Assembly: GCA_029244935.1 (NCBI GenBank)
Contig: JAQWQF010000013.1
Location: forward strand, 1-39,881
Length of the DNA: 39,881 nucleotides
Direction of reading: 5' to 3'
Source: Methylophilaceae bacterium
GTDB lineage: Bacteria > Pseudomonadota > Gammaproteobacteria > Burkholderiales > Methylophilaceae
The notes under the pieces: generated by a model
Database searches by the model: none
What the model was told of the DNA's origin: nothing
What the model saw: only the letters and a program-made list of their open reading frames with translations
Made by a program: the position numbers and the translations under genes
Shown: piece by piece, positions 1-39,881 of the stretch
How the letters are laid out: every line of letters begins with the position of its first letter
Numbering within the stretch: the stretch's first letter is position 1

Positions 1-1766
1 CCCCGAAATCATTAGTTAAATTTGCTTGGCTATGTATTAAGGATATCAAGCTATATATAGGATTAATGGCATTATTAACTGCAGCCATAGCAAGTTTTGA
101 AGCTATTCTTTATGCTATTTTAGGAAAAATAATTGACCTGATGGTAGCGAGTGATCCCAGTCAATTTTTTAATAATCATATAAATTTCTTAATTCTAATT
201 AGCGCTATATTGATCAGCAGCACATTTTTTGTCGCTATCCGAACAATGTTAAAGTACCAAGCGCTATCTGGCCCTTTCCCAATGAGAATGAGATGGAATT
301 TTCATCGACTATTACTTAATCAAAGTGTTGATTTTTATAATAATGAGTTTTCTGGTCGAATAGCAGCAAAAGTAATGCAAACCACCTTAGCATTAAGAGA
401 TATGTGGTTTATATTATCTGATATTTTAGTCTACGTAGTTGTTTACGTTACCACTATGATAGTTCTAGTTGGAAGTCTAAATACCTTGCTGTATTTCCCA
501 TTTTTAATTTGGCTAGGTATATATATTGCAACCTTATTTTATTTTATTCCTAAACTTGCAAAGCTCTCAAAAAACCAAGCTGATGCTCGATCACTCATGA
601 CAGGACGTATTACCGATGCCTATACTAATATAAGTACTGTCAAACTTTTTTCTCATGCTGGAAGAGAATCTAAATATGCCAAAAATGCAATGAAAGAGTT
701 CTTACACACTGTAAAACTTCAAATGCGTAAAATTACTATAATTCAAATTATTAATCATTTCCTTAGTATGTTTTTAATCCTATCAACTACTGGGACAGCA
801 TTGTTTCTATGGTCAACCAATGAAATTGCTATAGGCGTTGTAGCTGCTGCATCGGCTATGTCCTTAAGATTAAACGGAATTTCACACTGGGTAATGTGGG
901 AAATGACTTCGCTGTATGAGCAAATAGGTATTGGTCAAGATGGATTAAAAATGCTGTCTAAGAGACAGGTAATAAATGACAAGCCTAACGCCATAGTTAT
1001 TGATATCAAAAAGGCTACGATTTCATTCCAAAATATTTATTTTTCATACGATAAGAGGGGTAGTTTTTTTTCTGATTTTAATTTGAACATTCAGCATGGA
1101 GAAAAGGTTGGGATAGTAGGAAGGTCTGGAGCTGGCAAATCATCATTAATTAATCTTTTGCTTAGGTTTTATGATTTAGATAAGGGCGCAATATTAATTG
1201 CAAAAAAAAATATCAATTCAATTACTCAAGATAGCCTACGATCTAATATTGCTATGGTAACTCAGGATACATCTCTTCTTCATCGTTCTATTGAAGATAA
1301 TATTGCATACAGCAAACCAAGCTCATCTGAGAAAGAAATTATTGCAGCTGCTAAAAAAGCTCAAGCACACAAATTTATAATGGAGCTTAAAGATCAATAC
1401 GGTAATATTGGTTATAAATCTATAGTCGGGGAGAGGGGGGTTAAACTTTCAGGAGGCCAAAGGCAAAGAATTGCAATTGCGAGAGTGATCCTTAAAAATG
1501 CCCCCATATTACTCTTGGATGAGGCTACAAGTTCATTGGATTCAGAAGTAGAGGTCATTATTCAAGAAAGCCTTGATATTCTTATGAAAGGTAAGACTGT
1601 AATTGCTATAGCTCATCGCTTATCTACTATTGCCGCTATGGATAGATTAATTGTAATGGATAAGGGGCAAATTATCGAAGAGGGAAATCATAGGTCACTT
1701 TTGATGAAGAAAGGCTTGTACTATAAATTATGGCAGCACCAAAGCGGCGGCTTTATTGGGGATTAA
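1..1766 (+). CDS. ABC exporter, fused membrane and ATPase domains (5' end cut by window edge)
   Basis: An ABC exporter half-transporter with a membrane domain of about 300 residues followed by a nucleotide-binding domain. The reading frame stays open from base 3 through the ATG at 66, and the residues before that ATG (…KFAWLCIKDIKLYIGLMALL) read as the first membrane helix, so the true start lies left of the window. The ATPase domain is complete: Walker A GRSGAGKSS, Q-loop VTQD, signature LSGGQRQR, Walker B ILLLDEATSSLD and H-loop IAHRLS. By family it would act as a dimer in the inner membrane exporting a lipid, peptide or drug; the substrate cannot be told. The next gene starts just after its stop, suggesting co-transcription. 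The family call is secure, the substrate unknown. Confidence 0.9.
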   Translation, partial: PKSLVKFAWLCIKDIKLYIGLMALLTAAIASFEAILYAILGKIIDLMVASDPSQFFNNHINFLILISAILISSTFFVAIRTMLKYQALSGPFPMRMRWNFHRLLLNQSVDFYNNEFSGRIAAKVMQTTLALRDMWFILSDILVYVVVYVTTMIVLVGSLNTLLYFPFLIWLGIYIATLFYFIPKLAKLSKNQADARSLMTGRITDAYTNISTVKLFSHAGRESKYAKNAMKEFLHTVKLQMRKITIIQIINHFLSMFLILSTTGTALFLWSTNEIAIGVVAAASAMSLRLNGISHWVMWEMTSLYEQIGIGQDGLKMLSKRQVINDKPNAIVIDIKKATISFQNIYFSYDKRGSFFSDFNLNIQHGEKVGIVGRSGAGKSSLINLLLRFYDLDKGAILIAKKNINSITQDSLRSNIAMVTQDTSLLHRSIEDNIAYSKPSSSEKEIIAAAKKAQAHKFIMELKDQYGNIGYKSIVGERGVKLSGGQRQRIAIARVILKNAPILLLDEATSSLDSEVEVIIQESLDILMKGKTVIAIAHRLSTIAAMDRLIVMDKGQIIEEGNHRSLLMKKGLYYKLWQHQSGGFIGD

Positions 1767-1773
1767 AAAGAAA

Positions 1774-2487
1774 ATGAAAAAAAATATATTAATAGCTGGG
1801 TCAACCGGTTCAATTGGTGAAGAATTCACAAGGTTTTACAGTGATGACCCAGATGTAGATAAAATTATTACAATATCAAGAAAAATAGATGATACCACTC
1901 AAAAAAAAATTCAATCAATAGAGATTGATTATAATAAAGAACAATCATTTAAAAACTTAGAACGAATATCAGAACTAGAATCTATTGATACGATTATCAT
2001 CGCAACAGGAATATTGCATACAGCACAGATCAAGCCTGAGAAATCAATAGATAGTATTAATTTTGAGACCTTTAAAAGTGTATTCCAAGTTAATGTTTTT
2101 GGGCCTCTTCTATTAGTAAAAAAACTTATGCCTCTTATTAAGAGGTCACAAGGAGTTAAAATTGTATTTTTAACTGCAAGAGTCGGTAGTATTTCTGATA
2201 ATGAACTTGGTGGTTGGTACAGTTATAGGAGCTCTAAATCTGCACTTAATATGATGATAAGCAATCTTTCGATAGAATTACAAAGAGTTAATAAAAATCA
2301 TTTAGTAATAGGTATTCATCCAGGAACAGTCAAAAGTAATCTATCAGAACCTTTCTTAAGAAATGTAAAGCATAATATTTTTAGTCCAAGGGAGAGCGTT
2401 GATCTAATGGCTAAGGTTATTAGTAAAATAAGTCATAAGGATTCAGGAAAATGCTTTGATTTTTTAGGCAAGGTAATAAACCCCTAA
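1774..2487 (+). CDS. Short-chain dehydrogenase/reductase (SDR), C-factor-like
   Basis: A 237-residue Rossmann-fold oxidoreductase. The N-terminal GSTGSIG is the glycine-rich NAD(P)-binding motif, and YRSSK is the YxxxK catalytic pair. The usual catalytic Ser region reads FLTARVGS, so the Ser/Thr position is slightly unusual. A TTG at 1756 inside the exporter gene would add six residues, but the ATG at 1774 follows a TGGGGATT ribosome-binding stretch and starts right at the first beta strand, so I prefer it. It sits in an apparent operon with the ABC exporter and converges on the dioxygenase gene with only about 10 bases between stops. The substrate is unknown; short SDRs of this kind are often labelled CsgA or C-factor without tested activity. 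Confidence 0.8.
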   Translation: MKKNILIAGSTGSIGEEFTRFYSDDPDVDKIITISRKIDDTTQKKIQSIEIDYNKEQSFKNLERISELESIDTIIIATGILHTAQIKPEKSIDSINFETFKSVFQVNVFGPLLLVKKLMPLIKRSQGVKIVFLTARVGSISDNELGGWYSYRSSKSALNMMISNLSIELQRVNKNHLVIGIHPGTVKSNLSEPFLRNVKHNIFSPRESVDLMAKVISKISHKDSGKCFDFLGKVINP

Positions 2488-2497
2488 TCAACTATAT

Positions 2498-3472
2498 TCA
2501 TTTTTTCTGGATGGTGGGCCAGCAAACTGGGTTGAGTTCGCTAGCTGCAATTTCTCCGGGATCAACACCAGGAATGAATTTTTGCCAGTCGCCTGATACC
2601 ATTGTTGGTTCTTTAACCACGCGTGCCCCATCTGCGAAATATGTATTAGCCAGAACTATACGGCTCTGAGAAGTTCTATTATTACCTGCTGTATGAAAAC
2701 TCAAGTTATGATGAAAACTGGCTTCCCCAATCTCAAACGGTTTGTTATCAATAGTCACGTTGTTTGCCTTAAAAACCTCAGTGACTTTTTTGTCGTAGCT
2801 TGTGTCATTTTTATTAAAATTGATATTTTTGACGAGATTATAAACGTTTAACGGCTTTGCAAATGATAAAGGACCCATAGCTTTTGGCACTGGTTGTGCT
2901 GGCATCCATGCAGTCACAACATCATTTGTCTCTAAAGGGAAATGATGATCATCGTAATGCCATGGCGTGCGACCGCAACCGGGCTCTTTTGAGAGTGCAT
3001 TGTCATGATAGAGACGAACACTTTTTACACTTAGTAGGTCCGCTGAAATCTTTGCAATGCGTGGGCTTAGTACATATTGTCTGATAACAGGACTCTCTAT
3101 CCACATCATTTCGAGGCTTAGGAAGCGTTTGCTTCTGTTGTTTGCTGGAAATGTCTTATTAAGAAGGCTTATGAGCTCTTTACGCAATCGAACTACAGCC
3201 CCAGGAGACAACACATTTGGTAGTCTGATGAATCCATCCCTTCGAAAGTTGCAGTGATGCTCTTCTGTTAATTTATATGGGGTGGAAAGTTCATCATCTA
3301 GTTCACTATCTGAAGGCATGTCAAAATGCTGTATAGGCTCTATATCGACAAAATTAGTTGCATTATTACCTTTATTATCGGCAAGCGTTACATACCAATC
3401 CCACCAAGCTTGATTATCCTGTTCCCAGTATTGGTTTAAGTCTTCGCCAAGTGCATTTGCTCCTACAAGCAA
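2498..3472 (-). CDS. PhyH-family Fe(II)/2-oxoglutarate dioxygenase
   Basis: A protein of about 324 residues with the phytanoyl-CoA dioxygenase fold. The iron-binding triad is visible as H172 and D174 in WHYDDHHF and H260 in LSFHTAG, with R271 in SRIVLANTYF as the likely 2-oxoglutarate-binding arginine. An N-terminal extension rich in Trp (YWEQDNQAWWDWYVTLADN) precedes the core. Such enzymes hydroxylate or oxidise small organic substrates. No in-frame ATG fits the N-terminus; the first usable start is a TTG at 3472, so the start is uncertain. The gene is divergent from the EgtD-like gene, and its codons look richer in G and C than those of most neighbours, which may indicate acquisition by transfer. 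The substrate is unknown; an amino-acid betaine is one possibility given the neighbour. Confidence 0.8.
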   Translation of the reverse strand: MLVGANALGEDLNQYWEQDNQAWWDWYVTLADNKGNNATNFVDIEPIQHFDMPSDSELDDELSTPYKLTEEHHCNFRRDGFIRLPNVLSPGAVVRLRKELISLLNKTFPANNRSKRFLSLEMMWIESPVIRQYVLSPRIAKISADLLSVKSVRLYHDNALSKEPGCGRTPWHYDDHHFPLETNDVVTAWMPAQPVPKAMGPLSFAKPLNVYNLVKNINFNKNDTSYDKKVTEVFKANNVTIDNKPFEIGEASFHHNLSFHTAGNNRTSQSRIVLANTYFADGARVVKEPTMVSGDWQKFIPGVDPGEIAASELNPVCWPTIQKK

Positions 3473-3703
3473 ATCATTAGAGAGTATTTTTTTGTTAATA
3501 ACTTAGTTTCCTAAAATAAAATATTTTGACTGCTAAAACCTAGACGTCACCATCAGACACTTATAAATAACAATTAGTTGCATCTGTAACTTGTGTGTAT
3601 TATGGACCGTTATGTTAATATAACCAGTCTACTAAATTCCCTAAGTAATGAGACGGTCGAAAATAATATTAATCAAAGAGTAATCTTTTTGGAATGTAAT
3701 TTT

Positions 3704-4687
3704 ATGGATGATGAAAATATTAAGGATCTTGACTATTTTTTTGATATCCAACCTAAGAAACAAATAGAATTTTATGAGTCTGTTTTAGAAGGGTTGTCGT
3801 TACCACAGAAAACAATATCCCCTAAATTTCTTTATGATGAGCGTGGCTCCAAGATATTTGATAAAATTTGCGACACACCAGAATACTACTTAACTCGAAC
3901 CGAAATAGCGTTACTTAATGACATTCAAGAAGAGCTTTATTCTCTTGTTGAGCCAGGTTCAGCTGTTGTTGAATATGGTTGTGGATCGAGTATTAAGATT
4001 AAAGCACTTCTATCTGCTTTGCCAGAACCATCACATTATATTGCAATAGATATTTCAAAATCTCATTTGATTTCAACCGCGAAAGAAATAGCTTCGAATT
4101 ATAAAAATATTTCTGTTGCAGCAATTTGTGCAGATTTTATGGAGCCGATTGACTGGCCAGAAAGAGCCTCTTTTGAATCTCTAAAGCGGCTAGCTTTTTT
4201 CCCTGGCTCCACTATCGGCAATCTAAACCCTAATGAAGCCAGTCAGTTTTTAAAATATGTCCGACATTTAGTTGGTAATGAAGGTACATTCATAATTGGT
4301 GTAGATATGAAGAAAGATGATGAGGTTTTTAATCGAGCTTATAATGATGCAGAGGGTCATACTGCTGACTTTAATTTAAACCTTCTACATAGAATGAAAA
4401 AAGAACTAGATGCTGATATAAATATCTCCGAATTTTCACATAAAGCCTTTTATAACGAAAAACTTGGGAGAGTTGAAATGCACCTTATTAGTAATCTTAA
4501 GCAGAATATTAAAATTAATAATTTAGAATTCTCCTTTACAGAAGGGGAAAGTATACATACCGAATGCTCTTATAAATATTCTGTAAGAGAATTTTCTGAG
4601 TTGGCTAAAAAATCAGGATTTAGCATGTTAAAAAATTGGACTGACAAAAGAAATTTTTTTAGTATTTATTTAATGAAAGCTATCTAA
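3704..4687 (+). CDS. egtD: EgtD-like L-histidine N-alpha-methyltransferase (hercynine-forming type)
   Basis: A SAM-dependent methyltransferase of the EgtD family, which trimethylates the alpha-amino group of histidine to hercynine. Family features in order: FLYDERGS near residue 43, PEYYLTRTE, the SAM motif EYGCGSS near 90, ADFMEP, STIGNLNP with the Asn equivalent to EgtD N166, AYNDAEGHTADFN, RVEMHL carrying the Met equivalent to M252, and TECSYKY carrying the Glu and Ser equivalent to E282 and S284. As I recall the literature, M252 and E282 set histidine specificity in the mycobacterial enzyme, so histidine is the likely substrate. Longer starts exist (ATG 3602, TTG 3593), but their extra residues look unlike the family; ATG 3704 gives 327 residues, near the usual 320. 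No EgtB sulfoxide synthase is in the window. Confidence 0.82.
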   Translation: MDDENIKDLDYFFDIQPKKQIEFYESVLEGLSLPQKTISPKFLYDERGSKIFDKICDTPEYYLTRTEIALLNDIQEELYSLVEPGSAVVEYGCGSSIKIKALLSALPEPSHYIAIDISKSHLISTAKEIASNYKNISVAAICADFMEPIDWPERASFESLKRLAFFPGSTIGNLNPNEASQFLKYVRHLVGNEGTFIIGVDMKKDDEVFNRAYNDAEGHTADFNLNLLHRMKKELDADINISEFSHKAFYNEKLGRVEMHLISNLKQNIKINNLEFSFTEGESIHTECSYKYSVREFSELAKKSGFSMLKNWTDKRNFFSIYLMKAI

Positions 4688-4725
4688 AATCAGATTCATG
4701 CACCAAACTATTTATATGTGATGCC

Positions 4726-5622
4726 ATGAAGATTAAATCAGCTTGGATACGACAGATAGAGAGTGGCCAACAACCAAGTAGCTCTGCTTTACGAGATCAT
4801 CTCGGTGCTGTTCATGACAATAATGCGGGTTTTACTGAAGATTTTGCGTGGAAGTGTCGTGATGCGAATGGTAAGAATAGTTATGAGTTGCTTGCCGATA
4901 TTATTGATCAAAAATATCATTCTCAGGTTCTCGATCTTGGTTGTGGGAGTGGAGTTCTTTTAGACCTTTGTAATCAACGTTTTGGAAATGAATTGGTACT
5001 TTCTGGCGTTGATATGAATGGTTCCGAACTGCAGCTTGCACGCAAGCGTCTCGCCCATACCGATACCAAACTTTATCAGGGAGCGGCGCAAAACCTTGAT
5101 TTTTTTTCTGATTCATCTTTTGATTTGATCTTCTGTCATTGGGCATTAACTTTGATGGACCCAGTGACTGAAGTCCTTGCCACAACCAATCGTCTACTCA
5201 AAGAAAAAGGTATTTTTGCAGCTATAATTGATGGGGATCCCAAAACTGCCGACGGCTATCGTGAAGTCCACGACATTATTTACGAACATGTGCAATGCAA
5301 GTATCCGGATTATGGAGTTTTTGAACTTGGTGACCCACGTGTGAGAACAGCCGCGGGACTTAAAAAACTTGTGGCTGAAACCTTTGAAGATTTTGATATA
5401 AACATAACACCAATAACTGTAAGTTATAATGGAGCTCCTAGCCTCTTAGCACGTGAGGCCGCTGGTTTTTTCTATGCTTCATTCGTTCTTTCTCCTAATG
5501 ACTTTAGCCAGATGCTTGCTAATCTTGAAAAATATTTTTTTACGAACCTACATGATGGAACCAGCTGTTTCACCATGCCAATAAATCTTTTAATCGTTAG
5601 AGGAAAAGGAAGTAATAACTAG
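4726..5622 (+). CDS. Class I SAM-dependent methyltransferase
   Basis: A 298-residue methyltransferase. The SAM-binding motif is VLDLGCGSGVLLDL near residue 70, followed by an acidic end of strand 2 (SGVDMNGSEL) and the strand-4 motif FDLIFCHWALTLMDP. The C-terminal half, after residue 170, is likely substrate-binding and I do not recognise it. It lies 38 bases after the EgtD-like gene on the same strand, so the two are probably co-transcribed. Base composition is higher in G and C than in the surrounding genes (for example the stretch coding for RLAHTDTKLYQGAAQ), as in the PhyH gene. That suggests these two arrived together or from a similar source. The substrate is unknown; small molecules fit better than nucleic acid because no RNA- or DNA-binding domain is visible. 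Confidence 0.8.
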   Translation: MKIKSAWIRQIESGQQPSSSALRDHLGAVHDNNAGFTEDFAWKCRDANGKNSYELLADIIDQKYHSQVLDLGCGSGVLLDLCNQRFGNELVLSGVDMNGSELQLARKRLAHTDTKLYQGAAQNLDFFSDSSFDLIFCHWALTLMDPVTEVLATTNRLLKEKGIFAAIIDGDPKTADGYREVHDIIYEHVQCKYPDYGVFELGDPRVRTAAGLKKLVAETFEDFDINITPITVSYNGAPSLLAREAAGFFYASFVLSPNDFSQMLANLEKYFFTNLHDGTSCFTMPINLLIVRGKGSNN

Positions 5623-5828
5623 GCTTCTTATAATCTTGTTGAATCTTATTTAATAATATATAGTTTATTTAATGACAGCTCATATTACAGTACCCATTGT
5701 TTATAGCAGTCAATAATTAAAAGCAAATCTACGACCAAAAGTCTTACCTTGTTTTATAAGATGATGATTAATCCCGTTCAATCAAAATAGATTTTAAACG
5801 TGATTTACTTTTATTACTCATATCATAT

Positions 5829-5854
5829 ACATAATTAATTATCCTTAATTATGT
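5829..5854. promoter_or_regulatory. Inverted repeat upstream of panB-like gene
   Basis: Two perfect 9-base arms, ACATAATTA and TAATTATGT, separated by 8 bases, lie about 56 bases before the ATG at 5910. The symmetry and position suit an operator or a weak RNA hairpin, but the arms are almost all A and T in an AT-rich genome, so chance is a real alternative. The rest of the 287-base gap (5623-5909) shows no ORF, no terminator and no other structure I can support. Confidence 0.3.
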
Positions 5855-5909
5855 GGATTGCTCATGATTAATCGTCACCATAGAAATTAAACAATTATAG
5901 GAAAAGATT

Positions 5910-6713
5910 ATGAGTGTATTAGAAAGTTTTAAAAAGTTAAAAGCAGAAGGGACGAAAATTGTAGTAGTTACTTCTCATGAATACTGGAGTGCAAAGATTC
6001 TTAACGATACAGACGTAAACGGTATTTTAATTGGTGATGATTTAAATATGGTGGTTCATGGCCATGAAGATACTTTGAGTTGTGATGTGGAAACAATTGC
6101 AATGCACACCAGAGCAGTAAAAAAAGGAGCAAAAGATAAATTCCTCATCGCTGGTATGCCTTTCTTGAGCAACAGAAAAGGATTCAAAGAAGCAATGGAT
6201 AACGTTGAAATCTTAATTAAGGCTGGGGCAAATGCACTTAAAATAGAAGGCGTTGATGGAAACGAAGAGCTCTATGCTCATCTTTCTCAATCAGGTATTC
6301 CAACAATTGGACATATTGGCCTTACACCATCTCACCACAATGCAATCGGTGGATTTAAAGCTCAAGGTAAAACTAAAGAAAGTGAGCTTAGCATTATTGA
6401 AGAAGCTAAAAAACTTGACAAGCTTGGGTGTATCGCAATCGTTTTAGAAGCTGTTCCACAGCATGTAGGTGCCGCTGTTAGAGATGCAGTTTCTATCCCA
6501 GTCGTTGGTGTCGGAGCAGGATTGGATGTAGATGGACAAGCGCTGGTTCTTCCAGATATGCTAGGTTTTTCTACAGACTTTAAGCCTAAATTCGTAAGAA
6601 CATACATGAATGGAGCCGATCTTATTAAAGATGCCGTAAATAAGTTTGCAGCAGATGTTCATGCGGAAGCATTCCCATCGGAAAAAGAAACTTACGCACC
6701 GGCGAAGAAATAG
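5910..6713 (+). CDS. PanB-like ketopantoate hydroxymethyltransferase family protein with altered metal site
   Basis: A 267-residue TIM-barrel protein homologous to PanB, which transfers a one-carbon unit from methylene-THF to ketoisovalerate in pantothenate synthesis. Family landmarks are IGDDLNM, GHEDTL, LKIEG (K111, E113), GHIGLTP, GGFKAQG and the catalytic Glu in VLEAVP (E180). Compared with the E. coli protein as I remember it, two active-site residues differ: the metal ligand Asp84 (LLLADLPF) is Gly82 here (FLIAGMPF), and Ser46 (GDSLG) is Asp44 (GDDLN). It may therefore be a diverged paralogue rather than the true PanB. The start is firm: ATAGGAAAAG precedes the ATG. No panC is nearby. 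The family is certain, the reaction is not. Confidence 0.75.
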   Translation: MSVLESFKKLKAEGTKIVVVTSHEYWSAKILNDTDVNGILIGDDLNMVVHGHEDTLSCDVETIAMHTRAVKKGAKDKFLIAGMPFLSNRKGFKEAMDNVEILIKAGANALKIEGVDGNEELYAHLSQSGIPTIGHIGLTPSHHNAIGGFKAQGKTKESELSIIEEAKKLDKLGCIAIVLEAVPQHVGAAVRDAVSIPVVGVGAGLDVDGQALVLPDMLGFSTDFKPKFVRTYMNGADLIKDAVNKFAADVHAEAFPSEKETYAPAKK

Positions 6714-6754
6714 CTACTTAATTAATAAAAGGGCTATACATGGTTTTACAAAAT

Positions 6755-6830
6755 ATGACGTTAGAGAGGATTATAAGGAGTGGCAATAAATGTTGTATAC
6801 ATTTAATTCGTAGTCCTTTTCTTACGTCAT
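6755..6830 (+). other. Predicted two-tier hairpin leader before fau
   Basis: A strong imperfect hairpin ending five bases before the TTG start of fau. The outer stem pairs ATGACGT (6755-6761) with ACGTCAT (6824-6830) perfectly, then continues after one T:T mismatch for about seven pairs including G:U pairs (6763-6769 with 6816-6822). An inner hairpin pairs AAATGT (6788-6793) with ACATTT (6799-6804) around a five-base loop. It holds an excellent ribosome-binding site and a seven-codon ORF. In many Gammaproteobacteria the 6S RNA gene lies upstream of fau, but this element is only about 76 bases against roughly 180 for 6S, so I do not call it 6S. A regulatory leader is the likelier reading. Confidence 0.45.
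6790..6813 (+). CDS. Seven-codon leader ORF (MLYTFNS) upstream of fau
   Basis: ATG at 6790 is preceded by a perfect AAGGAG (6775-6780) at nine-base spacing, while the fau start itself is a TTG without such a site. The mini-ORF ends in TAG at 6811-6813, in the same frame as fau, 21 bases before the TTG. It overlaps the inner hairpin of the leader, so translating it could open the structure and hand ribosomes to fau. An alternative is that ATG 6790 was once the fau start and the TAG is a recent mutation, but the family does not need the extra residues. Confidence 0.4.
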   Translation: MLYTFNS

Positions 6831-6834
6831 TATT

Positions 6835-7401
6835 TTGAAAAAAGATATAGTTAGAAAAAAATATTTAAAAAAGCGTCAAGAACTGTCTTCTTCCAAATTT
6901 GAAGAAGAATCATCTCAACTTATTCAAAACACTATTGAGCTTATAAAAAAATATAAGCCTAAATGTGTTCATTGCTTTTTACCTATCCATTCAAAAGGTG
7001 AAATAAACACTACACCAATCGTTCAGTATTGCTGGAAAAATAACATCAATGTTGTTGTGCCTGTTAGTAACTTTGAAGACGGGACAATAAAAACTGCAGA
7101 ATTTAGTCCTTATACTAAAACAAAGAAAACAAAAAATAATATTACCGAACCAATTGATCCTATTTGGAAAAAACACGATCATATTGATATTGTAATCACT
7201 CCTCTTTTGGCTTTTGATCCTCAAGGTTATCGAGTAGGTTATGGGAAAGGATTTTATGATCGTTTTTTTGCTTCTTTACACAAGGATGTGAAAAGAGTTG
7301 GAATTAGCCTTTTTAAGCCTTATAAGGACATAGAAAATATAAATGAATATGATGTACCTTTGACTCATTGCGTTACTCCTGATAAAACTTATTCTTTTTA
7401 A
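6835..7401 (+). CDS. fau: 5-formyltetrahydrofolate cyclo-ligase
   Basis: A 188-residue member of the 5-FTHF cyclo-ligase family, which uses ATP to convert 5-formyl-THF into 5,10-methenyl-THF and so returns a stalled folate to the one-carbon pool. Landmarks are the basic N-terminus (RKKYLKKRQEL), CFLPIHSKGEINT, the phosphate-binding region TPLLAFDPQGYRVGYGKGFYDRF, and the conserved end EYDVPLTHCVTPDK. The first codon is TTG at 6835, fitting where the family begins; no ATG gives a better N-terminus. It is preceded by a hairpin leader and mini-ORF, which probably control its translation. A role in folate recycling suits a one-carbon-dependent organism. Confidence 0.88.
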   Translation: MKKDIVRKKYLKKRQELSSSKFEEESSQLIQNTIELIKKYKPKCVHCFLPIHSKGEINTTPIVQYCWKNNINVVVPVSNFEDGTIKTAEFSPYTKTKKTKNNITEPIDPIWKKHDHIDIVITPLLAFDPQGYRVGYGKGFYDRFFASLHKDVKRVGISLFKPYKDIENINEYDVPLTHCVTPDKTYSF

Positions 7402-7415
7402 TAATTGGTGATTAA

Positions 7416-7691
7416 ATGAAAAAACTATTATTACTTTTACTCTTTATCCCTAGCATTGTTATAGCGGATTCAAGCTCAGAATTTTATGAGCCAAGTGATT
7501 CAAATGCTTATCAAGGAAGATTGTTATACGACTCTAGCAAAGAAGATTATCCGATAGAAAAAATGATAAAACTTTGTGAGCCTTATACGGGAATAGATAC
7601 TGCGCAAACAAAATGTAAACAACAAAGCCAGCAATCAATAATGATATGTGAATATAAATGCAGCTTACATTGGGCAGCAAGCAGTAAATAA
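7416..7691 (+). CDS. Small secreted protein with four cysteines, function unknown
   Basis: A 91-residue protein starting with a clear Sec signal peptide (MKKLLLLLLFIPSIVIA, cleavage likely after IADS or nearby). The mature part is hydrophilic with four Cys (KLCEP, TKCKQ, MICEYKCSL), an arrangement that could form two disulphides in the periplasm. It starts 14 bases after fau, with GGTGATTAA before the ATG. I recognise no family. Two further small membrane genes follow on the same strand, so the three may be one operon. Confidence 0.65.
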   Translation: MKKLLLLLLFIPSIVIADSSSEFYEPSDSNAYQGRLLYDSSKEDYPIEKMIKLCEPYTGIDTAQTKCKQQSQQSIMICEYKCSLHWAASSK

Positions 7692-7732
7692 ATAGTTAGC
7701 CCTATAAGATATTATCAATAAGGAGAAATAAA

Positions 7733-7999
7733 ATGGAATTTAAAGTAGACAAAACCATAAAGATACTGCTAGGTGCTATTGTATTTGGCTTGTTCTTAAA
7801 TGCTACTAATGTCTTTATAGATAAGGCTTATGCAAATGAGTGGGATTTAGTAGTAGAGCTAAATAAAAGTAATGTCAAAATTGATAGGATGCAAGAGAAT
7901 TTAAACATAATTGATAAGAATGTAAGAGTCCTGGAAAAAATAATAGATACTGCTGAAAATAACCTTAAAACTGCAATTAATAATGCTTGTCAAAAATAA
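7733..7999 (+). CDS. Small membrane-anchored coiled-coil protein, function unknown
   Basis: An 88-residue protein with an excellent ribosome-binding site (AAGGAGAAATAAA before the ATG). An N-terminal hydrophobic segment, about residues 9-28 (ILLGAIVFGLFLNATNVFI), is either a signal anchor or a cleaved signal ending near AYANE. It is followed by a charged, heptad-like region to the end (VELNKSNVKIDRMQENLNII…) that should form a coiled coil. No family recognised. The next small gene starts two bases after its stop, so both are very probably translated together. Confidence 0.65.
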   Translation: MEFKVDKTIKILLGAIVFGLFLNATNVFIDKAYANEWDLVVELNKSNVKIDRMQENLNIIDKNVRVLEKIIDTAENNLKTAINNACQK

Positions 8000-8001
8000 T
8001 T

Positions 8002-8133
8002 ATGAAGCAAGATGAATTAAAAGAGATTAAAGAAGTTCTTAATAAAATATATAAAACATTATTATATGTATTTTGGATCATTGGTTTTTTTGCCCTATTG
8101 TACTTTGGCCTTTTAATTTACTTAGGCTTCTGA
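8002..8133 (+). CDS. 43-residue single-helix membrane protein
   Basis: A short ORF starting at ATG 8002, two bases after the stop of the coiled-coil protein gene. The product has a charged amphipathic N-terminus (MKQDELKEIKEVLNKIYKTL) followed by one strong membrane helix (LLYVFWIIGFFALLYFGLLIYLGF) reaching the C-terminus. This order, with a soluble helix then a membrane helix, is typical of small membrane subunits. Tight spacing suggests translational coupling with the preceding gene. No family recognised. Confidence 0.55.
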   Translation: MKQDELKEIKEVLNKIYKTLLYVFWIIGFFALLYFGLLIYLGF

Positions 8134-8195
8134 ACGAGATTTATAGAAGAGGGGAGTAATAATCGGACCGTCTAGGACCTATTTGGACTGTAAAT

Positions 8196-8271
8196 TGGTG
8201 GAGGTAAGCGGGATCGAACCGCTGACCCTCTGAATGCCATCCAGACGCTCTCCCAGCTGAGCTATACCCCC
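8196..8271 (-). tRNA. tRNA-Ala (GGC)
   Basis: A complete 76-base cloverleaf with encoded CCA on the minus strand. The acceptor stem pairs GGGGGTA with TACCTCC (one G:T), the D-arm reads AGCTCAGCTGGGAGAGC, the anticodon loop is ATGGCAT with GGC in the anticodon position, and the T-arm is GCGGTTCGATCCCGC. A promoter with a perfect -35 lies just upstream on the same strand. Confidence 0.97.
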
Positions 8272-8285
8272 AATGATTTTGCATG

Positions 8286-8314
8286 ATATTAATTAGCTAC
8301 TATGGCTGTGTCAA
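8286..8314 (-). promoter_or_regulatory. Sigma-70 promoter for tRNA-Ala
   Basis: On the minus strand a perfect -35 TTGACA (8309-8314) is followed after exactly 17 bases by a -10-like TAATAT (8286-8291), placing transcription start a few bases before the tRNA 5' end at 8271. It lies in the short gap between queF and the tRNA on the same strand, so the tRNA need not depend on queF read-through. Confidence 0.6.
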
Positions 8315-8325
8315 CGTTTTATTAA

Positions 8326-8772
8326 CTAATCACGAAAATTAGCTTCTGATTCAAACCCTTCTAAATTTACTTTTGGAAGTGGTTTCCAGCCTTTTTTTCT
8401 GTGCTCTGCAATTACATTAGTAAAGACGCCACCCCTGACAAAGAATTTAGCCGTTAACTTCATGTATCTCGGTTTTAAAGCGACTACCAAATCATCTAGA
8501 ATGCTATTAGTAACAGCCTCATGGAAGCACCCTTCATTCCTAAATGACCAGATATAAAGTTTTAGACTTTTTAGTTCCACACAGCGTTTATCGGGGATAT
8601 AATCAAGGTATAAGGTAGCAAAATCTGGTTGCCCTGTTTTTGGACATAGACAGGTAAATTCAGGAATCTGCATATGAATATGAAAGTCTCTTGAAGAATT
8701 TGGGTTGTCAAATATTTCAAGATCTTTTGTGGGTTGAGCGGTGGGCTTATTGCCTAATGATTGTTTGTTCAT
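8326..8772 (-). CDS. queF: NADPH-dependent preQ0 reductase (queuosine pathway)
   Basis: A 148-residue, short (type I) QueF, reducing the nitrile 7-cyano-7-deazaguanine (preQ0) to preQ1 for queuosine modification of tRNA. The catalytic Cys lies in [16 protein letters not shown] (C43, with D50 as the acid), followed by the NADPH-binding motif ELKSLKLY and the substrate-binding FHE. Length matches the single-domain type. It is divergent from smc across a 78-base gap, with tRNA-Ala downstream on the same strand. Other queuosine genes are not in the window. Confidence 0.95.
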
Positions 8773-8813
8773 ATGAATATTTAATAACTTAATGAAAGAA
8801 GCATTATACTAGT

Positions 8814-8840
8814 TTGAAGAAAGACTTTCTCAATATAATC
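8814..8840 (+). promoter_or_regulatory. Putative smc promoter giving a very short leader
   Basis: A perfect -10 TATAAT (8835-8840) lies 10 bases before the smc ATG, with TTGAAG (8814-8819) as a possible -35 at a short 15-base spacing. Transcription would start near 8847, leaving about four untranslated bases. No ribosome-binding purine run precedes the ATG, which fits a nearly leaderless message. The weak -35 keeps this tentative. Confidence 0.4.
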
Positions 8841-8850
8841 CAATAAACAT

Positions 8851-11667
8851 ATGAAACTTAAACAGATAAAACTTGCAGGCTTTAAAACATTCGTTGACCC
8901 AACAAAGGTCATTCTAGATGGTCAGCTTGCAGGAATTGTAGGTCCAAATGGTTGTGGAAAATCGAACATTATGGAGTCGGTTAAGTGGGTATTAGGTTCA
9001 TCATCTGCTAAAGAGCTTCGTGGCGATTCCATGGATGCTGTTATATTTAGTGGGACTGACACTCGCCAGGCATTATCACGAGCAAGTGTTGAGCTACTAT
9101 TTGATAACAGACTTGGTCAGGCTCCAGCCGAGTGGTCTTCATATGAAGAGATATCAGTAAAACGCGTTATCGAAAAAGAAAAAGGATCAACATACCTAAT
9201 AAATAACACCGCAGTTAGAAGAAAAGATGTTGCAGATTTATTTCTTGGGACAGGATTAGGAAGTAAAGGATATGCAATTATTGGTCAAAATACTATTTCC
9301 CAGGTTGTTGAGGCCAAACCAGAGGAGCTTAAGAGTTTTCTTGAGGAAGCAGCAGGTGTTAGTAAATACAAGGAAAGACGTAAAGAAACTGAATATAGAC
9401 TAAGGGATACAAAAACAAACCTTTCAAGAGTTCAGGACCTATTAAGAGAGATAAATCAACAAATTTCTAAACTTGAATCACAAGCTCAAACAGCAAAAAA
9501 GCATAATGATCTAAAAGATGACCTCTCGCTAACAAATGCAAAAATATGGGTGAATAAAAAACAATCAGCTAATGATCAATGGTTAAAAATAAAAGAAGAG
9601 ATTGAACATAAAACATTGGCTCTCGAGAAACAAAGTAGTTTATTAACATCAATAGAGAAAAGCGTTGAAGATACAAGGCAGGAATTTAATCATGCAACTG
9701 ATTTAATTAATAAAGCACAAACAGGTTTTTATGAAAAAAACTCCTTAGTAAGTGATGCTGAAAATAAAATAACTAATCTTAAAGATAAAGTTGAGCAACA
9801 AACGAATATTCAGACAATAAATCAGGATAAAATTAAGAAAATTAATGAAATAGAAATGGAGCTTAAAGAAGAAATATTTAAAAATGAAAATCTACTTAAT
9901 GACGCAAATGAGAAGGACAGCTCATTCCGCGAGCTTCTAAGTATATCAAGAACTAAGTATGAGTCAGCAAAAGAAAAAAACGAGATCGCAGTAGATAAAT
10001 ATCAAGATGCTAGTAATCAACTACAATCATCAACTGAAAAATTAAATATTTCACTAACGGCGGTAGAGTTTATTGAAAACAATATTTCAGAGCTTAACCA
10101 TAGAATTAGCGGCCTAGGTGTTGAATTTAAAAGTCTAATTTCTGATAATGACAAAAATGAAAAACCTGAGGACCTTTCTTTAATTGAAGCTAAGATTAAA
10201 GATACCGAAGTTCAACTTGAATCAAAGAATTTAAAAAGCTTAGAAATTATTAACAATATTGATGACCTTAGAAATCAGTGCAACGTCAAGAAAAGTGAGA
10301 TCGATGATCGCCAGGCAAGGATAAGTTCACTCAAAGAAGTTATTGTACAAGAGGTTGATCAAAAGAAAATTGATGAATGGTTAAATGAAGTAGGTTACAA
10401 AAAACATACTAATTTAGTCAAAAGTATTGACATAAAAGATGGATGGGAAAAAGCACTTGGCATAGTATTAGGCTCAAAAGTTGAGGCTTATAAAACTGAT
10501 GATATCAATATTAATGATTTAAAAAGACCCCCTCATACCATTACAATTGTTCACGACTCCATCACCGAAAAATTAAATGATAATAAAGATCTTATATCAG
10601 CTCTTACAGTTATTGATTCATATGATGCAACGCTAAAAATTGCCATTACTGAATGGCTCTCAAATATCTATATTTCTACTCAGGAAGAGGTTAATAAAAA
10701 TAGAAAATATCTTAAATCTGGTGAAGCTATCATTACAAAGTCTGGTGATATATATGGAAGGTCCTATCAAATTTTAAACCAACCATCAAATAATCAAGAC
10801 AATAGGCTTCTTAGAATAAAGCAATTAGAAATTTATGAGAAAGAAATACCTGGCCTAACAAGCGATTATCAGAAACTTTCCGATACCTTAAAAAATTACG
10901 AGAATGCTAATCAAGATCTGAGACTAGAAATTATTGAAATAACAGAAATCCTGAAAAAAAGTAATGATAAAAAAAATCACCTTTCATTTGAATATAATAA
11001 GTTATTAAATGTTATCGAAGTAAATAACAATCGTAAAAGCTCAATTAATAATGAGGTTACTCAGTTAGAAGAGAATTTAAATGCGTTTTCTAAAGATCGT
11101 GATAATCATAAAAATAATATAGCTAGTCTTAAGAATGCTTTAGATAAGTTAAATGAGTTAAATGATGCAGCCCTAAATAACAAAGTACGTAGTGAGGAAA
11201 TATTTGTCGAATTAAGGGATCAACTTGTAATTAATGAGAAGTCATTACAAGAGGTTGAATTTAATATCAAGCTAACAAATAATAAACTTGTTGAGATTCG
11301 GGAGCGATTAGTTCGTCTTTCAGCAGAACGAGAAGGTTTATTGGAACAAGCTAATGAAGCAAATATTGATAGCATCCATGAGGAGTTAATTCAGATTGAA
11401 TTACAACTTAAAGAAAATATTAAGGGTAAGGAAGAGTCTGAATTGTCACTGGTTAAGGCAAGAGATAATTTAGCACAAAAAGAAACTAAGCTTAAGGAAT
11501 TAGAAAGTAATAGACTAGAAAATCAACATTTGGTTAATCCATTAAATGAAGCAATACAGCAATCAAAGTTAGATGAACGTGAAATTAAATTGAAATTTGA
11601 TCAATGTTGTGAGGAAATTGGTAAATGTAAATATGAAGAATCTGAAATAATGTCTAAGCTTGATTAA
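8851..11667 (+). CDS. smc: SMC chromosome condensation protein, N-terminal part ended by an in-frame TAA
   Basis: SMC dimers organise and segregate the chromosome with ScpA and ScpB. This ORF holds the N-terminal ATPase half-head (MKLKQIKLAGFKTF, Walker A GPNGCGKSN at 32-40), long coiled coils, and the hinge region (about residues 500-600, including GWEKALGIVLGSKVEAYK). It stops at a TAA (11665-11667) after 938 residues, but the same frame continues without interruption to 12345 and encodes the missing C-terminal head. The full frame would give about 1164 codons, the normal SMC length. As written, this product lacks the C-loop and Walker B and could not form a working ATPase. Possible explanations are a real nonsense mutation, a sequencing or assembly error, or read-through. 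Confidence 0.9.
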   Translation: MKLKQIKLAGFKTFVDPTKVILDGQLAGIVGPNGCGKSNIMESVKWVLGSSSAKELRGDSMDAVIFSGTDTRQALSRASVELLFDNRLGQAPAEWSSYEEISVKRVIEKEKGSTYLINNTAVRRKDVADLFLGTGLGSKGYAIIGQNTISQVVEAKPEELKSFLEEAAGVSKYKERRKETEYRLRDTKTNLSRVQDLLREINQQISKLESQAQTAKKHNDLKDDLSLTNAKIWVNKKQSANDQWLKIKEEIEHKTLALEKQSSLLTSIEKSVEDTRQEFNHATDLINKAQTGFYEKNSLVSDAENKITNLKDKVEQQTNIQTINQDKIKKINEIEMELKEEIFKNENLLNDANEKDSSFRELLSISRTKYESAKEKNEIAVDKYQDASNQLQSSTEKLNISLTAVEFIENNISELNHRISGLGVEFKSLISDNDKNEKPEDLSLIEAKIKDTEVQLESKNLKSLEIINNIDDLRNQCNVKKSEIDDRQARISSLKEVIVQEVDQKKIDEWLNEVGYKKHTNLVKSIDIKDGWEKALGIVLGSKVEAYKTDDININDLKRPPHTITIVHDSITEKLNDNKDLISALTVIDSYDATLKIAITEWLSNIYISTQEEVNKNRKYLKSGEAIITKSGDIYGRSYQILNQPSNNQDNRLLRIKQLEIYEKEIPGLTSDYQKLSDTLKNYENANQDLRLEIIEITEILKKSNDKKNHLSFEYNKLLNVIEVNNNRKSSINNEVTQLEENLNAFSKDRDNHKNNIASLKNALDKLNELNDAALNNKVRSEEIFVELRDQLVINEKSLQEVEFNIKLTNNKLVEIRERLVRLSAEREGLLEQANEANIDSIHEELIQIELQLKENIKGKEESELSLVKARDNLAQKETKLKELESNRLENQHLVNPLNEAIQQSKLDEREIKLKFDQCCEEIGKCKYEESEIMSKLD

Positions 11668-12345
11668 AAATTATCACTTGAGGATCTTGAAAATAAATCT
11701 TCATCTATTAGTATTAAAATTGAAAGGCTAGGCCCAGTAAATCTTGCTGCAATTTCAGAACTAACATCCATACATGAGCGACAAAAATATATATTAGCTC
11801 AAGTAGATGATTTACAAAATGCTAGCGATACACTCAATAATGCAATTCGTAAAATTGATCTTGAAACAAGAGAAAAGCTTAAGGAGACATACAAATCCGT
11901 AAATGAAAATTTTACTCATTTCTTCAGAACCCTATTTAATGGTGGGCGTGCAGAGCTGGAATTACTAGGTAACGAAATACTTGATACAGGTCTTCAAGTT
12001 GTTGCCCAGCCTCCTGGAAAGAAAAATACAACTATTCATCTTCTATCTGGAGGAGAAAAAGCTTTAACAGCAATTGCTCTTGTTTTTGCTTTATTTAAGC
12101 TAAATCCTTCACCATTTTGCTTGATGGATGAAGTAGATGCCCCTCTTGATGATTCTAATACTGAAAGATTCTGTAAGATGGTTAAGGAAATGTCGCTTAA
12201 TACTCAATTTTTATTCGTATCACACAATAAATTAACAATAGAAATTGCTGAGCAATTGATTGGGGTAACGATGCAAGAGGCGGGAGTATCAAGAATTGTT
12301 GAAGTTGATTTACAAAATATTGAAAAAATGGAATCAGTTGGTTAA
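11668..12345 (+). pseudogene. smc: SMC C-terminal part, same frame after the TAA
   Basis: This continuation of smc is open for 225 codons in the same frame. It contains the end of the C-terminal coiled coil, the family motif RLGPVNLAAI, the ATPase signature (C-loop) LLSGGEKALTA, Walker B CLMDEVDAPLDD, and the D-/H-loop region FLFVSHNK. No start codon with a ribosome-binding site is obvious after the TAA. A TTG at 12121 lies inside Walker B and cannot be a real start. That the frame has stayed open with all motifs intact argues the stop is recent, artefactual or bypassed. It ends seven bases before zipA. Confidence 0.85.
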
Positions 12346-12352
12346 ATAAATT

Positions 12353-13417
12353 ATGAGTGAAGTACAAATCGCATTATTGGTACTTGGTTTTATTGTGATC
12401 ATTATTATGATCCTGCATAACTGGGCCCAATTAAAAAAAATTAAAAAAAGAAAACAAAAAATTTCGGCATCAGAAGCACCAACTCTTAATGATGATAATG
12501 ATCCGTTATTTCAATCAAGTGAATTTAAAATTAATGACTTAGACAGATCAAAAGTAGATGAACTAGACTCTTCTGGGTCTCAGAAAATGATAGAGTCAAA
12601 TCTTCCAGATGGAGTTAATAGGGACATAGAGATGGTTGCTTCAATAGTCACGAAAAGTGTTCAGAATGGTAAATCTTCGATCTTTCTAGAGTCTCTTGAT
12701 AATTTACCAGGTGTAAGTGTTTACGTTAGAAATGATAATGAAATATGGTCAACTGGTGAGGCGCTTGATGAAAGCATACGCTATAACCAGGTTTTAATAG
12801 TACAGCAACTCGCATCTCGAAAATGGACCATCACTAATGATTCTGCAGCCTTATTGATCTCTTATATAGAAAAAATTAATAGTGCTATTGATGGCAATTT
12901 ATTTTGGCTAACAAATTCTAATATTTTAGAAGAAGCAAAACTGATGGATGAATTTAGGGGAGATGTAGACAAGGCTCTAATTTTAAAGGTAACTCCAAAA
13001 TCTGACTCCTCTTTTCATACAGGCGCACTTGAAGATTTTTTTAATAAATCAGATATTAAGGTCAATAATAAATTGATACATGAGTTTATTGATCTAGAGA
13101 ATAAGAATGTTATTTGTCAACTATTAAGTCTTTCAGGAAAGCCATTACAAATTAATCAAGAGTCTTTTATCCAGGGAATAGTTTTAAAAATGGATGTGCC
13201 AAATACCCCTAATATAACCCACTCATTTAATAAAATGATTAGCCTTATTAAAGAGTCAACAAAAAAACTAAATGGTGTATTAGTTGATACTAGCAATAAA
13301 AAAATTGATGATGATTATATAAGTAGAGTTTATGTCCACCTAAAGAAGGTTGAACAAAAGATGCTTTCTAAAAAAATTAACCCAGGAAGCGACAATGCCT
13401 TAAAGATCTTTTCATAA
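12353..13417 (+). CDS. zipA: ZipA-like cell division protein
   Basis: A 354-residue protein with an N-terminal membrane anchor (residues 5-23, IALLVLGFIVIIIMILHNW), a basic stop-transfer stretch (KKIKKRKQK), an acidic low-complexity linker to about residue 100, and a C-terminal globular domain. The architecture and its place between smc and ligA, as in other Proteobacteria, match ZipA, which tethers FtsZ polymers to the membrane at the division site. Sequence similarity in the FtsZ-binding domain is weak by eye, so the call leans on context. The stop codon directly abuts the ligA start, indicating one transcript and coupled translation. Confidence 0.75.
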   Translation: MSEVQIALLVLGFIVIIIMILHNWAQLKKIKKRKQKISASEAPTLNDDNDPLFQSSEFKINDLDRSKVDELDSSGSQKMIESNLPDGVNRDIEMVASIVTKSVQNGKSSIFLESLDNLPGVSVYVRNDNEIWSTGEALDESIRYNQVLIVQQLASRKWTITNDSAALLISYIEKINSAIDGNLFWLTNSNILEEAKLMDEFRGDVDKALILKVTPKSDSSFHTGALEDFFNKSDIKVNNKLIHEFIDLENKNVICQLLSLSGKPLQINQESFIQGIVLKMDVPNTPNITHSFNKMISLIKESTKKLNGVLVDTSNKKIDDDYISRVYVHLKKVEQKMLSKKINPGSDNALKIFS

Positions 13418-15430
<2,013 letters not shown>

Positions 15431-15431
15431 A

Positions 15432-16304
15432 ATGAAAAGAGAATTAACATTAATATTTGTGATTAAGATAATGTTTATAAACAATTTATATGCATACAAT
15501 AATAAAAATAAGTGTGAAGACTATCTATCGAAAGGTAAGCCAGTAGAAGCAATTAGTGCCGCCAAGATAATAAGTGATAAATATGATTCTAGCTTTTGTA
15601 AGGCAAAAGCAGAATATTATCAAAATAATTTTGCTGCAGCGATTAAAGATCTGGAGATAAGCATTAAACATGCTGACCTGCAAGCAGATCAGATGTATGC
15701 CATATTGTATAAGGGAATTGCTGAAAGAGATAACAATCAAATAAAACAATCAATTAAATCCCTAAAACATGGGCTTGAGGTAGCGAAACTGGGTAACACT
15801 AAGTATATGGCCATGGAACAAAAATTCTTATACCAAATAGGCCTGAGTTATTCAGCCTTAAAAGATTACTTCAATGCTACAGATTTCTTATCTAAGTCAT
15901 TAATAATAGCGGCAAACGATGATGAGCGTGCTGATGCATACAATTCACTTGCAATTGCGCATGCAGCTAATAAAAAATATGGGAAAGCTGTAGAATTTGG
16001 CCTTAAATCAGCTAATACTTTGCAAAGGTCAGGACAACGAAATAGATATGCAGAAGCAATATATAGCTTATCAGGATATCATTTTCTTGATGGTAATAAC
16101 TCGAAAGCAATATCACTTTTGGATGGATTAGAGAGCTTTGCTGAGAAGAATGGTAGTAAATACTATCAGGCTAAATCACTTTTTGAAAAGGCATTACTAT
16201 ATAAAAATCTTAAAAGGCAGAAGGACTCAGATTCATCATACCAAGCAGCTATTCGTATTTCTGAGCAAATTGGAGCCGTTGACTTAATATCGGCTTATCA
16301 ATAA
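15432..16304 (+). CDS. Secreted TPR-repeat protein
   Basis: A 290-residue protein with a hydrophobic N-terminus suggesting a signal peptide (MKRELTLIFVIKIMFINNLYAY) followed by tetratricopeptide-like helical repeats, for example FAAAIKDLEISIKHA, YFNATDFLSKSLIIA, ERADAYNSLAIAHAANKKYGKAVEFG and YQAKSLFEKALLYKNL. TPR proteins act as protein-protein scaffolds; a periplasmic place is inferred. It overlaps the end of ligA by spacing (ATG two bases after the stop), so it belongs to the smc-zipA-ligA transcript and is the last gene before the dif site. The partner is unknown. Confidence 0.75.
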   Translation: MKRELTLIFVIKIMFINNLYAYNNKNKCEDYLSKGKPVEAISAAKIISDKYDSSFCKAKAEYYQNNFAAAIKDLEISIKHADLQADQMYAILYKGIAERDNNQIKQSIKSLKHGLEVAKLGNTKYMAMEQKFLYQIGLSYSALKDYFNATDFLSKSLIIAANDDERADAYNSLAIAHAANKKYGKAVEFGLKSANTLQRSGQRNRYAEAIYSLSGYHFLDGNNSKAISLLDGLESFAEKNGSKYYQAKSLFEKALLYKNLKRQKDSDSSYQAAIRISEQIGAVDLISAYQ

Positions 16305-16312
16305 TATATATA

Positions 16313-16340
16313 ATTTTACATAATATACATTATACGAAGT
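16313..16340 (-). other. dif: XerCD chromosome dimer resolution site (dif)
   Basis: A 28-base site in the gap between two converging genes. Read on the minus strand it is a XerC arm ACTTCGTATAA, then the central hexamer TGTATA, then a XerD arm TTATGTAAAAT. Against the E. coli dif site it differs at 5 of 28 positions, four of them in the XerC arm, with the centre identical and the XerD arm differing at one base. XerC and XerD recombine here to resolve chromosome dimers at division. Gene direction switches around it as expected at a replication terminus. XerC arms vary between lineages, so the match is strong. Confidence 0.85.
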
Positions 16341-16395
16341 ATAATATACTAAATCTAGGTATACCCTCTGCTTATATGTAAATTAACTATGGTAA

Positions 16396-16761
16396 CTACA
16401 CAACAAATTGGGCTAAGCCATTCTTAAAAGAAAAATCAACGTCATGATTCTCAGTGATAGTAATAAAAACATTTTCAGGTTTTATTTGAACTCTATCACC
16501 TAGATATTCAACTACCTTGCTATAAAAGGCTTGCTTTGATTTATTTGAACGTCCAGAGCGCATTACTAAGTGCATCATTATTCTATCATCCACTCTACCC
16601 TGATACTGTAAACAATCATTAGACAACTGATTTATTACTTGATATCTGTCATCATCTGGAAAATTCATTGTTTCTATAACAGCTTCATTAACACTGTCAG
16701 AAACCTTTTTTATATAGTCCTTACCTTTTCCATCTAAGATATTTATTGTTACAAACGGCAT
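16396..16761 (-). CDS. Tautomerase-superfamily protein
   Basis: A 121-residue protein of the 4-oxalocrotonate tautomerase/MIF superfamily, longer single-chain type. Catalytic Pro2 follows the initiator Met (MPFVTINILDGK), and the conserved stretch MNFPDDDRYQVINQL plus a basic RSGRSNKSKQAFY region match the group usually named tautomerase family protein. Such enzymes interconvert keto and enol acids or dehalogenate small acids; the substrate is not known. A strong TTAGGAGC ribosome-binding site precedes the ATG. It converges on the TPR gene, with the dif site between. Confidence 0.8.
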   Translation of the reverse strand: MPFVTINILDGKGKDYIKKVSDSVNEAVIETMNFPDDDRYQVINQLSNDCLQYQGRVDDRIMMHLVMRSGRSNKSKQAFYSKVVEYLGDRVQIKPENVFITITENHDVDFSFKNGLAQFVV

Positions 16762-16794
16762 AATTGCTCCTAAGAAATTTAAGTAAATTATTCA

Positions 16795-17862
16795 ATGAAT
16801 AGATACTATAATAAAATAACTATGAAAATTTTACTATTAAGCATAATTTTTATCTTTTCTTCTCCAAATTTATTATTTGGTGAAGCTTCAAATTATAGAA
16901 AAGTAGCTATTATGTATAGCGATAAATTTTTGTTACATAACACAGGTAAGAATCACCCAGAACGACCAGAAAGGTTATCAAAAGTTGTTAACAATCTTAA
17001 AAATAACAAATCACTCTCCCCTTACTTGGTTTGGCCTTTGGTTAGAGAGGCTACTGAGCAAGATATTAAACTGGTGCATACTGAAAATTATATTGATTTA
17101 GTTAGAAAAGAAGTGAATTTACTTCAAAAAAATGATATTTCATACTTAAGTACTGGGGATACTATAATTTCAAAAGAATCCAATAAGGTTGCAAGAATAG
17201 CCGTTGGAGCTGGTCTTAGCGGTGCAGATGCAATTATGGAAGGTAAGGTATCTTCCGCATTTGTATTAAATAGGCCTCCAGGACATCATGCTACGGCCTC
17301 AAAAGGCATGGGTTTTTGTATTTATAATAATATAGCTATTGTCGCTCGTTATTTACAAAATAAATATAATATTGAGCGTATTCTAATAGTAGATTTTGAT
17401 GTTCACCATGGGAATGGTACTCAAGATATTTTTTATAATGACGACTCTATATTCTATTTTGATATTCACCAACACCCACTTTATCCTCAAAGTGGACGAC
17501 CAAATGAAATAGGTATCGGAAAAGGCAAAGGTTTTACTTTAAATGTAGATCTTCCTAAAGGCTCTGGAAATACTAAGTTGATTAATGCTTTTAAAAATAA
17601 ATTAACACCAGCGATGGAAAAATTTCAACCTGAATTTATTTTAGTATCAGCCGGTTTTGATTCTCATCAAGGGGATTTACTGGGACAATTAAATTTTACA
17701 GATGTAGGTTATGAAAATATTGCTATCATTTTAAGTAATATTGCTAACAAATATGCATCTGGAAGAAAGCTATATATGTTGGAAGGTGGTTATGTTGCTG
17801 AAAATATTTCAAAATCAGCGGAAAAAATTATAGGTATTTTAACCAAAGATATGGGGGATTAG
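16795..17862 (+). CDS. Histone-deacetylase-family amidohydrolase with signal peptide
   Basis: A zinc-dependent deacetylase-fold enzyme. Active-site elements are RPPGHHA (H164/H165), DFDVHHGNGT (zinc ligands D202 and H204), SAGFDSH (third zinc ligand) and LEGGY (catalytic-type Tyr). Bacterial members hydrolyse acetylpolyamines, acetoin-related or other acyl-amide substrates. Unusually, the N-terminus is a good signal peptide, MKILLLSIIFIFSSPNLLFG, from a second ATG at 16822, so the enzyme is probably exported; either ATG may be the start and neither has a clear ribosome-binding site. Its last ten bases, including the stop codon, lie inside tRNA-Lys. It is divergent from the tautomerase gene across 33 bases. 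Confidence 0.85.
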   Translation: MNRYYNKITMKILLLSIIFIFSSPNLLFGEASNYRKVAIMYSDKFLLHNTGKNHPERPERLSKVVNNLKNNKSLSPYLVWPLVREATEQDIKLVHTENYIDLVRKEVNLLQKNDISYLSTGDTIISKESNKVARIAVGAGLSGADAIMEGKVSSAFVLNRPPGHHATASKGMGFCIYNNIAIVARYLQNKYNIERILIVDFDVHHGNGTQDIFYNDDSIFYFDIHQHPLYPQSGRPNEIGIGKGKGFTLNVDLPKGSGNTKLINAFKNKLTPAMEKFQPEFILVSAGFDSHQGDLLGQLNFTDVGYENIAIILSNIANKYASGRKLYMLEGGYVAENISKSAEKIIGILTKDMGD

Positions 17863-17928
17863 CTCAGTTGGTAGAGCAGTTGACTCTTAATCAATTTGTC
17901 GCGAGTTCGAGCCTCGCATCCCCCACCA
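17853..17928 (+). tRNA. tRNA-Lys (CTT)
   Basis: A complete 76-base cloverleaf with encoded CCA. Acceptor GGGGGAT pairs perfectly with ATCCCCC, D-arm AGCTCAGTTGGTAGAGC, anticodon stem GTTGA with TCAAT around loop CTCTTAA (anticodon CTT), T-arm GCGAGTTCGAGCCTCGC. Its first ten bases are also the end of the upstream deacetylase-family gene, whose TAG stop is bases 8-10 of the tRNA. Confidence 0.97.
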
Positions 17929-17943
17929 ATCATTATAAAGATG

Positions 17944-18168
17944 TTAGCGTTGATACTCTTGGGTATCAACAGGTAGATCACTCTCTTTTACTACAAACTC
18001 CAACCCTGACATAGAACCAACATAGACACCATTCTGATAATTAAATCTAATCTTAACTGTATTTATTGATACCTCTAGTTGAGACTCAGGCCTATAGCTA
18101 AGTATATAGCCTTTAACAGTTTTACCATTATCCGTGCAGCTTACGTTAATTTCATCTAAATTATTCAA
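17944..18168 (-). CDS. fdh4B: Small partner of formate dehydrogenase-like enzyme (Fdh4B-like)
   Basis: A 74-residue soluble protein (MNNLDEINVSCTDNGKTVKG…) with no signal peptide, no membrane segment and a single Cys. It starts within the last codons of the molybdopterin oxidoreductase gene (4-base overlap), so the two are translationally coupled and probably form a complex. Methylotrophs encode a formate dehydrogenase, FDH4, as a large subunit plus a small unknown protein; the arrangement here fits. I name it from context, not from recognising the sequence itself. Confidence 0.55.
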   Translation of the reverse strand: MNNLDEINVSCTDNGKTVKGYILSYRPESQLEVSINTVKIRFNYQNGVYVGSMSGLEFVVKESDLPVDTQEYQR

Positions 18169-20339
18169 GTGGCAATAACCTCAACTAAGCAATCATGGGA
18201 AGTTTGTGCATTACCCATGTCACCAAAAGCGCTTGAACTTACTGAATTAACGGTACCATTATTAAGCTGTCTCCAATATCCAAGAGTTGCAACAACAATT
18301 CCAGAATTTACATCTGCGGAAATTTTAGCTAAAGCATCAAATGCACCCCTGTCATTAAATACTTTTACCATTTGACCTTCTTTTATACCTCGATCCATTG
18401 CATCAGATTGACTTATGAGAACAAACTGCTCACCCTGACCCTTAAGCTTGTGATCCATATTTGCATAACATGAATTTATAAAGCCATGACTTTTTGGCGC
18501 TAGAATATTTAATGGATATTTTTTAAATAATTCTGGATTAGCTAGCTCTGTCTCCCTTGATGGAATATAATCAGGCAACTCAGGGATGTCTTCTCCAGGT
18601 TGAAAGTCATCATACATTTGCCTAAACGGCCCAGCAACAAAATTCTTAACTCCAACTAGCCTAAACTCGCATTTTCCTGATGGGGTTGGAAAGTTACCTT
18701 CTTTGTGAGGAGCGCGATTATCTTTTGTTCCCACGTTGAGCCTAGCATAGCCGTGTTTCTTCATGTAATTTAGGTCAATACCCTTACATGCAGGTGAATC
18801 CCAATCAACGTAGTTTTCCAAGCATTGAGTATCATCCCATTTAAAATTTTCCTCCTCAAAACCTAAACGCTTGGCCAGTCTTCTAAAAATTTCATTATTA
18901 GGTATCGCCTCACCGGGTGACTCCACGCATTTTGTATTATAAGTAAGGTATAAATGCCCCCAAGATAGGATCATATCTTCCATTTCAGCTCCCATTGAAG
19001 CAGGGAGTAAAATATCTGCATATGCTGCAGTATCAGAAATAAAGTGTTCGGCAGACACAAGGAATAGATCCTCTCGCATCAATCCTTTTATTATCTTATC
19101 TGTTTCGGTTGATTGGGTAACTGGATTTGTATTCCAGCACATCATTGATTTAATTGGAACTTTAAGTTTTTTTTCGCCAGTTAATACACTGCCCAATTGC
19201 AAATTATTAACGACTTGAGTTCCTTTTGGAATTAAATCAGGCCTGCAAATAACATCAAACTTATAAGGATGTTCCCATACTGGAAATTGGAGAATACCTC
19301 CCCCTACATGTCTCCATGCCCCTGTAAGAGCAGGAAGTGAAGCAACAGCTCTAATTGTCTGGCTGCCACCCCAGCTTTTTTCAAGAGCAACCCCAATTCT
19401 AATCGCTGCTGGCTGAGTGGTTGCATATTCCCTTGAGAATTTTCGAATATCATCTGCTGATATTCCTGTAATTTCTGCAGCCCATTCAGGCGTTCTTTCT
19501 TTAGCTTTTTCAGCTAATTCTGGATACCCAACTGTATATTTATCGATATAATCTTGGTCAACTAAACCTTCCTCAATAATTACATTCATCATTGCCATTG
19601 CAAGAGCACCATCTGTACCAGGTTTTGGAGCAATATGCCAATCTGCCTCCTTTGCTGTTTTTGATGCATAAGAATCTATAACTACTACTTTCGAACCATT
19701 TTTTTGAGCTTGTTTAATGATATGCCAATGATGCAGGTTCGTGCTTACTGAATTACAAGCCCAAATAATAATAAATTTAGAATGTATAAAGCTTTCTGGG
19801 TCAACTCCTGCCGTAGGTCCTAGTGTAAGTAACCATGCTGTAGCTGAGCCCTCTCCGCAGAAAGTTCTTTCGGTAACAGTTGCTCCTAAACGAGCAAAAA
19901 AGGAATCGCCACCATTAAGTCCATGAACTAACCCTTGATTACCTAAATAACTATTTGGCATTATGGCCTCGGGCCCATCTTCTTCGATAATTTTTTGCCA
20001 TTTATCAACAATAGTGTCTAGCGCTTCATCCCAAGAAATTCTCTCAAACTTTTTCTCACCTTTAGGCCCAATTCGTTTCATTGGGTAAAGTAATCTATCT
20101 GGATGATAATGTCTTTTTTCATAATCATTAAGTTTTACGCAAAGACCACCTTTAGTCATAGGATGGTCTTTGTTACCACTAACACCGATTAATTTTCCAT
20201 CTTTAACTTTATATACCATTGAGCAGGTATCAGGGCAATCATGTGGACATCCGCCATGAAAAACTTCTGAAATATTATCTTTTAAATCATCCATTTTAGG
20301 AAACTCCGAGAAAAAATTTAACTCCTTTAATCTTGACAA
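18165..20339 (-). CDS. fdh4A: Molybdopterin oxidoreductase, probable formate dehydrogenase FDH4 large subunit
   Basis: A 724-residue bis-molybdopterin enzyme of the DMSO reductase/formate dehydrogenase superfamily. An N-terminal iron-sulphur motif (CPHDCPDTC…GGLC) is followed by the cofactor domains with FCGEGSATAW near the expected metal-ligand loop, PKPGTDGALAMAMM, WNTNPVTQSTE and a C-terminal dinucleotide-binding domain (FNDRGAFDALAKI). No Tat signal is present, so it acts in the cytoplasm. In obligate methylotrophs an enzyme of this type with a small partner is FDH4, oxidising formate to CO2. The start is uncertain: TTG 20339, or ATG 20294 after a GGAG, giving 709 residues. Other substrates cannot be ruled out from sequence alone. 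Confidence 0.72.
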   Translation of the reverse strand: MSRLKELNFFSEFPKMDDLKDNISEVFHGGCPHDCPDTCSMVYKVKDGKLIGVSGNKDHPMTKGGLCVKLNDYEKRHYHPDRLLYPMKRIGPKGEKKFERISWDEALDTIVDKWQKIIEEDGPEAIMPNSYLGNQGLVHGLNGGDSFFARLGATVTERTFCGEGSATAWLLTLGPTAGVDPESFIHSKFIIIWACNSVSTNLHHWHIIKQAQKNGSKVVVIDSYASKTAKEADWHIAPKPGTDGALAMAMMNVIIEEGLVDQDYIDKYTVGYPELAEKAKERTPEWAAEITGISADDIRKFSREYATTQPAAIRIGVALEKSWGGSQTIRAVASLPALTGAWRHVGGGILQFPVWEHPYKFDVICRPDLIPKGTQVVNNLQLGSVLTGEKKLKVPIKSMMCWNTNPVTQSTETDKIIKGLMREDLFLVSAEHFISDTAAYADILLPASMGAEMEDMILSWGHLYLTYNTKCVESPGEAIPNNEIFRRLAKRLGFEEENFKWDDTQCLENYVDWDSPACKGIDLNYMKKHGYARLNVGTKDNRAPHKEGNFPTPSGKCEFRLVGVKNFVAGPFRQMYDDFQPGEDIPELPDYIPSRETELANPELFKKYPLNILAPKSHGFINSCYANMDHKLKGQGEQFVLISQSDAMDRGIKEGQMVKVFNDRGAFDALAKISADVNSGIVVATLGYWRQLNNGTVNSVSSSAFGDMGNAQTSHDCLVEVIAT

Positions 20340-20414
20340 TATATTTATCCTATGTCAAGTTGAGACATTACCAGTCTACTTATAGGTAATTTTTTTCTAA
20401 CAGGAGGATTTAAA

Positions 20415-20903
20415 ATGAAAAATGCATTAGGTTTAAGTTTAGGTATATGTGGGGCAGTATGGACTTTTCTTGCTCTAGGAGTGCTTGAAGGCTACGCGTT
20501 AGTTTGGGGTGGTTTCATTGCATGGGGCTGTTATTTTACAAATGGAAAAGGAACAGATAACCTTCAAAAAACAATTGTTGCGACAATTTATGGTGCAGTT
20601 CTAGCTGGCGTAGCAGTTGTCATAATGGGTGCTATTAGTGCCTATACTGGAAGCTTAGCAGCACCAATAGCTGTTGGTATTACCGTTTGGGGCCTTACTG
20701 CTCTAGCTGGAAATAAGATGTTTGCTAATATACCTGCAAATGTTTTTGGTTATGCTGGTACTTTTGGTTTAATCCTTATGACAAGCAACATGGAAGTAAC
20801 TAGCTTAGATTTATACAATCCAGTGCTGTTAATGTCTGTGTCATTTATCTTAGGTTCTATTGCTGGAATGATTTCAGAAAAAGTTGCTGATGCAATCAGC
20901 TAA
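20415..20903 (+). CDS. DUF1097 membrane protein
   Basis: A 162-residue, very hydrophobic protein with about five membrane helices and little charge, of the DUF1097 (YcdZ-like) type (VWGGFIAWGCYFTNG and FGYAGTFGLIL are typical stretches). A strong ACAGGAGGA precedes the ATG. It is divergent from the formate dehydrogenase gene with 75 bases between starts, a layout that often means shared control. A role in handling formate or a related small molecule is only a guess. A symmetrical terminator follows. Confidence 0.8.
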   Translation: MKNALGLSLGICGAVWTFLALGVLEGYALVWGGFIAWGCYFTNGKGTDNLQKTIVATIYGAVLAGVAVVIMGAISAYTGSLAAPIAVGITVWGLTALAGNKMFANIPANVFGYAGTFGLILMTSNMEVTSLDLYNPVLLMSVSFILGSIAGMISEKVADAIS

Positions 20904-20918
20904 AAAAATAGTTTTATT

Positions 20919-20950
20919 TAAAAAACCACCCTATTAGGTGGTTTTTTTTT
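20919..20950. terminator. Bidirectional rho-independent terminator
   Basis: A hairpin of ACCACC (20925-20930) and GGTGGT (20937-20942) around a six-base loop, with an A-run before and a T-run after. Because both flanks are homopolymeric it can end the DUF1097 transcript on the plus strand and the ppiD transcript on the minus strand; it touches the last codon of ppiD. Confidence 0.9.
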
Positions 20951-22844
20951 AATTAGAATAATTGAGAGCCCTTTCAATGTTAACCGTAATTTTTGACTCA
21001 GCTCTTAAGTCATCAATGTAAGCAACTTTAATTGCACTGCTTAATGCAGTTTGGTACTCCTCTTTATAAAGATCAATTGATATCTGATCTGTCACATCCT
21101 TGGTATCAACGCTATTAATTTTGATTACAAAGTATTCTCCACTAGTGTCATATAACCCCGCATAAGCTGGAATATTTATTGTATCTACCTTAAAGATCTG
21201 ATTGATAAGCGGATCAGAAAGCCCTTGCTTGTCTGCTCTGCTTACAATTAGATCATCAATCCAATCAATTTTTATATCGTTAACTTTAAGAGCCTCTACT
21301 AACTTATTGCCATCATCAATCAGCTGCTTCTCGCTATCACGACTAATAATAAAAGTTTTGATGTCTTCCGTAACCTCATCAAGTGACTTTTGTGACGTTT
21401 CAGAAAATTCAACAACTCGGGCCGATATTAAGTTATTTGGACTAACTTCAATTGCCACTGAATTTGTTTTTGATTCAATAGCCTCCTTACTAAATACAGT
21501 CTCAGCAAATAATTCATTATTAAAGAATTTCTTAGCATCATCCAAGGTTAACCAAGGGCTTTTCTCAATCTTAAGATTAAACTTTTTAGCTGCAGCAGAT
21601 AAATTTTCAGATTGCTCGTAAACAGTATTATTAAAATCATCAGCATTTATTACATACTCATTTAGGGCTTTAGTAAAAATTAATTCTCCTTTTATTTTAG
21701 ACTTGACATTATCTAAGTTAACTTCATCGCCTTTAATTTCATCAAGCATAACGATGTGATAACCGAACTCAGTTTCAATAATATCGGATATTTCGTTTAC
21801 TTTTAGTCGGTAAACTGCATCCTCAAATGGTTTTACCATTGAACCACGACTAATAAAACCTAAGTCACCTCCATTTTTAGCAGAGTCTCTATCCTGAGAA
21901 ATTTCCTCTGCTATCTTGGCAAACGATTTTGGATTCTTTTTTAAGGTAGTAAGCGTTTTAGCTGCATTTTTCTTAATATTTTCTTTTTCTAGGTCTGTGA
22001 TACCAGCATTAAATGAAAATAAAATATGTCTAGCTTTTCGTTGCTGTTGACCATCGAATAAATATTTATTTGATTCAAAATAATCAACAACCTCCTGCTC
22101 TGTAACCTTAATTGATGGGACTATGCCGGCAACTGAGTAAATTAAGAATTCAATTTTAATTCTATCTGGCTGAATAAATGAAGCTTTATTTTCATTATAA
22201 ACTTTTTCTATTTCTTCATTTGAGGGCACAATTTTTTTCTTGTAATCATCAAGCCTCATTTCGTGGAGACTAATATCTCTTTTTTGATATGATAAATTGA
22301 CTAGTGGCTGTATTTTATCTTCTGGGGTATAAACGAGCTTAGCAATACTATCCTGAATTTGTTGCTTTGCTAAATCAGCCCTTAGTTTTTCTTCTAATTT
22401 TTTTGGTGAAATATTATTATATTGAATAATTTGATCGTATTTTGTCTGAGAAAATTTTCCCTTATCTTGAAATTCAGGCATACCAACAATATATGAGCTT
22501 AACTGTGCATCACTAATAGTAAAATTATTCTTATTGATTGACTGAGTAATTAGCTCTGATGATATAAGGCTCTCTACAACAGCTTTTTTGAATTCAGGTG
22601 TTTCAAATTGAGATTGATCCTGCTCTCCACCAGCAGCCATCTGATCTCGAACCTGACGCTCAGTTTCTATGTATTGTTGAAGTGATATTTCGTAGCCATC
22701 AACTTTTGCAACATAAACATTTGATCCCACTGAGCTTAGATACGAATCTATCCCAAACAGCGCAAATGGAACAATAATGATACCCAAAATAACTTTAGCT
22801 GTTTTGGTTTGAGTATTGTTACGAATTTTTGCTAATATTCCCAT
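20949..22844 (-). CDS. ppiD: Periplasmic folding chaperone / peptidyl-prolyl isomerase PpiD
   Basis: A 631-residue PpiD, anchored in the inner membrane and helping newly exported proteins fold. One N-terminal membrane helix (TAKVILGIIIVPFALFGIDSYL) is followed by a SurA-like chaperone region, a parvulin domain at about 265-365 (RKARHILFSFN…GGDLGFISRGSMVKPFEDA…TEFGYHIVML), and a long C-terminal extension with a second degenerate parvulin-like region. Length matches the family. It is the last gene of the lon/tRNA block on this strand. The hupB gene that separates lon and ppiD in many Proteobacteria is absent here. Confidence 0.95.
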   Translation of the reverse strand: MGILAKIRNNTQTKTAKVILGIIIVPFALFGIDSYLSSVGSNVYVAKVDGYEISLQQYIETERQVRDQMAAGGEQDQSQFETPEFKKAVVESLISSELITQSINKNNFTISDAQLSSYIVGMPEFQDKGKFSQTKYDQIIQYNNISPKKLEEKLRADLAKQQIQDSIAKLVYTPEDKIQPLVNLSYQKRDISLHEMRLDDYKKKIVPSNEEIEKVYNENKASFIQPDRIKIEFLIYSVAGIVPSIKVTEQEVVDYFESNKYLFDGQQQRKARHILFSFNAGITDLEKENIKKNAAKTLTTLKKNPKSFAKIAEEISQDRDSAKNGGDLGFISRGSMVKPFEDAVYRLKVNEISDIIETEFGYHIVMLDEIKGDEVNLDNVKSKIKGELIFTKALNEYVINADDFNNTVYEQSENLSAAAKKFNLKIEKSPWLTLDDAKKFFNNELFAETVFSKEAIESKTNSVAIEVSPNNLISARVVEFSETSQKSLDEVTEDIKTFIISRDSEKQLIDDGNKLVEALKVNDIKIDWIDDLIVSRADKQGLSDPLINQIFKVDTINIPAYAGLYDTSGEYFVIKINSVDTKDVTDQISIDLYKEEYQTALSSAIKVAYIDDLRAESKITVNIERALNYSN

Positions 22845-22956
22845 TATCTCTTTTTTCCCTCATAAATTTGTTACATGCCTATGCGAGTCTTATAAATAGC
22901 ATTAGTTCGATGTTTGTATCAAATAAGGCAAACCACATGTTTACCTTAATTGATAA

Positions 22957-23033
22957 TGGCGGAGTGGACGGGACTCGAACCCGCGACCCCCGGCGTGACA
23001 GGCCGGTATTCTAACCAACTGAACTACCACTCC
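22957..23033 (-). tRNA. tRNA-Asp (GTC)
   Basis: A 77-base cloverleaf with encoded CCA on the minus strand. Acceptor GGAGTGG pairs with CCACTCC, anticodon stem CCGGC with GCCGG around loop CTGTCAC (anticodon GTC), T-arm GCGGGTTCGAGTCCCGT. It lies four bases from tRNA-Val on the same strand, so both probably come from one precursor. Confidence 0.97.
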
Positions 23034-23037
23034 ATTA

Positions 23038-23113
23038 TGGTGGGTGCTGACGGGGTCGAACCGCCGACATTCGCCTTGTAAGGGCGACGCTCTACCAGCT
23101 GAGCTAAGCACCC
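23038..23113 (-). tRNA. tRNA-Val (TAC)
   Basis: A 76-base cloverleaf with encoded CCA on the minus strand. Acceptor GGGTGCT pairs with AGCACCC, anticodon stem TCGCC with GGCGA around loop CTTACAA (anticodon TAC), T-arm GGCGGTTCGACCCCGTC. It precedes tRNA-Asp in transcription order and follows lon. Confidence 0.97.
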
Positions 23114-23183
23114 AATTCACTAGAAATCAAGCACGCCATTTTACAATAATGTTGTTCACAATACTAGCCAATAAAGGAAAAAA

Positions 23184-25583
23184 TTAATGGGCAATTGTTT
23201 TATCAATACGCATAATTTCATCTGTTGAATTCTTTGATTTCACTGCTTGCGTACCAATCTTTTTTAATGGTAATTTAGTTAATGCGATATCAATAACTTG
23301 ATCAATCCACTTTACCGGGATGATTTCTAAATTACTTTTTATTTCATCAGAAATTTCAACTAAGTCCTTAGCATTCTGCTCTGGAATAATGACTTTTTTA
23401 ATATTACCTCTATGAGCCGCAAGTAATTTTTCTTTGAGTCCACCTATCGGCAATACCTCCCCTCGAAGTGTTATCTCACCTGTCATTGCTACATTTGCAT
23501 CAACAGATATACCTGTTAATGCTGATATTATTGATGTTGTAATACCAATCCCGGCGCTTGGGCCATCTTTTGGTGTTGCTCCCTCTGGGAAATGAATGTG
23601 AATATCTTTTTTTTCATGAAATGTATCATTAATACCTAGCTTGTCTGCCCTACTTCTTACAACGCTCATTGCTGCATGTATTGACTCTTGCATCACATCG
23701 CCGAGCTTACCAGTCAAAATAGACTTCCCTTTACCTGGGAGGACAACAGCCTCGATAGTCAGTAGCTCTCCGCCAACTTGTGTCCATGCTAAGCCAGTAA
23801 CTTGACCTACCTGATTCTTCTTAGAAGCTAGTCCAATATCATATATTTTTACACCTAGATATTCATTAATATTTTTACTACTTACCGTAATCTTATTTAT
23901 TTTTTTGTTTGCTGAAATTGTTTTTACAACCTTACGGCAAATTTTTGCAATCTCCTGCTCTAACTTTCTTACTCCAGCCTCTCTTGTGTAATATTGTATT
24001 ATATCCTTCACTGCCCTATCTGAAATATTCAACTCTGCTAGCTTAAGGCCATGCGCTTTGAGTTGTTTTGGAATTAAATATTTTTTTGCAATATTTAATT
24101 TCTCTTGCTCGGTATACCCTGCTAATCTAATAATCTCCATTCTATCTAAAAGCGGCTCTGGAATATTCATAGAGTTAGCTGTTGCAACAAACATTACATC
24201 TGAAAGATCATATTCAATTTCTGTGTAATGATCAGAAAATGTATGATTTTGTTCTGGGTCTAGAACTTCAAGAAGAGCAGATGATGGATCACCTCTGAAA
24301 TCCTGACCCATCTTATCAATCTCATCCAATAAAAAGAGTGGGTTCTTAACCGCAATCTTTGTCATATTCTGTAAAATTTTTCCTGGCATAGATCCAATAT
24401 ATGTTCTTCTATGTCCACGGATTTCTGCCTCGTCCCTAACACCACCTAATGCCATTCTTATAAACTTACGGTTCACTGATTTTGCAATACTTTGACCAAG
24501 GGAAGTCTTACCGACACCGGGGGGGCCAACTAAACATAGAATTGGTGCTTTAAGTTTTCCAACTCTATTCTGAACTGCTAAGTACTCAATAATCCTTTCT
24601 TTAACTTTTTTAAGGCCGTAATGATCATTGTCAAGAGACTCTTCAGCGCTATATAAGTCTTCGCTGATTTTAGTCATCTCGTGCCATGGTAAATTGATTA
24701 ATGTTTCAATGTAGGTTCGAACAACAGAAGCCTCAGCTGACATCGGGGACATAAGTTTTAATTTCTTGAGCTCTGACATACATTTTTCTTCGGCCTCAAT
24801 TGTCATTTTTGCATCGTTTATTTTTACTTCTAGCTCTTCAAGATCGGCATTTTCATCTTGCTCACCAAGCTCTTTTTGTATAGCCTTTACCTGCTCATTT
24901 AAATAATATTCACGTTGTGACTTCTCCATTTGACGCTTAACTCGACCACGAATACGTTTTTCAACTTGAAGTATATCAATCTCTGACTCCATAAGATTTA
25001 AGAGTAAATCTAATCTTTTTCGTATATCAAAGCACTCAAGAATTTTTTGTTTTTCAGACAGTTTTAAGGTTAAATTAGCAGCAATTGAGTCTGCTAATCT
25101 TCCAGGTTCTGTGATTGAAGTCAAAGACGTTAATATTTCTGGCGGAATTTTTTTATTTAACTTTACGTACTGATCAAATTGTGAAAATACTGACCTCATA
25201 AATGCTAATGTCTTTTTGTCTTTTCGTTCTTTCAATGAAATAATTTTATATTTCGCTGACCAGTAGTTGCTTCCTTCTTTAAAAGTATCTATTTCAGCTC
25301 TCTCAGTGCCCTCAACTAGAACTTTCACTGTTCCATCAGGTAACTTTAGCATTTGTAGAATAGTTGCAACTGTGCCAATTGTATACAAGTCTTTTACATC
25401 GGGCTCATCCATACCTGCAGATTTCTGAGCAACGAGTAGAATCTTCTTGTCACCTTTGTTGGCTTCTTCAATTGCGTTTATAGATTTATCCCTACCAACA
25501 AAAAGGGGTATAACAAGTTGTGGGTAAACCACCACATCTCTAAGCGGAAGCATTGGATGTTTCATTAAATTTTTATCAGGCAT
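23184..25583 (-). CDS. lon: ATP-dependent Lon protease
   Basis: A 799-residue LonA, the cytoplasmic protease that removes misfolded and regulatory proteins. In order: N-terminal substrate-binding domain (MLPLRDVVVYPQLVIPLFVGR), coiled-coil linker, AAA+ module with Walker A GPPGVGKTSLG and Walker B LFLLDEIDKM, and the Ser-Lys protease domain with the catalytic serine in PKDGPSAGIGI and lysine in GGLKEKLLAAHR. Length and motifs are standard. It lies downstream of clpX, but the 73-base gap holds a heat-shock-type promoter, so it can be induced on its own. Confidence 0.98.
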   Translation of the reverse strand: MPDKNLMKHPMLPLRDVVVYPQLVIPLFVGRDKSINAIEEANKGDKKILLVAQKSAGMDEPDVKDLYTIGTVATILQMLKLPDGTVKVLVEGTERAEIDTFKEGSNYWSAKYKIISLKERKDKKTLAFMRSVFSQFDQYVKLNKKIPPEILTSLTSITEPGRLADSIAANLTLKLSEKQKILECFDIRKRLDLLLNLMESEIDILQVEKRIRGRVKRQMEKSQREYYLNEQVKAIQKELGEQDENADLEELEVKINDAKMTIEAEEKCMSELKKLKLMSPMSAEASVVRTYIETLINLPWHEMTKISEDLYSAEESLDNDHYGLKKVKERIIEYLAVQNRVGKLKAPILCLVGPPGVGKTSLGQSIAKSVNRKFIRMALGGVRDEAEIRGHRRTYIGSMPGKILQNMTKIAVKNPLFLLDEIDKMGQDFRGDPSSALLEVLDPEQNHTFSDHYTEIEYDLSDVMFVATANSMNIPEPLLDRMEIIRLAGYTEQEKLNIAKKYLIPKQLKAHGLKLAELNISDRAVKDIIQYYTREAGVRKLEQEIAKICRKVVKTISANKKINKITVSSKNINEYLGVKIYDIGLASKKNQVGQVTGLAWTQVGGELLTIEAVVLPGKGKSILTGKLGDVMQESIHAAMSVVRSRADKLGINDTFHEKKDIHIHFPEGATPKDGPSAGIGITTSIISALTGISVDANVAMTGEITLRGEVLPIGGLKEKLLAAHRGNIKKVIIPEQNAKDLVEISDEIKSNLEIIPVKWIDQVIDIALTKLPLKKIGTQAVKSKNSTDEIMRIDKTIAH

Positions 25584-25625
25584 TATTTTATATTTTCGTT
25601 TGATTAATGTATCTAATTTTTAATT

Positions 25626-25651
25626 ATGGGGTTGTTTCTGAAAAAAACAAG
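25626..25651 (-). promoter_or_regulatory. Sigma-32 (heat-shock) type promoter for lon
   Basis: On the minus strand a -35-like CTTGTT (25646-25651; consensus CTTGAA) is followed after 14 bases by CCCCAT (25626-25631), the hallmark -10 of RpoH promoters. It sits 42 bases before the lon ATG in the gap after clpX. lon is a classic RpoH target, so site, spacing and gene agree. Confidence 0.7.
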
Positions 25652-25656
25652 GTTAC

Positions 25657-26931
25657 TTAGTTTGTGTTTTGCTTAATTTTTTTTTCTGCATATATAAAGT
25701 ATGGTTTGGATGTACCAATGATTACGCCTTTATCAATTACAACCTTCACTAAATTATTCATTTCAGGAAGATCAAACATTATTTCTTTAAGCGTGATCTC
25801 AATAATTGATCTTAGGCCTCTTGCACCAGACTTTTTTTCCATTGCATTTACTGCTATTGCTTCTAAAGCATCCTCACGAAACTCTAATTCAACTCCCTCA
25901 AGCTTAAATAGTTTTTTATATTGCTTAACTAATGCGTTTTTGGGCTCAACTAATATTTTTATTAAGGCATCCTTACTTAACGTATCTAATGTTGTTATAA
26001 CGGGGAGCCTACCAATAAACTCAGGTATTAAGCCAAATTTAATTAAATCCTCAGATTCAACATTTTTTAGTAAATCTCCGACAGATCTCAAATCATCGCT
26101 CCCTTGAACTTCTGCACTAAAACCAATACTACTTTTCTCTGTTCTCTCTTTAATAACTTTGTCTAGGCCATCAAAAGCGCCTCCACAAATAAACAATATA
26201 TTTGTAGAGTCTATTTGAACAAATTCTTGATTCGGATGCTTTCTTCCCCCCTGTGGTGGTACTGAGGCAATTGTTCCTTCTATTAATTTGAGAAGAGCTT
26301 GTTGAACCCCTTCCCCAGAGACGTCTCTCGTAATAGATGGGTTATTAGTTTTTCGTGATATTTTATCTACCTCGTCAATGTAAACGATACCCTTTTGAGC
26401 TTTATCAATATCATAATCACATTTCTGAAGTAACTTTTGCATTATATTTTCTACATCTTCACCTACATAACCGGCCTCGGTAAGTGTCGTTGCATCAGCC
26501 ATAACAAAAGGCACCTCAAGAAGATCAGCTAGTGTTTGCGCTAATAGTGTTTTACCGGATCCAGTTGGTCCAATAAACAATACATTACTTTTTGCAATCT
26601 TAACGTCAGACAGCTCATCATCGCTAATTAAGGGCTCGTCAAGCCGCTTGTAGTGGTTATATACTGCAACAGAAAGGCTTTTTTTAGCATTTTCTTGGCC
26701 AATTACATGTTCTTCTAATTTTTTATAAAGCTCTTTAGGTGAAAGTATAGGTTTTTTATTTAGATTTTCATCAGCTGCAGGTGCTGTTTCTTCAATGATA
26801 ATGTCCTTGCATAGCTCCACACACTCATCACATATAAAAATAGAAGGGCCAGCAATTAACTTCTTTACTTCAGATTGATTTTTTCCACAAAATGAGCAAA
26901 ATAATGACTTCTCTTTGTCTTTATCGGACAT
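25657..26931 (-). CDS. clpX: ClpX, ATPase subunit of ClpXP protease
   Basis: A 424-residue unfoldase that feeds substrates to ClpP. The N-terminal zinc-binding domain has four Cys (CSFC…CDEC), followed by the AAA+ module: Walker [13 protein letters not shown], pore loop [10 protein letters not shown], Walker [10 protein letters not shown], and sensor-2 GARGLR. The ClpP-binding IGF loop appears as SSIGFSAEV. Nine bases separate it from clpP. A clear AGGAAG precedes the ATG. Confidence 0.98.
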
Positions 26932-26939
26932 ATTTCTTC

Positions 26940-27581
26940 CTATTTAACTTTATCTCGACTTGAGATAACCTGATCAACCATACCATATTTAACGGCATCA
27001 TCAGCACTCATAAAGTTATCTCTATCTGTGTCACCAGCAATTTTTTGTATCTTTTGGCCTGTATGATTTGCTAGTATTTGGTTTAATTTATTTTTTAGAA
27101 ATAGTATTTCCTTTGCATGAATTTCTATATCAGAGGCTTGGCCCTGGAATCCACCTAATGGCTGATGAATCATTACTCTTGAGTTTGGCAAACAAAATCT
27201 TTTATTTTTTTGGCCTGCAGTCAAAAGAAGAGCTCCCATACTTGCTGCCTGACCAATACAAAGAGTACTAATATCAGGCTTTATAAATTGCATTGTGTCA
27301 TAAATAGCCATACCCGCAGTAACAGAACCGCCTGGTGAATTTATATAGAGAGAGATATCTTTATCAGGATTTTCTGCTTCAAGAAAAAGTAATTGAGCAA
27401 CAACAACATTCGCTGTCATATCGTCAACTGGACCAACTAAAAATATAACTCTTTCCTTAAGAAGTCTCGAGTAAATATCATAAGCTCTTTCTCCTTTTCC
27501 ATTTTGCTCAACAACCATAGGTATATACCCAAGATTATCTGCGGAAAAGTTACTAGTAGACTGGATATGTGATTTATTCAT
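26940..27581 (-). CDS. clpP: ClpP protease subunit
   Basis: A 213-residue serine protease forming the ClpXP chamber. The catalytic Ser lies in [11 protein letters not shown], His in VMIHQPLGG, and Asp in the conserved [14 protein letters not shown] region. An N-terminal stretch before YIPMVVEQ is the usual propeptide. The ATG overlaps the last eight bases of tig, so translation is coupled. Gene order tig-clpP-clpX-lon is classical. Confidence 0.98.
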
Positions 27582-28890
27582 CGAACTGAGCCGAAATTAC
27601 ATTATCAAAATTAATCGCTTTCTTTTCTGTTTTACACTGACTCATAAACCACTTAACAACATTATCTTCAGTTGCTAATGCTTTTGGTTCCTGAAGTCTT
27701 TTTGGGTCCTCATTAAACCATTTAATTGCTTGATCAGGATCATCGTAATTGATAGAAAATTCCTTAATTTTGCCTTGAGTTTGTTCTTCAGATGATTCAA
27801 GGGAATGAGACTCAACAATATGTGCAAGTAAAAGACGTAATTTACAAGATACTTTAGCTCTATCTTCAAACATTGAAGGCTCTAGCTTTATATCCTTCAT
27901 ATTAGCGCCATCACTCTCTAATTTTTTAAGAGTTGTTTCAGCTAGCTGTCTAATTTCTATATCTATTAATGCTCTTGGAAGATCAATTTTGTGCGAGTCG
28001 ACTAATAATTTGAATACTTGCTGCTTTATATTTGCTTGCAAACGCTTATCAACTTCTTGAAGAAGAGATTCGTTGATACTTTCATTTAATTTTTTTATAT
28101 CCCCGTCTTCAATACCTAATTCTTTTGCAAATTTTTCATCTACATTAGGCTTAATTGGCTCATGAACTTCGATAACTGCGACCTGATAGCCTACTTGCTT
28201 ATCTGCAAGCTCCATTGGGTTATGATCTTTAGGATACTTAATATCAAATGACTTTTCTATACCTGCATTCAGACCAACCATCTGGGAGTCAAACTCTTTA
28301 ATTCTGCTTGTGTCACCAAGAACAATCTCTATAAACTCATCTCCTGTCGACTCTGCTTCTTTATTATCAATGAACGACTTCAGTTTAACTTTCACTCGAT
28401 CGCCTAATTTAGCAGCCCTATCAATCTTTTTAAAGGTTGTTCTTTGCCTAACAAGAACGTCTATTGTTTTTTTAACATCTTCTGCTTTTACAGTTGTCTC
28501 ATACTGAATAACTTTTAACTTTTTGATATCAGAAATACTAATATCTGGAAATACCTCAAATGTGGCAGTAAATTCAAAATCGTCAGTAACATTAGTTAGT
28601 GATCCGTGCTCTATATTTGGCATCCCGGCAACACGAATATTGTTCTTCTGAACAAACTCACCAAACCTTTTCTCAATTGCTTTAGTATAAACCTCAGACT
28701 TTACGTCATTACCATATTGTTGCTCAACAACATCTAGAGGCACTTTTCCAGGGCGAAATCCAGAAATATTGGCAGTTTTAGTAAGTCGCATGAATTGCTC
28801 GTTAACTTGAGAGGTAAGAGGAGCAACATCGACAGTTATCGTTACACGTCGCTCAATATTATTTATATTCTCAACTGCTGGTTCTGCCAT
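27574..28890 (-). CDS. tig: Trigger factor
   Basis: A 438-residue ribosome-bound chaperone. The N-terminal ribosome-binding domain carries the docking signature as [18 protein letters not shown], the middle FKBP-type prolyl isomerase domain lies at about 155-245 ([24 protein letters not shown]), and the C-terminal arms are rich in charged helix. It lies 32 bases after tRNA-Leu on the same strand and overlaps clpP. Promoters nearer than the tRNA promoter are not evident, so tRNA-Leu and tig may share one transcript. Confidence 0.96.
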
Positions 28891-28922
28891 GTCTAAAATT
28901 CCCTAATTATATTTAATTTAAT

Positions 28923-29007
28923 TGGTGCGAAAGGAGAGACTCGAACTCTCACGCCTTGCGGCGCTGGTACCTAAAACCAGTGCGTCTACCAATTCCGCCA
29001 CTCTCGC
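28923..29007 (-). tRNA. tRNA-Leu (TAG)
   Basis: An 85-base type II tRNA with encoded CCA and a long variable arm (GCGCCGCAAGGCGT) on the minus strand. Acceptor GCGAGAG pairs with CTTTCGC (one G:T), anticodon stem CTGGT with ACCAG around TTTAGGT (anticodon TAG). It stands directly upstream of tig, a position shared with other Proteobacteria. Confidence 0.96.
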
Positions 29008-29035
29008 AAAGTAACTTAACTTTAAAAAAGAGCAT

Positions 29036-29062
29036 ATTATATCAGTTTAGTCATGTTTCCAA
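29036..29062 (-). promoter_or_regulatory. Promoter for tRNA-Leu (and probably tig-clpP-clpX)
   Basis: On the minus strand a perfect TATAAT (29036-29041) is preceded by TGA, forming an extended -10 (TGNTATAAT). A -35-like TTGGAA (29057-29062) lies at a short 15-base spacing, tolerable with an extended -10. Transcription would start about 20 bases before the tRNA. Confidence 0.55.
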
Positions 29063-29145
29063 TGAAAAAATTCAATCAAATTTCTCCATATAAGTCACTA
29101 TTCAATTAGAATTGAAGGTATCGATCAAATACTAATAAGTTACTA

Positions 29146-30585
29146 ATGAACACTGAAATAACTTCAACACATATTAAAAAAATTAGTTTATTTATATTCA
29201 CTATATCTTTATTGTTTCCTTTTTCAGCATGCAGCCTACTTGAATATAAAGAGGCTAAAATTGAAATTATAAGCATCAATGAGGATTTAAGTGATGCAGG
29301 TGTAGATAATAAAGATTTTTTAGAATACTTAATTAAAAAAGGCTATACCAAGCAAGAGCTCCCCATACAGAATTGGAAATTAAGTGAACTACTTTTTACT
29401 CAAGAATTTTACAATAGAGAAATTGCACTAGCAAAATCTGAGTGGGAAATTATTAAAAGCAATGAAGCTCTCACAAAATTAAAACCAACATCATCTATTG
29501 GCATTAATATTGGAAAAAGTGATAGTAATGAAGAAATATCAAAAAATATTTATGGCGGTGGAATTTCATTTATATTTGAATCAGCAAACAAGAAAATAAT
29601 TAGACATGAGATTGCTTTTAATAAAACTCAGTCAGCGTATCTAGCTTATCAAATTAGTGTTTTTGAAAAAAAAATAAAGCTCCTAGAAGATCTTATAAGC
29701 TATATAGAGAATCAAGATTTAATTATTGTTCAAAAGAAGAAGGTTAAGCTTAATCAATCAATATTGCATATGGCAAGAAAAAGATTTAATTTAGGGTTAG
29801 CTTCTCAAGTTGATATTGATAGACATGCTCTAGCTATAAGTGGTGCATACCAGTTACTAATTAGCCTACAAATAAAGCAGGAAAACCTAAAGCGAAATTT
29901 AGCCACGCATGTAGGAATGAAATTCCAGAAATTTAATCAAATACCAATAAATGTAGATCATATTAAGGGTACACTTGAAAAATCCTTAGAATCATTTCAC
30001 GACATAGAAAAAATTAATGAGATTAAGTATACGGCAACATTAAATAGCCTATCTCTGAGGAAATTATTAGCTGATTATGCTATTTCTGAATCTGAGCTTA
30101 AATATGAAATTGCAAAACAATATCCTGATTACATTTTTAGTCCTGCTTATACTTATGATTTAGGAAACTATATATGGAGCTTAGGGATTGATTCTGTTAT
30201 AACTTCATCAAAAAGAAATGAGATCCTAATTAATAGAGCAAAAAAAATTCGAGGGGCACAAGCAAGTAAAGTTTATAGCTATCAGTTAGATTTAATTAAC
30301 AAGGCTGAAAATCTTGTGCCTAAGTTCGAGGGTTTGGTTAGAGAGCTTAACCACTTTAAGCCACTGATTAAAGCAAGAAAAAGATTAGAAGCGCAGTTAC
30401 GCAGACAACTTGATAATGGTTTAATAGATCGCCTAGACTTTGAGCTTGAATTAGTTACTTTATTTGAGATTGACAAAAAATATCATAAAGCACTATATAA
30501 TTTAATTAATTCTGGTTTAGATGCAGAGCGCATAATGCAAAAACCTATTATTACGAATAAGGTCTATTTAAACGATGAAAAATAA
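29146..30585 (+). CDS. TolC-family outer membrane efflux protein, possible lipoprotein
   Basis: A 479-residue outer membrane channel subunit of the TolC/CusC type. The N-terminus is a signal sequence ending FPFSACSLLEY; the Cys is a plausible lipid-attachment site although F at -3 is atypical. The rest is long charged helices with two repeated halves, as in the family (for example ILHMARKRFNLGLASQVDIDRHAL and LRRQLDNGLIDRLDFELEL, the usual position for the conserved G-x-x-x-x-x-D segment). It starts a three-gene operon and overlaps the adaptor gene by 11 bases. The right to call it efflux rests mainly on its neighbours. Confidence 0.8.
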   Translation: MNTEITSTHIKKISLFIFTISLLFPFSACSLLEYKEAKIEIISINEDLSDAGVDNKDFLEYLIKKGYTKQELPIQNWKLSELLFTQEFYNREIALAKSEWEIIKSNEALTKLKPTSSIGINIGKSDSNEEISKNIYGGGISFIFESANKKIIRHEIAFNKTQSAYLAYQISVFEKKIKLLEDLISYIENQDLIIVQKKKVKLNQSILHMARKRFNLGLASQVDIDRHALAISGAYQLLISLQIKQENLKRNLATHVGMKFQKFNQIPINVDHIKGTLEKSLESFHDIEKINEIKYTATLNSLSLRKLLADYAISESELKYEIAKQYPDYIFSPAYTYDLGNYIWSLGIDSVITSSKRNEILINRAKKIRGAQASKVYSYQLDLINKAENLVPKFEGLVRELNHFKPLIKARKRLEAQLRRQLDNGLIDRLDFELELVTLFEIDKKYHKALYNLINSGLDAERIMQKPIITNKVYLNDEK

Positions 30586-31639
30586 GTCGCTCTTTATTAT
30601 TGTCATACAATCTGTAACTATAATTTGCCTTATATGGGTAGTTATAATGATAGATGGAGATAAAGTATTATCAGATAATATCGACGATGACGAAGATATT
30701 TTCGTTGATTATACTGCTGTAGAAAATGGATTGTTATTAATTAAGCTACCAAAGAATGTTGAAAAAAATAGTAATATTAAATACGAAGAGTTAACAAAAA
30801 CATCATTTATAGATAGTTCGATTTTTTATGGGGAGTCGATTAATATTAAGCCATTAATCAATCTTAATACTAAGCTCTCAATTATCCAGAATAAGTTAGA
30901 CCAACTTCTAGTTAACTTAGAAGCAGAGGTTGATCACCTTAGTAAATTGGTTATGTTAAATAGAGATAACAAAAATATATCTGATTCTGTTGTCGGTCAA
31001 AAGGAAATAGACATCAAAAGTATTGAAAGCAATATTGATTCCTTAAAAAAAGACAAAGCCAACATAATGAACACTATACAAAATGAATGGGGCAGTAAAT
31101 TTTATAAAATATTTACTGTTAAAAAGAATAATAAGCTAAAAAATATTATTTCGGGAAAAGCCAAGTTAATAAAAATTACTTTTTCGCCGAATCAAATAAA
31201 TCAAGAAGTACCAAATATAATAAATATATCTTCAATAGCTCAAACCAATTCAAACTATGAAGCATTGTACTTTTCTGATAGCCCTGAAGTGGATGTCAAC
31301 CGATCTGGAAAAAGTTTTTATTACTTAGTTCATAACAGTAAAATTTTAAATGGAGAGAAATTTACAGGGCATAGACTTGCCTCTCCTAAAGACCAACGCT
31401 TTCTTTTTATACCAAAACAATCAGTCATTTGGAGTAATGGAATACCCTGGGCATACGTACATATTGAAGACACGGAAAAATATATAAAGAAATCATTAAG
31501 TGAGCTAAAAGAAACTAATAATGGTTGGATTATTAAAGAAGGAAATTTGAAGGCTGGTGATCTAATTGTAACTGAGGGGGCGCAGTTACTCCTCTCTGAA
31601 GAATTTAAATATCAAATAAAAAACGAAAACGAGGATTGA
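30575..31639 (+). CDS. RND efflux periplasmic adaptor (membrane fusion protein)
   Basis: A 354-residue protein with one N-terminal membrane or signal segment (LFIIVIQSVTIICLIWVVIM), a beta stretch, a helical hairpin of about 80 residues (LNTKLSIIQNKLDQLLVNLEAEVDHLSKL … DIKSIESNIDSLKKDK) and C-terminal beta domains ending GWIIKEGNLKAGDLIVTEGAQLLLSEEFKYQI, which is the typical end of HlyD/CusB-like adaptors. The sequence is divergent, so the call depends on lying between the outer membrane and pump genes. It bridges the pump and channel across the periplasm. Confidence 0.78.
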   Translation: MKNKSLFIIVIQSVTIICLIWVVIMIDGDKVLSDNIDDDEDIFVDYTAVENGLLLIKLPKNVEKNSNIKYEELTKTSFIDSSIFYGESINIKPLINLNTKLSIIQNKLDQLLVNLEAEVDHLSKLVMLNRDNKNISDSVVGQKEIDIKSIESNIDSLKKDKANIMNTIQNEWGSKFYKIFTVKKNNKLKNIISGKAKLIKITFSPNQINQEVPNIINISSIAQTNSNYEALYFSDSPEVDVNRSGKSFYYLVHNSKILNGEKFTGHRLASPKDQRFLFIPKQSVIWSNGIPWAYVHIEDTEKYIKKSLSELKETNNGWIIKEGNLKAGDLIVTEGAQLLLSEEFKYQIKNENED

Positions 31640-31644
31640 TTTAG

Positions 31645-34600
31645 ATGATGGCGGCATTAATCCGTTTTTCAATTAGATTCCCTGGAGTAGTAATTGGTTT
31701 TGCTCTGCTTATTCTGATGTATGGCACATTTAAAATAAAGCAAAGTCCGTTAAATGTCTTCCCCGAATTTTCTCCTACTCAAGTAATAATTCAAACTGAA
31801 TCTCCAGGGTTTTCTGCAAACCTCGTTGAGACTCTTGTTAGTAAGCCTATCGAAAATGTAATATCAGGAACAATTGGCATAAAGCAAATTAGATCCCAAT
31901 CAATTCCAGGTCTCTCTGTGGTTACGGTTATCTTTGATGATGACTCAGATATTTTAATGAACAGACAGTTAATTTCAGAGAAACTCTCAACCCTATCAAG
32001 TTCACTTCCCAGTTCAATTGTACCAATAATTACCCCTTTAACGTCATCTGCATCAAGTGTCCTTGGTATTGGCATAACGTCTGAAACAAAGGACTTATCT
32101 GAGTTAAGAACGATTGCTGAAACAGTTATTATCCCTCAACTTATGTCAGTCCCTGGGGTTGCGGACGTCAATCGATTTGGTGGCCTAGTTAAGCAATTTC
32201 ATGTTGAAATTGACCCAAAAAAACTCTATCAACATCAAATCACTATTAAACAAATACTAGATGCGATTAAACGCTCATCATCTGTTCAGGGTGGTGGCTT
32301 CATTGAAAACAATAACCAGCGAATCATTATAAATGCTAAAGGCCAGACAAAGACGATTAATGAATTAAGTGACGCACCAGTTATTAATCTTAATAATAAA
32401 ACTTTTCGTATAAAAGATGTAGCTAATGTAAAGAATGGATATGCACCATCTATTAGTGCTGTCTCAATAAATGGAGTACCCGGAGTCTATCTCTCAATTC
32501 AAGGGCAATTAGGCTCAGATACATACAAGCTTACCCAACAACTAGATGATTCCCTAACATCAATTTTACCGATTCTTGATAAGGATAATGTTAAACTATT
32601 TCCAGATCTATTTAAGCCAGCTAATTTTATTGATGCATCAATCGCTGGCTTAAAATTTGACATTATTATTGGCGCAATCCTTGTCATTTCCATTCTATAT
32701 ATTTTCTTATACAACTTAAAAACAGCTTTTATTTCAGCGGTGGCAATCCCACTATCTCTTATGTCGGCAATTTCAGTTATGAACTATTTCAATATGGGAT
32801 TAAATGTAATGGTATTAAGTGGACTTGCAATTGCACTTGGGGAAGTTGTTGACGATGCAATTATAGATGTAGAAAATATTTTTAGGCGTTTACGACAAAA
32901 TAAAAATAAAAAAACCCCTACTCCTATATATAAAGTTGTATTTGATGCATCCATGGAAGTAAGAAAATCTGTAGTCTTTGCTACCATAATTATTGTATTA
33001 GTTTTTATTCCATTACTATCTCTTTCAGGAGTTGCAGGTAAATTATTTGGTCCTTTAGGAATTGCTTATATATCTTCAATTATTGCATCATTATTTGTCG
33101 CATTAACTATTACGCCAGCACTCTGCTATTTGATGCTTGCTAAATCAAAGCTAGAATCAGAAGACTCTCCATTAATTAGAGGTATTAAATATTATTATGA
33201 AATATTTCTCAGGGCAATTGAAAGAAAATCTAGGGTTATTATTTTTACATCCCTACTTTTTATTAGCCTTGGTTTAGCACTTCTTCCCTTTTTCAAAACA
33301 CAATTCATTCCGCCGCTTCACGAGGGGCATTTTATTATGCATATGACTGCACTTCCAGGTACATCTGAAAAAGAATCTATCAGGATTGGTAATTTAGTTT
33401 CTGCAAAAATTAATGATATTGGTGGCGTTAAGTCTGTAGCTCAGTGGGTAGGGAGATCTCCTCTAGGCGCAGATACTTTCGGTACCCACTATAGTGAATT
33501 TGAGATTGAGCTCGAACCTTCTGACGGACCAGAACAAGACAAAATACTTGAAGAAATTAAAGATATTGTAAATGGAAATTCTAATGGTAATAGTCCAAGC
33601 TCTTATGGATTTGTCGGAGTAAATTTTGCAATTAATACATTCTTGACAGAGCGAATAGAGGAGACTATATCTGGATACAATGCTTCAGTTGTAATTAATT
33701 TATTTGGAAAAGATCTTGATGGGCTTGACAGAGACGGGCAAAAAATTTCTAGGCTTCTTAGTAAAATGGAAGGAGCGGAAGATATTATGTTGCAATCTCC
33801 TCCAGGCACACCACAAGCTACAATAAGATTACGAGCAAATAAAATTGCAGAATATGGAATAATGAAATCAGATGTTCTTGAAATTATTAGAACTGCCTAC
33901 GAAGGTTTTCCAGCAGCTATTATTTACGATGGTGTTTTACCAGTAACCGTCAAAGTTACAGTTAATAAATCATACCGAGATGATATTTTAGATATACATA
34001 ATTTACCAATAAGGACTTCTACAAATCAAATTATCATGCTTGGTGAAATTGCAGATATCTCGCAGGAAAGTGGACGTTCAAAAATATTACATCAGGATGG
34101 AAAGCGGGTTCAAACAATAACTGCAAATATTGATGGCAGAGACATTAGTTCGTTTAATAAGGATTTAATTACTAAACTATCTAATTTACGCCTAGGAGAA
34201 GGAAATTACTATGAAATTACTGGAGCAGCAATAGAAAATAGTAAAGCTCGAGAAGAGCTAATCACCTTTTCTATTCTTGCAGGCTTTACAGTATTGCTAA
34301 TGCTATATATTGCATTTGGGTCCCTCAGGAATTTAGCTATTACATTATTTAACCTCCCATTTGCTCTGATTGGTGGTGTAGTTGCTGCAACAATATATGG
34401 AGGCTGGATTTCAATTGGATCGATGGTTGGATTTGTTACATTATTTGGAATAACGCTAAGGAATTCCATAATGCTTTTATCTCATTACCAACACCTAGTA
34501 AGCAATGAAAATTGTGAGTGGAACCTTGAGACATGCGTTCGAGGTGCTAAAGAACGACTACCTTCAATCCTAATGACTGCACTAGTAGCAGGACTTGCAT

Positions 34601-34761
34601 TAATGCCAATTGCTCTGGGTTCAGGTCAACCTGGCAAAGAGATTGAAGGCCCAATGGCAACTATAATTATTGGAGGATTATTTACATCCACAATCTTAAA
34701 TCTTCTAATATTGCCTACCTTGTTGCTGAATTATGGTAATTTTAAAAAACAGATTTTTTAA
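31645..34761 (+). CDS. RND efflux pump, heavy-metal-efflux (CzcA/CusA) type
   Basis: A 1038-residue inner-membrane proton-driven pump with 12 membrane helices and two large periplasmic loops. The fourth helix contains ALGEVVDDAIIDVENIF; paired acidic residues here and the following RLR sequence fit the HME family, which exports metal ions, rather than the drug-pump (AcrB) family. Other landmarks are SIPGLSVVTVIFDDDSD, FLYNLKTAFISAVAIPLSLM, LPGTSEKESIRIG and GVPVTVKV-like VLPVTVKVTV. The metal specificity cannot be read by eye. It ends 10 bases from the converging pterin dehydratase gene. Confidence 0.88.
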   Translation: MMAALIRFSIRFPGVVIGFALLILMYGTFKIKQSPLNVFPEFSPTQVIIQTESPGFSANLVETLVSKPIENVISGTIGIKQIRSQSIPGLSVVTVIFDDDSDILMNRQLISEKLSTLSSSLPSSIVPIITPLTSSASSVLGIGITSETKDLSELRTIAETVIIPQLMSVPGVADVNRFGGLVKQFHVEIDPKKLYQHQITIKQILDAIKRSSSVQGGGFIENNNQRIIINAKGQTKTINELSDAPVINLNNKTFRIKDVANVKNGYAPSISAVSINGVPGVYLSIQGQLGSDTYKLTQQLDDSLTSILPILDKDNVKLFPDLFKPANFIDASIAGLKFDIIIGAILVISILYIFLYNLKTAFISAVAIPLSLMSAISVMNYFNMGLNVMVLSGLAIALGEVVDDAIIDVENIFRRLRQNKNKKTPTPIYKVVFDASMEVRKSVVFATIIIVLVFIPLLSLSGVAGKLFGPLGIAYISSIIASLFVALTITPALCYLMLAKSKLESEDSPLIRGIKYYYEIFLRAIERKSRVIIFTSLLFISLGLALLPFFKTQFIPPLHEGHFIMHMTALPGTSEKESIRIGNLVSAKINDIGGVKSVAQWVGRSPLGADTFGTHYSEFEIELEPSDGPEQDKILEEIKDIVNGNSNGNSPSSYGFVGVNFAINTFLTERIEETISGYNASVVINLFGKDLDGLDRDGQKISRLLSKMEGAEDIMLQSPPGTPQATIRLRANKIAEYGIMKSDVLEIIRTAYEGFPAAIIYDGVLPVTVKVTVNKSYRDDILDIHNLPIRTSTNQIIMLGEIADISQESGRSKILHQDGKRVQTITANIDGRDISSFNKDLITKLSNLRLGEGNYYEITGAAIENSKAREELITFSILAGFTVLLMLYIAFGSLRNLAITLFNLPFALIGGVVAATIYGGWISIGSMVGFVTLFGITLRNSIMLLSHYQHLVSNENCEWNLETCVRGAKERLPSILMTALVAGLALMPIALGSGQPGKEIEGPMATIIIGGLFTSTILNLLILPTLLLNYGNFKKQIF

Positions 34762-34771
34762 TCTTCGTTTA

Positions 34772-35074
34772 TTAATTTTCAGGATTCAAAATATATTTTA
34801 ACCTTTCATCTAATTCACGAGCAAATTCAATATCTTTTGATGTAATTCCTGATTCATCATGAGTAAATAAAGTTATTTTAATACCTGAATATGTTAATAA
34901 AATGTCAGGATGATGATCAGCCTTTTCTGCCGCATCCCATATTTCTTTTACTAAATACCCTAAATGCTTTCCTCGGCCTCCTCTTTCAATAAATTTTACA
35001 ATTTTTGAGTCGATAAATTTCCAATCTATTAAGTTATTGAGTTCATCCAAAATTATTTTTTTAGTTAGCAGCAT
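34772..35074 (-). CDS. phhB: Pterin-4a-carbinolamine dehydratase family protein
   Basis: A 100-residue PCD/DCoH protein. The family motif is intact: EKADHHPDILLTYSGIKITL, then FTHDESGITSKDIEFA, giving the catalytic His-His-Pro, Tyr, His and Asp pattern. It normally dehydrates 4a-hydroxytetrahydrobiopterin after aromatic amino-acid hydroxylation. No phenylalanine hydroxylase is seen here; paralogues of this family have been linked to molybdopterin-cofactor metabolism, which would fit the molybdoenzyme in this window. It overlaps the end of pabB by 14 bases, implying coupled translation. Confidence 0.88.
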   Translation of the reverse strand: MLLTKKIILDELNNLIDWKFIDSKIVKFIERGGRGKHLGYLVKEIWDAAEKADHHPDILLTYSGIKITLFTHDESGITSKDIEFARELDERLKYILNPEN

Positions 35075-36431
35075 TAGAGTCCTTAAAAAAATTAATTGTA
35101 TTGATTATATTTTGAGCCTTATCTTTAATCTCTTGATATTCAGATGTGGCAGTAGAGTCTACAGTAAGACCGCCCCCAGAATAAAAGTGCAGGATATGGT
35201 CTTGATGAATCATACTTCTAATCGCTATATTGCTATCCATCATTTGATTAAAGCTAAAATAAATGACACTTCCACAATAAACATCACGTGAATGCTCCTC
35301 CAATTCATCAATAATCTCAATTGCTCTGCTTTTAGGTGTACCGGTAATCGAACCTCCAGGAAACGCATCATTTAGAAGCTTATAATTATTGGAATTATTT
35401 TTAAGTGTTGCAGTAATTGAACTAACTAAATGATGTACGTTAGGATAAGACTCCACTGTAAATAATTCATCCACCTTTATAGAGCCTAATTCACAATTGA
35501 TAGCTAAATCATTCCGTAAAAGGTCAACTATCATTAAATTTTCAGCTTGGTCTTTTAAGCTGAGAGAAAGCTCTTTAAGGTTAGCTTTATCCTTAACAGG
35601 ATCATTATCGCGTGCTCGAGTTCCTTTTATTGGTCTTGTAGTAATATTCTTATTTCGCGATTGAATAAACTGTTCCGGAGAACCTGACATAATCTCGAAG
35701 TCATCATATGAAAGATAGGCCATATAAGGAGATTTGTTCATAACTCTAAATTTCTTATAAAAAATCCAACTATCACCGCTAGTAGAAACTTTATATTTTT
35801 GCGATAAATTTACTTGGTAGCAATCACCTTCCTTGATATAACTTGAAACCTTAGTAAATTTTTTTCTATAAGAGTAAAGATTAAGATTCGCATCAACATC
35901 TCCGATTACCGCAAAGTTTTTACTTATATTTTTTGTTGGTGTATTGAATAATTCTTGCAGGCTACTCCAACAAAAACTAGGTTTTTTATCAAAGTTATTT
36001 TGAATAAGCCAAGCCTTAGATTTTAAGTGATCAATAACAACAGTCCAGTCATAAATACCGATAATCATTTTTGGAATAAGGGAATTTTTCTTAGTATTAT
36101 TTTTTAGATCATAAGAAAGATAGCCAATAGCACCACCAATAAATGGTAGTTTTTGATTTTGGATAGAATATTTTTCCATAATTTCTTCAATAATTTTTAT
36201 TGGAATTTTATTCTGTAATCTTCTGCCTTCGGAATCCTCAATATATGTCCCAGATTTACCTGAGGTAACTCTTATAAAAGGTTCTGCTGCAATAATGTCA
36301 TATCTTGCAATTTCGCTCTTAGCTCTATCTTTTTGATATGAACTATCAAGAAAAACTGGCCATCTCAGATGACGAATCTTTTCATAATAAAATGAGGAGT
36401 CGTTAATGTAAGGAATTTCAACAATATGCAT
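35061..36431 (-). CDS. pabB: Aminodeoxychorismate synthase component I
   Basis: A 456-residue PabB, converting chorismate to 4-amino-4-deoxychorismate for folate synthesis. Chorismate-binding-enzyme motifs are all present: MSGSPEQFIQ, TRPIKGTRARDNDP, ENLMIVDLLRNDLA, VHHLVSSITATL and FPGGSITGTPKSRAIEIIDELE. The Lys in PIKGTRAR is the residue that marks PabB against anthranilate synthase (TrpE), supporting PabB. A TTG at 36452 gives seven more residues, but ATG 36431 (MHIVEIPY) matches the family N-terminus. The glutaminase partner PabA is not in the window. Confidence 0.9.
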   Translation of the reverse strand: MHIVEIPYINDSSFYYEKIRHLRWPVFLDSSYQKDRAKSEIARYDIIAAEPFIRVTSGKSGTYIEDSEGRRLQNKIPIKIIEEIMEKYSIQNQKLPFIGGAIGYLSYDLKNNTKKNSLIPKMIIGIYDWTVVIDHLKSKAWLIQNNFDKKPSFCWSSLQELFNTPTKNISKNFAVIGDVDANLNLYSYRKKFTKVSSYIKEGDCYQVNLSQKYKVSTSGDSWIFYKKFRVMNKSPYMAYLSYDDFEIMSGSPEQFIQSRNKNITTRPIKGTRARDNDPVKDKANLKELSLSLKDQAENLMIVDLLRNDLAINCELGSIKVDELFTVESYPNVHHLVSSITATLKNNSNNYKLLNDAFPGGSITGTPKSRAIEIIDELEEHSRDVYCGSVIYFSFNQMMDSNIAIRSMIHQDHILHFYSGGGLTVDSTATSEYQEIKDKAQNIINTINFFKDSNAAN

Positions 36432-36475
36432 TAATTTATTATAATGACTCAATAGGTTTATAGTAATAGCTAAAC

Positions 36476-36506
36476 AAAAAAAGGCACGTTATACGCACCT
36501 TTTTTG
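36476..36506 (-). terminator. Rho-independent terminator after hxlB
   Basis: On the minus strand GGTGCGT pairs with ACGTGCC around a three-base loop, with two G:U pairs, flanked by A- and T-runs that lengthen the stem. On the plus strand the two wobble pairs become A:C mismatches, so the signal works in the hxlB direction only. It lies between hxlB and pabB. Confidence 0.8.
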
Positions 36507-36522
36507 TTTACTTTAGAGCAAT

Positions 36523-37059
36523 TTATTCTAAATTAGCATGAATTGATCTCATTCCATCTTCTGTTAGATTTTTATCAAAAACAATTTCTCCAATAATTGC
36601 TTCAAGGTATACCAGTGTTGATAATTCAAATGATGTTCCCATTGGTAACCCTTTTGTAAGGGCGAATACTTCATCATTACCCATTTTTAATGTTAAATCT
36701 GCTAAATCGGCCATTGCAGATGTAGCTTTCATTGAAACCACAGCAATTTTAGCACCCTTAGATTTAGCCGTTTCAAGGGTAGGAAGAAGTGTTTTAGTTC
36801 CGCCAGAACCGGAAATTACAATGTATAAATCTCCATCTTTTAGAGCTGGAGTAACAATTTCACCAACCATACTTACGCTATAACCACAATGAACCAACCT
36901 CATAGCTAAAAAACTTGATACTAATTTTGACCTACCAGCACCTGCTATAAAAATATGTCCGGCTTGATCGATTAGTTTTTTTAACTCAGAAGACTGGTTT
37001 TTATCAGTTGAATCTAGGACAGCTGCAATCTTATCTATAATTAATTTTTGTGTATCCAT
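36523..37059 (-). CDS. hxlB: 6-phospho-3-hexuloisomerase (RuMP pathway)
   Basis: A 178-residue SIS-domain isomerase that converts hexulose-6-phosphate, the product of HxlA, to fructose-6-phosphate. SIS features are visible: FIAGAGRSKLVSSFLAMRLVHCGY, YIVISGSGGTKTLLPTLETAKSKGAKIAVVSMKA, and the conserved C-terminal PMGTSFELSTLVYLEAIIGEIV with the catalytic Glu and His (SIHANLE). AAGGAAAAA precedes the ATG. It follows hxlA by 89 bases with a strong terminator between, so it should be made at a lower level than HxlA. Confidence 0.95.
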   Translation of the reverse strand: MDTQKLIIDKIAAVLDSTDKNQSSELKKLIDQAGHIFIAGAGRSKLVSSFLAMRLVHCGYSVSMVGEIVTPALKDGDLYIVISGSGGTKTLLPTLETAKSKGAKIAVVSMKATSAMADLADLTLKMGNDEVFALTKGLPMGTSFELSTLVYLEAIIGEIVFDKNLTEDGMRSIHANLE

Positions 37060-37090
37060 ATTTTTTCCTTGTAAAGTTAGATCACTTCAA

Positions 37091-37120
37091 AAAAAAACCC
37101 GACTACTATGTCGGGTTTTT
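37091..37120. terminator. Terminator between hxlA and hxlB
   Basis: A perfect hairpin, CCCGAC (37098-37103) with GTCGGG (37110-37115) around a six-base loop, extended by A- and T-runs on both sides. On the minus strand it lies 28 bases past the hxlA stop and before hxlB. It is symmetrical enough to act in both directions. Partial read-through would set the ratio of the two RuMP enzymes. Confidence 0.9.
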
Positions 37121-37148
37121 AATTTTAAATCAAAACTATAACTCTGAA

Positions 37149-37778
37149 TTAGTGAGCGATAGCTGTAATTTCTGCAGCAGAAGCAGCAGGATCAGCAGCA
37201 CCATAAATTGCAGCACCTGCAACAATGATTGATGCACCTGCATCTTTAACTTCTTGAGCTGTTGTAGCTTTTACACCACCAGCAACAGAAATTTTAGCGC
37301 CAGTATTTAAACCAGCTATTGTTGCTAAATCAGCAAATGGTGTATGGCCAGCAGCTTGAGCGTCAAGACCAGTATGAACACCAATAATATGAGCGCCTGC
37401 AGCAACAGCTTCTTTTGCTAATGCAGCTTTATCAGCAACGTTAATCATGTCAACCTGACATTCTTTACCGTACTTGTTAGCAGCATCAATAACACCTTTA
37501 ATTGTAGCAATTCCAGAAGCACCTAAAACAGTACAGATATCAGCACCTGCTTTGTAGAAAGGCTCACTTTCATAGCCACCAGCATCCATTGTTTTAAGGT
37601 CAACAAGAATAAGGTTATTAGGGAACTTTGCTTTTAGTGTTTCAAGTAATTTGATACCGTTATGCTTGATGCAAGGTGTACCAATCTCAAGAATATCAAC
37701 GTGCGGAGCAACTGCTTCAGCTAGTGCAACTGTTGCGTCAAAATCTAATGAATCTAATGCCATTTGTGTTAGTGCCAT
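37149..37778 (-). CDS. hxlA: 3-hexulose-6-phosphate synthase (RuMP pathway)
   Basis: A 209-residue TIM-barrel aldolase of the orotidine decarboxylase suprafamily that joins formaldehyde to ribulose-5-phosphate. Landmarks are MALTQMALDSLDFD, HVDILEIGTPCIKHNGI, the DLKTMD motif (metal and acid residues), VDMINV, GVHTGLD and SVAGGVK. An upstream in-frame ATG at 37793 adds five residues, but GGGAGA then sits before ATG 37778, which gives the usual N-terminus. The many GCA/GCT codons and strong promoter suggest high expression. This is the entry step of carbon in a RuMP methylotroph. Confidence 0.95.
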   Translation of the reverse strand: MALTQMALDSLDFDATVALAEAVAPHVDILEIGTPCIKHNGIKLLETLKAKFPNNLILVDLKTMDAGGYESEPFYKAGADICTVLGASGIATIKGVIDAANKYGKECQVDMINVADKAALAKEAVAAGAHIIGVHTGLDAQAAGHTPFADLATIAGLNTGAKISVAGGVKATTAQEVKDAGASIIVAGAAIYGAADPAASAAEITAIAH

Positions 37779-37822
37779 GGTTAAATCTCCCATTTAAATA
37801 CTATTAATTAATATACTTCTAC

Positions 37823-37854
37823 GTAAGATTTAAGCAATTATTTGCCCTTCTTAC
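37823..37854 (-). other. Hairpin in the hxlA 5' leader
   Basis: In the untranslated leader between the hxlA promoter and start, GTAAGA pairs with TCTTAC (6 bases), and inside it GCAA pairs with TTGC around a four-base loop, separated by an asymmetric internal loop. It may stabilise the message or regulate translation; there is no match I recognise to a known riboswitch. Confidence 0.4.
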
Positions 37855-37875
37855 TTTTCGTACAGCAGACCGACG

Positions 37876-37904
37876 ATAATATAGAGTGAAATCCTTGTTG
37901 TCAA
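37876..37904 (-). promoter_or_regulatory. Strong sigma-70 promoter for hxlA
   Basis: A perfect -35 TTGACA (37899-37904) and a five-of-six -10 TATTAT (37876-37881), spaced exactly 17 bases, on the minus strand. Transcription would begin near 37869, giving a leader of about 90 bases before hxlA. It lies just after the tal stop codon, so hxlA does not depend on tal read-through. Confidence 0.8.
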
Positions 37905-37925
37905 TGACAATTAGGATTTTAAAGT

Positions 37926-38876
37926 CTATAATTTTCCAGAAAGTGCGACCTCTAATTTCTTCTGATCAATAACAAAATTACGGATACCTTCTGAAAGCTT
38001 TTCAGTTGCCATCGCATCTTCGTTGTGATCAAATCTAAATTGATCCTCCTCTAACCTGGAAGGTTTATCTTTATTAGCCCCTTCATCTTTAAGGCTTTGT
38101 GATAGATCTCCCTCGGTTGCGCCTAACTCCTCAATGAGTGATGGTCCAATAGTTAGTCGATCACAACCTGCTAGTGCCGTTATTTCGCCTATATTCCTGA
38201 ATGAAGCGCCCATCACAACTGTTTTAAACCCATGCTCTTTGTACCAGCTATATATTTGTCTTACAGACACTACCCCTGGATCAGTTTCAGATGTATATTC
38301 TTCGCCGGTTTTTGCTTTATACCAATCTAAAATACGACCCACAAATGGAGAAATTAAGAAAACTCCAGCCTCAGCACATGCCCTTGCCTGAGCAAAGCTA
38401 AACAAAAGTGTCAAATTACAGTTAATTCCTTCTTTTTCAAGAATCTCGCCAGCCTTAATACCCTCCCAGGTTGAAGCAAGTTTTATAAGCACTCGGTCAT
38501 TAGTTATTCCAGCTTCATTATATAATGCGATTATTTTTTTTCCTTTTGCGACCATCTTGTCAATATTAAAAGAAAGGCTTGCATCAACCTCTGTTGAGAT
38601 ACGGCCAGGAATATGCTTTAAAATCTCAAGCCCTACCAAAACTGCTAGTTTATCTGCTGCATCTTCAATCTGTTGGTCTTTGTCAGAACTTTTACTTTTA
38701 GCATAAGCAATAGCCTCAGCAATCATGGGTTCGCATTGAGGTAGTGTGCTTGCTTTAAGAAGCAATGAAGGGTTAGTTGTTGCATCAACTGGCTTAAGGT
38801 CTTTAATTGCCTGAACTTCTCCAGTATCTGCGACAATTGTCGTCATAGTTTTTAGTTGATCTAATAGTGTTGCCAT
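37926..38876 (-). CDS. tal: Transaldolase
   Basis: A 316-residue TalB-type transaldolase, moving a dihydroxyacetone unit between sugar phosphates to regenerate ribulose-5-phosphate in the RuMP cycle. The Schiff-base lysine lies in [12 protein letters not shown], with the N-terminal [12 protein letters not shown] and the conserved TEVDASLSF and [12 protein letters not shown] regions. Length is standard. CGGAGAG precedes the ATG. The upstream gap to ppsA (38877-39085) contains an 8-base inverted repeat, TTGTTGTT (38900-38907) and AACAACAA (38933-38940), with 25 bases between, which could be an operator but is not convincing alone. Confidence 0.96.
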
Positions 38877-39085
38877 TTTTATGCTCTCCGTAATTTAATT
38901 TGTTGTTTAATATTTTTGATCATGTTCATTTTAACAACAATCTGTTAAATGTCTGCAATTTAATTTAGTCCAAATTTTATTATGATTTTTTTATTTATGT
39001 TAATGACAAGAATCCTCTTATTTGGCAGAATTAGGAGTTTACTTGATTGATGCTTTAGAATACTTTCAACGCTTAAGGATATTTA

Positions 39086-39881
39086 ATGACAGAATATGTA
39101 ATTCCATTTGAAAAACTAAGAAACAAAGACGTTAGCTCCGTAGGCGGAAAAAATGCATCACTTGGGGAGATGATATCTCAATTAGCCGCAAAAGGCATAA
39201 GAGTCCCTACCGGCTTTGCTACCACAGCAGATGCATTTAATGAATTTTTATTGCATGATGATCTTGGGGAGAAAATTGAAAAAGAGCTTGCCGGCTTAGA
39301 TACGAACGATGTTAAAGCTCTTGCTCAATCTGGCCAGCTTGTTCGTCAATGGATAATGAGTACCCCTTTTCCGAAAGACCTTGATCATTCAATTAATGAA
39401 AGTTACGAGCAGCTTATCAAAAAATCAGCTGAGGGATCTACTTTTGCTGTAAGGTCATCAGCAACTGCGGAAGACCTTCCAGATGCATCATTTGCTGGAC
39501 AACAAGAGAGCTTTCTCAACATTCATGGCATAAAAAATATTAAACAAGCTATCAAGGAAGTTTTTGCATCGCTTTACAATGACAGAGCAATTTCATACCG
39601 TGTTCACAAAGGCTTTATCCATAAAGATGTTGCCATTTCAGCTGGTATACAACAAATGGTTAGAAGTGACATGGGCAGCTCAGGAGTTATGTTTACTATT
39701 GACACAGAATCGGGCTTTACAGATGTTGTATTTATTACAGCATCATATGGCCTCGGTGAGACAGTTGTCCAAGGAGCAGTAAATCCAGACGAATTTTATG
39801 TTCACAAACCAACGTTAGCAAAAGGTAATAATGCAATCGTTAGAAGGTCAATTGGCTCAAAAAAAATAAAAATGATTTTTA
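39086..39881 (+). CDS. ppsA: Phosphoenolpyruvate synthase, N-terminal part (cut by window edge)
   Basis: The first 265 codons of a PEP synthase, which makes PEP from pyruvate and ATP for gluconeogenesis. The N-terminal ATP-grasp domain is plain: VGGKNASLGEMI near residue 17, VPTGFATTADAF, STFAVRSSATAEDLPDASFAGQQESFLN and VRSDMGSSGVMFTIDTESGF. AAGGA lies before ATG 39086 at good spacing. The frame is open to the right edge, so the phosphohistidine and PEP domains lie outside. It is divergent from tal; in RuMP organisms PpsA helps return C3 carbon to the sugar pool. Confidence 0.95.
   Translation, partial: MTEYVIPFEKLRNKDVSSVGGKNASLGEMISQLAAKGIRVPTGFATTADAFNEFLLHDDLGEKIEKELAGLDTNDVKALAQSGQLVRQWIMSTPFPKDLDHSINESYEQLIKKSAEGSTFAVRSSATAEDLPDASFAGQQESFLNIHGIKNIKQAIKEVFASLYNDRAISYRVHKGFIHKDVAISAGIQQMVRSDMGSSGVMFTIDTESGFTDVVFITASYGLGETVVQGAVNPDEFYVHKPTLAKGNNAIVRRSIGSKKIKMIF

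Follow-up and report, generated by a model that had tools for sequence, protein, structure and literature searches.

The dif-like site and its chance level

Whether the 28-bp sequence at positions 16313-16340 is the chromosomal dif site, and how closely it marks the replication terminus, is the question raised by this stretch of DNA (the window, 39,881 nucleotides), which is the entire contig C26 of an assembly of 1,249,240 bp in 32 unordered contigs. The site lies in an AT-rich gap of 91 bp between two convergent genes, one for a TPR protein (ending at 16304) and one of the tautomerase family (lower end at 16396). Read directly, the minus strand of 16313-16340 is ACTTCGTATAA / TGTATA / TTATGTAAAAT, and it shares 23 of 28 bases, with an identical centre, with the E. 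coli dif sequence. An earlier sequence-only reading had placed here a 28-base XerC/XerD site with an intact TGTATA and this degree of identity; its coordinates are exact and its figure of 23 of 28 bases is reproduced. The site and its parts are as follows.

16313 to 16340, minus strand: dif site, 28 bp, single copy in the genome, 23 of 28 bases as in E. coli dif, core kept in relatives
16313 to 16323, minus strand: predicted XerD-type half site (TTATGTAAAAT) on the TPR-gene side, assigned by position in the 11+6+11 dif layout (as given in PMC2731167)
16324 to 16329, minus strand: central region TGTATA, putative place of strand exchange, identical to E. coli dif
16330 to 16340, minus strand: predicted XerC-type half site (ACTTCGTATAA), assigned by position in the same layout

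In 30 Markov-1 windows of equal length the best match to E. coli dif reaches 18 to 21 of 28 bases (18 or 19 in 27 of the 30), and the core pattern, allowing up to three mismatches, matches once in the window and not at all in 100 shuffles. The window holds no second site with at least 20 of 28 bases, and the best other matches, the surroundings of the tautomerase gene included, stop at 19 of 28. An Rfam scan of the window returns only five tRNAs, the same as those found by ARAGORN, and no match at the dif site. A short inverted repeat at 16326-16335 / 16339-16348 (10-nt arms, 90%, 3 nt apart) overlaps the XerC arm and may be part of a terminator; no such repeat was seen next to dif at the other 11 loci compared in the genus.

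Copy number and the Xer/FtsK genes

Several copies in the genome had been named as a finding that would speak against a dif site, and a search of the assembly (95.25% complete) with up to three mismatches returns a single copy. Two tyrosine recombinases are detected in the same genome at E <= 0.001, a 295-aa protein that is XerD (376.3 bits against an NCBIfam cut-off of 329.6) and a 296-aa protein that is XerC (341.1 bits against 335.15); judged by eye, the product of the gene directly before xerC presumably resembles DapF. The genome also encodes one FtsK gamma domain, and its DnaA matches comprise a full one on contig C1 and a partial one on C6.

Position of the site relative to the terminus

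Placement of the terminus rests on local GC skew and on relatives, the genome itself being available as unordered contigs. Cumulative GC skew in the window is maximal at 17882, 1.5 kb from dif, and skew in 2-kb steps is positive in all steps up to 16-18 kb and negative in all steps from 17 to 30 kb. The likelihood interval for the skew change-point over the whole window is 15714-18017 and includes dif; a finer interval for positions 1-29000 is 17794-18000 and leaves dif outside by about 1.5 kb. Around dnaA on contig C1 (20001-39934) the skew turns in the opposite sense, from minus to plus. Several of the other stretches sampled from this genome also switch sign, so that skew in a single stretch is by itself no proof of a terminus. 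To the right of dif, between 29 and 35 kb, skew in the window returns to positive or near-zero values, coinciding with three rightward genes.

29146 to 34761, plus strand: three genes, two resembling an RND periplasmic adaptor and a CusA/CzcA efflux permease, with matches below curated cut-offs

Among relatives, within 20-40 kb stretches picked around dif, the skew peak lies at 650469 in G003, with dif at 651538 (about 1.1 kb apart; 20-kb stretch), at 641325 in G016, with dif at 643854 (about 2.5 kb; 39-kb stretch), and at 640092 in G043, with dif at 640139 (47 bp; 40-kb stretch); together with the window, the maxima fall 0.05-2.5 kb from dif in four of four genomes. Of twenty stretches sampled from G016 (399 kb of 1,334 kb), 9 of the 11 ahead of dif have positive skew and 8 of the 9 beyond it negative skew. 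In all ten one-contig relatives examined (1.27-1.36 Mb) the distance from dif to dnaA is 0.484-0.539 of the circle. Seven of these are listed as one contig and in the other three the first contig has approximately the whole listed size; dnaA was located by DnaA matches and tblastn of contig starts, and further relatives with long contigs, such as G019 and G031, stand outside the set. A skew extremum far from the site had also been named as evidence against dif; the extrema found are close by, and dif is opposite dnaA in the relatives examined.

The orientation of genes follows the same trend less exactly. The sequence-only reading had described a flip in gene direction at the site, with 13 of 15 genes rightward on the left and 13 of 19 leftward on the right. 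With ORFs of 100 aa or longer counted and two overlapping antisense ORFs (21202+ and 25664+) dropped, 10 of 12 run rightward to the left of dif and 12 of 18 leftward to its right; the trend thus holds, and the exact numbers vary with the gene calls. Nor is the flip sharp, as a histone-deacetylase-family gene (16795+) just right of dif runs rightward. The same reading had taken dif to fix the whole window as terminus DNA where forks meet, which is borne out for location and not for an exact meeting of forks at dif. As argued by Kono 2011 (PMC3025954), replication need not end at dif itself, and dif is therefore a marker of the terminus region rather than a proven fork meeting point.

Octamers of KOPS type were sought as a further sign of polarity toward dif. 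The octamer GGGNAGGG, and then GGGCAGGG, were candidates for KOPS with strong early polarity (GGGCAGGG at 32 of 33 places in the first three genomes). In seven further relatives 73 of 84 occurrences of GGGCAGGG run in the dnaA-to-dif direction, compared with 22 of 28 for the rearranged control octamer GGGACGGG, no significant excess (Fisher p=0.36). As both octamers track G skew, KOPS are compatible with the data and are not separable from skew.

Conservation of the core in relatives

Allowing up to three mismatches, 109 of 148 relatives carry the dif core (110 of 149 genomes when the window's own is counted), and the reversed pattern, used as a control, has no match in the 149 genomes searched. 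By kinship, the core is present in 22 of 30 genomes of the genus, in 55 of 59 other members of the family and in 32 of 59 further genomes of the order; 8, 4 and 27 genomes, respectively, have no match at this threshold. Seven of the eight genus genomes without a match are assemblies of 59-81% completeness; the eighth, G024, is 91% complete. All 22 matches in the genus have zero mismatches over the 25 fixed bases. The TPR protein encoded beside dif is only 35-52% identical across ten loci compared. A site not conserved despite kept flanking genes had been considered a sign against dif, and the pattern seen is the reverse, with a core free of mismatches in 22 of 30 genus members next to a protein that has diverged to this extent.

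Three relatives, G085, G107 and G035, give two dif matches each. For G085 and G107, insertion of an element was considered and rejected, the two matches stemming from a single locus whose contig ends overlap (127 bp at 100% and 194 bp at 98%, respectively). In G035, a member of the family with a closer dif match elsewhere, the second, weaker dif-like site (G035:C1, L135:7422) has three mismatches and sits on an 11.7-kb contig, about 240 bp short of its end; it is possibly the site of a plasmid or element. Contig ends at dif were inspected in part of the 110 matching genomes, and four contigs break off 10 bp or less from where the XerC arm has its outer edge (G022:C121, L133; G085:C10, L129; G107:C11, L132; and the end of G047:C2, L134). 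All four ends are on the XerC side, and they could reflect alternative XerC-side junctions within the population, of the kind that mobile elements using Xer would leave. For G085 and G107 the break is spanned by an overlapping second contig, and these two cases thus reveal no other junction.

Gene neighbourhood of dif

The genes flanking dif are as follows, and those from smc to the TPR gene run toward the site.

8851 to 11667, plus strand: smc-like gene, 938 aa, upstream of zipA (Pfam SMC_N, 8.7e-30; synteny)
12353 to 13417, plus strand: zipA (Pfam ZipA_C; synteny)
13418 to 15430, plus strand: ligA, NAD-dependent DNA ligase (Pfam; synteny)
15432 to 16304, plus strand: gene for the TPR protein, with 8 nt between its stop codon and dif (Pfam TPR)
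16396 to 16761, minus strand: tautomerase-family gene, neighbour of dif on the XerC side (Pfam)

This arrangement was compared in 13 genus loci, comprising the window's own and those of 12 of the 22 matching genus members. In all 13, ligA is less than 8 kb from dif and is faced by the XerD arm. The TPR stop codon lies -6 to 25 nt from dif in 11 of 12 loci, the window's own included, with a spacing of 3-25 nt in all of these except L028, where the gene overlaps dif by 6 nt; in most of the measured genus loci the stop is thus within a few bases of the XerD arm, and once inside it. The exception among the 12 is L030 (seen more fully in L133), in which about 1 kb with a 291-aa ORF separates the TPR gene from dif, and in the last of the 13, L031/L137, the intervening DNA is about 2.4 kb long and contains two ORFs. 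The TPR side of dif is therefore mostly fixed in the genus, and the XerC side (16341-16794 in the window) varies. The tautomerase gene has no tblastn match beside dif in L021-L031, in L084-L103 or in eight further loci. A histone-deacetylase-family gene stands in its place in seven genus loci (L021, L023, L025, L027, L028, L029 and L103).

Proximity to ligA extends beyond the genus. The family was covered by 18 of its 24 listed genera, mostly with one genome each (g6, g8, g9, g11, g23 and g24 being left out), and in 12 of the 18 no more than 8 kb separate ligA from dif; g22 is among the 12, and its member G085 also has ligA near dif. In the others the distance is about 10 kb (g10, two genomes), 21-23 kb (g17 and g2), 54 kb (g19) and 594 kb (g21), and in g5 ligA is on a separate contig. 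Transcription of ligA runs toward dif in all 12 close genera, and dif presents its XerD arm to ligA in ten and its XerC arm in g12 and g16; among these close genera, no TPR relative was matched near dif in g4, g13 and g15. Among 15 genomes from the order's other families, three have ligA and dif on different contigs; in the 12 measurable ones, with both on one contig, ligA never falls within 50 kb of dif, the distance being at least 57 kb. Inheritance with inversions around the terminus explains the kept ligA-dif neighbourhood best. A role of the TPR protein, or of transcription into dif, in terminus handling or Xer recombination that goes beyond inheritance might be imagined from this gene order, and we consider it improbable.

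In their proteobacterial dif catalogue, Carnoy and Roten 2009 (PMC2731167) report that dif lacks any apparent specific genetic environment. The family of the window differs in that dif stays near ligA and zipA in 12 of the 18 genera examined, and near smc and the TPR gene where these are seen, and the kept neighbourhood is an exception to that published statement, a mildly unusual one, though common descent explains it. Among the papers listed, judged by titles and the beginnings of abstracts, there is no report of dif beside ligA or zipA, or of dif in SUP05-type bacteria, which is weak evidence of absence. In practical terms, dif places and orients the terminus of a fragmented genome, and the order ligA-TPR-dif offers an anchor for scaffolding relatives.

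Interpretation and alternative explanations

The data indicate, with a probability of about 0.96, that 16313-16340 is the ordinary chromosomal dif of a gammaproteobacterium with a reduced genome, used in XerC/XerD dimer resolution near the terminus. The assignment to the gammaproteobacteria is drawn from ZipA, the type of dif and the order of genes; a scan of genome contigs returned a single, distant spirochaete locus. It is very improbable that the sequence is instead a dif-like attachment site belonging to a plasmid or an integrated mobile element (IMEX). Such an origin would suit the contrast between the differing XerC-side neighbours of genus members and the mostly fixed TPR side, as well as the four contigs of relatives that end at the XerC edge of dif. 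It agrees poorly with a single copy in the genome, with the lack of a second site of at least 20 of 28 bases in the window, with core genes (ligA, zipA, smc) as neighbours and with a position opposite dnaA in relatives, and two of the four contig ends are bridged by a second contig of the same genome. Any element inserted at the site would, moreover, be there because the site is dif.

Less probable still is that an AT-rich gap between convergent genes matches dif by chance, for example as a terminator hairpin, for which the composition of the gap and the inverted repeat overlapping the XerC arm could be cited. Shuffled sequences never match (0 of 100) and the best null match is 21 of 28; the repeat does not recur beside dif in the other genus loci; and the mismatch-free genus matches beside a TPR protein of 35-52% identity refute this explanation. 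The reading as chromosomal dif is thus well supported, and it is an expected result of low surprise.

In the XerCD-dif model, FtsK unites two dif sites at the septum and activates XerD through its gamma domain; XerC then finishes the reaction. Applied to the window by analogy with the E. coli system, recombination between sister chromosomes would produce a dimer, and septal FtsK would pump DNA until the two dif copies meet. The FtsK gamma domain would then activate XerD to exchange one pair of strands at TGTATA, and XerC would complete the exchange to give two monomers. The binding of XerC and XerD, the order of strand exchange and the control by FtsK at this dif are likewise inferred from E. 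coli, and what was computed is that the site is present in one copy and conserved, that it lies opposite dnaA in relatives and next to a turn in skew, and that the genome has XerC, XerD and FtsK gamma. The model agrees with PMC5052618 and PMC2680272, among others.

Comparison with known dif systems

The site resembles the E. coli dif/XerCD-FtsK system in its 28-bp 11+6+11 layout, its TGTATA centre, its 23 of 28 shared bases and its terminus position, and the genome encodes XerC, XerD and FtsK gamma as E. coli does. The two differ in the XerC arm, which is ACTTCGTATAA here and GGTGCGCATAA in E. coli, and in the KOPS-like polarity, which in the relatives studied here is inseparable from general G skew. 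Like the sites in PMC2731167, the window dif is intergenic, AT-rich, single-copy and near the skew maximum, the median distance between dif and skew maximum given there being 7277 bp. The same source describes small endosymbiont genomes (0.159-1.1 Mb), with Ruthia magnifica among those named, as being without dif/Xer. In contrast to these, the 1.25-Mb genome of the window retains dif, XerC and XerD, together with the FtsK gamma domain.

One further stretch of the window, away from dif, carries genes of other functions.

2498 to 5622 (region): EgtD-type histidine methyltransferase gene, over the NCBIfam cut-off, followed by a methyltransferase-like gene
2498 to 3472: weakly matching methylphosphonate-hydroxylase-like gene, adjoining the EgtD-type gene
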